NCBI GenBank assembly: GCA_947166705.1 | Contig: CAMVFE010000024.1 | Coordinates: 1 to 33,625, forward strand | DNA from: an uncultured Clostridia bacterium | Lineage (GTDB): Bacteria > Bacillota > Clostridia > Christensenellales > Aristaeellaceae | Length of the DNA: 33,625 nucleotides | Reading direction: 5' to 3' | Shown here: positions 1 to 33,625 of the stretch, one piece after another | Numbering within the stretch: position 1 is the stretch's first letter | Layout of the letters: the number at the start of each line of letters is the position of its first letter | The notes under the pieces: model-generated | Databases searched by the model: none | Seen by the model: only the letters and a program-made list of their open reading frames with translations | What the model was told of the DNA's origin: nothing | Position numbers and translations under genes: made by a program

Positions 1-69
1 CCTCTGATGGATATGGTCTCCTGACAAAAACTCCGTAACAACTTGACACGGTCGCTCCGGAGCCGGAGG

Positions 70-98
70 TTGCAAAGAACGGAAAATGCTGATACAAT
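70..98 (+). promoter_or_regulatory. Promoter of the cyclophilin gene
   Basis: A -35 box TTGCAA (70-75) and a -10 box TACAAT (93-98) are separated by 17 bases, and TGA directly before the -10 makes it an extended -10 promoter. It lies about 60 bases before the chosen start codon. The TTGACA at 43-48 has no -10 box at the right distance. Confidence 0.7.
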
Positions 99-155
99 AC
101 CTTCCGTTCCGGATCCGGGCGCATGCGCCCGGGAAGATTCAAGGAGGCGGATAAA

Positions 156-674
156 ATGGCACAGAATCCTGTGTTTACCATTGTGATGAGCGACGGCCGC
201 GAAATGAAAGGGGAGCTGTATCCCGAGACCGCGCCGCAGAGCGTCGGTAATTTTGTGGCCCTGGCGAACAGCGGATTTTACGACGGGCTGATCTTTCACC
301 GGGTGATTCCCGGGTTCATGATTCAGGGCGGGGATCCCAAGGGCGTCGGATACGGCGGGCCCGGGTACTGCATCCGCGGGGAATTCAGGGCCAACGGCGT
401 GGACAACCCGCTCCGGCATACCTACGGCGTGCTGAGCATGGCGCGCAGCTCGGATCCCGACTCCGCGGGCAGCCAGTTCTTCATCATGACCAGCGACAGC
501 CCCCATCTGGACGGCCAGTACGCGGCGTTCGGAAAGGTGCTGGAGGGCATGGATGTGGCGGAGGACATCGTCAACGCGCCCCGGGACCGGATGGACAAAC
601 CGCTGCAGGATCAGACCATGGCGCGGGTCCGGGTGGACACCTTCGGGGCAGTTTATCCCTTTGAGCAGATTTAA
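156..674 (+). CDS. Cyclophilin-type peptidyl-prolyl cis-trans isomerase
   Basis: This 172-residue protein is a single cyclophilin domain that catalyses cis-trans isomerisation of X-Pro bonds during protein folding. The family signatures are present: the FHRVIPGFMIQGGDP block with the catalytic Arg near residue 50, the GSQFFI motif near residue 105 and the DGQYAAFGKV segment. There is no signal peptide or lipobox, so it should act in the cytoplasm. The start at 156 is preferred over an upstream in-frame ATG at 123 because AAGGAGG (141-147) is correctly spaced before 156 and family homology starts there. It has its own promoter and is followed by a terminator, so it is probably transcribed alone. 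Confidence 0.93.
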   Translation: MAQNPVFTIVMSDGREMKGELYPETAPQSVGNFVALANSGFYDGLIFHRVIPGFMIQGGDPKGVGYGGPGYCIRGEFRANGVDNPLRHTYGVLSMARSSDPDSAGSQFFIMTSDSPHLDGQYAAFGKVLEGMDVAEDIVNAPRDRMDKPLQDQTMARVRVDTFGAVYPFEQI

Positions 675-683
675 GGACGGTTC

Positions 684-729
684 GAAAGGCGCGGGAAGAG
701 ATGGTTCTTTCTGCGCTTTCCTTTTTTTT
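684..729 (+). terminator. Rho-independent terminator after the cyclophilin gene
   Basis: An imperfect stem of about 15 pairs, with some G-U pairs and one bulge, joins GAAAG at 684-688 to CTTTC at 716-720. It is followed by eight T residues at 722-729. Confidence 0.75.
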
Positions 730-760
730 CGGGCGGAACGGCATCGGAAGGAGCGGAAGC

Positions 761-1024
761 ATGGAAAAGCAGAAGATCAGCGTGCGGGTGAACGGGAAGA
801 ATTACAACCTGGTTTCCTCCGATCCCCCGGAATACATCCGGCGGGTGGCGGCGCTGGTGGACCGGCGGCTGCAGGAGATGGAAATCGCTTCCGGGCTGCC
901 CTCCCAGCAGGCGGCGGCCCTGGTCTGCTTCAACCTGGCGGATGAGCTGCTGAAGGCCAGGGATGAGATCACGGAGCTGAAAAAGCGGATGCAGAAAATG
1001 ACGGCGGAAAAGCGGCAGGAGTGA
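761..1024 (+). CDS. zapA: Cell division protein ZapA
   Basis: This 87-residue protein matches ZapA, a small coiled-coil protein that binds FtsZ and promotes bundling of Z-ring protofilaments. The N-terminal strand region (KISVRVNGKNYNL) is followed by the typical EYIRRVAALVDRRLQEM helix and then a long C-terminal helix rich in Glu, Lys and Arg that would form the dimeric coiled coil. The start at 761 follows GGAAGGAG and gives the usual family length; an upstream in-frame ATG at 701 lies inside the preceding terminator. The next gene starts 5 bases after the stop codon, so the two are almost certainly cotranscribed. The zapA-U32 peptidase order is common in Clostridia. No clear promoter was seen between the terminator and this gene. 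Confidence 0.9.
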   Translation: MEKQKISVRVNGKNYNLVSSDPPEYIRRVAALVDRRLQEMEIASGLPSQQAAALVCFNLADELLKARDEITELKKRMQKMTAEKRQE

Positions 1025-1029
1025 GAAGC

Positions 1030-3357
1030 ATGGAGATACTTGCTCCGGCGGGAAGCCGGGAGGCCCTGGAACGGGCGCAGGCGGCCGGCGCGGACGCGGT
1101 CTATCTGGGGTATTCCGCCTTCAGCGCCCGGGCCGGCGCGGGAAACTTCAGCGAGGAGGAGCTGGACGCGGCGATCCGCTTTGCGCATCTGCACCATATG
1201 CGGGTCTACGTGACGGTGAACACGCTGGTCAGGGACGCGGAGCTTGAGGAGGTCTGCAGCGTGCTGCGGATGCTGCAGCGGCAGCGCGCGGACGGCGTGC
1301 TGGTCCAGGACCTGGGCATCCTCAGGCTGGTGCGCGACCGATTTCCCGGGCTGCGGATTCACGCCAGCACTCAGATGGCGATTCACAACGCGTCCGGGGT
1401 GCGGTGGTGCGCGGGGATGGGCATGAAGCGAGTGGTGCTGGCCCGCGAGTGCAGCCTGGAGGAGATCCGAAAATGCGCGGCGTGCGGGGTGGAGATCGAG
1501 GTCTTCGGCCATGGGGCGCAGTGCGTGAGCGTCAGCGGGGAATGCCTTTTTTCCAGCATGGTCGGGGAACGGAGCGGAAACCGGGGACGGTGCGCGCAGC
1601 CCTGCCGGAAGCTGTACCGGCTTGAGGGCCGGGAAGGGGCGTGGCTGAGCCCCCGGGACCTGTGCCTGCGGGACAGGATGCCGGAGCTGGCGGAGGCCGG
1701 GGCGGCGAGCCTGAAGATCGAGGGCAGGCTGAAGCGGCCGGAGTATGTCTATACCGTGACGAAAAGCTACCGCCGGGGAAAGGACGGCCTGGAACGGGGC
1801 GGCTTCCGCCCCGCGGACGAAGCGGAGCGGGAAGGCCTGATGCAGGCCTTTCACCGGGGCGGCTTCATGGAGGGATATGCCTTCGGCGCGGAGGACGCGG
1901 GGGTGATCAGCCCTGAGGAAGCGAACCATCAGGGCATCCCGGCCGGCACCGTGACGGAGAGCCGGGACCGGCTGGCCAGGGTGCGGCTGGACAGGACCCT
2001 GCATGACGGGGACGCGCTCCGGATCCGCGGCGGAAACCGGTCCGGAGAGCTGATCTACGCCGGAAAGGAAGTTCCCGCCGGGGGGACGGCGCTGATCCGC
2101 CTGCGGGACGGCCTGCGGGCGGAGAAGGGGGACCGGGTTTTCCGGCTGACCGACGCCCGCCGGAACGCGGAGGCTATGGCGGCGGAGGGCCCGAAGATTC
2201 CGGCGGACCTCACGCTGGAGGCCTGGCCGGGGAGGCCGCTGACGCTCCGGCTTTCGGACGGGGAATGCGAGGCCGCCGCGGAGGGGGAAGAGGTGCAGGC
2301 GGCCCGCAGCCGGGAAACATCCGCGGAGGAAATGGAGCGGCAGCTGGCGAAAACCGGCGGAACGCCCTTCGAGGCGCGCCGGATATCGGTCCGCACGGCC
2401 GGGGCCTTCGTGCCCCTGTCCGCCGTCAACGAGCTGAGGCGCGAGGGGCTGCGGAAGCTGGCCGAACTCAGGACGGAGCGCTTTGCCTTTCCGGACGCCG
2501 GGGAGCGGGCACCCCTGACGCCCGCCTCGCCGGAGGAAGCGGCGGTCCTTCTGCCGGACCTGATGGTCACGGTCCGGAATCCTGCCCAGGCGGAAGCCTG
2601 CCGGGGAGAAGGCCGGATGATCATCCACTATCCGGAGGATTTCCGGGCGGAGGCAATGGAAAGGCTGGCCCGGGAGATGCGGCGGGGGGACTGGCTGCGG
2701 ATCCCGGAGGTGTGCGAAGAGGAAACCCTTCGCGGAATTGCGCGCTGGGCGGAATTGAACCGGGACAGGCTGGGAGGCGTCGTGCTGGGAAGCGTGGGAC
2801 AGCTGGGCATGGCCTGGGAGGTTCCGAAGGCGGCGGGCCCCGGGATCCCCGTCATGAACCGGGAAGCGGCCAGGCTGCTGAAGGAGCAGGGCTGCGCGTT
2901 CGCGACCGTCAGCCCCGAGCTGACGGAGGAGCAGGCCCGGGAGCTCATGCGGCCGGAGGTGGGCCTGCCCGCGCTGGTACTGCCGGTTTACGGCCGGACG
3001 CAGCTGATGCTTCTGCATCACTGCCCGGCGAGAACGCTCCAGGGATGGGACCGGGGACACCGGGGCTGCGCCCTGTGCGACGGGGAGGATCCCCGGGCGC
3101 TGCGGGGGAAGCAGCTGGAGGACGAAGGGGGGCGCCGGTTCCCGATGCTGCGGATCCGCCTGCCGGAAGGCTGCCTGGTGCGGCTGATGAACACGGTGCC
3201 CACCGACCTGGGGGACCAGAGGACAAGCGGGCCCCGGGCCGCCGAGATGACGACGGAGACCGCGGAGGAAGCGGCGGAGACGGCCGCCCTGATTTCCGGA
3301 TACAGAAAAACCCCGGGCGAAAGTACCCGGGGCCACTGGCACAGGCCTGTGCTGTGA
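1030..3357 (+). CDS. U32 family peptidase-like protein with DUF3656 (RNA hydroxylation family)
   Basis: This 775-residue protein starts with the U32 signature MEILAPAGSREALERA and has the Cys-rich core ECLFSS...GNRGRCAQPCRKLY around residues 175-200, as in YrrO/TrhP and RlhA. Members of this family, once called collagenase-like peptidases, act in tRNA or 23S rRNA hydroxylation (TrhP for 5-hydroxyuridine in tRNA, RlhA for C2501 of 23S rRNA). Which of these applies here cannot be told from sequence. The middle of the protein corresponds to the DUF3656 insert, and the C-terminus GESTRGHWHR resembles the conserved family ending. ATG at 1030 is preferred to GTG at 1021 because AGGAG (1017-1021) is well placed. 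The last codons contain the terminator of the opposing operon. Confidence 0.88.
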   Translation: MEILAPAGSREALERAQAAGADAVYLGYSAFSARAGAGNFSEEELDAAIRFAHLHHMRVYVTVNTLVRDAELEEVCSVLRMLQRQRADGVLVQDLGILRLVRDRFPGLRIHASTQMAIHNASGVRWCAGMGMKRVVLARECSLEEIRKCAACGVEIEVFGHGAQCVSVSGECLFSSMVGERSGNRGRCAQPCRKLYRLEGREGAWLSPRDLCLRDRMPELAEAGAASLKIEGRLKRPEYVYTVTKSYRRGKDGLERGGFRPADEAEREGLMQAFHRGGFMEGYAFGAEDAGVISPEEANHQGIPAGTVTESRDRLARVRLDRTLHDGDALRIRGGNRSGELIYAGKEVPAGGTALIRLRDGLRAEKGDRVFRLTDARRNAEAMAAEGPKIPADLTLEAWPGRPLTLRLSDGECEAAAEGEEVQAARSRETSAEEMERQLAKTGGTPFEARRISVRTAGAFVPLSAVNELRREGLRKLAELRTERFAFPDAGERAPLTPASPEEAAVLLPDLMVTVRNPAQAEACRGEGRMIIHYPEDFRAEAMERLAREMRRGDWLRIPEVCEEETLRGIARWAELNRDRLGGVVLGSVGQLGMAWEVPKAAGPGIPVMNREAARLLKEQGCAFATVSPELTEEQARELMRPEVGLPALVLPVYGRTQLMLLHHCPARTLQGWDRGHRGCALCDGEDPRALRGKQLEDEGGRRFPMLRIRLPEGCLVRLMNTVPTDLGDQRTSGPRAAEMTTETAEEAAETAALISGYRKTPGESTRGHWHRPVL
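3306..3332 (-). terminator. Terminator of the sigma/anti-sigma operon, inside the U32 gene
   Basis: Read on the minus strand, CCCCGGG pairs with CCCGGGG across an 8-base loop (3311-3332) and is followed by TTTTTCTG (T run at 3306-3310). On the plus strand no T run follows. It therefore terminates the minus-strand operon although it lies within the coding sequence of the convergent U32 gene. Confidence 0.75.
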
Positions 3358-3369
3358 TGATCAGGCTTC

Positions 3370-4077
3370 CTATTTCCGAAGGAGGAGCAGGAGAACCGCA
3401 AGGAGCGCGGCGAAACCGAGCAGCGAGACGCCGATGATCCGCAGCGGACGGGACGGGGGGACCGCTTCGGCGGCCTCCCCGTTTTCATGGGGTTCCTCCG
3501 CGTCCTCCTCCGCGGCGGCAGCGGCTTCCTCCACGGCGTAATCGGCTTCATCCGAAGCGTAATCGGCTTCTTCCATGGCGAAATCGGCTTCGTTCGCGGC
3601 GCTGAAGGCCGCCGCTTTCTTCGCAGAGAGGGCGGAAACCTCCGCGCCGCCCGCGGCCGGGGCTTCCGTCCGCGCCGCGCCGGAGAGCGCCGCCTGCGGG
3701 GAGAGGGAGTCCTCCGCGGCGGAGACGGCGGGGACTGCGTCAGTCCGGCCGGCGTCCGCGGAACCGGCGGATTCCGGCGCCGGGGTCCGGATCAGGGACA
3801 GGGAATCCCCTCCGAGAAGAACGCCGCCCAGGATGAAGAGGAAAACGGCGGCGGCGCTGAGCGCGCGGCGCCAGGGCCGGATACTCCGGGCGGAAACGCG
3901 GCGTGCGGGCTGGGGCGCGGTTTCCCGTTCCCGGCGCTTTTCGGCGGCGTCCGCCCGGACGGCTTCCCGCCATTTCTGCCGGACGGCTTCCGGCATCTCC
4001 GGAACCTCCCGGGACATGCGCTGAAGCTCGGAATCAAGGGCGGCCAGGGCGGGGTCCACGGATTCGTTTCTGCTCAT
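3370..4077 (-). CDS. Putative membrane anti-sigma factor with acidic heptad repeats
   Basis: The 235-residue product has a cytoplasmic N-terminal part (about 70 residues, Arg-rich towards its end), a membrane segment at about residues 70-90, an Ala/Glu-rich external region of about 120 residues and a second membrane segment near the C-terminus (about 212-233). The external part contains three consecutive seven-residue units of the form EADYAxE, visible in the DNA as a 21-bp repeat near 3525-3595. No HxxxCxxC zinc motif of ZAS anti-sigma factors is present. Its start codon overlaps the stop of the ECF sigma gene by four bases and GGAAAGGAGG precedes it, so it is translationally coupled to the sigma factor. 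The anti-sigma role is inferred from this arrangement and the topology, not from a recognised domain. Confidence 0.65.
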   Translation of the reverse strand: MSRNESVDPALAALDSELQRMSREVPEMPEAVRQKWREAVRADAAEKRRERETAPQPARRVSARSIRPWRRALSAAAVFLFILGGVLLGGDSLSLIRTPAPESAGSADAGRTDAVPAVSAAEDSLSPQAALSGAARTEAPAAGGAEVSALSAKKAAAFSAANEADFAMEEADYASDEADYAVEEAAAAAEEDAEEPHENGEAAEAVPPSRPLRIIGVSLLGFAALLAVLLLLLRK

Positions 4078-4709
4078 GGCCGGTTCCTCCTTTCCTGCCT
4101 GGTCCCCGGTGCCGGATGCCGGAACCGGGGTTCATGATCTTGGACGGCGCCGGGAGAAGAAAGTTCCCCGGACGGCCCGAAAAGCTGTTTCAGTTTTTCC
4201 CGCGCCCGGCTGACCCGGCTTTTGACCGTGCCGGGCGGGACGGAGAGAAGTCGGGCGGCCTCCTCGCAGGGCAGGCCCTCCAGCTGCGTCAGAACCAGGG
4301 CGTCCCGCTGCTCCTCCGGCAGGGCGGCGACGGCCGCCCGGAGCCGGGCGTGCTCATCGCGGCGGAGGGCCTCGCCCTCGGGCCCGGGCTTCGGATCGGG
4401 CGGGTCAAAGCCCTGCTCCGCCAGCGGTTCCAGGGAAAAATGCGCGTTCCGCTTTTCCCGGCGCAGGAAATCGAGGCAGCAGTTAGCCGCGACGCGGTAC
4501 GCCCAGGTTTCGAAGGCGCTGTCTGACCGGAAGGAATCCAAGCTGCGCCACAGCCGGAGCATGGTCTCCTGCACGCAGTCGGCGGCGTCCTCCCGATTGC
4601 CGGTATAATGCCAGCAGACACGCCAGACCAGGGGCTCCAGGCCCCCGACCAGCGCTTCAAAAGCCTCCGGATCTCCGGACCGGGCTCTCTGCAGCAGCAG
4701 CTCATCCAT
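4074..4709 (-). CDS. ECF-type RNA polymerase sigma factor (sigma-70 family)
   Basis: This 211-residue protein has sigma region 2 at about residues 10-85, including the DAADCVQETMLRLWRSL helix that contacts core polymerase and the -10 element. Sigma region 4 at about 125-180 carries LPEEQRDALVLTQLEGL and a helix-turn-helix ending GTVKSRVSRAREKLKQLF. It would direct RNA polymerase to a specific regulon in response to an envelope or other signal. A proline- and arginine-rich tail of about 30 residues follows region 4. GAGGAGG lies just before the start codon. A SigA-like promoter sits upstream, so expression does not obviously depend on itself. The anti-sigma candidate overlaps its 3' end. Confidence 0.92.
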   Translation of the reverse strand: MDELLLQRARSGDPEAFEALVGGLEPLVWRVCWHYTGNREDAADCVQETMLRLWRSLDSFRSDSAFETWAYRVAANCCLDFLRREKRNAHFSLEPLAEQGFDPPDPKPGPEGEALRRDEHARLRAAVAALPEEQRDALVLTQLEGLPCEEAARLLSVPPGTVKSRVSRAREKLKQLFGPSGELSSPGAVQDHEPRFRHPAPGTRQERRNRP

Positions 4710-4774
4710 GGGCGGGATCCTCCTCTTCAGATACCAAACAGGTTATGCCTTTTCGCGGTGTTCCGCTGATGCCT

Positions 4775-4803
4775 ATTGTATAGGCCTGCGCCCTGAAAAT
4801 CAA
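4775..4803 (-). promoter_or_regulatory. Promoter of the ECF sigma operon
   Basis: On the minus strand, TTGATT (plus coordinates 4798-4803) and TACAAT (4775-4780) are exactly 17 bases apart, about 65 bases before the sigma factor start codon. This is a housekeeping-type promoter. Confidence 0.65.
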
Positions 4804-4877
4804 GCGGGCGGGACGGGGAACGGCCGGGGGCGGGAAGGGAAGCCGCGGCGGCGCTCCGGAAGAAAAAGCGCGCTCCC

Positions 4878-4903
4878 GAAGGTACAGAAGGAAAACAGGG
4901 ACG
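4878..4903. repeat. 26-bp dispersed repeat, copy A
   Basis: This 26-bp sequence, with core GGTACAGAAGGAAAACAGGG, is identical to 9266-9291. It is followed by a TTTTTT run here but by unrelated sequence at the other copy. The two copies bracket the amino acid importer block. It is reminiscent of the dispersed REP-like repeats of clostridial genomes; that comparison is from memory. Confidence 0.8.
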
Positions 4904-4931
4904 GTTTTTTCCTCGGGAGAACTTTGCCGGA

Positions 4932-4960
4932 TAGACACAAGCCGGAAGGTTTGATAGAAT
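4932..4960 (+). promoter_or_regulatory. Candidate promoter of the amino acid importer operon
   Basis: TAGACA (4932-4937) and TAGAAT (4955-4960) are 17 bases apart, with TGA before the -10 (extended -10). A second TAGAAT at 5006-5011 has no good -35 box. The predicted transcript has a leader of about 200 bases. Confidence 0.5.
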
Positions 4961-5167
4961 ATGGATATGAAGAGAGGCAGAGCGGTTGAATTGTTCGTTT
5001 GAGGATAGAATTTGTTTATTTCATCAATGATTCATTCGTTCTGCCAGCTCAGATATAACAGGATACACCTGTCACCTTTGTACCGGCCCGGAAGGAATAC
5101 AGGGTCGTCATACTGCAAAAAATGTGACCGGACCGGTTTAATGAGCCGCTATTCGAAGGAGACGAAC

Positions 5168-7408
5168 ATGAAAAAACAGGTTTTTGTGTGGCTGACGATG
5201 CTGATGCTGCTGTTGACGCACGGGGTATATGCAGAGGTGAATCTGTCCGCGCTGCCGGGCAAAAACATCGGCGTGCAGACGGGCACTACCTTTGACAAAA
5301 TCGTGCTCGAAGCAATACCTGACGCGAAGATCAGCTATTTTAATACCAATTCGGATCTGGCGGCTGCTCTGGAAACACATAAGATCGATGCTTTCCCCTG
5401 CGACGAACCGGTTCTTCGCCTGATGATGGCGGAAAACGATCGGCTGGAGATCCTGGACAGGCGGCTGGACAACTTTGAATTTGCTTTCGTACAGCCCAAA
5501 ACCGCAGCCGGCGAAAAGCTGACGGGTGAACTGAACGCCTGGATCAGAAGCATGAAAGCCAGCGGCGAGCTGGACGAGATTCTGCGTAAGTGGACGGATG
5601 GGCCGGAAAGTGAAAAGACCATACCGGATTACCATTCCTTTCCCGCGGAAAACGGAACGCTGAAAATGGTCACGGAAGGCGCCTACGCCCCGATGGCCTA
5701 TTTCCGGGGCAATGAAATTGTAGGAATGGAAATCGATTTGGCGGCCCGGTTCTGCCAGGCCAACGGGTACGGCCTTACTGTGGAATCGTTGAATTTTGAC
5801 GGTATCCTGCCCACAATCCAGGCAGGCAAAGCGGATTTCGCTGCCGCCGGGATCAGCATAACAGAGGAACGCCGGGAAAGCGTTTATTTCTCCGACCCAT
5901 ACTACACGGGCGGCACGGTTCTTGCCGTGCTCAAGACGCAGACGGCGCCGACGAACGGCAGCTACACTTCTGTTGAGGAGCTGCGGCAGAAAAGGATCGG
6001 CATTCAAACCGGAACAAGCTTTGATCTGCTGATCCGCAACGCATTCCCCGACGCAAAGCCGTCCTACTACAACAATCAAAGCGATCTGCTGGCGGCCCTT
6101 ACCGCCGGGAAAATCGACGCTTTTCCATCGGACGAACCGGTTATACGGTATATTATCAATCAGGGGTATGCCGGTATTACTTATATCCCGGAATACATAG
6201 ACAGTTTCGATTTTGCGTACTGCTTTTCCAAAACAGATGATGGAGAAAGGCTGTGTGCAGAATTCAGCGAATTCATCAGTTCGCTGCAGGCAGACGGAAT
6301 GTTGAGCAAACTGAAGGAGAAGTGGTTCGGTGCGGATGAAACAGGCAAGCAAATCCCTGATTACCGCACATTTCCTGCTCCAAAAGGTACGCTGATCATG
6401 GCGACGGACGGCGACTATCCCCCCTTTGAATATGTCCGTAACGGCGAGGTGGTCGGTTACGACGTTGATATTGCCGCGCAATTCTGTGAGGCCTACGGCT
6501 ACGGGCTTCAGGTCCAGATCATGAATACGGACGCTGTACTGCCCGCAGTTCAGTCGGGAAAATGCGATTTTGTTGGTTCCGCGCTCACGATTACACCCGA
6601 ACGGGCGGAAAGCGTGCTGTTCTCCACACCAAACTATTCCGGCGGGGTGGTTTTGGTCGTACGGTCGAACACCGGAAACCAGGAGTCCACTTTCTGGTCC
6701 GGAATAAAGAGCAGCTTCGATAAAACCTTTATACGGGAAAAACGGTGGAGCCTTTTCCTGGAGGGCATCACAAACACGCTGCTGATCACAGTTATGTCCC
6801 TGCTCTCCGGCACTGCACTGGGCTTCGGAGTATTCATGCTGTGCCGGAACGGAAACCGCATCGCCAATGCGATCACACGTTTCTCTATGTGGCTGGTGCA
6901 GGGTACGCCCATGGTGGTGCTGCTGATGATCCTCTTCTATATCGTCTTCGGCAAGGCAGCGATCAGCAGCATCCTGGTGGCGGTGATCGGCTTTACCCTT
7001 ACCTTCGGGGCGTCAGTGTTCGGCCTGCTGAAGATGGGGGTCGGCGCGGTAGACAGCGGACAATACGAAGCGGCATATGCGCTGGGCTACCCGAACCGTC
7101 GGACATTCTTCACCATTATCCTGCCCCAGGCGCTGCCCCACGTACTGCCAGCCTACAAGGGTGAGATCGTGAGCCTGATCAAGGCCACCGCCATTGTGGG
7201 CTACATCGCCGTGCAGGACCTGACAAAGATGGGAGACATCGTGCGAAGCCGTACCTATGAGGCTTTCTTCCCGCTGATCGCGGTAACGGTGATTTACTTT
7301 GTGCTGGAGGCATTGCTGGGATTTGCGATAAACAGGATCGGGCTCAGTCTGGATCCCAGGCGCAGAAAGCCGGAAGATATCCTGAAGGGAGTAAAGACCG
7401 ATGATTAA
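5168..7408 (+). CDS. Polar amino acid ABC importer: multiple substrate-binding half-domains fused to permease
   Basis: The 746-residue protein has a signal/anchor segment (1-22) and no lipobox, then four half modules of the SBP_bac_3 fold. These are a C-terminal half (about 31-145, GVQTGTTFD...FPCDEP...KWTDG), an N-terminal half (162-255, GTLKMVTEGAYAP), a C-terminal half (275-388, GIQTGTSFD...FPSDEP...KWFG) and an N-terminal half (407-500, GTLIMATDGDYPPFEY). A HisM/GlnP-like permease domain follows (525-730) with the EAA loop EAAYALG...LPQALP near 634-657. The domain order is therefore C-N-C-N, not two intact N-C domains as in GlnPQ. The start at 5168 follows AAGGAG and begins the signal sequence. 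The ATPase gene overlaps by 8 bases. The substrate is probably a polar or charged amino acid, but it is not determinable here. GC content is lower than in neighbouring genes. Confidence 0.88.
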   Translation: MKKQVFVWLTMLMLLLTHGVYAEVNLSALPGKNIGVQTGTTFDKIVLEAIPDAKISYFNTNSDLAAALETHKIDAFPCDEPVLRLMMAENDRLEILDRRLDNFEFAFVQPKTAAGEKLTGELNAWIRSMKASGELDEILRKWTDGPESEKTIPDYHSFPAENGTLKMVTEGAYAPMAYFRGNEIVGMEIDLAARFCQANGYGLTVESLNFDGILPTIQAGKADFAAAGISITEERRESVYFSDPYYTGGTVLAVLKTQTAPTNGSYTSVEELRQKRIGIQTGTSFDLLIRNAFPDAKPSYYNNQSDLLAALTAGKIDAFPSDEPVIRYIINQGYAGITYIPEYIDSFDFAYCFSKTDDGERLCAEFSEFISSLQADGMLSKLKEKWFGADETGKQIPDYRTFPAPKGTLIMATDGDYPPFEYVRNGEVVGYDVDIAAQFCEAYGYGLQVQIMNTDAVLPAVQSGKCDFVGSALTITPERAESVLFSTPNYSGGVVLVVRSNTGNQESTFWSGIKSSFDKTFIREKRWSLFLEGITNTLLITVMSLLSGTALGFGVFMLCRNGNRIANAITRFSMWLVQGTPMVVLLMILFYIVFGKAAISSILVAVIGFTLTFGASVFGLLKMGVGAVDSGQYEAAYALGYPNRRTFFTIILPQALPHVLPAYKGEIVSLIKATAIVGYIAVQDLTKMGDIVRSRTYEAFFPLIAVTVIYFVLEALLGFAINRIGLSLDPRRRKPEDILKGVKTDD

Positions 7409-8495
7409 AATCGAACATCTGAAAAAAGAGTATTCCAACGTCACACCCCTGAAGGATATCAGTACGGAGATCCATGACGGCGATGTGATCTGCGTCATCG
7501 GGCCTTCCGGCACCGGTAAGAGTACGCTTTTGCGCTGTATCAACCAGCTTGAAAAGCCGACCTCCGGGAAGATCTGGGTGGACGGAGTGGAAATCACCGA
7601 CCCCGGATGCGATATAAACAAAGTGCGCCTGAAGATGGGCATGGTGTTCCAGCACTTTAATCTTTTCGGCCATAAAACGGTGATTGAGAACATCATGATG
7701 GCTCCCATGGACCTGCTGGGGAAGCCGAAACAGGAAGCCTACGATACCGGAATGAGGCTGCTGCGCACAGTGGGTCTGGCGGAAAAAGCGATGAACTACC
7801 CCGACGAGCTTTCCGGCGGCCAGAAACAGCGCATTGCCATTGCCCGCACCCTTGCCATGGATCCGGAAGTTATTTTGCTGGACGAGCCCACCAGCGCGCT
7901 TGATCCCACCATGGTGGGAGAAGTGCAGGCTGTTATCCGGGAACTGGCAAAAACCGGCAAAACCATGATGACTGTCACCCATGAGATGAACTTTGCCCGG
8001 GCCATCTCAAACCGGGTGTTCTATATGGATGAGGGCGTCATTTACGAGGAGGGCACGCCGGAACAGATTTTTGATCATCCCCAGAGGGAAAAAACCCGCC
8101 GGTTTGTCAACCGACTGAAGGTGCTGGAGCTGACGATTGAAAGCCGGGACTATGATTTCCTGGGCATGGCCGGAGAGATCGCGCAATACTGCAATAAGAG
8201 CCAGATTACACCCGTCCTGACGAACCGTATTCAGCTGGCCTTCGAGGAAAGCGTGAACCGACTGCTTATTCCTTCACTGAAAAACCCGCGAATCCAGGCT
8301 GTTGTTGAATACTCCGAGGAAGCAGAGAGCGCGGTATGGACGATCCGCTACGGCGGCCCCCGCTTTGACGCGCTGAAATCGGCGGACGACCTGGCTCTTT
8401 CGGTGCTGAAGGGCACGACTGAGGAAATGGCTTATTCGTGGACGGAAAACAATGAACTGCAAAACCAGCTGGTGGTGAAGATCAGAAACGCATAG
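7401..8495 (+). CDS. Polar amino acid ABC importer ATPase with C-terminal GHKL-like domain
   Basis: Residues 1-240 are a GlnQ/HisP-type ABC ATPase with Walker A GPSGTGKST (34-42), Q-loop Gln84, signature LSGGQ (137-141), Walker B VILLDE (157-162) and switch His194. It powers the permease encoded by the overlapping upstream gene. The family normally ends near residue 245, but this protein continues to 364. The extension resembles a SpoIIAB/RsbW-type histidine-kinase-like ATPase domain. It has an N-box-like FEESVNRLL (281-289, E-x3-N), a G1-like segment IRYGGPRFD (315-323) in which the usual Asp is Tyr, and a final strand NQLVVKI. The glycines of the nucleotide-binding boxes are largely lost, so it may be a regulatory pseudo-ATPase. 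No GTG or TTG start is needed; ATG at 7401 is translationally coupled. Confidence 0.9.
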   Translation: MIKIEHLKKEYSNVTPLKDISTEIHDGDVICVIGPSGTGKSTLLRCINQLEKPTSGKIWVDGVEITDPGCDINKVRLKMGMVFQHFNLFGHKTVIENIMMAPMDLLGKPKQEAYDTGMRLLRTVGLAEKAMNYPDELSGGQKQRIAIARTLAMDPEVILLDEPTSALDPTMVGEVQAVIRELAKTGKTMMTVTHEMNFARAISNRVFYMDEGVIYEEGTPEQIFDHPQREKTRRFVNRLKVLELTIESRDYDFLGMAGEIAQYCNKSQITPVLTNRIQLAFEESVNRLLIPSLKNPRIQAVVEYSEEAESAVWTIRYGGPRFDALKSADDLALSVLKGTTEEMAYSWTENNELQNQLVVKIRNA

Positions 8496-8586
8496 GACAA
8501 CTTATCCCGAACAAGGACAATGTCCCGAAGGTTATGGAATACTGCAGAAAAAGACAGATGTGATGGAATAATGATCATGTTTTTCA

Positions 8587-8641
8587 GCCTGCATGCAGGC
8601 GGATCCGGCAGAAGCAACAGACAGTTGCTTGCGCCGGATCC
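8587..8641. repeat. Strong inverted repeats after the importer operon
   Basis: A perfect 14-bp palindrome GCCTGCATGCAGGC (8587-8600) is directly followed by a hairpin (8601-8641). The hairpin has an outer stem GGATCCGGC/GCCGGATCC and an inner stem AAGCAAC/GTTGCTT around loop AGACA. No T run follows on the plus strand, so this is either an mRNA 3'-end structure or a protein-binding site, not a canonical terminator. Confidence 0.6.
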
Positions 8642-8690
8642 CTGCGCGGTTTATGATGTGGCTGAAAACAAACGACAGGGGGATTGAACC

Positions 8691-9137
8691 ATGGCAATGC
8701 GTGAGTTATTGAAGGATCTCAGGGAAAAGCATCATCTGACCCAGGAGGAACTGGCAAAGCGGGTGCTGGTGACGCGGCAGGCTGTCAGCCGGTGGGAGAC
8801 CGGAGAAACCCAGCCGAATATGGAAACACTGAAGCTGCTGAGCCGGGAATATAACGTATCGATCAATACCCTGCTGGGTTCCCCGAGACAGCTGTTCTGC
8901 CAGTGCTGCGGGATGCCGTTGAACGAAGATGAAAATATCAGCAGAGAACCGGACGGCTTCTTCAATGAGGATTACTGCAAATGGTGTTACGCTGATGGAA
9001 AGTATGCATACCCGACGAAGGACGCGCTGCTTGATTTCCTGATTGAGCACATGCCGAACCCCGAAGGACTGGATGTTGAAGAAAGACGCAGGCAGTATGA
9101 TGCATGGCTGTCAGAGCTAAAACACTGGAAACAATGA
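8691..9137 (+). CDS. XRE-family regulator with C-terminal zinc-ribbon
   Basis: The 148-residue protein has an N-terminal helix-turn-helix of the Cro/C1 type (residues 4-60, containing LTQEELAKRVLVTRQAVSRW). It is followed by a putative zinc ribbon, with CQCCGMPL around residue 66 and YCKWCYADG near 98 supplying two CxxC knuckles. A helical C-terminal tail follows. This matches the putative zinc-ribbon family that is often fused to XRE domains in Firmicutes. The start at 8691 follows AGGGGGA at a spacing of about eight bases; an in-frame ATG two codons later is a minor alternative. The ligand and targets are unknown. It lies in the same AT-richer block as the amino acid importer and may regulate it, but no operator was identified. 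Confidence 0.85.
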   Translation: MAMRELLKDLREKHHLTQEELAKRVLVTRQAVSRWETGETQPNMETLKLLSREYNVSINTLLGSPRQLFCQCCGMPLNEDENISREPDGFFNEDYCKWCYADGKYAYPTKDALLDFLIEHMPNPEGLDVEERRRQYDAWLSELKHWKQ

Positions 9138-9153
9138 GAAGAAGGCTGATGGA

Positions 9154-9178
9154 CCCGGCCACCATGACGGTGGCCGGG
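9154..9178 (+). terminator. Probable terminator hairpin after the XRE/zinc-ribbon gene
   Basis: A perfect 10-bp stem CCCGGCCACC/GGTGGCCGGG has a 5-base loop (ATGAC). Only a short TT-rich stretch (CTTAATTC) follows, so termination strength is uncertain. Confidence 0.5.
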
Positions 9179-9265
9179 CTTAATTCATCAGGTCGTTTTA
9201 CTTTGCTATATACCCCAGGATGGCGGAGAAAAAAACCTATGGATCGATTTGTTCTGACGGGTACA

Positions 9266-9291
9266 GAAGGTACAGAAGGAAAACAGGGACG
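9266..9291. repeat. 26-bp dispersed repeat, copy B
   Basis: This copy is identical over 26 bp to 4878-4903. Directly before it the unit GTACAGAAG occurs once more (9261-9269), giving a short local tandem. It lies just upstream of the promoter of the XRE-cupin gene. Confidence 0.8.
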
Positions 9292-9295
9292 CCGA

Positions 9296-9324
9296 TTGCA
9301 TTTCAAAATAAATCATGATAAGAT
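9296..9324 (+). promoter_or_regulatory. Promoter of the XRE-cupin/acyl-CoA ligase operon
   Basis: TTGCAT (9296-9301) and TAAGAT (9319-9324) are 17 bases apart, with TGA directly before the -10 (extended -10). Confidence 0.6.
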
Positions 9325-9402
9325 ACGCGAAACACCCCGGGAGAGCGGGAAAGAGTACAGCGCGGACCGGCGGCCGCGGGGCTGCCGGGATGGAGGATGA
9401 AG

Positions 9403-9969
9403 ATGAACCAGATTCAGATGATCGCCATGCGGATCGTTGATCTGCGGGAAATTCTGGGCATGAGCCAGGAGGAGGTCGCCGGGAAGAGCCAGATCCCCCT
9501 GGAGAATTATATCGCCTACGAGAAGGGGGAGACGGATTTTTCCTTCTCCAACCTTTTCAACATCGCCGAAACGCTGGGCGTGGATATCTCGGACCTGCTG
9601 ACGGGGGAAAGCCCGAAGCTGCGGGGCTATATCCTCACCCGGAACGGAAAGGGCCTGGCGTTCGACCGGCGGAAGCAGTACCATTATCAGCATCTTGCCT
9701 ACAATTTTTCCCACAAGCTGGCGGAGCCCTTCATCGTGACGGTGGAGAAGGACCAGCCGGGCGTGGAAAAACAGGCCCACAGCCACGAAGGCCAGGAGTT
9801 TGACTATGTGCTGGAGGGCTATCTGCGAATTATACTGGGAGGAAACGAGCTGCTGCTGGCCCCCGGGGACAGCGTGTACTACGATTCCTCCCTGCCCCAT
9901 GTGATGTATGCTCCGGAATCCGACTGCCGGTTTATCGCGGTCGTGATCAAGGCCGGAACAAAAGACTGA
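9403..9969 (+). CDS. XRE-family transcriptional regulator with cupin domain
   Basis: This 188-residue protein has a Cro/C1-type helix-turn-helix (about residues 8-65, including MSQEEVAGKSQIPLENYIAY). A C-terminal cupin barrel (about 100-185) carries the metal-binding motif HSHEGQE (HxHx3E) and a second-motif His in SLPHVMYA. Such proteins sense a small molecule or metal through the cupin and control an adjacent metabolic operon. GGAGG (9392-9396) is six bases from ATG 9403 and directly abuts an ATG at 9397, so 9403 is preferred. The acyl-CoA ligase gene follows after a 51-base gap containing a short hairpin, suggesting an operon in which this protein controls the ligase. The inducer is unknown. 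Confidence 0.88.
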   Translation: MNQIQMIAMRIVDLREILGMSQEEVAGKSQIPLENYIAYEKGETDFSFSNLFNIAETLGVDISDLLTGESPKLRGYILTRNGKGLAFDRRKQYHYQHLAYNFSHKLAEPFIVTVEKDQPGVEKQAHSHEGQEFDYVLEGYLRIILGGNELLLAPGDSVYYDSSLPHVMYAPESDCRFIAVVIKAGTKD

Positions 9970-9971
9970 GG

Positions 9972-9989
9972 GGAAGCGCGTGCGCTTCC
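9972..9989 (+). other. Intercistronic hairpin
   Basis: The self-complementary sequence GGAAGCGCGTGCGCTTCC lies between the XRE-cupin and ligase genes. It has no T run. It may affect mRNA stability between the two cistrons. Confidence 0.4.
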
Positions 9990-10020
9990 GGAAACAATTC
10001 GCAGAAAGAGGGAATGACGG

Positions 10021-11694
10021 ATGGAGCCGCTCTACCGTGAATATCTGGATATAGACGGGGATTTCCTGAATTATGACGATTTCAACAAGAACTTCCGCCT
10101 GAAGAAGGTGCGGGGGTTCAACTTTGCCTACGACGTGGTGGACCGCTACGGCCGGGAGGATCCGGAGCGCCCCGCGCTGCTGTGGACGGATCCGGAGGGG
10201 GATGTGGTCAGGTACGATTTCCGACGGATGATGCTGGACAGCAACCGGGCCGCCAACTATTTCCACTCCCTGGGCGTCCGGAAGGGCGACGCGGTGATGC
10301 TCATCCTGAAGCGGCATCATGAATTCTGGCCGGTGCTGATGGGGCTGCACAAGATCGGCGCCATCGCCGTGCCCGCGACCCATCTGCTGACGGCGAAGGA
10401 TATCCGCTACCGGGTGCAGAGCGCGGGAATCAGCGTGATCGTGACCACGGAGCACACCTCCGTGGTGGCGGACGCGGTGCTGGAGGCCGCGCCGGACTGC
10501 CCGACGCTGAAACACCTGGTCCTGGTGCGGTCGGAGCGGGAAGGCTTCGAGAGCTTCGACCGGGGCTTCGCCGCCGCCTCTGACGTGTGGGAAAAGCCGG
10601 AGGGGGACGCGTATCCCTGCGACCGGGATATCATGCTGGTGTATTTTACCTCCGGAACCACCGGGCAGCCCAAGATGGTGGCGCACGATTTCTTCTATCC
10701 CCTGGGGCATATCCTGACGGGGGTCTACTGGCTGCAGTGCGAGGACGGCGGGCTGCATCTGACGGTGTCCGAAACCGGATGGGCCAAGTCCGTCTGGGGC
10801 AAGCTCTACGGCCAGTGGCTGGCGGGAAGCTGCGTCTTCGTCTACGATTTCGACAAGTTCAGGGGCGCGGAGATTTTGGCCATGATCGAGAAGTTCGGGA
10901 TCACGACCTACTGCTCTCCGCCCACCATGTACCGCTTTATCCTGCAGGAGGACCTGAGCCGCTACGACCTGAGCAGCCTGAGGCACTGCTCCGTGGCCGG
11001 GGAGCCGCTGAGCCCTGAGATCGCCGAGGACTGGAAGCGGCAGACGGGGATCGAGCTGCATGAATGCTTCGGGCAGACGGAGCTGGTGCCGACGCTGGTG
11101 ACCTTCCCCTGGGTCAAACCGGTGCCGGGGAGCATGGGCAAGCCGGCCCCCCTGTTCGACGTGGATATCGTGGACGCGGAGGGGAACAGCTGCCCGGCCG
11201 GAACGACGGGGGAAATCGTGATCCGGATCCACCACGGAAAGCCCTACGGCATGTTCGCGGGCTATTACCGGAACCCGGAGATGACGGCGGAGGCCCTCTC
11301 CGGAAACCTGTACCACACCTGCGACCTGGCGTGGAAGGATGAATGGGGATACTACTGGTACGTCGGCCGCGCGGACGACGTCATCAAGTCCAGCGGCTAC
11401 CGGATCGGCCCCTTCGAGGTGGAGAGCGCGCTGCTGGAGCATCCGGCGGTGCTGGAGTGCGCCATCACGGGCGTGCCGGACCCGCTCCGGGGCCAGATCG
11501 TCAAGGCGACGGTGGTGCTCAAGCCCGGATACGAGGCCTCCGACGCCATGGTGAAGGAACTGCAGGACCATGTGAAGCATCTGACCGCTCCCTACAAGTA
11601 CCCGCGGCGGGTCGAGTTTGTCGCGGAGCTGCCCAAGACGATCTCCGGCAAGGTGCGCCGGTTCGAAATCCGCAGCAGGGACAGCCGGAACTGA
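10021..11694 (+). CDS. AMP-forming acyl-CoA synthetase (acetyl-CoA synthetase-like)
   Basis: This 557-residue member of the adenylate-forming (ANL) superfamily activates a carboxylic acid with ATP to an acyl-adenylate and transfers it to CoA. The ATP-binding loop YFTSGTTGQPKMV lies near residue 210. The ECFGQTE motif is near 350, the hinge region YVGRADDVIKSSGYRIGP near 450 and the catalytic Lys motif PKTISGKVRR near the C-terminus. The ADDVIKSSGYRIGPFEVE hinge and the WAK segment resemble medium-chain acyl-CoA and acetyl-CoA synthetases, but chain-length preference cannot be assigned by eye. It is probably cytoplasmic. It follows an XRE-cupin gene, a pairing that suggests substrate-responsive control. 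AGAGGGA precedes the start codon. Confidence 0.9.
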   Translation: MEPLYREYLDIDGDFLNYDDFNKNFRLKKVRGFNFAYDVVDRYGREDPERPALLWTDPEGDVVRYDFRRMMLDSNRAANYFHSLGVRKGDAVMLILKRHHEFWPVLMGLHKIGAIAVPATHLLTAKDIRYRVQSAGISVIVTTEHTSVVADAVLEAAPDCPTLKHLVLVRSEREGFESFDRGFAAASDVWEKPEGDAYPCDRDIMLVYFTSGTTGQPKMVAHDFFYPLGHILTGVYWLQCEDGGLHLTVSETGWAKSVWGKLYGQWLAGSCVFVYDFDKFRGAEILAMIEKFGITTYCSPPTMYRFILQEDLSRYDLSSLRHCSVAGEPLSPEIAEDWKRQTGIELHECFGQTELVPTLVTFPWVKPVPGSMGKPAPLFDVDIVDAEGNSCPAGTTGEIVIRIHHGKPYGMFAGYYRNPEMTAEALSGNLYHTCDLAWKDEWGYYWYVGRADDVIKSSGYRIGPFEVESALLEHPAVLECAITGVPDPLRGQIVKATVVLKPGYEASDAMVKELQDHVKHLTAPYKYPRRVEFVAELPKTISGKVRRFEIRSRDSRN

Positions 11695-11709
11695 GGCGGA
11701 AGCTGCGCC

Positions 11710-12462
11710 ATGATACAGACGGAAAATACGGCGATCGTGCTGAGGCACGTGGATTACCGGGACAACGACCGGATGGTGACGCTCTTCAGCCCCTCGCGGG
11801 GGCGGATCGACGCGGTCATCCGGAACTGCAGGAAACCCAGATCCCACAACCTGAACGCCGGGGAGCTTTTCGCGCTGGGGGACTACATGCTGTATGAGTC
11901 CGGCGGCCGAACGACCGTGACCTCCGTGCGGCTGACGGAGACCTTCTACACCCTGCGGGAAAACTATGAGCGGCTGACCTGCGGGACCTACCTGCTGAGC
12001 GTGACGGAGGCGGTGGTGGAGCCGGAGCAGGAGCGGCAGGAGCTCTTCATGCTGCTGCTGCACACCCTCAGCCGCCTGGCCTTCTCCGACCAGCCCTGGC
12101 GCCCGCTGCTGGCGGGGTTCCTGCTGCATTTCGCGGCCGCGGAGGGCTTCAAGCCGAGGCTGAACCACTGCGTCGCCTGCGGGCGGAGCCTGGAGGAGGG
12201 CCCCTTCTTCTTCGACCTGGAGGAGGGCGGCGTGCTCTGCGCGGCGTGCCGGGAGGCCAAAAGGCAGTCCGGGGAGCCCGGGGAGAAGGACCGGGTAAGC
12301 CTGGCGCCGCAGCAGCTGCGGTGGATGCGGGAAGCCCTGGGCCGCGGTTCCGCGGCCTGGCTGGACACGCCGGAGAGCTATGCCCCCCTGCCGCTTCTGC
12401 GGAGGTATGTGGAGGGCCGGCTGGGACGGCGGATCCGCAGCGCGGCCCTGCTGCCGGAATGA
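11710..12462 (+). CDS. recO: DNA repair protein RecO
   Basis: This 250-residue protein matches RecO, which anneals single strands and helps RecR load RecA onto SSB-coated DNA. The N-terminal OB fold (about residues 1-80) contains TENTAIVLRHVDYRDNDRMVTLFS. The helical C-terminal part holds the zinc-binding pairs CVACGR and CAACR near residues 157-180, as in RecO of many Bacteria. The start codon is 15 bases after the ligase gene with a weak GAGGCGG site, so it may be cotranscribed with it. The role fits the nearby ssb gene, although an own promoter separates the rpsF-ssb-rpsR operon. Confidence 0.92.
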   Translation: MIQTENTAIVLRHVDYRDNDRMVTLFSPSRGRIDAVIRNCRKPRSHNLNAGELFALGDYMLYESGGRTTVTSVRLTETFYTLRENYERLTCGTYLLSVTEAVVEPEQERQELFMLLLHTLSRLAFSDQPWRPLLAGFLLHFAAAEGFKPRLNHCVACGRSLEEGPFFFDLEEGGVLCAACREAKRQSGEPGEKDRVSLAPQQLRWMREALGRGSAAWLDTPESYAPLPLLRRYVEGRLGRRIRSAALLPE

Positions 12463-12572
12463 GGCGGGGACCGCGGGGAACCGCGGAGCCGGAGGACGGG
12501 CAGGACGGCGGAAAAAGCCGGATAACCTCAAAAAAGCCGCAAAAAAGTCCGCGGAAAGCCGGAAATCAGGGC

Positions 12573-12601
12573 TTGCAATGGACGGAACAATCTGCTATAA
12601 T
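12573..12601 (+). promoter_or_regulatory. Promoter of rpsF-ssb-rpsR
   Basis: TTGCAA (12573-12578), a 17-base spacer and a perfect TATAAT (12596-12601), preceded by TGC (extended -10). This is one of the strongest promoters in the window, in keeping with a ribosomal protein operon. Confidence 0.85.
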
Positions 12602-12609
12602 TCTTGATT

Positions 12610-12650
12610 GGCACATCCTTGCGCTGCAGGATAAGCAGCGCCATATGTCC
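12610..12650 (+). ncRNA. Candidate S6:S18 autoregulatory leader structure
   Basis: The short leader can fold into an outer stem, GG-ACAT pairing with ATGT-CC (12610-12616 with 12645-12650, one bulged C). An asymmetric internal loop (CCTT opposite CAT) separates it from a perfect inner stem GCGCTGC/GCAGCGC around loop AGGATAA. The 3' side runs into a CCG trinucleotide (12649-12651) just before the ribosome site. S6:S18-binding leaders with a CCG box are known before rpsF in many Bacteria. The match is by position and shape only, not by covariance model. Confidence 0.45.
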
Positions 12651-12666
12651 GTGAGGAGGTGAAAGA

Positions 12667-13074
12667 ATGATGAACAGGTATGAAATGATCTACATCATCG
12701 ACACGGGGCTCGAGGAGACCGCCCGCAAGGAACTGATTGAAAAGGTTTCCGGGCTGATTACCGCGAACGGTGGTGAGATCGAGAAGGTCGACGAGACCTG
12801 GGGAAAACGCCGCCTGGCCTACGCGATCGACTACAAGACCGAGGGCTGGTACGTTCTGGTGAACTTCAAGGCCCCTGCCGAACTGCCCCGCGAGCTCGAG
12901 CGCAACCTGCAGATTAACGAAAACGTGCTGCGTTATCTGGTGGTGAAGCTGGAGGAGAAGCGCTCCGCAGTGAAGCCGCGCCCCGTGCGCCCGGCCGCTC
13001 CCGCCGAGGAAGCCGCCCCTGCCGAGGCTGCCGCTCCCGCCGAGGAAGCCGCTCCGGCCGCCGAAGCTGAATAA
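12667..13074 (+). CDS. rpsF: 30S ribosomal protein S6 with Ala/Glu-rich extension
   Basis: Residues 1-96 are ribosomal protein S6, which binds 16S rRNA together with S18 in the platform of the 30S subunit. Recognisable parts are MMNRYEMIYIID at the start, WGKRRLAYAIDYKTEGWYVLV and the family end NENVLRYLVVKLEEK. The remaining 38 residues are a low-complexity tail built from Pro-Ala-Glu-Glu-Ala-Ala units, made by repeated GCCGAGGAAGCC-like DNA. S6 of most Bacteria lacks so long a tail, although Glu-rich tails are known in other lineages (E. coli S6 is glutamylated at its C-terminus). AGGAGGTGA lies seven bases before ATG 12667. It is the first gene of the rpsF-ssb-rpsR operon. Confidence 0.95.
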   Translation: MMNRYEMIYIIDTGLEETARKELIEKVSGLITANGGEIEKVDETWGKRRLAYAIDYKTEGWYVLVNFKAPAELPRELERNLQINENVLRYLVVKLEEKRSAVKPRPVRPAAPAEEAAPAEAAAPAEEAAPAAEAE

Positions 13075-13092
13075 GCGGAAGGGGAGAGGAAG

Positions 13093-13527
13093 ATGAACAG
13101 GCTGACAATTATCGGGAATCTGACCCGCGATCCGGAACAGCGGACCACCCCCTCCGGGGCGACCGTCTGCTCCTTTACGGTGGCGGTGAACCGCCGCGGA
13201 CGCCGCGACGCCCAGGCCGGCCAGCCGGAGGCGGATTTCTTCCGTGTTTCCGCCTGGAACCAGCTGGGCGACAACTGCGCGCGCTATCTGGCCAAGGGCC
13301 GGAAGGTGGCCGTTGTGGGCCCCGTGAGCGTGCATACCTATCAGGGCAGCGACGGACAGACGCGCGCTTCCCTGGAAGTGATGGCGAACGATGTTGAGTT
13401 CCTGTCTTCCCGGAGCGAGATGGAAGGCGACGGCGGCTATGCCGCGCCCGCCGCTTCGTCCGCGCCTGCCGCGGAGACCCCGTCCGCCGGTTTTACCGCT
13501 GTGGAAACCGACGAACTGCCCTTTTAA
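13093..13527 (+). CDS. ssb: Single-stranded DNA-binding protein
   Basis: The 144-residue protein has the SSB OB fold in its first 105 residues (MNRLTIIGNLTRDPEQR, then ADFFRVSAWNQLGDNCARYLAKGRKVAVVG). An Ala/Gly/Pro-rich disordered linker follows, and the tail ends DELPF. This acidic, Phe-ending tip is the docking peptide for repair and replication proteins, RecO among them. It forms homotetramers in other Bacteria. The gene lies 18 bases after rpsF and 23 bases before rpsR, the usual order in Firmicutes. GGGGAGAGGA serves as the ribosome site. Confidence 0.96.
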   Translation: MNRLTIIGNLTRDPEQRTTPSGATVCSFTVAVNRRGRRDAQAGQPEADFFRVSAWNQLGDNCARYLAKGRKVAVVGPVSVHTYQGSDGQTRASLEVMANDVEFLSSRSEMEGDGGYAAPAASSAPAAETPSAGFTAVETDELPF

Positions 13528-13550
13528 CGAAATAAGGAGGTACAAGCCCC

Positions 13551-13808
13551 ATGTCTGAAGATCGTGGAGAAAGAAGGCCCCGCCCCCGCGGAGGACGCCG
13601 TCCCCGCCGGAAGGTCTGCGCTTTCTGCGTGGATAAGATCGAGTACATCGATTACAAGGATATCAACCGTCTGCGCCGCTTCACCAATGAGCGCGGCAAG
13701 ATCCTGCCCCGCCGGATGAGCGGCAACTGCGCGAAACATCAGCGCCAGCTGAGTGAGGCCATCAAGCGCGCCCGTGCCATCGCCCTGATGCCCTACACCG
13801 TGGATTGA
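13551..13808 (+). CDS. rpsR: 30S ribosomal protein S18
   Basis: This 85-residue protein is ribosomal protein S18, which pairs with S6 on 16S rRNA. The N-terminal Arg/Pro/Gly-rich extension is followed by the conserved core containing [18 protein letters not shown] and [17 protein letters not shown]. The CxxC pair together with NCAKH makes this the Cys-containing (zinc-binding) form of S18. AAGGAGGT precedes the start codon. A strong terminator follows, closing the operon. Confidence 0.96.
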
Positions 13809-13822
13809 TCCGATACCGCACT

Positions 13823-13850
13823 GCCGGAGCCTTCAGCTCCGGCGGTTTTT
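13823..13850 (+). terminator. Terminator of rpsF-ssb-rpsR
   Basis: Perfect stem GCCGGAGC/GCTCCGGC with loop CTTCA (13823-13843), followed by GG and TTTTT (13846-13850). A second hairpin without a T run, CGCGGGCG/CGCCCGCG, follows at 13858-13882. Confidence 0.9.
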
Positions 13851-13942
13851 CTTTGCCCGCGGGCGCCTGGAAACCGCCCGCGAGGCGGCCGGAAGCGCCC
13901 GGGGAAAGGCAACAGACGGAGCAAAAAAACAACAGATAAGTA

Positions 13943-13971
13943 TTGACAAAATGGGAAGGATGGCATAGAAT
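13943..13971 (+). promoter_or_regulatory. Promoter of chvE-mmsA-mmsB
   Basis: A consensus TTGACA (13943-13948), a 17-base spacer and TAGAAT (13966-13971). This is a strong SigA-type promoter 63 bases before the chvE start codon. No clear catabolite (cre) box was recognised. Confidence 0.85.
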
Positions 13972-14034
13972 TCTTCCATCCGATTGCGGAGGAACGTCCG
14001 CAAAAAAAATAAGGAAAAAGGAGAGTGCATACCC

Positions 14035-15150
14035 ATGAAAAAGTTGATTTCTCTGCTGCTTTGCCTGGCGCTTGCGCTGAGCGTGGTGTCCTTTGCGGCT
14101 GCCGAGAGCGGCGCCAAGAAGGTCGGCATCGCGATGCCCACCCAGTCCCTGGAACGCTGGAACCGTGACGGCGCCTACCTGGAGGATCAGTTCAAGCAGG
14201 CCGGCTACGAAGTCATCCTGACCTATTCCGACAACGACAACGACAAGCAGGTGAACGACATTGCCAACATGCTGAGCCAGAATGTTGACATGCTGATCAT
14301 CTCCTGCATCGACAGCGCCGGCCTGAACACCGTGCTGAACGAAGCTGCCGAGAAGGGCATCCCGGTCATCGCCTACGACCGCATGATCGAGAATGACGCC
14401 GTGACCTATTATGTCTCCTTCGACAACTACACCGTCGGCAAGCTGCAGGGCGAGTTCGTCAAGGAGGCCCTGGATCTGGAGAATGCCGGAGACAAGACCT
14501 TCAACATGGAATTCACCGGCGGCGCCCCCACCGATCCGAACGCCTTCTATTTCTTCAACGGCGCCTATGACCAGCTGAAGGAATACATCGAGAAGGGCAC
14601 CATCAAGGTTCCGTCCGGCCAGACCACCATGGAGCAGGTCGGCACCGAGCAGTGGCTCACCGACAATGCCCTGTCCCGTGCCCAGAACATCCTGGGTTCC
14701 TACTATGCGGACGGCACCGTGCTGGACGCCTGGCTGTGCTCCAATGACTCCACCGCCCGCGGCGTTGTGCAGGCTCTGGAATCCGACTATGCCGGCGGCA
14801 ATGCCGTGGTCGTGACCGGCCAGGACGGCGACATCGCCAACCTGATCAACGTGGTCGACGGCAAGCAGACCATGACCGTTTACAAGAACGTCGCGAACGA
14901 AGCGGTTGTGACCCTGTCCGTGGCGAAGGCCATTCTGGCGGGCGACGAAATCGACGGCGCTGCCCTGGCGGCCGCGCAGGAGATCGAGTGCGCTTATGAT
15001 ACCGAGTCCTACTTCAGCTCCGAAGGCCACAACACGCCTTCCTTCCTGCTGGTTCCCACCGTCGTGACCAAGGACAACCTCCAGTATCTGGTTGACACCG
15101 GCCTGTACAAGTGGGATGCGAACCAGAAGTATCTGGAAGCCGTGGAATAA
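14035..15150 (+). CDS. chvE: Multiple-monosaccharide ABC transporter substrate-binding protein (ChvE-like)
   Basis: This 371-residue periplasmic-binding-protein family member (type I fold) resembles ChvE, which binds several hexoses and pentoses such as glucose, galactose, xylose or arabinose. A signal peptide covers about residues 1-23 (ending FAAA). The mature part starts KKVGIAMPTQSLERWNRDG, with YSDNDNDKQVNDIANML and PVIAYDRMI typical of the family. There is no lipobox, which is unusual for a free binding protein of a Gram-positive cell. The start at 14035 follows AAAGGAG and gives the signal peptide; an upstream in-frame ATG at 13984 does not. A stable hairpin separates it from mmsA, which may give the binding protein higher expression than the rest of the transporter. 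Confidence 0.92.
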   Translation: MKKLISLLLCLALALSVVSFAAAESGAKKVGIAMPTQSLERWNRDGAYLEDQFKQAGYEVILTYSDNDNDKQVNDIANMLSQNVDMLIISCIDSAGLNTVLNEAAEKGIPVIAYDRMIENDAVTYYVSFDNYTVGKLQGEFVKEALDLENAGDKTFNMEFTGGAPTDPNAFYFFNGAYDQLKEYIEKGTIKVPSGQTTMEQVGTEQWLTDNALSRAQNILGSYYADGTVLDAWLCSNDSTARGVVQALESDYAGGNAVVVTGQDGDIANLINVVDGKQTMTVYKNVANEAVVTLSVAKAILAGDEIDGAALAAAQEIECAYDTESYFSSEGHNTPSFLLVPTVVTKDNLQYLVDTGLYKWDANQKYLEAVE

Positions 15151-15173
15151 TCTTCCGCTGAACCAAATACCGC

Positions 15174-15203
15174 AGCGGGCGGGGAAAACCCCCGCCCGCT
15201 TTT
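15174..15203 (+). terminator. Intra-operon hairpin (attenuator-type) between chvE and mmsA
   Basis: A perfect 11-bp stem AGCGGGCGGGG/CCCCGCCCGCT with loop AAAAC, followed by TTT. The T run is short, so it probably allows partial read-through and protects the chvE mRNA 3' end. Confidence 0.7.
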
Positions 15204-15238
15204 CAGAATGATTGTCTGGATGTAAGGAGGAATTGCAC

Positions 15239-16771
15239 TTGGCTGATATTATTCTGGAAATGAAAAACATCACCAAGGAATTCCCGGGCGTCAAGGCGCT
15301 GGACAACGTCAACCTGGTTGTGGAACGCGGGACCATCCATGCGCTGATCGGGGAAAACGGCGCCGGAAAATCCACGCTGATGAATGTGCTCTCGGGCATC
15401 TATCCGTACGGCACATATTCCGGCGAGATCTACTACAACGGGAAGCTGTGCCAGTTCAGGACGCTGAAGGAATCCGAGGCGGAAAACATCGTCATCATCC
15501 ACCAGGAACTGGCGCTGATTCCTCTGCTTTCAATCGGGGAGAACATGTTCCTGGGCAATGAAATCAAAAGCAGCGCAGGAGTCATCGACTGGAACAAAAC
15601 CTATGCTGAGGCGGAGAAGCATATGCGGCAGGTCGGGCTGCAGGAGTCGCCCCACTCGCTGATCAAGGACATCGGAACCGGCAAACAGCAGCTGGTCGAG
15701 ATCGCCAAGGCATTCTCCAAGAATGTGAAACTTCTGATACTGGACGAGCCTACCTCCTCGCTGAACGACGAGGACGCCAAGATGCTGCTGGACCTTCTGA
15801 TGGAATTCAAGAAGCAGGGGCTCACGTCCATTATCATTACCCATAAACTGAATGAAATCATCTACTGCGCGGACAAGGCCACGATTATCCGGGACGGCAC
15901 GACGATTGAGACGCTGGTCAAGGGCGTGGACGAGTTCAGCGAGGACCGGATCATCAAGGGAATGGTCGGCCGGGCGATGGAGGACCGCTATCCGGAGAGG
16001 GAGCACAATGTGCAGCCGGAGGTCAGCCTGGAGGTGAAGGACTGGACGGTCCATCATCCGCTCTATCCCGAGAAGGTCGTGGACGACCATATCTCCTTCA
16101 AGGTGCATAAGGGCGAGATAATCGGATTCTCCGGCCTCCAGGGCGCCGGGCGCACGGAGCTGGCGATGTCCATCTTCGGCAGGAGCTACGGCACGAACAT
16201 CCGGGGCGAGCTGTATCTGCACGGGAAGAAGACCCATCTGCGGAATCCGGAAGCCGCCATCCACGCGGGCCTCGCCTACGTGACGGAGGACCGGAAGACC
16301 AACGGCCTGCTGCTGAATGAAAGCATCCGCTTCAACACGACGCTTCCCCGGCTTGACAAGATCAGCAGCAGGGGGATCATCGACAAGGACGGGGAGAAGA
16401 TCGCGGCCGAGAAGATGCGGCAGGAGATGGGAACCAAGGCGCCCTCCGTCGAGCAGAAGGTCGGCAACCTGTCCGGCGGCAACCAGCAGAAGGCGCTGCT
16501 TGGGAAATGGATGTTCACTGAGCCGGATATCCTGATCATGGACGAACCGACCCGCGGCATCGACGTCGGCGCAAAATACGATATCTACTGCCTGATGAAC
16601 CAGATGGTGGCGGACGGGAAGTCCGTCGTCATGATTTCATCGGAGATGCCGGAACTGCTCGGCATGTGCGACCGCATCTACGTGATGAACGAGGGAAGGC
16701 TGCTGGCGGAGCTGAACGCGAAGGAAACGACCCAGGAGGAGATCATGGGTTATATCATCCGGGACAGCTGA
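15239..16771 (+). CDS. mmsA: Multiple-monosaccharide ABC transporter ATP-binding protein
   Basis: This 510-residue protein has two tandem ABC ATPase domains, as in GguA/MmsA, MglA and XylG. The N-terminal domain has Walker A GENGAGKST, a degenerate signature IGTGKQQLVEIAKA and Walker B LLILDEPTSSL. The C-terminal domain has GLQGAGRTE in place of a canonical Walker A, then LSGGNQQKALLGKW and ILIMDEPTRGIDVGAK. It drives sugar uptake with MmsB and the ChvE-like protein. Translation most likely begins at TTG 15239, because AAGGAGG (15224-15230) is eight bases upstream and no ATG is correctly placed. A TTG start with a strong ribosome site would moderate synthesis relative to chvE. Confidence 0.92.
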   Translation: MADIILEMKNITKEFPGVKALDNVNLVVERGTIHALIGENGAGKSTLMNVLSGIYPYGTYSGEIYYNGKLCQFRTLKESEAENIVIIHQELALIPLLSIGENMFLGNEIKSSAGVIDWNKTYAEAEKHMRQVGLQESPHSLIKDIGTGKQQLVEIAKAFSKNVKLLILDEPTSSLNDEDAKMLLDLLMEFKKQGLTSIIITHKLNEIIYCADKATIIRDGTTIETLVKGVDEFSEDRIIKGMVGRAMEDRYPEREHNVQPEVSLEVKDWTVHHPLYPEKVVDDHISFKVHKGEIIGFSGLQGAGRTELAMSIFGRSYGTNIRGELYLHGKKTHLRNPEAAIHAGLAYVTEDRKTNGLLLNESIRFNTTLPRLDKISSRGIIDKDGEKIAAEKMRQEMGTKAPSVEQKVGNLSGGNQQKALLGKWMFTEPDILIMDEPTRGIDVGAKYDIYCLMNQMVADGKSVVMISSEMPELLGMCDRIYVMNEGRLLAELNAKETTQEEIMGYIIRDS

Positions 16772-16823
16772 GCCGTCCCCTGAGGCAAACGAAAGAATCA
16801 TTTTTGAAAAGGAGTGTTAAGCT

Positions 16824-18047
16824 ATGACGGTTAAAACTGCGGAAAAAGCAGCAGGCGGCAGCTCCAGGAATATCGTCGGATTTCTGACCCGGAACTCCAT
16901 GACCATCGCGCTGGTCGCGGTGTTTATTCTCTTTGCGGCGCTGACGGACGGCAGGCTGATCTACGCGCAGAACATGTCCAACCTGCTGCTGCAGAACGGC
17001 TACGTGCTGGTCATGGCCTGCGGCATGCTGCTGTGCATCCTGACCGGCGGCAACATCGACCTGTCCGTCGGGTCCGTCATCTGTCTGGTCGGCGGCCTGG
17101 CCGCGGTGCTGATTACGAACCTCGGCTGGAATCCCTATCTCACCATTCCGGTCTGCCTGCTGGTCGGCCTCGCGATCGGTGCGTGGCAGGGGTACTGGAT
17201 CGGCTTCGTCCGGATTCCGCCGTTCATCACGACGCTCGCCGGCATGTTCATCTTCAGGGGAATCGGCCGGCTGGTCGTGAACAACAAAACCGTTCCGATG
17301 CAGAACGCGGCATTCAACAACCTGTTCACGTCCTACATCAACATCCCCGGGCTGGACGTCATCTCCACGAAGGAAGCGCCGGTGGACAATCCCCACATCT
17401 GGTCCCCGCTGGTGATCGGCGGCATCGTGGTGGTTCTGATCCTGCTGATGACCGCCAGGGGACGGGTGAACAAGAAGAAGAACGGATATCATCTGAATTC
17501 GGCCGTGATGGACTACGGCAGGGTCGCGATCGTCGGCGCCCTGATCATGTGGTACACCACCAAGCTGAGCCAGTACAAGGGAATCTCCGTCATGCTCGTC
17601 TGGGTGCTGGCGGTCTGCCTGATCTATTACTTCATCACCTCCAAAACGGTGATCGGCCGGTATTTCTACGCCGTCGGCGGAAACGAGAAGGCCACGCGGC
17701 TGTCCGGTATCAACACCAACCGGATTTACTTCCTGGCCTACGCCAACATGGGCCTGCTCGCGGGCCTGTGCGGCATGCTCTGCCTGGCCCGCGTCGGCTC
17801 CGTATCCGGCCAGACCGGCACCTCCTTTGAAATGGATGCCATTGCCTCCTGCTTCATCGGCGGCGCGTCCGCTTACGGCGGAAGCGGAACTGTCGGCGGC
17901 GTGGTCATCGGCGCCCTGCTGCTGGGCGTGCTGAACATGGGCATGTCCATCCTGGGCTTCACGGATTCCTGGCAGTACGTGGTGAAGGGAAGCGTGCTTC
18001 TGGTGGCTGTCATCTTCGACGTGGTTTCCAAGCGCAAAAAGGGATAA
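16824..18047 (+). CDS. mmsB: Multiple-monosaccharide ABC transporter permease
   Basis: The 407-residue integral membrane protein belongs to the RbsC/XylH/GguB permease family. Around ten hydrophobic segments are visible, and the family landmarks GGNIDLSVGS (about residues 75-84) and FIGGASAYGGSGTVGG (about 345-360) are present. The extra central loop between about residues 150 and 230 makes it longer than RbsC and fits the GguB/MmsB type. It forms the membrane channel for the sugar delivered by the ChvE-like protein. AAAAGGAG precedes the ATG. It is the last gene of the operon and is followed by a strong terminator. Confidence 0.92.
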   Translation: MTVKTAEKAAGGSSRNIVGFLTRNSMTIALVAVFILFAALTDGRLIYAQNMSNLLLQNGYVLVMACGMLLCILTGGNIDLSVGSVICLVGGLAAVLITNLGWNPYLTIPVCLLVGLAIGAWQGYWIGFVRIPPFITTLAGMFIFRGIGRLVVNNKTVPMQNAAFNNLFTSYINIPGLDVISTKEAPVDNPHIWSPLVIGGIVVVLILLMTARGRVNKKKNGYHLNSAVMDYGRVAIVGALIMWYTTKLSQYKGISVMLVWVLAVCLIYYFITSKTVIGRYFYAVGGNEKATRLSGINTNRIYFLAYANMGLLAGLCGMLCLARVGSVSGQTGTSFEMDAIASCFIGGASAYGGSGTVGGVVIGALLLGVLNMGMSILGFTDSWQYVVKGSVLLVAVIFDVVSKRKKG

Positions 18048-18063
18048 TCCGGCAAGCGTTCCC

Positions 18064-18096
18064 GCCGGAGCCTTCGCCCGAAGGCTCCGGCTTTTT
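18064..18096 (+). terminator. Terminator of the monosaccharide importer operon
   Basis: Perfect 12-bp stem GCCGGAGCCTTC/GAAGGCTCCGGC with a 4-base loop (GCCC), followed by TTTTT (18092-18096). Confidence 0.95.
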
Positions 18097-18195
18097 GGTG
18101 CGCCGGTTACAGCTCCCGGCGGCCGCCGCGCGGTATCCGCGCCCCGTGAAAAGGGAGCCGCGAGGCGGAATTGTTACGAGGATGTTTTGAAATCA

Positions 18196-18224
18196 TTGCA
18201 AAATCGGGGGATTGGTGATAGGAT
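18196..18224 (+). promoter_or_regulatory. Promoter of the class A PBP gene
   Basis: TTGCAA (18196-18201) and TAGGAT (18219-18224) are 17 bases apart, with TGA before the -10 (extended -10). TAGAAT five bases further has no matching -35. Confidence 0.6.
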
Positions 18225-18269
18225 AGAATTGATGGATTCTGGAATGATATCGGGAAAGGAGGGGGAGAG

Positions 18270-21092
18270 ATGCTGAAGCGCGGCAGGCGGGAAGGAAAGT
18301 ACGAGTTTGTGCCCGAGGACTACGATCCGGAAGAGGAAGGAACGGATCCGGAGCAGTTCGGGGACGAACCGCAGGATCCGGAGGGATTCGAAGGGTACGA
18401 TGCCGGCGGCGGGGAGGAGGCCTTCGCGGAGGAGGAGGAGGAGAAGCCCGAGAAGCGCAGCATCTTCCGCCCGGAAACCCGGAAGCCGAATTTTCTGCTG
18501 AGCGTCGCGGTGAACGTGATCCGCGTCGCGGCGCTGCTGGCGGTGCTGGCCGTGGTGGCCGGCGCGGGGGCGCTGCTGGGCATCGCCAAGGGATATGTCG
18601 AGACGGCGCCGGAGCTGGACCTGGCGGCGCTGGACGGGCAGGCCCAGACCTCCTTCATCTATGACTGCAACAACCAGCTGATCACCGAGTACAAGGGGAC
18701 GGAGAACCGGGTCATGGTTTCCCTGCAGGCGATGCCGAAGATGCTGCGGGACGCTTATGTGGCCGTGGAGGACGCCCGGTTTTATTCCCATTCCGGCGTG
18801 GACCTGAAGCGGATCGCCGGCGCTTTCCTGAACAACCTGACCTCCAGCGGCACCCAGGGAGGCTCCACGATCACGCAGCAGCTGATCAAGAACACCCTGC
18901 TGTCCTCGGAGCAGAGCTACAAACGGAAGATCCAGGAGGCCTGGCTGGCCATGCAGCTGGAGGTCCGCTACACCAAGGACCAGATCCTGGAAAGCTATCT
19001 GAACACCATTTACCTGGGGGAGAACTATTACGGCGTCCAGGTGGCCGCGGAGGGCTATTTCGGCAAGAGCCTGGGAGAGCTGACTCTGCGGGAGTGCGCG
19101 ATTCTCGCCGGGGTTACCAACAATCCCTACTACTACAATCCCCGCAGGAACCTCTACACCCGCACCAGCGACAAGGTGGACTACCGGGCGGTCACCAACA
19201 ACCGGACAGACTACGTGCTGAGATGCATGTACGAAAACCAGTTCATTACCCGGGAGCAGTACCAGGCGGCGCTGGATCCCGCCTCGGCCCATGTGCTGGA
19301 GCATTCGGAAACGGCCGGGGATACCATGTATCCCTACGCCCACTACGTGGAATACGCGGTCGGCGAGGTGGTGGATATCTTCCTCGAGATGCGGGGGCTG
19401 GAGAATACGCCGGCCAACCGGGCCGCGATGGAAACCGAGCTGAGGACCGGCGGATACCGGGTGAAGCTGGCGCTGGATCCCCAGATTCAGGAGACCGTGC
19501 AGCAGACCCTGCAGGGCTGGGAGAAGTATCCCGCCCTCCGGGATCCTGCCGACAAGGTGTTCCGGAGCCGGAATTCGGACGGAACCTACACGGAGATCAT
19601 CCAGCCGCAGGCGGCCTGCGCGGTGCTGGATTACCGGACCGGAGAGCTGAAGGCCGTCGTGGGGTCCAGGACGGAGGTCACCGCCCGGAAGACCCTGAAC
19701 CGCGCCACGGACATGCGGATGCCCGTGGGCTCCTCCATCAAGCCCATCGCCGTCTACGCACCGGCGCTGGAGCTGGGGGCCAGCCCGGCCTCCATCGCCT
19801 ACAACATGCCGCTGCCCATCCCCGGCTGGAAGGACGCGAAGGGGAACGACAGCTGGCCCACCAACTACGGCGGGGGCGGATATGTGGGGCCGGAGACCCT
19901 GCGCGCCGCCCTGATGAAATCCCACAACACGGCCGCAGCCTATACGCTGCTGTACCGGGTCGGGGTGGACCGGAGCGTGGATTTCCTGCACCGGATGGGC
20001 ATTGACGACGCGCACATCGACGCGACGCCCTTCGGGCTGTCGCTGGGGTCCTCGGGCATCACGCCCCTGCAGATGACGGTCGCCTTCGGGGTGCTGGCCA
20101 ACGGGGGCGTCTACCAGAAGCCGATCTCCGTGCTGGGGATTTCCGACTCGAACGGGGACGTGGTCTGGGACGGCCACCAGCATCAGGAGCGCAGGCGGGT
20201 CTTTTCGGACAGCACCGCCTGGATGACGGTGGACATGCTGAAATCCGCCGTTGCCTCCGGCACCGGAACCTCCGCCAGAATCAAGGGCCAGACGGTGGCC
20301 GGCAAGACCGGAACCAACTCGGACCAGAAGGGCGTGTTCTTTGCCGGCATGACGGGGTACTACGCCTCCGCCCTGTGGGTGGGGCATGACAACTACAAGG
20401 CGCTGTCCTCCAAATCCACCGGATCCGGCGCCGCGGCGCCCCTCTGGCAGGCCTACATGAGCCGGCTGCATCAGGGACTTTCCAATCAGGAGATCCTGAG
20501 GGGAAACGCTTCCGATTACCACGTGACCCGGGTGGAAACCTGCACCGTCAGCGGCCAGCTGGCGACGGACGCGTGCAGGCAGGACGCCATGGGGTACGGA
20601 ACCACGAAGGATTACTGGGCGGTGGGGAAGGAACCCACGGTGTACTGCCAGATGCATGTGACGGAAACGCTGTGCGCGGATACGGGCATGCCTGCGTCCC
20701 CCTGGTGCCCCCATCCGGTGAACCGGGGAACGATCAGCATTCCGGCGGGGCATCCGCTCTACTCCTTCCTGGGCACCAAATACCAGTCGGTGCTGGAGGA
20801 GTACCTGGGCACCGCCGCCGCGGCCTCGGGCACCGTGTGCAGCCTGCATAATGCGGGAAACCAGAACGCGGGCATTTCGCCCGTGACCGCCGCCCTGATC
20901 TCGGACGCCCGGATTCTGCTGGGAGACGCGGAGGAAATGCTGCGCTCAATGGATCCGGCCGGCGCCGCGTATCAGGCGGTGAACGGCTCGGCCGCGGCGC
21001 TGGAGCGCGTCATTTCGCAGGAGACGCCGACGCAGTCGGAGGTCGCCGCGGCGATGTCCGCGCTGACCCAGGCCATGGCGGGCATCTACTGA
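18270..21092 (+). CDS. Class A penicillin-binding protein (PBP1A-type)
   Basis: This 940-residue bifunctional peptidoglycan synthase polymerises glycan strands and cross-links them. It has a very acidic cytoplasmic N-terminus (about residues 12-65), one membrane segment (about 75-105) and a GT51 glycosyltransferase domain with VEDARFYSHSGVD (catalytic Glu167) and GGSTITQQLIKN. The transpeptidase domain has SxxK at Ser488-Lys491 (GSSIKP), SxN at 551-553 (SHN) and KTG at 679-681. A C-terminal region of about 180 residues is rich in Cys (positions matching TCTVSGQLATDACR, CQMHVTETLC and CPH) and Ala. It is followed by an L,D-transpeptidase and a CvpA-like gene, forming a cell-envelope cluster. 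AAAGGAGGGGG precedes the start. Confidence 0.94.
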   Translation: MLKRGRREGKYEFVPEDYDPEEEGTDPEQFGDEPQDPEGFEGYDAGGGEEAFAEEEEEKPEKRSIFRPETRKPNFLLSVAVNVIRVAALLAVLAVVAGAGALLGIAKGYVETAPELDLAALDGQAQTSFIYDCNNQLITEYKGTENRVMVSLQAMPKMLRDAYVAVEDARFYSHSGVDLKRIAGAFLNNLTSSGTQGGSTITQQLIKNTLLSSEQSYKRKIQEAWLAMQLEVRYTKDQILESYLNTIYLGENYYGVQVAAEGYFGKSLGELTLRECAILAGVTNNPYYYNPRRNLYTRTSDKVDYRAVTNNRTDYVLRCMYENQFITREQYQAALDPASAHVLEHSETAGDTMYPYAHYVEYAVGEVVDIFLEMRGLENTPANRAAMETELRTGGYRVKLALDPQIQETVQQTLQGWEKYPALRDPADKVFRSRNSDGTYTEIIQPQAACAVLDYRTGELKAVVGSRTEVTARKTLNRATDMRMPVGSSIKPIAVYAPALELGASPASIAYNMPLPIPGWKDAKGNDSWPTNYGGGGYVGPETLRAALMKSHNTAAAYTLLYRVGVDRSVDFLHRMGIDDAHIDATPFGLSLGSSGITPLQMTVAFGVLANGGVYQKPISVLGISDSNGDVVWDGHQHQERRRVFSDSTAWMTVDMLKSAVASGTGTSARIKGQTVAGKTGTNSDQKGVFFAGMTGYYASALWVGHDNYKALSSKSTGSGAAAPLWQAYMSRLHQGLSNQEILRGNASDYHVTRVETCTVSGQLATDACRQDAMGYGTTKDYWAVGKEPTVYCQMHVTETLCADTGMPASPWCPHPVNRGTISIPAGHPLYSFLGTKYQSVLEEYLGTAAAASGTVCSLHNAGNQNAGISPVTAALISDARILLGDAEEMLRSMDPAGAAYQAVNGSAAALERVISQETPTQSEVAAAMSALTQAMAGIY

Positions 21093-21155
21093 GAGAACGG
21101 GGGAGCCGGAAGCGGGATTCCCCCATCGAAAAAAACGGAAGAGGAGAGCGAGCCT

Positions 21156-22616
21156 GTGAAAAGATGGATTTGCCTTCTGGCTGCGCTGTGCCTGCTCCCC
21201 CTGGCCGCGCTGGGCGCGGACGGGGAAGCCTCGGTCAGCGTGCCGGAGGGCACGGTGATTCCCTGGACGCCGGTTCTGATCTCCTTTACGCTGCCGCGGG
21301 CGGAAACCGCCGACCTGGTGCTGGCGGATGAGACGGGGAAGGAGGTCTTTGCGGTCGCCCTGGATGTTCAGGGCGTTGCGGGACAGAATACCCTGTACTG
21401 GAACGGCACCCGGAACCACGCGCCGGCGCCGGCGGGAACCTGGACGCTGCGGCTGGAGGCGGGCGCCTTCCGGGCGGAGACCCCGATCGCCGTCGGGCTT
21501 TCCGCGTGGGGACCGACGGGTCCCCGGGAGGGATTCACGCCCTCGTACTCCAGCCCCTTCGAGGGCAGGGATCCGGCGCTCAGCTACTGGACGCTTCCCA
21601 TGGATATCAGCGATGAAGAAGCTGTCTGGCAGGTGCTGACTGCTCCCATCACCGTGGTGGACAACGGCAAGGGGGAGAAGGCCCAGATCATGCTGCGGGA
21701 GGCGCCCTCCCCGGACAGCCGGGGGCTGGGAAGCATCACCTGCGCCACGCAGGGCGTGCACGTGCTGGAGCGGGGCGAGGAGTGGAGCCTGGTGGAATGC
21801 TATTCCTCCTCCTTCCACGATTCCCCGATCCTGAACTGGAACGCCCTGGTGCAGGGGTACGTGCTGACTGAATACCTGCAGGAGATTGTACCCAGCCAGG
21901 AGATGGGCATGGTGATCGACAAGCTGACCCAGCGGCTCTACATCTTCCGGGAGGGCCGGCTGTTCACGACGCTGATGGTTTCCACCGGGCTGAGCAACAG
22001 GCGGCAGCCCTACAACGAGACCCGGAGCGGCGAGTTCCTGCTGACGAGCAAGGTCGGGGACTTCAAATCGGACAATATGATCTGCGGCAAGGCGATCCGA
22101 TTCAATAAGGGGGATCTGCTGCACGAGGTTCCCTATATCCTGGGCGAGGACGGGAGGAGCCGGAATTACAGCAGCACGGAGGGAAAACTGGGAAGGAAGG
22201 CCAGCCACGGCTGCATCCGGGTGCAGCGGAAGGAAACCCCCGAAGGGGTCAACATGAACTGGATCTGGGCGAACCTCAGGAAGAATTCCCGGACCCGGCT
22301 GCTGATCTGGGAGGACTGGCAGGGAAGGCAGATCGCGGTTCCCGCGGACGATACGCTGCTGTACTGCAATCCCGAAAACGGCCGGTACTACCATTCCGCC
22401 GAGACCTGCCGCTGCGCGCCGGATCTGAAGATGCAGCCCTTCACCTACGGGGAGCTGGACGAGGAGCCCTTCTCCCGGATGAAGCGCTGCGAATGGTGCG
22501 CGCCGGCGCTCAGAAGGGCGGAGATCGAGGAAATCAACGCGGCCTACGCGCCGGGAGGGGATCACGATCCCGTCCTGACGGAGGCGCGGAAAAAGTGCCC
22601 GAGGGCCCAGAGATAG
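21156..22616 (+). CDS. Secreted L,D-transpeptidase (YkuD) with SH3-like and C-terminal Cys domain
   Basis: The 486-residue exported protein begins with a signal peptide (about 1-20). It has a beta-rich domain (about 25-125, FlgD/Ig-like), an SH3b-like region (about 165-245) and a YkuD L,D-transpeptidase domain (about 250-380) whose catalytic motif SHGCIRV puts the active Cys at 353. It would form 3-3 cross-links or attach proteins to peptidoglycan. The last 90 residues contain YYHSAETCRC and CEWC, a small Cys/His motif of the kind that often closes extracellular proteins of Clostridia. Translation starts at GTG 21156 after GAGGAGAG; no in-frame ATG is nearby. It is 63 bases after the PBP gene, with a weak hairpin between, and is probably cotranscribed with it. 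Confidence 0.88.
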   Translation: MKRWICLLAALCLLPLAALGADGEASVSVPEGTVIPWTPVLISFTLPRAETADLVLADETGKEVFAVALDVQGVAGQNTLYWNGTRNHAPAPAGTWTLRLEAGAFRAETPIAVGLSAWGPTGPREGFTPSYSSPFEGRDPALSYWTLPMDISDEEAVWQVLTAPITVVDNGKGEKAQIMLREAPSPDSRGLGSITCATQGVHVLERGEEWSLVECYSSSFHDSPILNWNALVQGYVLTEYLQEIVPSQEMGMVIDKLTQRLYIFREGRLFTTLMVSTGLSNRRQPYNETRSGEFLLTSKVGDFKSDNMICGKAIRFNKGDLLHEVPYILGEDGRSRNYSSTEGKLGRKASHGCIRVQRKETPEGVNMNWIWANLRKNSRTRLLIWEDWQGRQIAVPADDTLLYCNPENGRYYHSAETCRCAPDLKMQPFTYGELDEEPFSRMKRCEWCAPALRRAEIEEINAAYAPGGDHDPVLTEARKKCPRAQR

Positions 22617-22637
22617 AAACGCGGAAAGAGGGAGCGC

Positions 22638-23345
22638 ATGAACATCATCGACATCATCATCCTGGGGATTCTGGGCGTGAGCGTCCTGGTGGGCCTGTAC
22701 CGGGGCTTCGTGAGCTCCGTAGCGTCGCTCGGAAGCTGCGTGCTGTCCCTGGGACTCAGCTTCTGGCTGAACCCGAAGCTGGTGGCCTGGGTTCAGAGCA
22801 ATCCGGACCTGATCCGGACGCTGATGTCCTACACGGACGCGGGAACCCGGATCGGGGATCAGACCCTGGCCCAGACCAGCGTTTCAGCCCTCGGATCCGG
22901 CGGGATCGCGGAGATCATCTCCAAGGTCAACCTTCCCGGTCCGCTTGCGAACCTGCTGCAGAATAACCTGCAGAACCAGGTTTTCCAGGGCGCGGGCATC
23001 AGCCGGGTGGGCGATTACGTCTCCCAGACGATCGTCGGGGCGGTGCTGAACGTGATCTGCTTCCTGATCTGCTTCCTGGCGCTGTTCCTGGCACTCCATC
23101 TCGTGCTGGGCTTCCTGAAGGTGCTGTTCAGGTTCCCGGTGCTCAAGCAGATGAACGCCCTGGCGGGGGGCGCCTTCGGCCTGCTGCGCGGGGTGCTGCT
23201 GTGCTTCCTCGCCTTTGCCCTGCTGCCCCTGGTCCAGACGGCGATCCCGGTGGACAACCTGAGCGGGCTGGTGGCTGGGAGCACGCTGGCGCCGCTTTTC
23301 AACAGCGACAGGCTGATTTCCGCCATCATGAACGGGCATCTTTAA
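22638..23345 (+). CDS. cvpA: CvpA family membrane protein
   Basis: The 235-residue protein has about four hydrophobic segments. It starts with NIIDIIILGILGVSVLVGLYRG, matching the CvpA family (colicin V production protein, B. subtilis YshB). The Gly-Leu-Tyr-Arg-Gly turn after the first helix and the C-terminal GAFGLLRG motif are family hallmarks. The biochemical role is not settled; the family is linked to envelope stress and division-related loci. It follows the L,D-transpeptidase by 21 bases with a GAGGGAG ribosome site, so it belongs to the same envelope operon. The 50-residue loop after the second segment is polar and probably faces outward. Confidence 0.82.
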   Translation: MNIIDIIILGILGVSVLVGLYRGFVSSVASLGSCVLSLGLSFWLNPKLVAWVQSNPDLIRTLMSYTDAGTRIGDQTLAQTSVSALGSGGIAEIISKVNLPGPLANLLQNNLQNQVFQGAGISRVGDYVSQTIVGAVLNVICFLICFLALFLALHLVLGFLKVLFRFPVLKQMNALAGGAFGLLRGVLLCFLAFALLPLVQTAIPVDNLSGLVAGSTLAPLFNSDRLISAIMNGHL

Positions 23346-23365
23346 AGGATCCCGTTTTTTTCAAA

Positions 23366-23427
23366 ATATTTGATAAAAGGTATTGACAGGAATTGCTGCC
23401 CGTGGTAAATTATATTTGATCAAAGGT
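23366..23427 (+). promoter_or_regulatory. gpx promoter flanked by a direct repeat (candidate operator)
   Basis: TTGACA (23383-23388) and TAAATT (23406-23411) are 17 bases apart, with TGG before the -10. A 16-base sequence ATATTTGATAAAAGGT (23366-23381) ends directly before the -35. A near-identical copy ATATTTGATCAAAGGT (23412-23427, one mismatch) starts directly after the -10. The second copy contains the palindrome TTTGATCAAA. Two sites placed so would suit a repressor or redox regulator. Confidence 0.65.
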
Positions 23428-23462
23428 TTACTGAACAAACCGGATCGTAAGGAGAATGAACC

Positions 23463-24005
23463 ATGTGCATTTATGATTACACCCTGACCGGAGCCAAGGG
23501 AGAGGAAATCCTGATGAAGAACTACGAGGGCAAGGTCCTGCTCGTCGTGAATACCGCCACGGGCTGCGGTTTCACGCCCCAGTACAGGGATCTTGAGGAG
23601 ATGTACGAAGCCTTCCACGATCAGGGCCTGGAGATCATCGACGTTCCCTGCAACCAGTTCGCCGGCCAGACCCCGGGCACGGACGAGGAGATTCACGAGT
23701 TCTGCACGCTGAAGTACAACACGCAGTTCCCTCAGATGAAGAAGAGCGACGTCAACGGGGAAAACCAGCTGCCGCTGTTCGCCTATCTGAAGAGCCAGAA
23801 GGGCTTCGAGGGCTTCGGCCACGGCCCCGCCGCGCTGGCGATGGGCGTGATGCTGAAGAAGATCGACAAGAATTACAAGAACAACCCGGACATCAAGTGG
23901 AACTTTACCAAGTTCGTCGTCACCCGGGAGGGCGAGGTGGCGGCCCGGTTCGAGCCTACCGCCGACATGAAGCAGGTGCGCGCCTGCGTGGAGAGCCTGC
24001 TGTAA
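23463..24005 (+). CDS. Glutathione peroxidase family, thioredoxin-type
   Basis: This 180-residue peroxidase has the family motifs NTATGCGFTPQY (peroxidatic Cys35 encoded by TGC, not selenocysteine), PCNQFAGQTPG (catalytic Gln69) and KWNFTKF (Trp146, Asn147), completing the catalytic tetrad. Cys81 in EFCTLKYNTQFP is at the place of the resolving Cys of thioredoxin-dependent GPx enzymes, so reduction by thioredoxin rather than glutathione is expected. It reduces hydrogen peroxide or organic hydroperoxides in the cytoplasm. Thioredoxin reductase-like and thioredoxin genes follow in the same operon and an OhrR-like regulator closes the cluster. AAGGAG precedes ATG 23463. Confidence 0.92.
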   Translation: MCIYDYTLTGAKGEEILMKNYEGKVLLVVNTATGCGFTPQYRDLEEMYEAFHDQGLEIIDVPCNQFAGQTPGTDEEIHEFCTLKYNTQFPQMKKSDVNGENQLPLFAYLKSQKGFEGFGHGPAALAMGVMLKKIDKNYKNNPDIKWNFTKFVVTREGEVAARFEPTADMKQVRACVESLL

Positions 24006-24015
24006 GGGAGTGAAG

Positions 24016-24034
24016 GCGCGGAATGCTTCCGCGC
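24016..24034 (+). other. Intercistronic hairpin between gpx and trxB
   Basis: Perfect stem GCGCGGAA/TTCCGCGC with loop TGC and no T run. It probably tunes mRNA stability or relative expression. Confidence 0.45.
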
Positions 24035-24052
24035 GGGAAAGGAAGATACGCG

Positions 24053-24919
24053 ATGGAGCGCTATGATATCGCCATCATCGGGACGGGCCCCGCGGGGCTG
24101 GAGGCGGCGGTGACCGCCGTCATCCGAAACAAGAAGATTATCCTGCTGGGCCCGGAGGACCTGAGCCGGAAGCTGGCCAGGGCCCATGAGATCCGGAACT
24201 ACCTGGGGTTCCCCGCCGTTTCGGGGGAGGAGCTGGCCGGGGCGTTCCGCGGGCACCTGGACCGGATGGGCATCGGGATTACCGCGGAGCGCGTGAGCGC
24301 CGTTTACGCCATGGGCGATTATTTCGCGCTGCAGGCCGGGGAAGAGATGATCGAGGCGGCGACGGTGATCCTTGCGACCGGCGTTGTCCAGGGAAAGCCC
24401 CTGCCCGGGGAGGAGGAAGCGCTGGGCCACGGCGTCAGCTACTGCGCGACCTGCGACGCGTCCCTCGTGCGGGGAAAGACGGTCGCCGTGGTGGCCTACA
24501 GCGCCGCCGAGGAGAGCGAGGCGGCGTTCCTGAGCGAGATCTGCCCGGAGGTGCTGTATTTTCCCATGTACGCGGGGACGCCCGCGCTGCCGGAGAACGT
24601 CCGGATCATTCCGGAAAAGGTGACCGCGCTGGAGCGGCCGGACGGGAAGATGCTTGTCAAAACGGAGAAAATGGATTATCCTGTTGAAGCGGTTTTCGTG
24701 CTTCGGGACGCCGTGGCGCCTGGCCAGCTGGTTCCGGGGCTGGAGACGGAGGGAGCCCATGTGCGGGTGAACCGCAGGATGGAAAGCAGCCTGCCCGGTC
24801 TGTTCGCCTGCGGGGATATCACGGGGACGCCCTACCAGTACATCAAGGCCGCCGGAGAGGGTAATATTGCGGCGCTGAGCGCCGTGAGCTATCTCGACGA
24901 AAGAAAAAGGAGCAACTGA
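24053..24919 (+). CDS. trxB: Thioredoxin reductase-like flavoprotein lacking NADPH motifs (FFTR-like)
   Basis: The 288-residue protein has the FAD-binding motif GTGPAG (10-15), the redox-active CATC (131-134) and the C-terminal FAD motif ACGDITGTPYQYIKAAGEG, all as in thioredoxin reductases. The NADPH-binding segment is changed. The expected GGGxSA after VVV is VAYSAAE (148-154), and the HRRxxxR that should follow is absent (FPMYAGTP in its place). Both losses are described for ferredoxin-dependent flavin thioredoxin reductases (FFTR) and related enzymes of Clostridia. It is also shorter than NADPH-dependent TrxB (about 310). I infer that electrons come from ferredoxin or another donor, not NADPH. 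Start 24053 follows AAAGGAAG. Thioredoxin follows after 2 bases. Confidence 0.85.
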   Translation: MERYDIAIIGTGPAGLEAAVTAVIRNKKIILLGPEDLSRKLARAHEIRNYLGFPAVSGEELAGAFRGHLDRMGIGITAERVSAVYAMGDYFALQAGEEMIEAATVILATGVVQGKPLPGEEEALGHGVSYCATCDASLVRGKTVAVVAYSAAEESEAAFLSEICPEVLYFPMYAGTPALPENVRIIPEKVTALERPDGKMLVKTEKMDYPVEAVFVLRDAVAPGQLVPGLETEGAHVRVNRRMESSLPGLFACGDITGTPYQYIKAAGEGNIAALSAVSYLDERKRSN

Positions 24920-24921
24920 AG

Positions 24922-25236
24922 ATGGTCAGGAAGATCGGTGAGCAGGAATTTCTGAGCGAAGCGAAAGCGGCGGACGCGGCGGTGGTGGATTTTAACGCCA
25001 CCTGGTGCGGCCCCTGCAGGATGCTGGCTCCCGTGGTGGAGGCGGTCAGCGAGGAGATGAAGGGACAGGTTTCCTTCTACAGCGTGGATGTGGACGAATG
25101 CCCCGAGCTGGCGGCGGAGTACCGCGTGCAGAGCGTCCCCTGCCTCGTCATGATGAAGAAGGGCGAGTTTGTGAGCCAGTCCATCGGCTTCAAGCCGCAG
25201 CCCGCGATCGCGTCCTGGGTGAAGAGCAACCTGTAA
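24922..25236 (+). CDS. trxA: Thioredoxin
   Basis: The 104-residue protein is a complete thioredoxin fold with the active site WCGPC near residues 28-32, the cis-Pro motif SVPCL near 73 and the usual Lys/Asp core residues (VVDFNATWCGPC). An extra Cys precedes the cis-Pro region loop (DECPEL) and another follows the cis-Pro. It carries electrons between the adjacent reductase-like protein and targets, the adjacent GPx being a clear candidate. The gene starts 2 bases after trxB, and its ribosome site AAGGAG lies in the trxB 3' end, so the two are translationally linked. A terminator follows. Confidence 0.95.
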   Translation: MVRKIGEQEFLSEAKAADAAVVDFNATWCGPCRMLAPVVEAVSEEMKGQVSFYSVDVDECPELAAEYRVQSVPCLVMMKKGEFVSQSIGFKPQPAIASWVKSNL

Positions 25237-25266
25237 GGCGCGCTGCCGCGGTGAAACCATTTTTTT

Positions 25267-25291
25267 CCGCGCCCCCGGGGGGCGCGGTTTT
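25267..25291 (+). terminator. Terminator after trxA
   Basis: Perfect 9-bp stem CCGCGCCCC/GGGGCGCGG with loop CGG, followed by TTTT (25288-25291). A T run also precedes the hairpin (25260-25266). Confidence 0.8.
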
Positions 25292-25324
25292 ATCCGTAAA
25301 AACCCCTGAACAGGAGAGAATCAG

Positions 25325-25783
25325 ATGAACGCGGAACCCGTAAGCACGATGGAGACCTATCCGCAGCTGATGCTGGAAAGCCAGCTGTGCTTTCCCCTGT
25401 ATGCCGCCTCCCGGAGGATTGTGAACGCCTACACGCCCTTTCTCAAGCCGCTGGGGCTGACCTATACGCAGTACATCGTCTTCCTCTGCCTGTGGGAATA
25501 CGGCGAGACGACGGTGGGGGATCTCTGCAGGAGGCTGTACCTGGACAACGGGACGATCACGCCCATGATCAAACGGATGGAGCAGGAGGGATACGTCCGG
25601 CGCAGCCGCTGCGCGGAGGACGAGCGGGTGGTCAAGGTGCGGCTGAGCGAACAGGGCTGGGCGCTGCGGGAAAAGGTCCGGGATATTCCGCAGCAGATCG
25701 GCCGCTGCATTCCCCTGCCCCACGAGGACGCGTTCAGGCTGTATCAGCTGCTTAACGGGCTGCTGCGAACGGAGGAAACCTGA
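25325..25783 (+). CDS. OhrR-like MarR family regulator
   Basis: The 152-residue protein is a MarR-family winged helix repressor. The N-terminal LESQLCFPLYAASR with Cys22, and the following NAYTPFLKPLGLTYTQYIVFLCLWE, closely match OhrR. In OhrR this Cys is oxidised by organic hydroperoxides, which releases DNA. The wing contains CAEDERVVKVRLSEQG. In other Bacteria OhrR controls a thiol peroxidase; here the neighbouring gpx-trxB-trxA operon is the likely target, although no ohr gene is present. The start at 25325 follows AGGAGAG; ATG 25349 is possible. A strong terminator follows. Its own promoter was not obvious, so it may depend on read-through from trxA. Confidence 0.88.
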   Translation: MNAEPVSTMETYPQLMLESQLCFPLYAASRRIVNAYTPFLKPLGLTYTQYIVFLCLWEYGETTVGDLCRRLYLDNGTITPMIKRMEQEGYVRRSRCAEDERVVKVRLSEQGWALREKVRDIPQQIGRCIPLPHEDAFRLYQLLNGLLRTEET

Positions 25784-25793
25784 AGCTCAGGCA

Positions 25794-25826
25794 GCGCGGA
25801 GGATCATCCGCGCCGCTTATTTTTTT
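25794..25826 (+). terminator. Terminator after the OhrR-like gene
   Basis: Stem GCGCGGA/TCCGCGC (25794-25813) with a 6-base loop, followed by a T-rich tract with seven T residues at 25820-25826. Confidence 0.85.
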
Positions 25827-25830
25827 CCGG

Positions 25831-25880
25831 CAGAATACGGAAAGGGATGCCGTGAATACAGAATACAGAAAGGGATGCCG
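25831..25880. repeat. Direct repeat of 22 bp upstream of the coiled-coil protein gene
   Basis: Two copies, 25831-25852 and 25859-25880, differ at one base and share GAAAGGGATGCCG and CAGAATAC, with a 28-bp period. They sit just upstream of the promoter at 25889-25918, where they may be a binding site or simply a small duplication. Confidence 0.7.
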
Positions 25881-25888
25881 CGGAATCA

Positions 25889-25918
25889 TGGACGGAAGGC
25901 CGCGGGGTGTGGTATAAT
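25889..25918 (+). promoter_or_regulatory. Promoter of the secreted coiled-coil protein gene
   Basis: A perfect TATAAT (25913-25918) preceded by TGG (extended -10). The -35 is poor (TGGACG at 25889-25894, 18-base spacer), so the extended -10 probably carries recognition. Confidence 0.6.
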
Positions 25919-25959
25919 CAAAAAAGTGTAAAAAAGCGAAGGAAGGGGGCGCGGAACGG

Positions 25960-26853
25960 ATGGGCGCGTTCAGGCGGCGCGGACTGATGCTGCTTCTGCT
26001 CCCGGCCTTCCTGCTGCTGCTCTCCCTGACGGCGGGGAAAGCCCTCGCGGAGGAGGGCGGCGCGTGGCGGACGGCGGCGGAGGCGGAAGAAGCCCGCGCC
26101 CTGGCGGAGCGGGAGGCGCGCGCCGTGGCCCGGGAATCCGCCGCGAAGAGCGAGGCGGCCGAGGAGGCGGAGGCCGCCGCGGAGGAGGCTGAGGAAGCCG
26201 CCGAAGAGAAGCGGGAAGCGGCGGAGAAAGCCCGGAGCGCGGCGGAGAGCGCGGAGCCCGGCGAGAGGGCGCGTGCGGAGCGGACGGCGGCGGAAGCGGA
26301 GCGGGCCGCGGAGGCGGCCCGGGAGGACGCGGACGGAAAGCGCGCCGCCGCGGAGGAGGCCCGGAAGGCCGCGGAGGAAGCCGAGCAGGCGCTGTACGAC
26401 GCCGCCATGGTTCTCAAGACCGCCACCGAGGCGGCCGTCCGGATGGCCAACCGGGAACGGGTGGACGACAGCCTGATCCTCGCTTCCTTCACCCCGGGGG
26501 AGAAATTCACCGGCGCCTTCAATGAAAACCGGGATCCGCTCTATGTCCGCCTGATCCTGGAAAAAAGCGCCAGGGTCCATATGCGCACGGAGGAAGCCAC
26601 GGTCAGCATCTCGGTGCTGGATTCGGGAGGTTCCACGATTCTGACCCTGGTTCCCTCCTCCAGCGGGAAGAGCTCCGTCTGCAGCCTGGAGGCCGGGGAA
26701 TATACGCTGATGATCGCCGCCATGGGGACGGGAAAGCGGGTGACCGTTTCGGTCGACGCGGATCCGGACGCGCCCGGGGAGGGCGCGCCCCAGACGGAAG
26801 CCCCGGAGGAGACGGACGGAACCGGCATGGAAACGCTGGTGGAATTTGACTGA
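25960..26853 (+). CDS. Secreted Ala/Glu coiled-coil protein with C-terminal beta domain
   Basis: I do not recognise a named family. The 297-residue product has an N-terminal signal or anchor segment (about residues 8-28) and a long Ala/Glu/Arg helical stretch (about 35-160) with heptad-like spacing. A beta-rich domain follows (about 165-265, FTPGEKFTGAF ... ISVLDSGGSTILTLV ... LEAGEYTLMIAA) that resembles pre-peptidase C-terminal (PPC) domains, then an acidic Pro/Glu tail. The architecture suggests an envelope or surface stalk carrying a small binding domain. GAAGGAAGGGGG lies upstream of ATG 25960. It has its own promoter and the next gene follows after 39 bases. The GC-rich repetitive DNA of the helix is prone to false open frames, but the signal peptide and the domain order support translation. 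Confidence 0.75.
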   Translation: MGAFRRRGLMLLLLPAFLLLLSLTAGKALAEEGGAWRTAAEAEEARALAEREARAVARESAAKSEAAEEAEAAAEEAEEAAEEKREAAEKARSAAESAEPGERARAERTAAEAERAAEAAREDADGKRAAAEEARKAAEEAEQALYDAAMVLKTATEAAVRMANRERVDDSLILASFTPGEKFTGAFNENRDPLYVRLILEKSARVHMRTEEATVSISVLDSGGSTILTLVPSSSGKSSVCSLEAGEYTLMIAAMGTGKRVTVSVDADPDAPGEGAPQTEAPEETDGTGMETLVEFD

Positions 26854-26892
26854 AGCGGCGGGAAGGCCTGCCGGTGAACGGAGGACAGGAAG

Positions 26893-27402
26893 ATGGGACG
26901 ACGGTCTGTCAAGGAGAACAAATCGATTTATCAGCTCACCCGCGAGGAGCTCGGGCTGACGCGGGAGAAGGCGGCGGAAATGATTCCCGGGCTTTCCCCG
27001 GAGCGGCTGGAGAAGATTGAGAACGACCGGATCCAGACCCAGCCGGAGGATGTGATGCTGCTTGCGGAGCATTACCGGGCGCCGATTCTCTGCAGCTACT
27101 ACTGCGCGAACGAGTGCCCCATCGGCCGGGTGCACGCGCTGCGGCCAGAATCCAAGGAGCTGGCGCAGATCGGGGTGGAAACGCTGAACGCGCTGAACCA
27201 GATGAACCGGAGCAAGGACCGGCTGCTTGAAATCGTGGAGGACGGGCGCGTCCGCCCCGACGAGTATCAGGACTTCACGGAGATCAAGGCCGTGCTGGAC
27301 AGGATCGCGCTCTCCGTCGCCAACCTTCAGCTGTGGGTGAACGAACAGATCGCGGAGGGTAAAATGAACAGCCCGGAGCATCCGGCGGAAAGGGGAGAGT
27401 GA
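26893..27402 (+). CDS. XRE-like helix-turn-helix protein with a Cys cluster
   Basis: The 169-residue protein has an N-terminal helix-turn-helix of the XRE type (about residues 10-60, LTREELGLTREKAAEM then ERLEKIENDR). It is followed by LCSYYCANECPIG, giving Cys67, Cys71 and Cys75 at four-residue spacing. A helical C-terminal half (about 85-160) follows. The Cys cluster could bind a metal or an iron-sulfur cluster, but this is inference. The Rrf2 gene starts only 4 bases after its stop codon, so both regulators are made together. GGACAGGAAG precedes the start codon. The exact family is not known to me by name. Confidence 0.78.
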   Translation: MGRRSVKENKSIYQLTREELGLTREKAAEMIPGLSPERLEKIENDRIQTQPEDVMLLAEHYRAPILCSYYCANECPIGRVHALRPESKELAQIGVETLNALNQMNRSKDRLLEIVEDGRVRPDEYQDFTEIKAVLDRIALSVANLQLWVNEQIAEGKMNSPEHPAERGE

Positions 27403-27406
27403 GACC

Positions 27407-27862
27407 ATGGCCATGATTTCAACCCGGGGGCGCTACGCGCTGCGGATCCTGCTGGATCTGGCGGAAAACCAGGGGGAGGAAGGCTTCCTGCCCCTGAAGG
27501 AGATCGCGGAGCGCCAGGACATTTCCGAAAAATACCTGGAGACCATCGTCAAAAGCCTCGTGCAGGCGAAAATCCTGAAGGGCTCCCGGGGGAAGGGCGG
27601 CGGATACCGCCTGGTCCAGTCCCCGGAGGAATGCACGCTGGGCAGTGTGCTCCGGCTGACGGAGGGGGATCTGGCCCCCGTGTCCTGCCTGGAGGAGGGC
27701 GAGGTGGTCTGCGACAAGGCGGCGGAGTGCCCGACCCTGCCGACCTGGCTGCGGCTGAACAGCCTGATTCAGCACTTTCTGGAAAGCGTGACCCTGAAGG
27801 ACCTGATGGAGACGGATCCGGAAGCGCAGAAGGGAGGAAACCGGGATGCTGAAAATCTTTGA
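27407..27862 (+). CDS. Rrf2 family transcriptional regulator
   Basis: The 151-residue protein begins MAMISTRGRYALRILLDLAE and has the Rrf2 winged helix (IAERQDISEKYLETIVKSL, then GSRGKGGGYRLV). Three Cys residues, Cys94, Cys102 and Cys108, lie where IscR and NsrR bind an iron-sulfur cluster, although the spacing (x7, x5) differs a little from IscR (x5, x5). It is likely a sensor of cluster status, redox or cysteine supply. It overlaps the next gene, pap, by 17 bases and follows the XRE-Cys gene by 4 bases, so three genes are coupled. ATG 27407 is preferred, with GGGGAGAG upstream; ATG 27413 is also possible. Confidence 0.9.
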   Translation: MAMISTRGRYALRILLDLAENQGEEGFLPLKEIAERQDISEKYLETIVKSLVQAKILKGSRGKGGGYRLVQSPEECTLGSVLRLTEGDLAPVSCLEEGEVVCDKAAECPTLPTWLRLNSLIQHFLESVTLKDLMETDPEAQKGGNRDAENL

Positions 27863-29339
27863 GGAAAACCGGCCGGAGGAGAAAGCGGCCGTCGCGGGCG
27901 AAATCAAGGCGCTGCGGGAGAAACTGATGGGACAGCAGCAGCGGCTGCGGGAGAAGAAGCTGCCGATCCTCGTGCTGATCGAAGGCTGGGCGGCCGCGGG
28001 CAAGGGCAGCCTGATCAAGGAGCTGATCAGCGAGCTCGATCCCCGGTTCTACAACGTGGTTTCCCCGGCGGTCGTCCCGGAGAGCGAAAGCCGCTATCCT
28101 TTCCTTTATCCCTACGCCGCCGCCATCCCGGAGAACGGGAAGATCGTTTTCATGGATTCCGGCTGGATGGAGAGCACCGTCCGGAAGGCGCTTTATCATG
28201 AGATTACCGAAAATGAATACAACCGCCGGGTTCGCGCGGTGAACGAATTCGAGCGGCAGCTGCGGGACGGGGGATATCTGGTGCTCAAGCTGTTCCTGCA
28301 CATCGACCGGAAGGAGCAGTTCGAACGGCTGCAGGCCCTGAAGGAAAACAGCGATACGGAGTGGCGGGTCACGGAGGAGGACCTGCGGCAGCACCGGGAA
28401 TACAAAAGCTTCCACAAGGCCTACGACGCCTTCATGGAGAGCACGCAGGAGTATGTGAAATGGCATGTATTGGACGGCCAGCGCCGGAAGACGGCTGTCC
28501 GGGACGCGCTCAGGCTGCTCGTGGAAAGGACGGAGAAGGCGCTGGGAAAGGAGCGGTACGTGGGGGATCCCTTTGAGGAAAAATTCCCCCTGCTGAAGAT
28601 GCCGCTGCTCCGGGAGGTGGATCTGAGCGCGGAAATCGGCGAGGAGGAATATCGGAAGGAGCTGAAGAAGCTGCAGGACCGCCTGAGCGAACTGCATAAC
28701 GTCATCTACCGGAAAAAGATCCCGGTGATCCTGTGCTATGAGGGCTGGGACGCGGCGGGGAAGGGCGGCAATATCCGGCGGGTCGCCTATCCGCTTGATC
28801 CGCGGGGATTCGACGTGCACCCGATCGCTTCGCCGGAACCCCACGAGCTCAACCGGCAGTATCTCTGGCGCTTCTGGACGCGGCTGCCCCGGACGGGCCA
28901 TATCGCCATCTTTGACCGCACCTGGTACGGGCGGGTCATGGTGGAAAGGCTGGAGGGCTTCTGCACGGAGAAGGACTGGAAGCGGGCTTACAACGAGATC
29001 AATGAGTTTGAGCGCCAGCTGACCGACTGGGGCGCCGTGGTGCTGAAATTCTGGATCCATATCGATCAGGATACGCAGCTGGCCCGGTTTACCGACCGGC
29101 AGAACACCCCGGAGAAGCAATGGAAAATCACCGAGGAGGACTGGCGCAACCGGGAAAAATGGCCGCAGTATGAGACGGCGGTGGACGAGATGATCCGGAA
29201 GACCAGCACGGAGAACGCACCCTGGTATATCATCGAGTCGAACGACAAGAAATACGCCCGGATCCGGACGCTGAAGATCATCGTCAGGGCGCTGGAGAAG
29301 GCCTGCGAAAACAGGTTCCGCGAAACCGCGGAGCCCTGA
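27846..29339 (+). CDS. pap: Polyphosphate:AMP phosphotransferase (tandem PPK2 domains)
   Basis: The 497-residue protein has two fused PPK2 domains, as in class II polyphosphate:AMP phosphotransferases (Pap), which use polyphosphate to phosphorylate AMP to ADP. Domain 1 (about 1-240) has Walker A EGWAAAGKGS, but its lid motif is FMDSGWMESTVRKAL, lacking the DR-WY-R residues. Domain 2 (about 260-490) has EGWDAAGKGGNIRR near 299 and the intact lid FDRTWYGRVMVER near 356. The second domain is therefore probably the catalytic one and the first structural or regulatory. It could replenish nucleotides under stress. The gene overlaps the Rrf2 gene and ends at a strong bidirectional terminator. Confidence 0.93.
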   Translation: MLKIFEENRPEEKAAVAGEIKALREKLMGQQQRLREKKLPILVLIEGWAAAGKGSLIKELISELDPRFYNVVSPAVVPESESRYPFLYPYAAAIPENGKIVFMDSGWMESTVRKALYHEITENEYNRRVRAVNEFERQLRDGGYLVLKLFLHIDRKEQFERLQALKENSDTEWRVTEEDLRQHREYKSFHKAYDAFMESTQEYVKWHVLDGQRRKTAVRDALRLLVERTEKALGKERYVGDPFEEKFPLLKMPLLREVDLSAEIGEEEYRKELKKLQDRLSELHNVIYRKKIPVILCYEGWDAAGKGGNIRRVAYPLDPRGFDVHPIASPEPHELNRQYLWRFWTRLPRTGHIAIFDRTWYGRVMVERLEGFCTEKDWKRAYNEINEFERQLTDWGAVVLKFWIHIDQDTQLARFTDRQNTPEKQWKITEEDWRNREKWPQYETAVDEMIRKTSTENAPWYIIESNDKKYARIRTLKIIVRALEKACENRFRETAEP

Positions 29340-29350
29340 GGAACGTAAAG

Positions 29351-29390
29351 GGAAAAGGGGAGGGCCGCCTGCGCGGCCCTCCCCTTTTCC
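29351..29390. terminator. Bidirectional terminator between pap and aroF
   Basis: A perfect 18-bp stem (29351-29368 with 29373-29390) around loop CTGC. The stem ends with a run of four T on both strands (TTTTCC), so it can stop both convergent genes. Confidence 0.9.
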
Positions 29391-29396
29391 AGAATA

Positions 29397-30428
29397 TTAC
29401 AGCAGATCGGCGAGCTCGAGCACCATCCGCTCCGTCTTTTCCCACCCGAGGCAGGGGTCGGTGATGCTTTTTCCGAAGACGCCCTCCTCCGGAGACTGGC
29501 TGCCGTCCTCCAGATAGCTTTCGATCATCAGTCCCCGGACGAGGGACCGGATATCGTCGTTCAGCCGCATGGAGTGGAGGATTTCCTTTGCGATACGGGG
29601 CTGCTGATCAAACTGCTTGCCGGAATTGGCGTGATTGCAGTCCACAATGACGGCGGGATTCTTAAGGCCGCTGGTCCGGTAGAGCTCGTACAGGAAGCGC
29701 AGATCCTCGTAATGGTAATTCGGGACGCTGGTTCCGTGCTTGCTGCTGTAGCCCCGGAGAATGGCGTGGGCCATGGGGTTGCCGGCGCTCTGGACCTCCC
29801 AGCCGGAATAGACGAAGGTGTGGCTGTGCTGGGCGGCGCGGATGGAATTCATCATCACCTTCAGGTCGCCGCCGGTGGGGTTCTTCATGCCCACGGGGAT
29901 GTCCAGCCCGGAGGCGGTCAGGCGGTGCAGCTGGTTTTCCACGCTGCGGGCGCCGACCGCGACATAGGAGAGGCAGTCGGAGAGATAACGGTGGTTCTCC
30001 GGATAGAGCATTTCATCGGCGCAGGAGAAGCCGGTCTGCTCCAGTGCGTCGATGTGCAGCTTCCGGATCGAGAGCAGCCCGCGCAGCAGGTCCGGCGAAT
30101 GGGTGGGATCCGGCTGGTGCAGCATGCCCTTGTAGCCGTCCCCGGTGGTGCGGGGCTTGTTCGTATAGATCCGCGGTACCATGAGAATCCGGTCCGCCAC
30201 CTTTTCCTGCAGCCTGCGGAGGCGGCCGATGTATTCGAGCACGGCGTCCTCCCGGTCCGCGGAGCAGGGCCCGATTACCAGCAGAAACCGGTGATCCTCC
30301 CGGGTGAAAATGGCGCGGACGGCTTCGTCGTTTTCCTTTTTGCGCCGGCGCATGTCCTCGGAGAGGGGGTACATCTCCTGAATCACGTTGGCCGTCGGCA
30401 TTTCCCGCTTGAAAATCATGTTCATCAT
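29397..30428 (-). CDS. aroF: 3-deoxy-7-phosphoheptulonate synthase (DAHP synthase, class I)
   Basis: This 343-residue enzyme joins phosphoenolpyruvate and erythrose 4-phosphate in the first step of the shikimate pathway. It is of the AroF/G/H type: IGPCSADRED, MVPRIYTNKPRTTGDGYKG (PEP and substrate binding), GMKNPTGG, VDCNHANSGKQ and the final GKSITDPCLGW are all visible. An N-terminal segment of about 40 residues precedes the barrel, as in feedback-regulated enzymes of this class. The start codon lies one base after the stop of pheA on the minus strand, so the two genes form a tight operon. GGTGGGGA in the pheA 3' end serves as the ribosome site. ATG at 30425 is an alternative start one codon in. 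Confidence 0.95.
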   Translation of the reverse strand: MMNMIFKREMPTANVIQEMYPLSEDMRRRKKENDEAVRAIFTREDHRFLLVIGPCSADREDAVLEYIGRLRRLQEKVADRILMVPRIYTNKPRTTGDGYKGMLHQPDPTHSPDLLRGLLSIRKLHIDALEQTGFSCADEMLYPENHRYLSDCLSYVAVGARSVENQLHRLTASGLDIPVGMKNPTGGDLKVMMNSIRAAQHSHTFVYSGWEVQSAGNPMAHAILRGYSSKHGTSVPNYHYEDLRFLYELYRTSGLKNPAVIVDCNHANSGKQFDQQPRIAKEILHSMRLNDDIRSLVRGLMIESYLEDGSQSPEEGVFGKSITDPCLGWEKTERMVLELADLL

Positions 30429-30429
30429 G

Positions 30430-31512
30430 TCAGTAAATCCCCACCAGCTTCAGCCTCGCGCAGACCGCACCCAGCTCCCGCAGGAGCATGTCCCCGTTCT
30501 CGCAGGCGATATTGCCTTCCGCTTCCAGATAGAAATAATAGTTCCACTGCAGGTCCTTCATCGGACGGGAGCGGAGGTTTTTCATGTTGTATCCGTGGGC
30601 GCCGATGATGTTCAGCGTCTGCGCCAGGGCGCCGGCCCGGTTCTGGACCGTGAAGACCAGGATGAAGCCCGCGGTGTCCTTGACGCCGGAGCGGACGGGC
30701 CGGTTCTGGCTCCGGCTCAGCACGGCGAAGCGCGTCGAGTTGAGGAGGGAATCGTTGATGCCGGACTCCAGGACCGTCAGGCCGTAGAGGGCGGCGGTCT
30801 CCTCCGAGGCTATGGCGGCGGCGGAGGGATCCCCGAGCTTCATCACCTGGCGGGCGGCCACCGCGGTGTTGGCGCACTCCACCGTGTCCCATCCGCGGCC
30901 GCGGATGAAGGAGGCGCACTGCTGCAGGGCCTGGCCGTGGCTGTAGACCGTCCGGATGCCGGAAAGATCCGCGCCGGGGCAGGCCATCAGCGCGTGACGG
31001 ACCGGAAGATCCAGGATCTGATTGACGAAAAGGGAACCGGTGAACAGGAGATCCATCACCGTGCCGACCTCGCCGGCAAAGCTGTTCTCCAGCGGCAGGA
31101 CGGCGCAGTCGCATTCGCCGCTTTCCACCGCCCGGTAAGCGGCTTCAAAGGAGGGATAGCCCGCGCAGGAGCCTTCGGGGAAAAGCTGCCGGGCGGCGAT
31201 ATGGGCGTAGGCGCCCTCGATGCCGGCGTAGGCGGCGGTGCGCCCGTGAATCAGCTCCTCCTGGTACCGACAGGAGATGTCGATGACCTGCCGGAGAAAT
31301 TCGACATACCGGCTTTCCACGGCGGGATCCCGGATCAGGGCGCGGCCACGGGCGAAAAGCGCTTCCTCGCGCCCCGGGTCCCGGATGGGCAGGCCGGCCT
31401 CCCGCTTGTAGGCTGCGATGGTTTCGACCGCATGCATCCGCTCCTCAAAGAGGCGGGCCATGCTTTCATCGATCCGGGATATTTCCTCCCGGGCGGAATT
31501 CAGGTCATTCAT
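30430..31512 (-). CDS. pheA: Bifunctional chorismate mutase/prephenate dehydratase
   Basis: This 360-residue enzyme converts chorismate to prephenate and then to phenylpyruvate in phenylalanine synthesis. The N-terminal AroQ helices (about 1-90) contain REEISRIDESMARLFEERM and AAYKREAGLPIRDPGRE. The prephenate dehydratase domain (about 95-275) has the GIEGAYAHIAA start, LPLENSFAGEVG and the STRFAVL (TRF) motif. A C-terminal ACT domain (about 285-358, GALAQTLNIIGAHGYNMKNLRSRP) gives feedback inhibition by phenylalanine. MNDLNS at 31512 is the correct start, preceded by AGGAGGT; the open frame extends upstream through the promoter only. aroF follows directly, so the operon feeds carbon into phenylalanine. 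No attenuator or T-box was seen. Confidence 0.95.
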   Translation of the reverse strand: MNDLNSAREEISRIDESMARLFEERMHAVETIAAYKREAGLPIRDPGREEALFARGRALIRDPAVESRYVEFLRQVIDISCRYQEELIHGRTAAYAGIEGAYAHIAARQLFPEGSCAGYPSFEAAYRAVESGECDCAVLPLENSFAGEVGTVMDLLFTGSLFVNQILDLPVRHALMACPGADLSGIRTVYSHGQALQQCASFIRGRGWDTVECANTAVAARQVMKLGDPSAAAIASEETAALYGLTVLESGINDSLLNSTRFAVLSRSQNRPVRSGVKDTAGFILVFTVQNRAGALAQTLNIIGAHGYNMKNLRSRPMKDLQWNYYFYLEAEGNIACENGDMLLRELGAVCARLKLVGIY

Positions 31513-31543
31513 CGGGGGACCTCCTTCAGACTGTCTGCAAACA

Positions 31544-31572
31544 GTAATAGACGCATTGCCGCGCCGTGTCAA
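31544..31572 (-). promoter_or_regulatory. Promoter of the pheA-aroF operon
   Basis: On the minus strand, TTGACA (31567-31572), a 17-base spacer and TATTAC (31544-31549). An imperfect palindrome CTGTCTGCAAACAG (31531-31544 on the plus strand) covers the expected transcription start and is a candidate operator. Confidence 0.6.
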
Positions 31573-31638
31573 GCCCCAATACCGAAAGAATACAGCGGCG
31601 CCCTCACGATCCGGCAAAACATCAAACCGTTTTGGAAA

Positions 31639-31676
31639 CCGCCAGACCCTCTGATTTCAGAAGGCTGGCGGCTTTT
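31639..31676. terminator. Hairpin terminator, possibly bidirectional
   Basis: CCGCCAG pairs with CTGGCGG (31639-31671) with an inner TCTGA/TCAGA stem. On the plus strand CTTTT follows; on the minus strand GGTTTCC follows. It may end transcripts from the aldo/keto reductase side before pheA. Confidence 0.55.
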
Positions 31677-31811
31677 AGAGGTACGCTGATTTTCCTCAAA
31701 AAGGTACGTAATTCAGTTGAACGTCCGATTTGTGGCTCTGTCCATCTATCGTTTTTTCACTTGCTGAACTGTCAGTCTGTTCAGGACTTTCTGTTTTTCC
31801 CTGATCGGATG

Positions 31812-31847
31812 CCGCACCACCGTTTTCAGCTTTTCCGGTGCGGTTTT
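31812..31847 (+). terminator. Hairpin with plus-strand T run
   Basis: CCGCACC pairs with GGTGCGG over an 18-base loop, followed by TTTT. No plus-strand gene precedes it, so its role is unclear. Confidence 0.4.
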
Positions 31848-31918
31848 CCTCGCGCCATTCAAAGTGATGTAATATGGCTGGTCATGATCATCCCTGCAGA
31901 TCGCAGCAATCATGCATT

Positions 31919-33052
31919 TCAGCCCAGCTTCCGTGAAAAATCAGCCAGCACCTCGGATATTTTGATCTGCTGCGGGCAGACCTGCTCGCAGCTGCGGCAC
32001 TGCAGGCATGCGGACGGCAGCTTGTCGGCGGGCAGGGCGCTCAGGGCCATCGGCGCGATAAATCCCCCGCCGGTGTAGGCGTGCTCGTTGTAAAGGGAAA
32101 GCAGCCGCGGAATATCCAGCCCCATCGGGCAGTGGCTGACGCAGTAATGGCAGGCCGTGCAGGGCACGGTGCCGCGGGAAAGCATCCGGGCGGAAATATC
32201 CATCAGCGCCTGCATTTCAGTCTCGCTCAGGGGCTTTTCTTCCGTAAAGGTCGCGAGGTTCTTTTCCAGCTGCTCCTGATTGGACATGCCGGAGAGGATC
32301 ACTGTCACGGATGGGATGCTTTGCAGGAAGCGGAAGGCCCAGGCGGGGATTTCCTCATCCGGACGCAGGGCCGTCAGGACCGCCTCATGCTCCGGCGGCA
32401 GCTTTGCCAGCTTTCCGCCGCGGAGAGGCTCCATCACCCAGACCGGAATGCCCCACTTCCGGAGCAGCTCCACCTTTTCCCTGCCGTGCTGGAAGGTCCA
32501 GTCCAGGTAATTGAGCTGCAGCTGGCAGAATTCCATGTCCCTGCCGTAGACGTCCAGGAAACGCTTCAGGACATCCAGCTCCCCATGGCAGGAGAAGCCC
32601 AGGTGCCTGATGCGGCCCTTGCGCTTCTGCTCGGTCAGGTAGCTGTAGATGCCGTATTTTTCGTCATCCAGATAGGCGTCGATGTTCATCTCGCAGACGT
32701 TGTGGAAGAGGTAGAAGTCAAAATAGTCCACGCCCAGCTTTTCAAGCTGCCGGGGGAAGATCTCCTTGACCTTGCTCCAGTTGGAAGCGTCGTAGCCGGG
32801 GAACTTGGTGGCCACATGGAAGCTGTCCCGCGGATAGCGGGCCAGCGCTTTGCCCATCACCGTTTCGGAATTTTCCCCGTGATAGCCCCAGGCGGTGTCA
32901 TAATAATTGACGCCGCTTTGCATGGCGGTATCCACCATGCGCAGCGCGGCAGCCTCATCGATCCGGCTGTCATCCCCGTTGATCACCGGCAGCCGCATCG
33001 CGCCAAAGCCCAGCGCGGAAAGCTTCAGTCCCTGAAAGTCTCTGTAGATCAT
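31919..33052 (-). CDS. Aldo/keto reductase with C-terminal ferredoxin-type 4Fe-4S clusters
   Basis: The 377-residue protein has an N-terminal aldo/keto reductase barrel (about residues 1-275) with LSALGFGAMRLP, the catalytic-type DTAWGYHG segment (Asp and Tyr) and KFPG (Lys). A helical region follows, then two Cys motifs typical of 4Fe-4S ferredoxins: CTACHYCVSHCPMGLDIP near 298-315 and CLQCRSCEQVCPQQI near 348-362. This fusion is frequent in anaerobic Firmicutes, where it may pass electrons between ferredoxin and a carbonyl substrate; the substrate is unknown. AAAGGAGGA precedes the start. A small helical Cys protein gene lies 33 bases upstream on the same strand and is probably in the same operon. 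Confidence 0.93.
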   Translation of the reverse strand: MIYRDFQGLKLSALGFGAMRLPVINGDDSRIDEAAALRMVDTAMQSGVNYYDTAWGYHGENSETVMGKALARYPRDSFHVATKFPGYDASNWSKVKEIFPRQLEKLGVDYFDFYLFHNVCEMNIDAYLDDEKYGIYSYLTEQKRKGRIRHLGFSCHGELDVLKRFLDVYGRDMEFCQLQLNYLDWTFQHGREKVELLRKWGIPVWVMEPLRGGKLAKLPPEHEAVLTALRPDEEIPAWAFRFLQSIPSVTVILSGMSNQEQLEKNLATFTEEKPLSETEMQALMDISARMLSRGTVPCTACHYCVSHCPMGLDIPRLLSLYNEHAYTGGGFIAPMALSALPADKLPSACLQCRSCEQVCPQQIKISEVLADFSRKLG

Positions 33053-33085
33053 GATCCTGTCCTCCTTTATTTCAATGCTCCCTGT

Positions 33086-33310
33086 TTATTTTGCGGTATT
33101 GGCTCTATCGGTTTCCCGGATCAGCCAGTCCAGCTGATCCACCCGGCGCTGACAGGCATGAAGCTCATCCATCAGTTCACAGCGCAGGCAGCGGAGCCGC
33201 TGCTTTGCTTCCGTAAGTCTGCCTGCCTCCACAAGCTCCGCCAGACGGCTGATCCGCTCCGAACTGCATCCGATATCTGTAAGGCACTGCCTTGCGCTTT
33301 CCGCATTCAT
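33086..33310 (-). CDS. Small helical protein of unknown function
   Basis: The 74-residue product is almost wholly helical in appearance, with Cys residues at about positions 9, 15, 41, 44 and 53 and many charged residues (SSERISRLAELVEAGRLTEAKQRLRCLRCEL). I recognise no enzyme motif. Similar small proteins occur next to aldo/keto reductases in Clostridia, but I know no function for them. AGGAG lies seven bases before the start codon. It is the first gene of the operon that ends with the Fe-S aldo/keto reductase. The CxxC pair could bind a metal. Confidence 0.72.
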   Translation of the reverse strand: MNAESARQCLTDIGCSSERISRLAELVEAGRLTEAKQRLRCLRCELMDELHACQRRVDQLDWLIRETDRANTAK

Positions 33311-33344
33311 CGTTTTCTCCTGAGGATATCATTTTCTGAGAACA

Positions 33345-33353
33345 ATTATATCA
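33345..33353 (-). promoter_or_regulatory. Extended -10 promoter of the reductase operon
   Basis: On the minus strand TATAAT (33345-33350) is directly preceded by TGA (33351-33353). No good -35 box is present at the usual distance. It lies about 35 bases before the start codon of the small helical protein. Confidence 0.55.
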
Positions 33354-33522
33354 TAGCATCCCGCGGGGAAACGCGCTAATGGCTATAATGAATATCATGA
33401 TATTCTTTTGATGCATTTCATGGGCCCCCAAAAGGAGATTAGTACATTGCGATGTTTCATGGCGGCCGCCGGAGAAGAGAACATGCGGCCATGAGCTTTC
33501 CTGCGAAGGTACTTAACAAAGC

Positions 33523-33572
33523 AGCAACAACCTTGAGATTCGTATCAAGCAACAACCTTGAGATTCGTATCA
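33523..33572. repeat. Perfect 25-bp tandem direct repeat
   Basis: Two exact, adjacent copies of 25 bp (33523-33547 and 33548-33572) with core ACAACCTTGAGATTCGTATC. The second copy supplies the -35 box of the promoter that follows. Confidence 0.9.
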
Positions 33573-33587
33573 GTGTAAGAGTACAAT
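33558..33587 (+). promoter_or_regulatory. Promoter for the gene beyond the right edge
   Basis: TTGAGA (33558-33563), an 18-base spacer and TACAAT (33582-33587), then AAAGGAGGT at 33601-33609. The -35 overlaps the tandem repeat, which suggests that the repeat is an operator. Confidence 0.6.
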
Positions 33588-33625
33588 ACATAGGTAACAC
33601 AAAGGAGGTAGCAAAAAGAGAACCA

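Follow-up and report, generated by a model that had tools for sequence, protein, structure and literature searches.

A pseudo-GHKL domain of the RsbW/SpoIIAB type on a polar-amino-acid importer ATPase from an uncultured Clostridia bacterium, and its possible role as a partner-switching receiver

Why does a GlnQ/HisP-type ATPase of an uncultured Clostridia bacterium carry a second domain behind its ABC domain, and what may this domain do for the importer? The window, that is, the whole stretch of DNA analyzed (33,625 nucleotides), contains an ATPase gene of 364 aa, in which the ABC domain ends at approximately residue 240 and is followed by an extension of ~123 residues, in agreement with a preliminary description from the sequence alone that had found the protein longer than usual GlnQ/HisP ATPases. 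The features of the ATPase gene and its partner gene are as follows (basis in brackets).

5012 to 7408, + strand: partner gene, substrate-binding domains (SBP_bac_3) fused to a permease (ORF, Pfam, NCBIfam)
7401 to 8495, + strand: GlnQ/HisP-type ABC ATPase with C-terminal pseudo-GHKL domain, 364 aa (ORF; PF00005, E 3e-36)
7401 to 8117, + strand: ABC nucleotide-binding domain, residues 1-239 (Pfam, NCBIfam, alignment)
8106 to 8492, + strand: pseudo-GHKL domain, RsbW/SpoIIAB-type (profiles, AlphaFold2 model, structural matches)
8115 to 8198, + strand: b1 and a1, highly conserved stretch around IESRDYDF (secondary structure of the model, column counts)
8241 to 8267, + strand: N-box helix FEESVNRLL; E47 and E48 invariant, canonical Asn position (E48+4) occupied by Arg (alignments)
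8343 to 8369, + strand: G1 box IRYGGPRFD; Tyr in place of Asp, Gly and FD retained (alignments)
8370 to 8390, + strand: remnant of the ATP lid, 7 residues vs 20 in RsbW-type proteins (lid length comparison)
8391 to 8483, + strand: G2 region and a3-b4-b5 (LALSVLKGTTEEMAYSW ... NQLVVKI); G2 glycine replaced (alignment, model)

Since four extension-less GlnQ-type paralogues among the matches listed for the same genome had frames of 247, 249, 272, and 288 aa, the extension was genuine and confined to a part of these transporters. The Walker A, LSGGQ, Walker B, and H-loop residues were invariant columns in a 63-row alignment (the window and 62 relatives), and the catalytic motifs of the ABC domain were therefore intact; the full-length alignment did not include L135 or loci that lacked a full-length ORF. 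The best NCBIfam matches of the ATPase were TcyN and GlnQ, both below their equivalog cut-offs. The SBP-permease gene, for which the ATG at 5168 is the likely start, overlapped the ATPase gene by 8 nt, and in 62 of the 64 relative loci that were informative, such a gene was found directly upstream of, or fused to, the ATPase gene (another 11 loci did not extend far enough for a decision); separate permease and SBP genes occurred in divergent relatives such as L175. Most likely, two SBP-permease chains and two ATPase copies make up the transporter. Substrate-binding domains are also fused to the permease in GlnPQ-type importers, which share the combination of an SBP-permease chain with a GlnQ-type ATPase; these differ in that the ATPase here carries the extension, and in that all parts form one chain in some relatives, as in L088, where a single ORF of 1160 aa comprised the SBP, permease, and ABC domains and then the extension.

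The extension was found in 21 of 61 genomes, the bacterium's own included (E<=1e-3), and in 75 named loci. The named records were mostly MAGs, many of rumen or other gut origin by their titles, and were labeled Clostridia and Lachnospiraceae, with a few Treponema, Synergistaceae, Coriobacteriaceae, Atopobiaceae, and Chloroflexi; these odd taxa, being based on record titles, may include binning errors. A domain profile (A1) matched 17 of 293 genomes of the class and 13 of 398 genomes of the phylum (own genome included in both), counts that also take in MATE-linked and PP2C-linked domains. In the extension alignment of 74 rows (the window and 73 of the 75 named loci, all but L145 and the duplicate L117), E47 and E48 were identical in all 74, and a dN/dS of ~0.05-0.17 in four close pairs indicated that the extension was under purifying selection. 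Between L132 and L133, dS was 0.44 in the ABC part and 0.08 in the extension, suggesting recombination that exchanged the extension between transporters. The gene was split by a frameshift in L181 and contained an in-frame TAG in the ABC part in L016 (G008:C31), in each case through decay or assembly error. A stand-alone version of the domain was rejected, since both short frames examined were explained by a contig edge (L046) and by the frameshifted gene (L181), respectively.

The proposal that the extension resembles a SpoIIAB/RsbW domain was borne out, as a degenerate GHKL domain, by profile-profile comparison, by a HATPase_c_2 match in a homologue, and by structure prediction. The AlphaFold2 model of the extension (pLDDT 93.6) had the order b1-a1-a2-b2-b3-a3-b4-b5, and its best PDB matches in a structural search with VIA-align 2 were anti-sigma GHKL entries, among them SpoIIAB and RsbW in complex with partners, consistent with a GHKL fold of anti-sigma topology. 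Using hhalign, the extension scored 87-98.2% against RsbW-type sets and low (4.1-18.6%) against the SpoIIAB set, while the controls NIL, STAS, PP2C, and ABC halves remained below 1% and shuffles reached at most 5.2%. The value against a MATE-linked set (97.7-98.8%) was not independent because that set was found with the extension's own profile. PF13581 was matched by 13 of the 74 members at E<=1 (best E 0.0017) and was the commonest family among the matches listed; a DUF match in two of the 74 reached E 0.0013, below the best value for PF13581. The suggested check against HATPase_c_2 succeeded in part: L021, a divergent homologue from the same genus, passed with 29.9 bits (cut-off, 27.4), but the extension of the window protein matched no Pfam family at E<=10 and thus had no HATPase_c_2 gathering score. 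Direct searches of the extension against NCBIfam and PDB sequences gave no match, and the domain profiles A1 and A4 gave chance-level matches only against PDB sequences; homology therefore rests on profiles, bridging relatives, and structure. Of the other ABC accessory domains named beforehand as competing identities, the NIL/C2 domain was rejected at a profile probability of 0.2% (74 rows) and 0.5% (112 and 121 rows), NIL being the family name of the C2-type domain of MetN, and ACT and CBS were not found by Pfam scans, either for the extension at E<=10 or among the best 25 of 32 families across the members. The extension is almost certainly a pseudo-GHKL domain of the RsbW/SpoIIAB type.

Among 53 GHKL domains placed on a tree, all 27 linked to an ABC ATPase formed one clade (100/96). 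The C-terminal GHKL domains of MATE transporters were its sister group, and the RsbW and SpoIIAB rows were located on the other side of the midpoint root from both. MATE proteins with a C-terminal HATPase_c_2 domain were represented by L063 in the bacterium's own genome (contig C8; MatE plus HATPase_c_2), L137:9623-11380, and L116:9736-11529, and also by L055, L056, L057, L064, L065, and L068-L070. These MATE-linked domains resemble the extension in being its sisters and in their position at a transporter C-terminus (those of L116 and L137 also lie beside PP2C), but differ in mostly keeping the residues of the ATP site: the G1 Asp in 8 of 11, the N-box Asn in 7 of 11, and the G2 Gly in 10 of 11.

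How much of this site is left in the ABC-linked domains was estimated from 112 non-identical copies (121 rows minus nine duplicates), and 109 clusters at 90% gave the same residue picture; residues are numbered from the codon at 8106. The motifs IRYGGPRFD, LALSVLKGTTEEMAYSW, and NQLVVKI quoted in the preliminary description were present and aligned with FTDSGVPFD, LGIFLVKKTMDSVSYQY, and NQLTIRK, respectively, of L031, the genome's own RsbW-type protein. Its N box of the form E-x3-N needs correction: the N-box helix and an invariant Glu are there, but the true pair is E48-x3-R52, and N51, taken as the Asn, lies one residue early at a position that is Gln in 57 of the 74 rows. The survey of homologues likewise divided, since the N-box Glu and the preceding acid were kept in 112/112 copies but the Asn was aligned in 5/112 (Glu+4 was Asn in 6/112 on the raw sequence). 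The G1 Asp, described as replaced by Tyr, occurred in 0/112 copies (Tyr in 89, Trp in 7, Cys in 6, Phe in 5, and others in 5), while the G1 Gly was kept in 104/112; the G2 glycines, described as missing, are replaced here, and the G2 Gly was kept in only 18/112. The median length of the ATP-lid stretch was 7 residues in the ABC-linked domains vs 20 in RsbW-type and SpoIIAB proteins and 14 in MATE-linked domains. These residue counts and the lid length support the suggested loss of ATP binding as probable, and, because an aromatic residue so regularly takes the place of the G1 Asp, the adenine site may be plugged. The extension thus shares with RsbW, SpoIIAB, and UsfX (HATPase_c_2) the fold, the order of elements, the N-box Glu, the Gly and FD of G1, and the end strand, and differs from them in its fusion to an ABC ATPase and in the loss of the G1 Asp, the N-box Asn, the G2 glycine, and most of the lid. 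As judged from sequence, these features support the view that a GHKL anti-sigma kinase of the RsbW/SpoIIAB family became joined to the ATPase of a polar-amino-acid importer and that its descendant, the extension, is catalytically dead.

For the suggestion in the preliminary description that the domain could bind an STAS or sigma-like partner, the support is indirect and comes from partner-switching genes next to the ATPase genes of some relatives. A profile search revealed no PP2C, STAS, or RsbW gene in the 33.6 kb of the window, and RsbW-type and STAS matches were found together on another contig (C31) of the same genome, which also has STAS on C51. The ORFs of >=60 residues in the 75 named loci, 714,958 bases in all, were searched with profiles for PP2C, STAS, RsbW, and MATE-GHKL: 7 loci contained PP2C, 11 STAS (one of them weak: L125, 35 bits), 5 RsbW, and 4 MATE-GHKL. 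At least one of PP2C, STAS, and RsbW was present in 17 of the 75 loci (19 when MATE-GHKL was counted) and none in the DNA searched of the other 58, many of which were short and which differed in length. The genus-wide density (168 SpoIIE-type and 132 STAS matches in 41 genomes, ~109 Mb) predicted 1.1 PP2C and 0.86 STAS matches vs the 7 and 11 found, this density being that of one genus applied to other taxa. Directly downstream of the ATPase gene and on the same strand were PP2C and then STAS in L083, RsbW in L092 and its near-identical kin L131 as well as in L114, a STAS-phosphotransferase fusion in L093, and STAS in L016, which is a genus locus not among the 75. In L137 (Lachnospiraceae bacterium AD3010), the ABC gene was followed by one other ORF and then by a PP2C-STAS-MATE-GHKL run.

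Within the genus, PP2C or STAS was located near 34 extension genes more often than near 108 extension-less GlnQ genes: 2/34 vs 0/108 within 3 kb (p=0.056), 4/34 vs 1/108 within 6 kb (p=0.012), 5/34 vs 2/108 within 10 kb (Fisher p=0.009), and 8/34 vs 2/108 within 15 kb (p=1.7e-4). This test used 149 of the 168 PP2C matches, all 132 STAS matches, and the GlnQ genes among the matches listed; the extension of G352:C2 and G354:C5 was assigned from frame length, and 12 rows with long, merged, or partial frames (204-1007 aa) and undecided extension status were left out, one of which (G011:C27) had a STAS match 2.3 kb away. The statistics of both this test and the density comparison ignore relatedness, and the two are not independent because at least eight of the 75 loci are identical in contig or sequence to genus loci. 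When 63 full-length proteins were placed on a quick tree and the 15 with a partner gene or MATE-GHKL were marked, this label changed at least 12 times, and the association is therefore not one inherited neighborhood.

Several other arrangements were observed in these loci. The MATE-GHKL genes of L137 and L116 were located in runs with PP2C, and that of L137 also with STAS. A second SBP-permease gene directly followed RsbW in L092 (2871-5186) and L131 (6872-9187), placing the RsbW-type gene between two permease genes of the importer cluster. STAS was joined to an apparent APH-type phosphotransferase in L041 (own genome, C49), L102:4614-5828, L093:840-2102, and L105:1766-2917, as confirmed by Pfam for L102 and read from the sequence for the others, and an APH domain was fused to an RsbW-type HATPase_c_2 domain in L128:2399-3547 (Pfam).

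In RsbW systems, a STAS protein binds to the GHKL kinase once it is dephosphorylated by a PP2C phosphatase. Since the transporter most likely carries two ATPase copies, two pseudo-GHKL domains, one per copy, would hang under the ATPase dimer. With the fold kept and the ATP-binding residues and lid lost, binding without phosphorylation would be expected: the domain may still bind a STAS protein, as RsbW does, and so act as a receiver. A PP2C phosphatase would dephosphorylate STAS, which would then dock on the pseudo-GHKL pair and alter the activity of the ATPase and import, and a true RsbW kinase elsewhere in the genome would reset STAS. We assign a probability of roughly 45% to this reading, in which the pseudo-GHKL domain is a partner-switching receiver that controls the importer. 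A broader proposal is put forward tentatively, at somewhat less than even odds: PP2C/STAS/RsbW switches of gut and rumen bacteria may act on transporters, not sigma factors, through fused GHKL domains that are ATP-competent on MATE proteins and dead receivers on ABC ATPases.

Feedback control (trans-inhibition) is an unlikely but serious alternative, in which the pseudo-GHKL pair would use the former nucleotide pocket to bind the imported amino acid or another metabolite and would keep the ATPases apart, with no partner-switching protein involved. The aromatic residue that stands at the G1 Asp position in 101/112 copies would then reflect a pocket rebuilt in one consistent way, although the aromatic residue could equally plug it; the 58 loci without PP2C, STAS, or RsbW fit this alternative, which leaves the partner-switching genes around some relatives unexplained. 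C-terminal regulatory domains on importer ATPases, such as the C2 domain of MetN and that of ModC, are an established theme (PMC10710835), and the extension shares their position; MetN C2 acts under the ATPase dimer, where the pseudo-GHKL pair would sit (PMC10710835), but the extension differs from MetN C2 by its NIL profile value (0.2-0.5%).

A purely structural role, in which the GHKL fold only holds two ATPase subunits together or stabilizes the complex, is improbable: RsbW/SpoIIAB-type proteins form dimers and the N-terminal b1-a1 stretch is highly conserved, but extension-less GlnQ paralogues of the same genomes do without such a domain, and dimerization does not predict adjoining PP2C/STAS/RsbW genes. 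It is very improbable that the domain is still an active GHKL kinase or ATPase whose nucleotide pocket is unusual, since the invariant N-box Glu pair (112/112) and the intact fold of the model are outweighed by the G1 Asp in none, the aligned N-box Asn in 5, and the G2 glycine in 18 of the 112 copies, and by a lid cut from 20 to 7 residues.

For the reading as a partner-switching receiver, MlaF-MlaB of E. coli provides a precedent of STAS-type regulation of an ABC ATPase; in that system, the STAS protein binds to the ABC domain of the ATPase itself (PMC7367683), and the present case differs in that a GHKL domain is fused to the ATPase and the STAS partner is a putative one. In the titles and abstract starts of papers listed by full-text searches of the open-access PMC literature, no ABC or MATE transporter was described with a GHKL or RsbW-like domain, and, within that search, the combination of a known fold with a known position (C-terminal regulatory domain of an importer ATPase) was found to be undescribed. 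Partner switching is known mainly as a control of sigma factors. A dead anti-sigma kinase domain on importer ATPases, together with its MATE sisters and PP2C/STAS/RsbW neighbors, suggests that the switch may control transport directly and post-translationally, which would make GHKL a further plug-on regulatory domain of transporters, and provides a testable assignment for a domain that Pfam and NCBIfam do not recognize in the ATPase protein.

Divergent from the importer operon, the minus strand of the window (3370-4709) contained a gene for an ECF-type sigma factor (Sigma70 regions 2 and 4), followed by one for an Ala-rich protein that has no Pfam match and may contain a membrane segment. A link between the sigma factor gene (4074-4709) and the importer was rejected, with a weak match in one of the 75 relatives' loci (L096). 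In the near-identical relative L071, the ATPase gene was separated from the HTH/zinc-ribbon gene downstream of it by ~1.9 kb more DNA (L071:6384-8464 vs 8495-8691 of the window).
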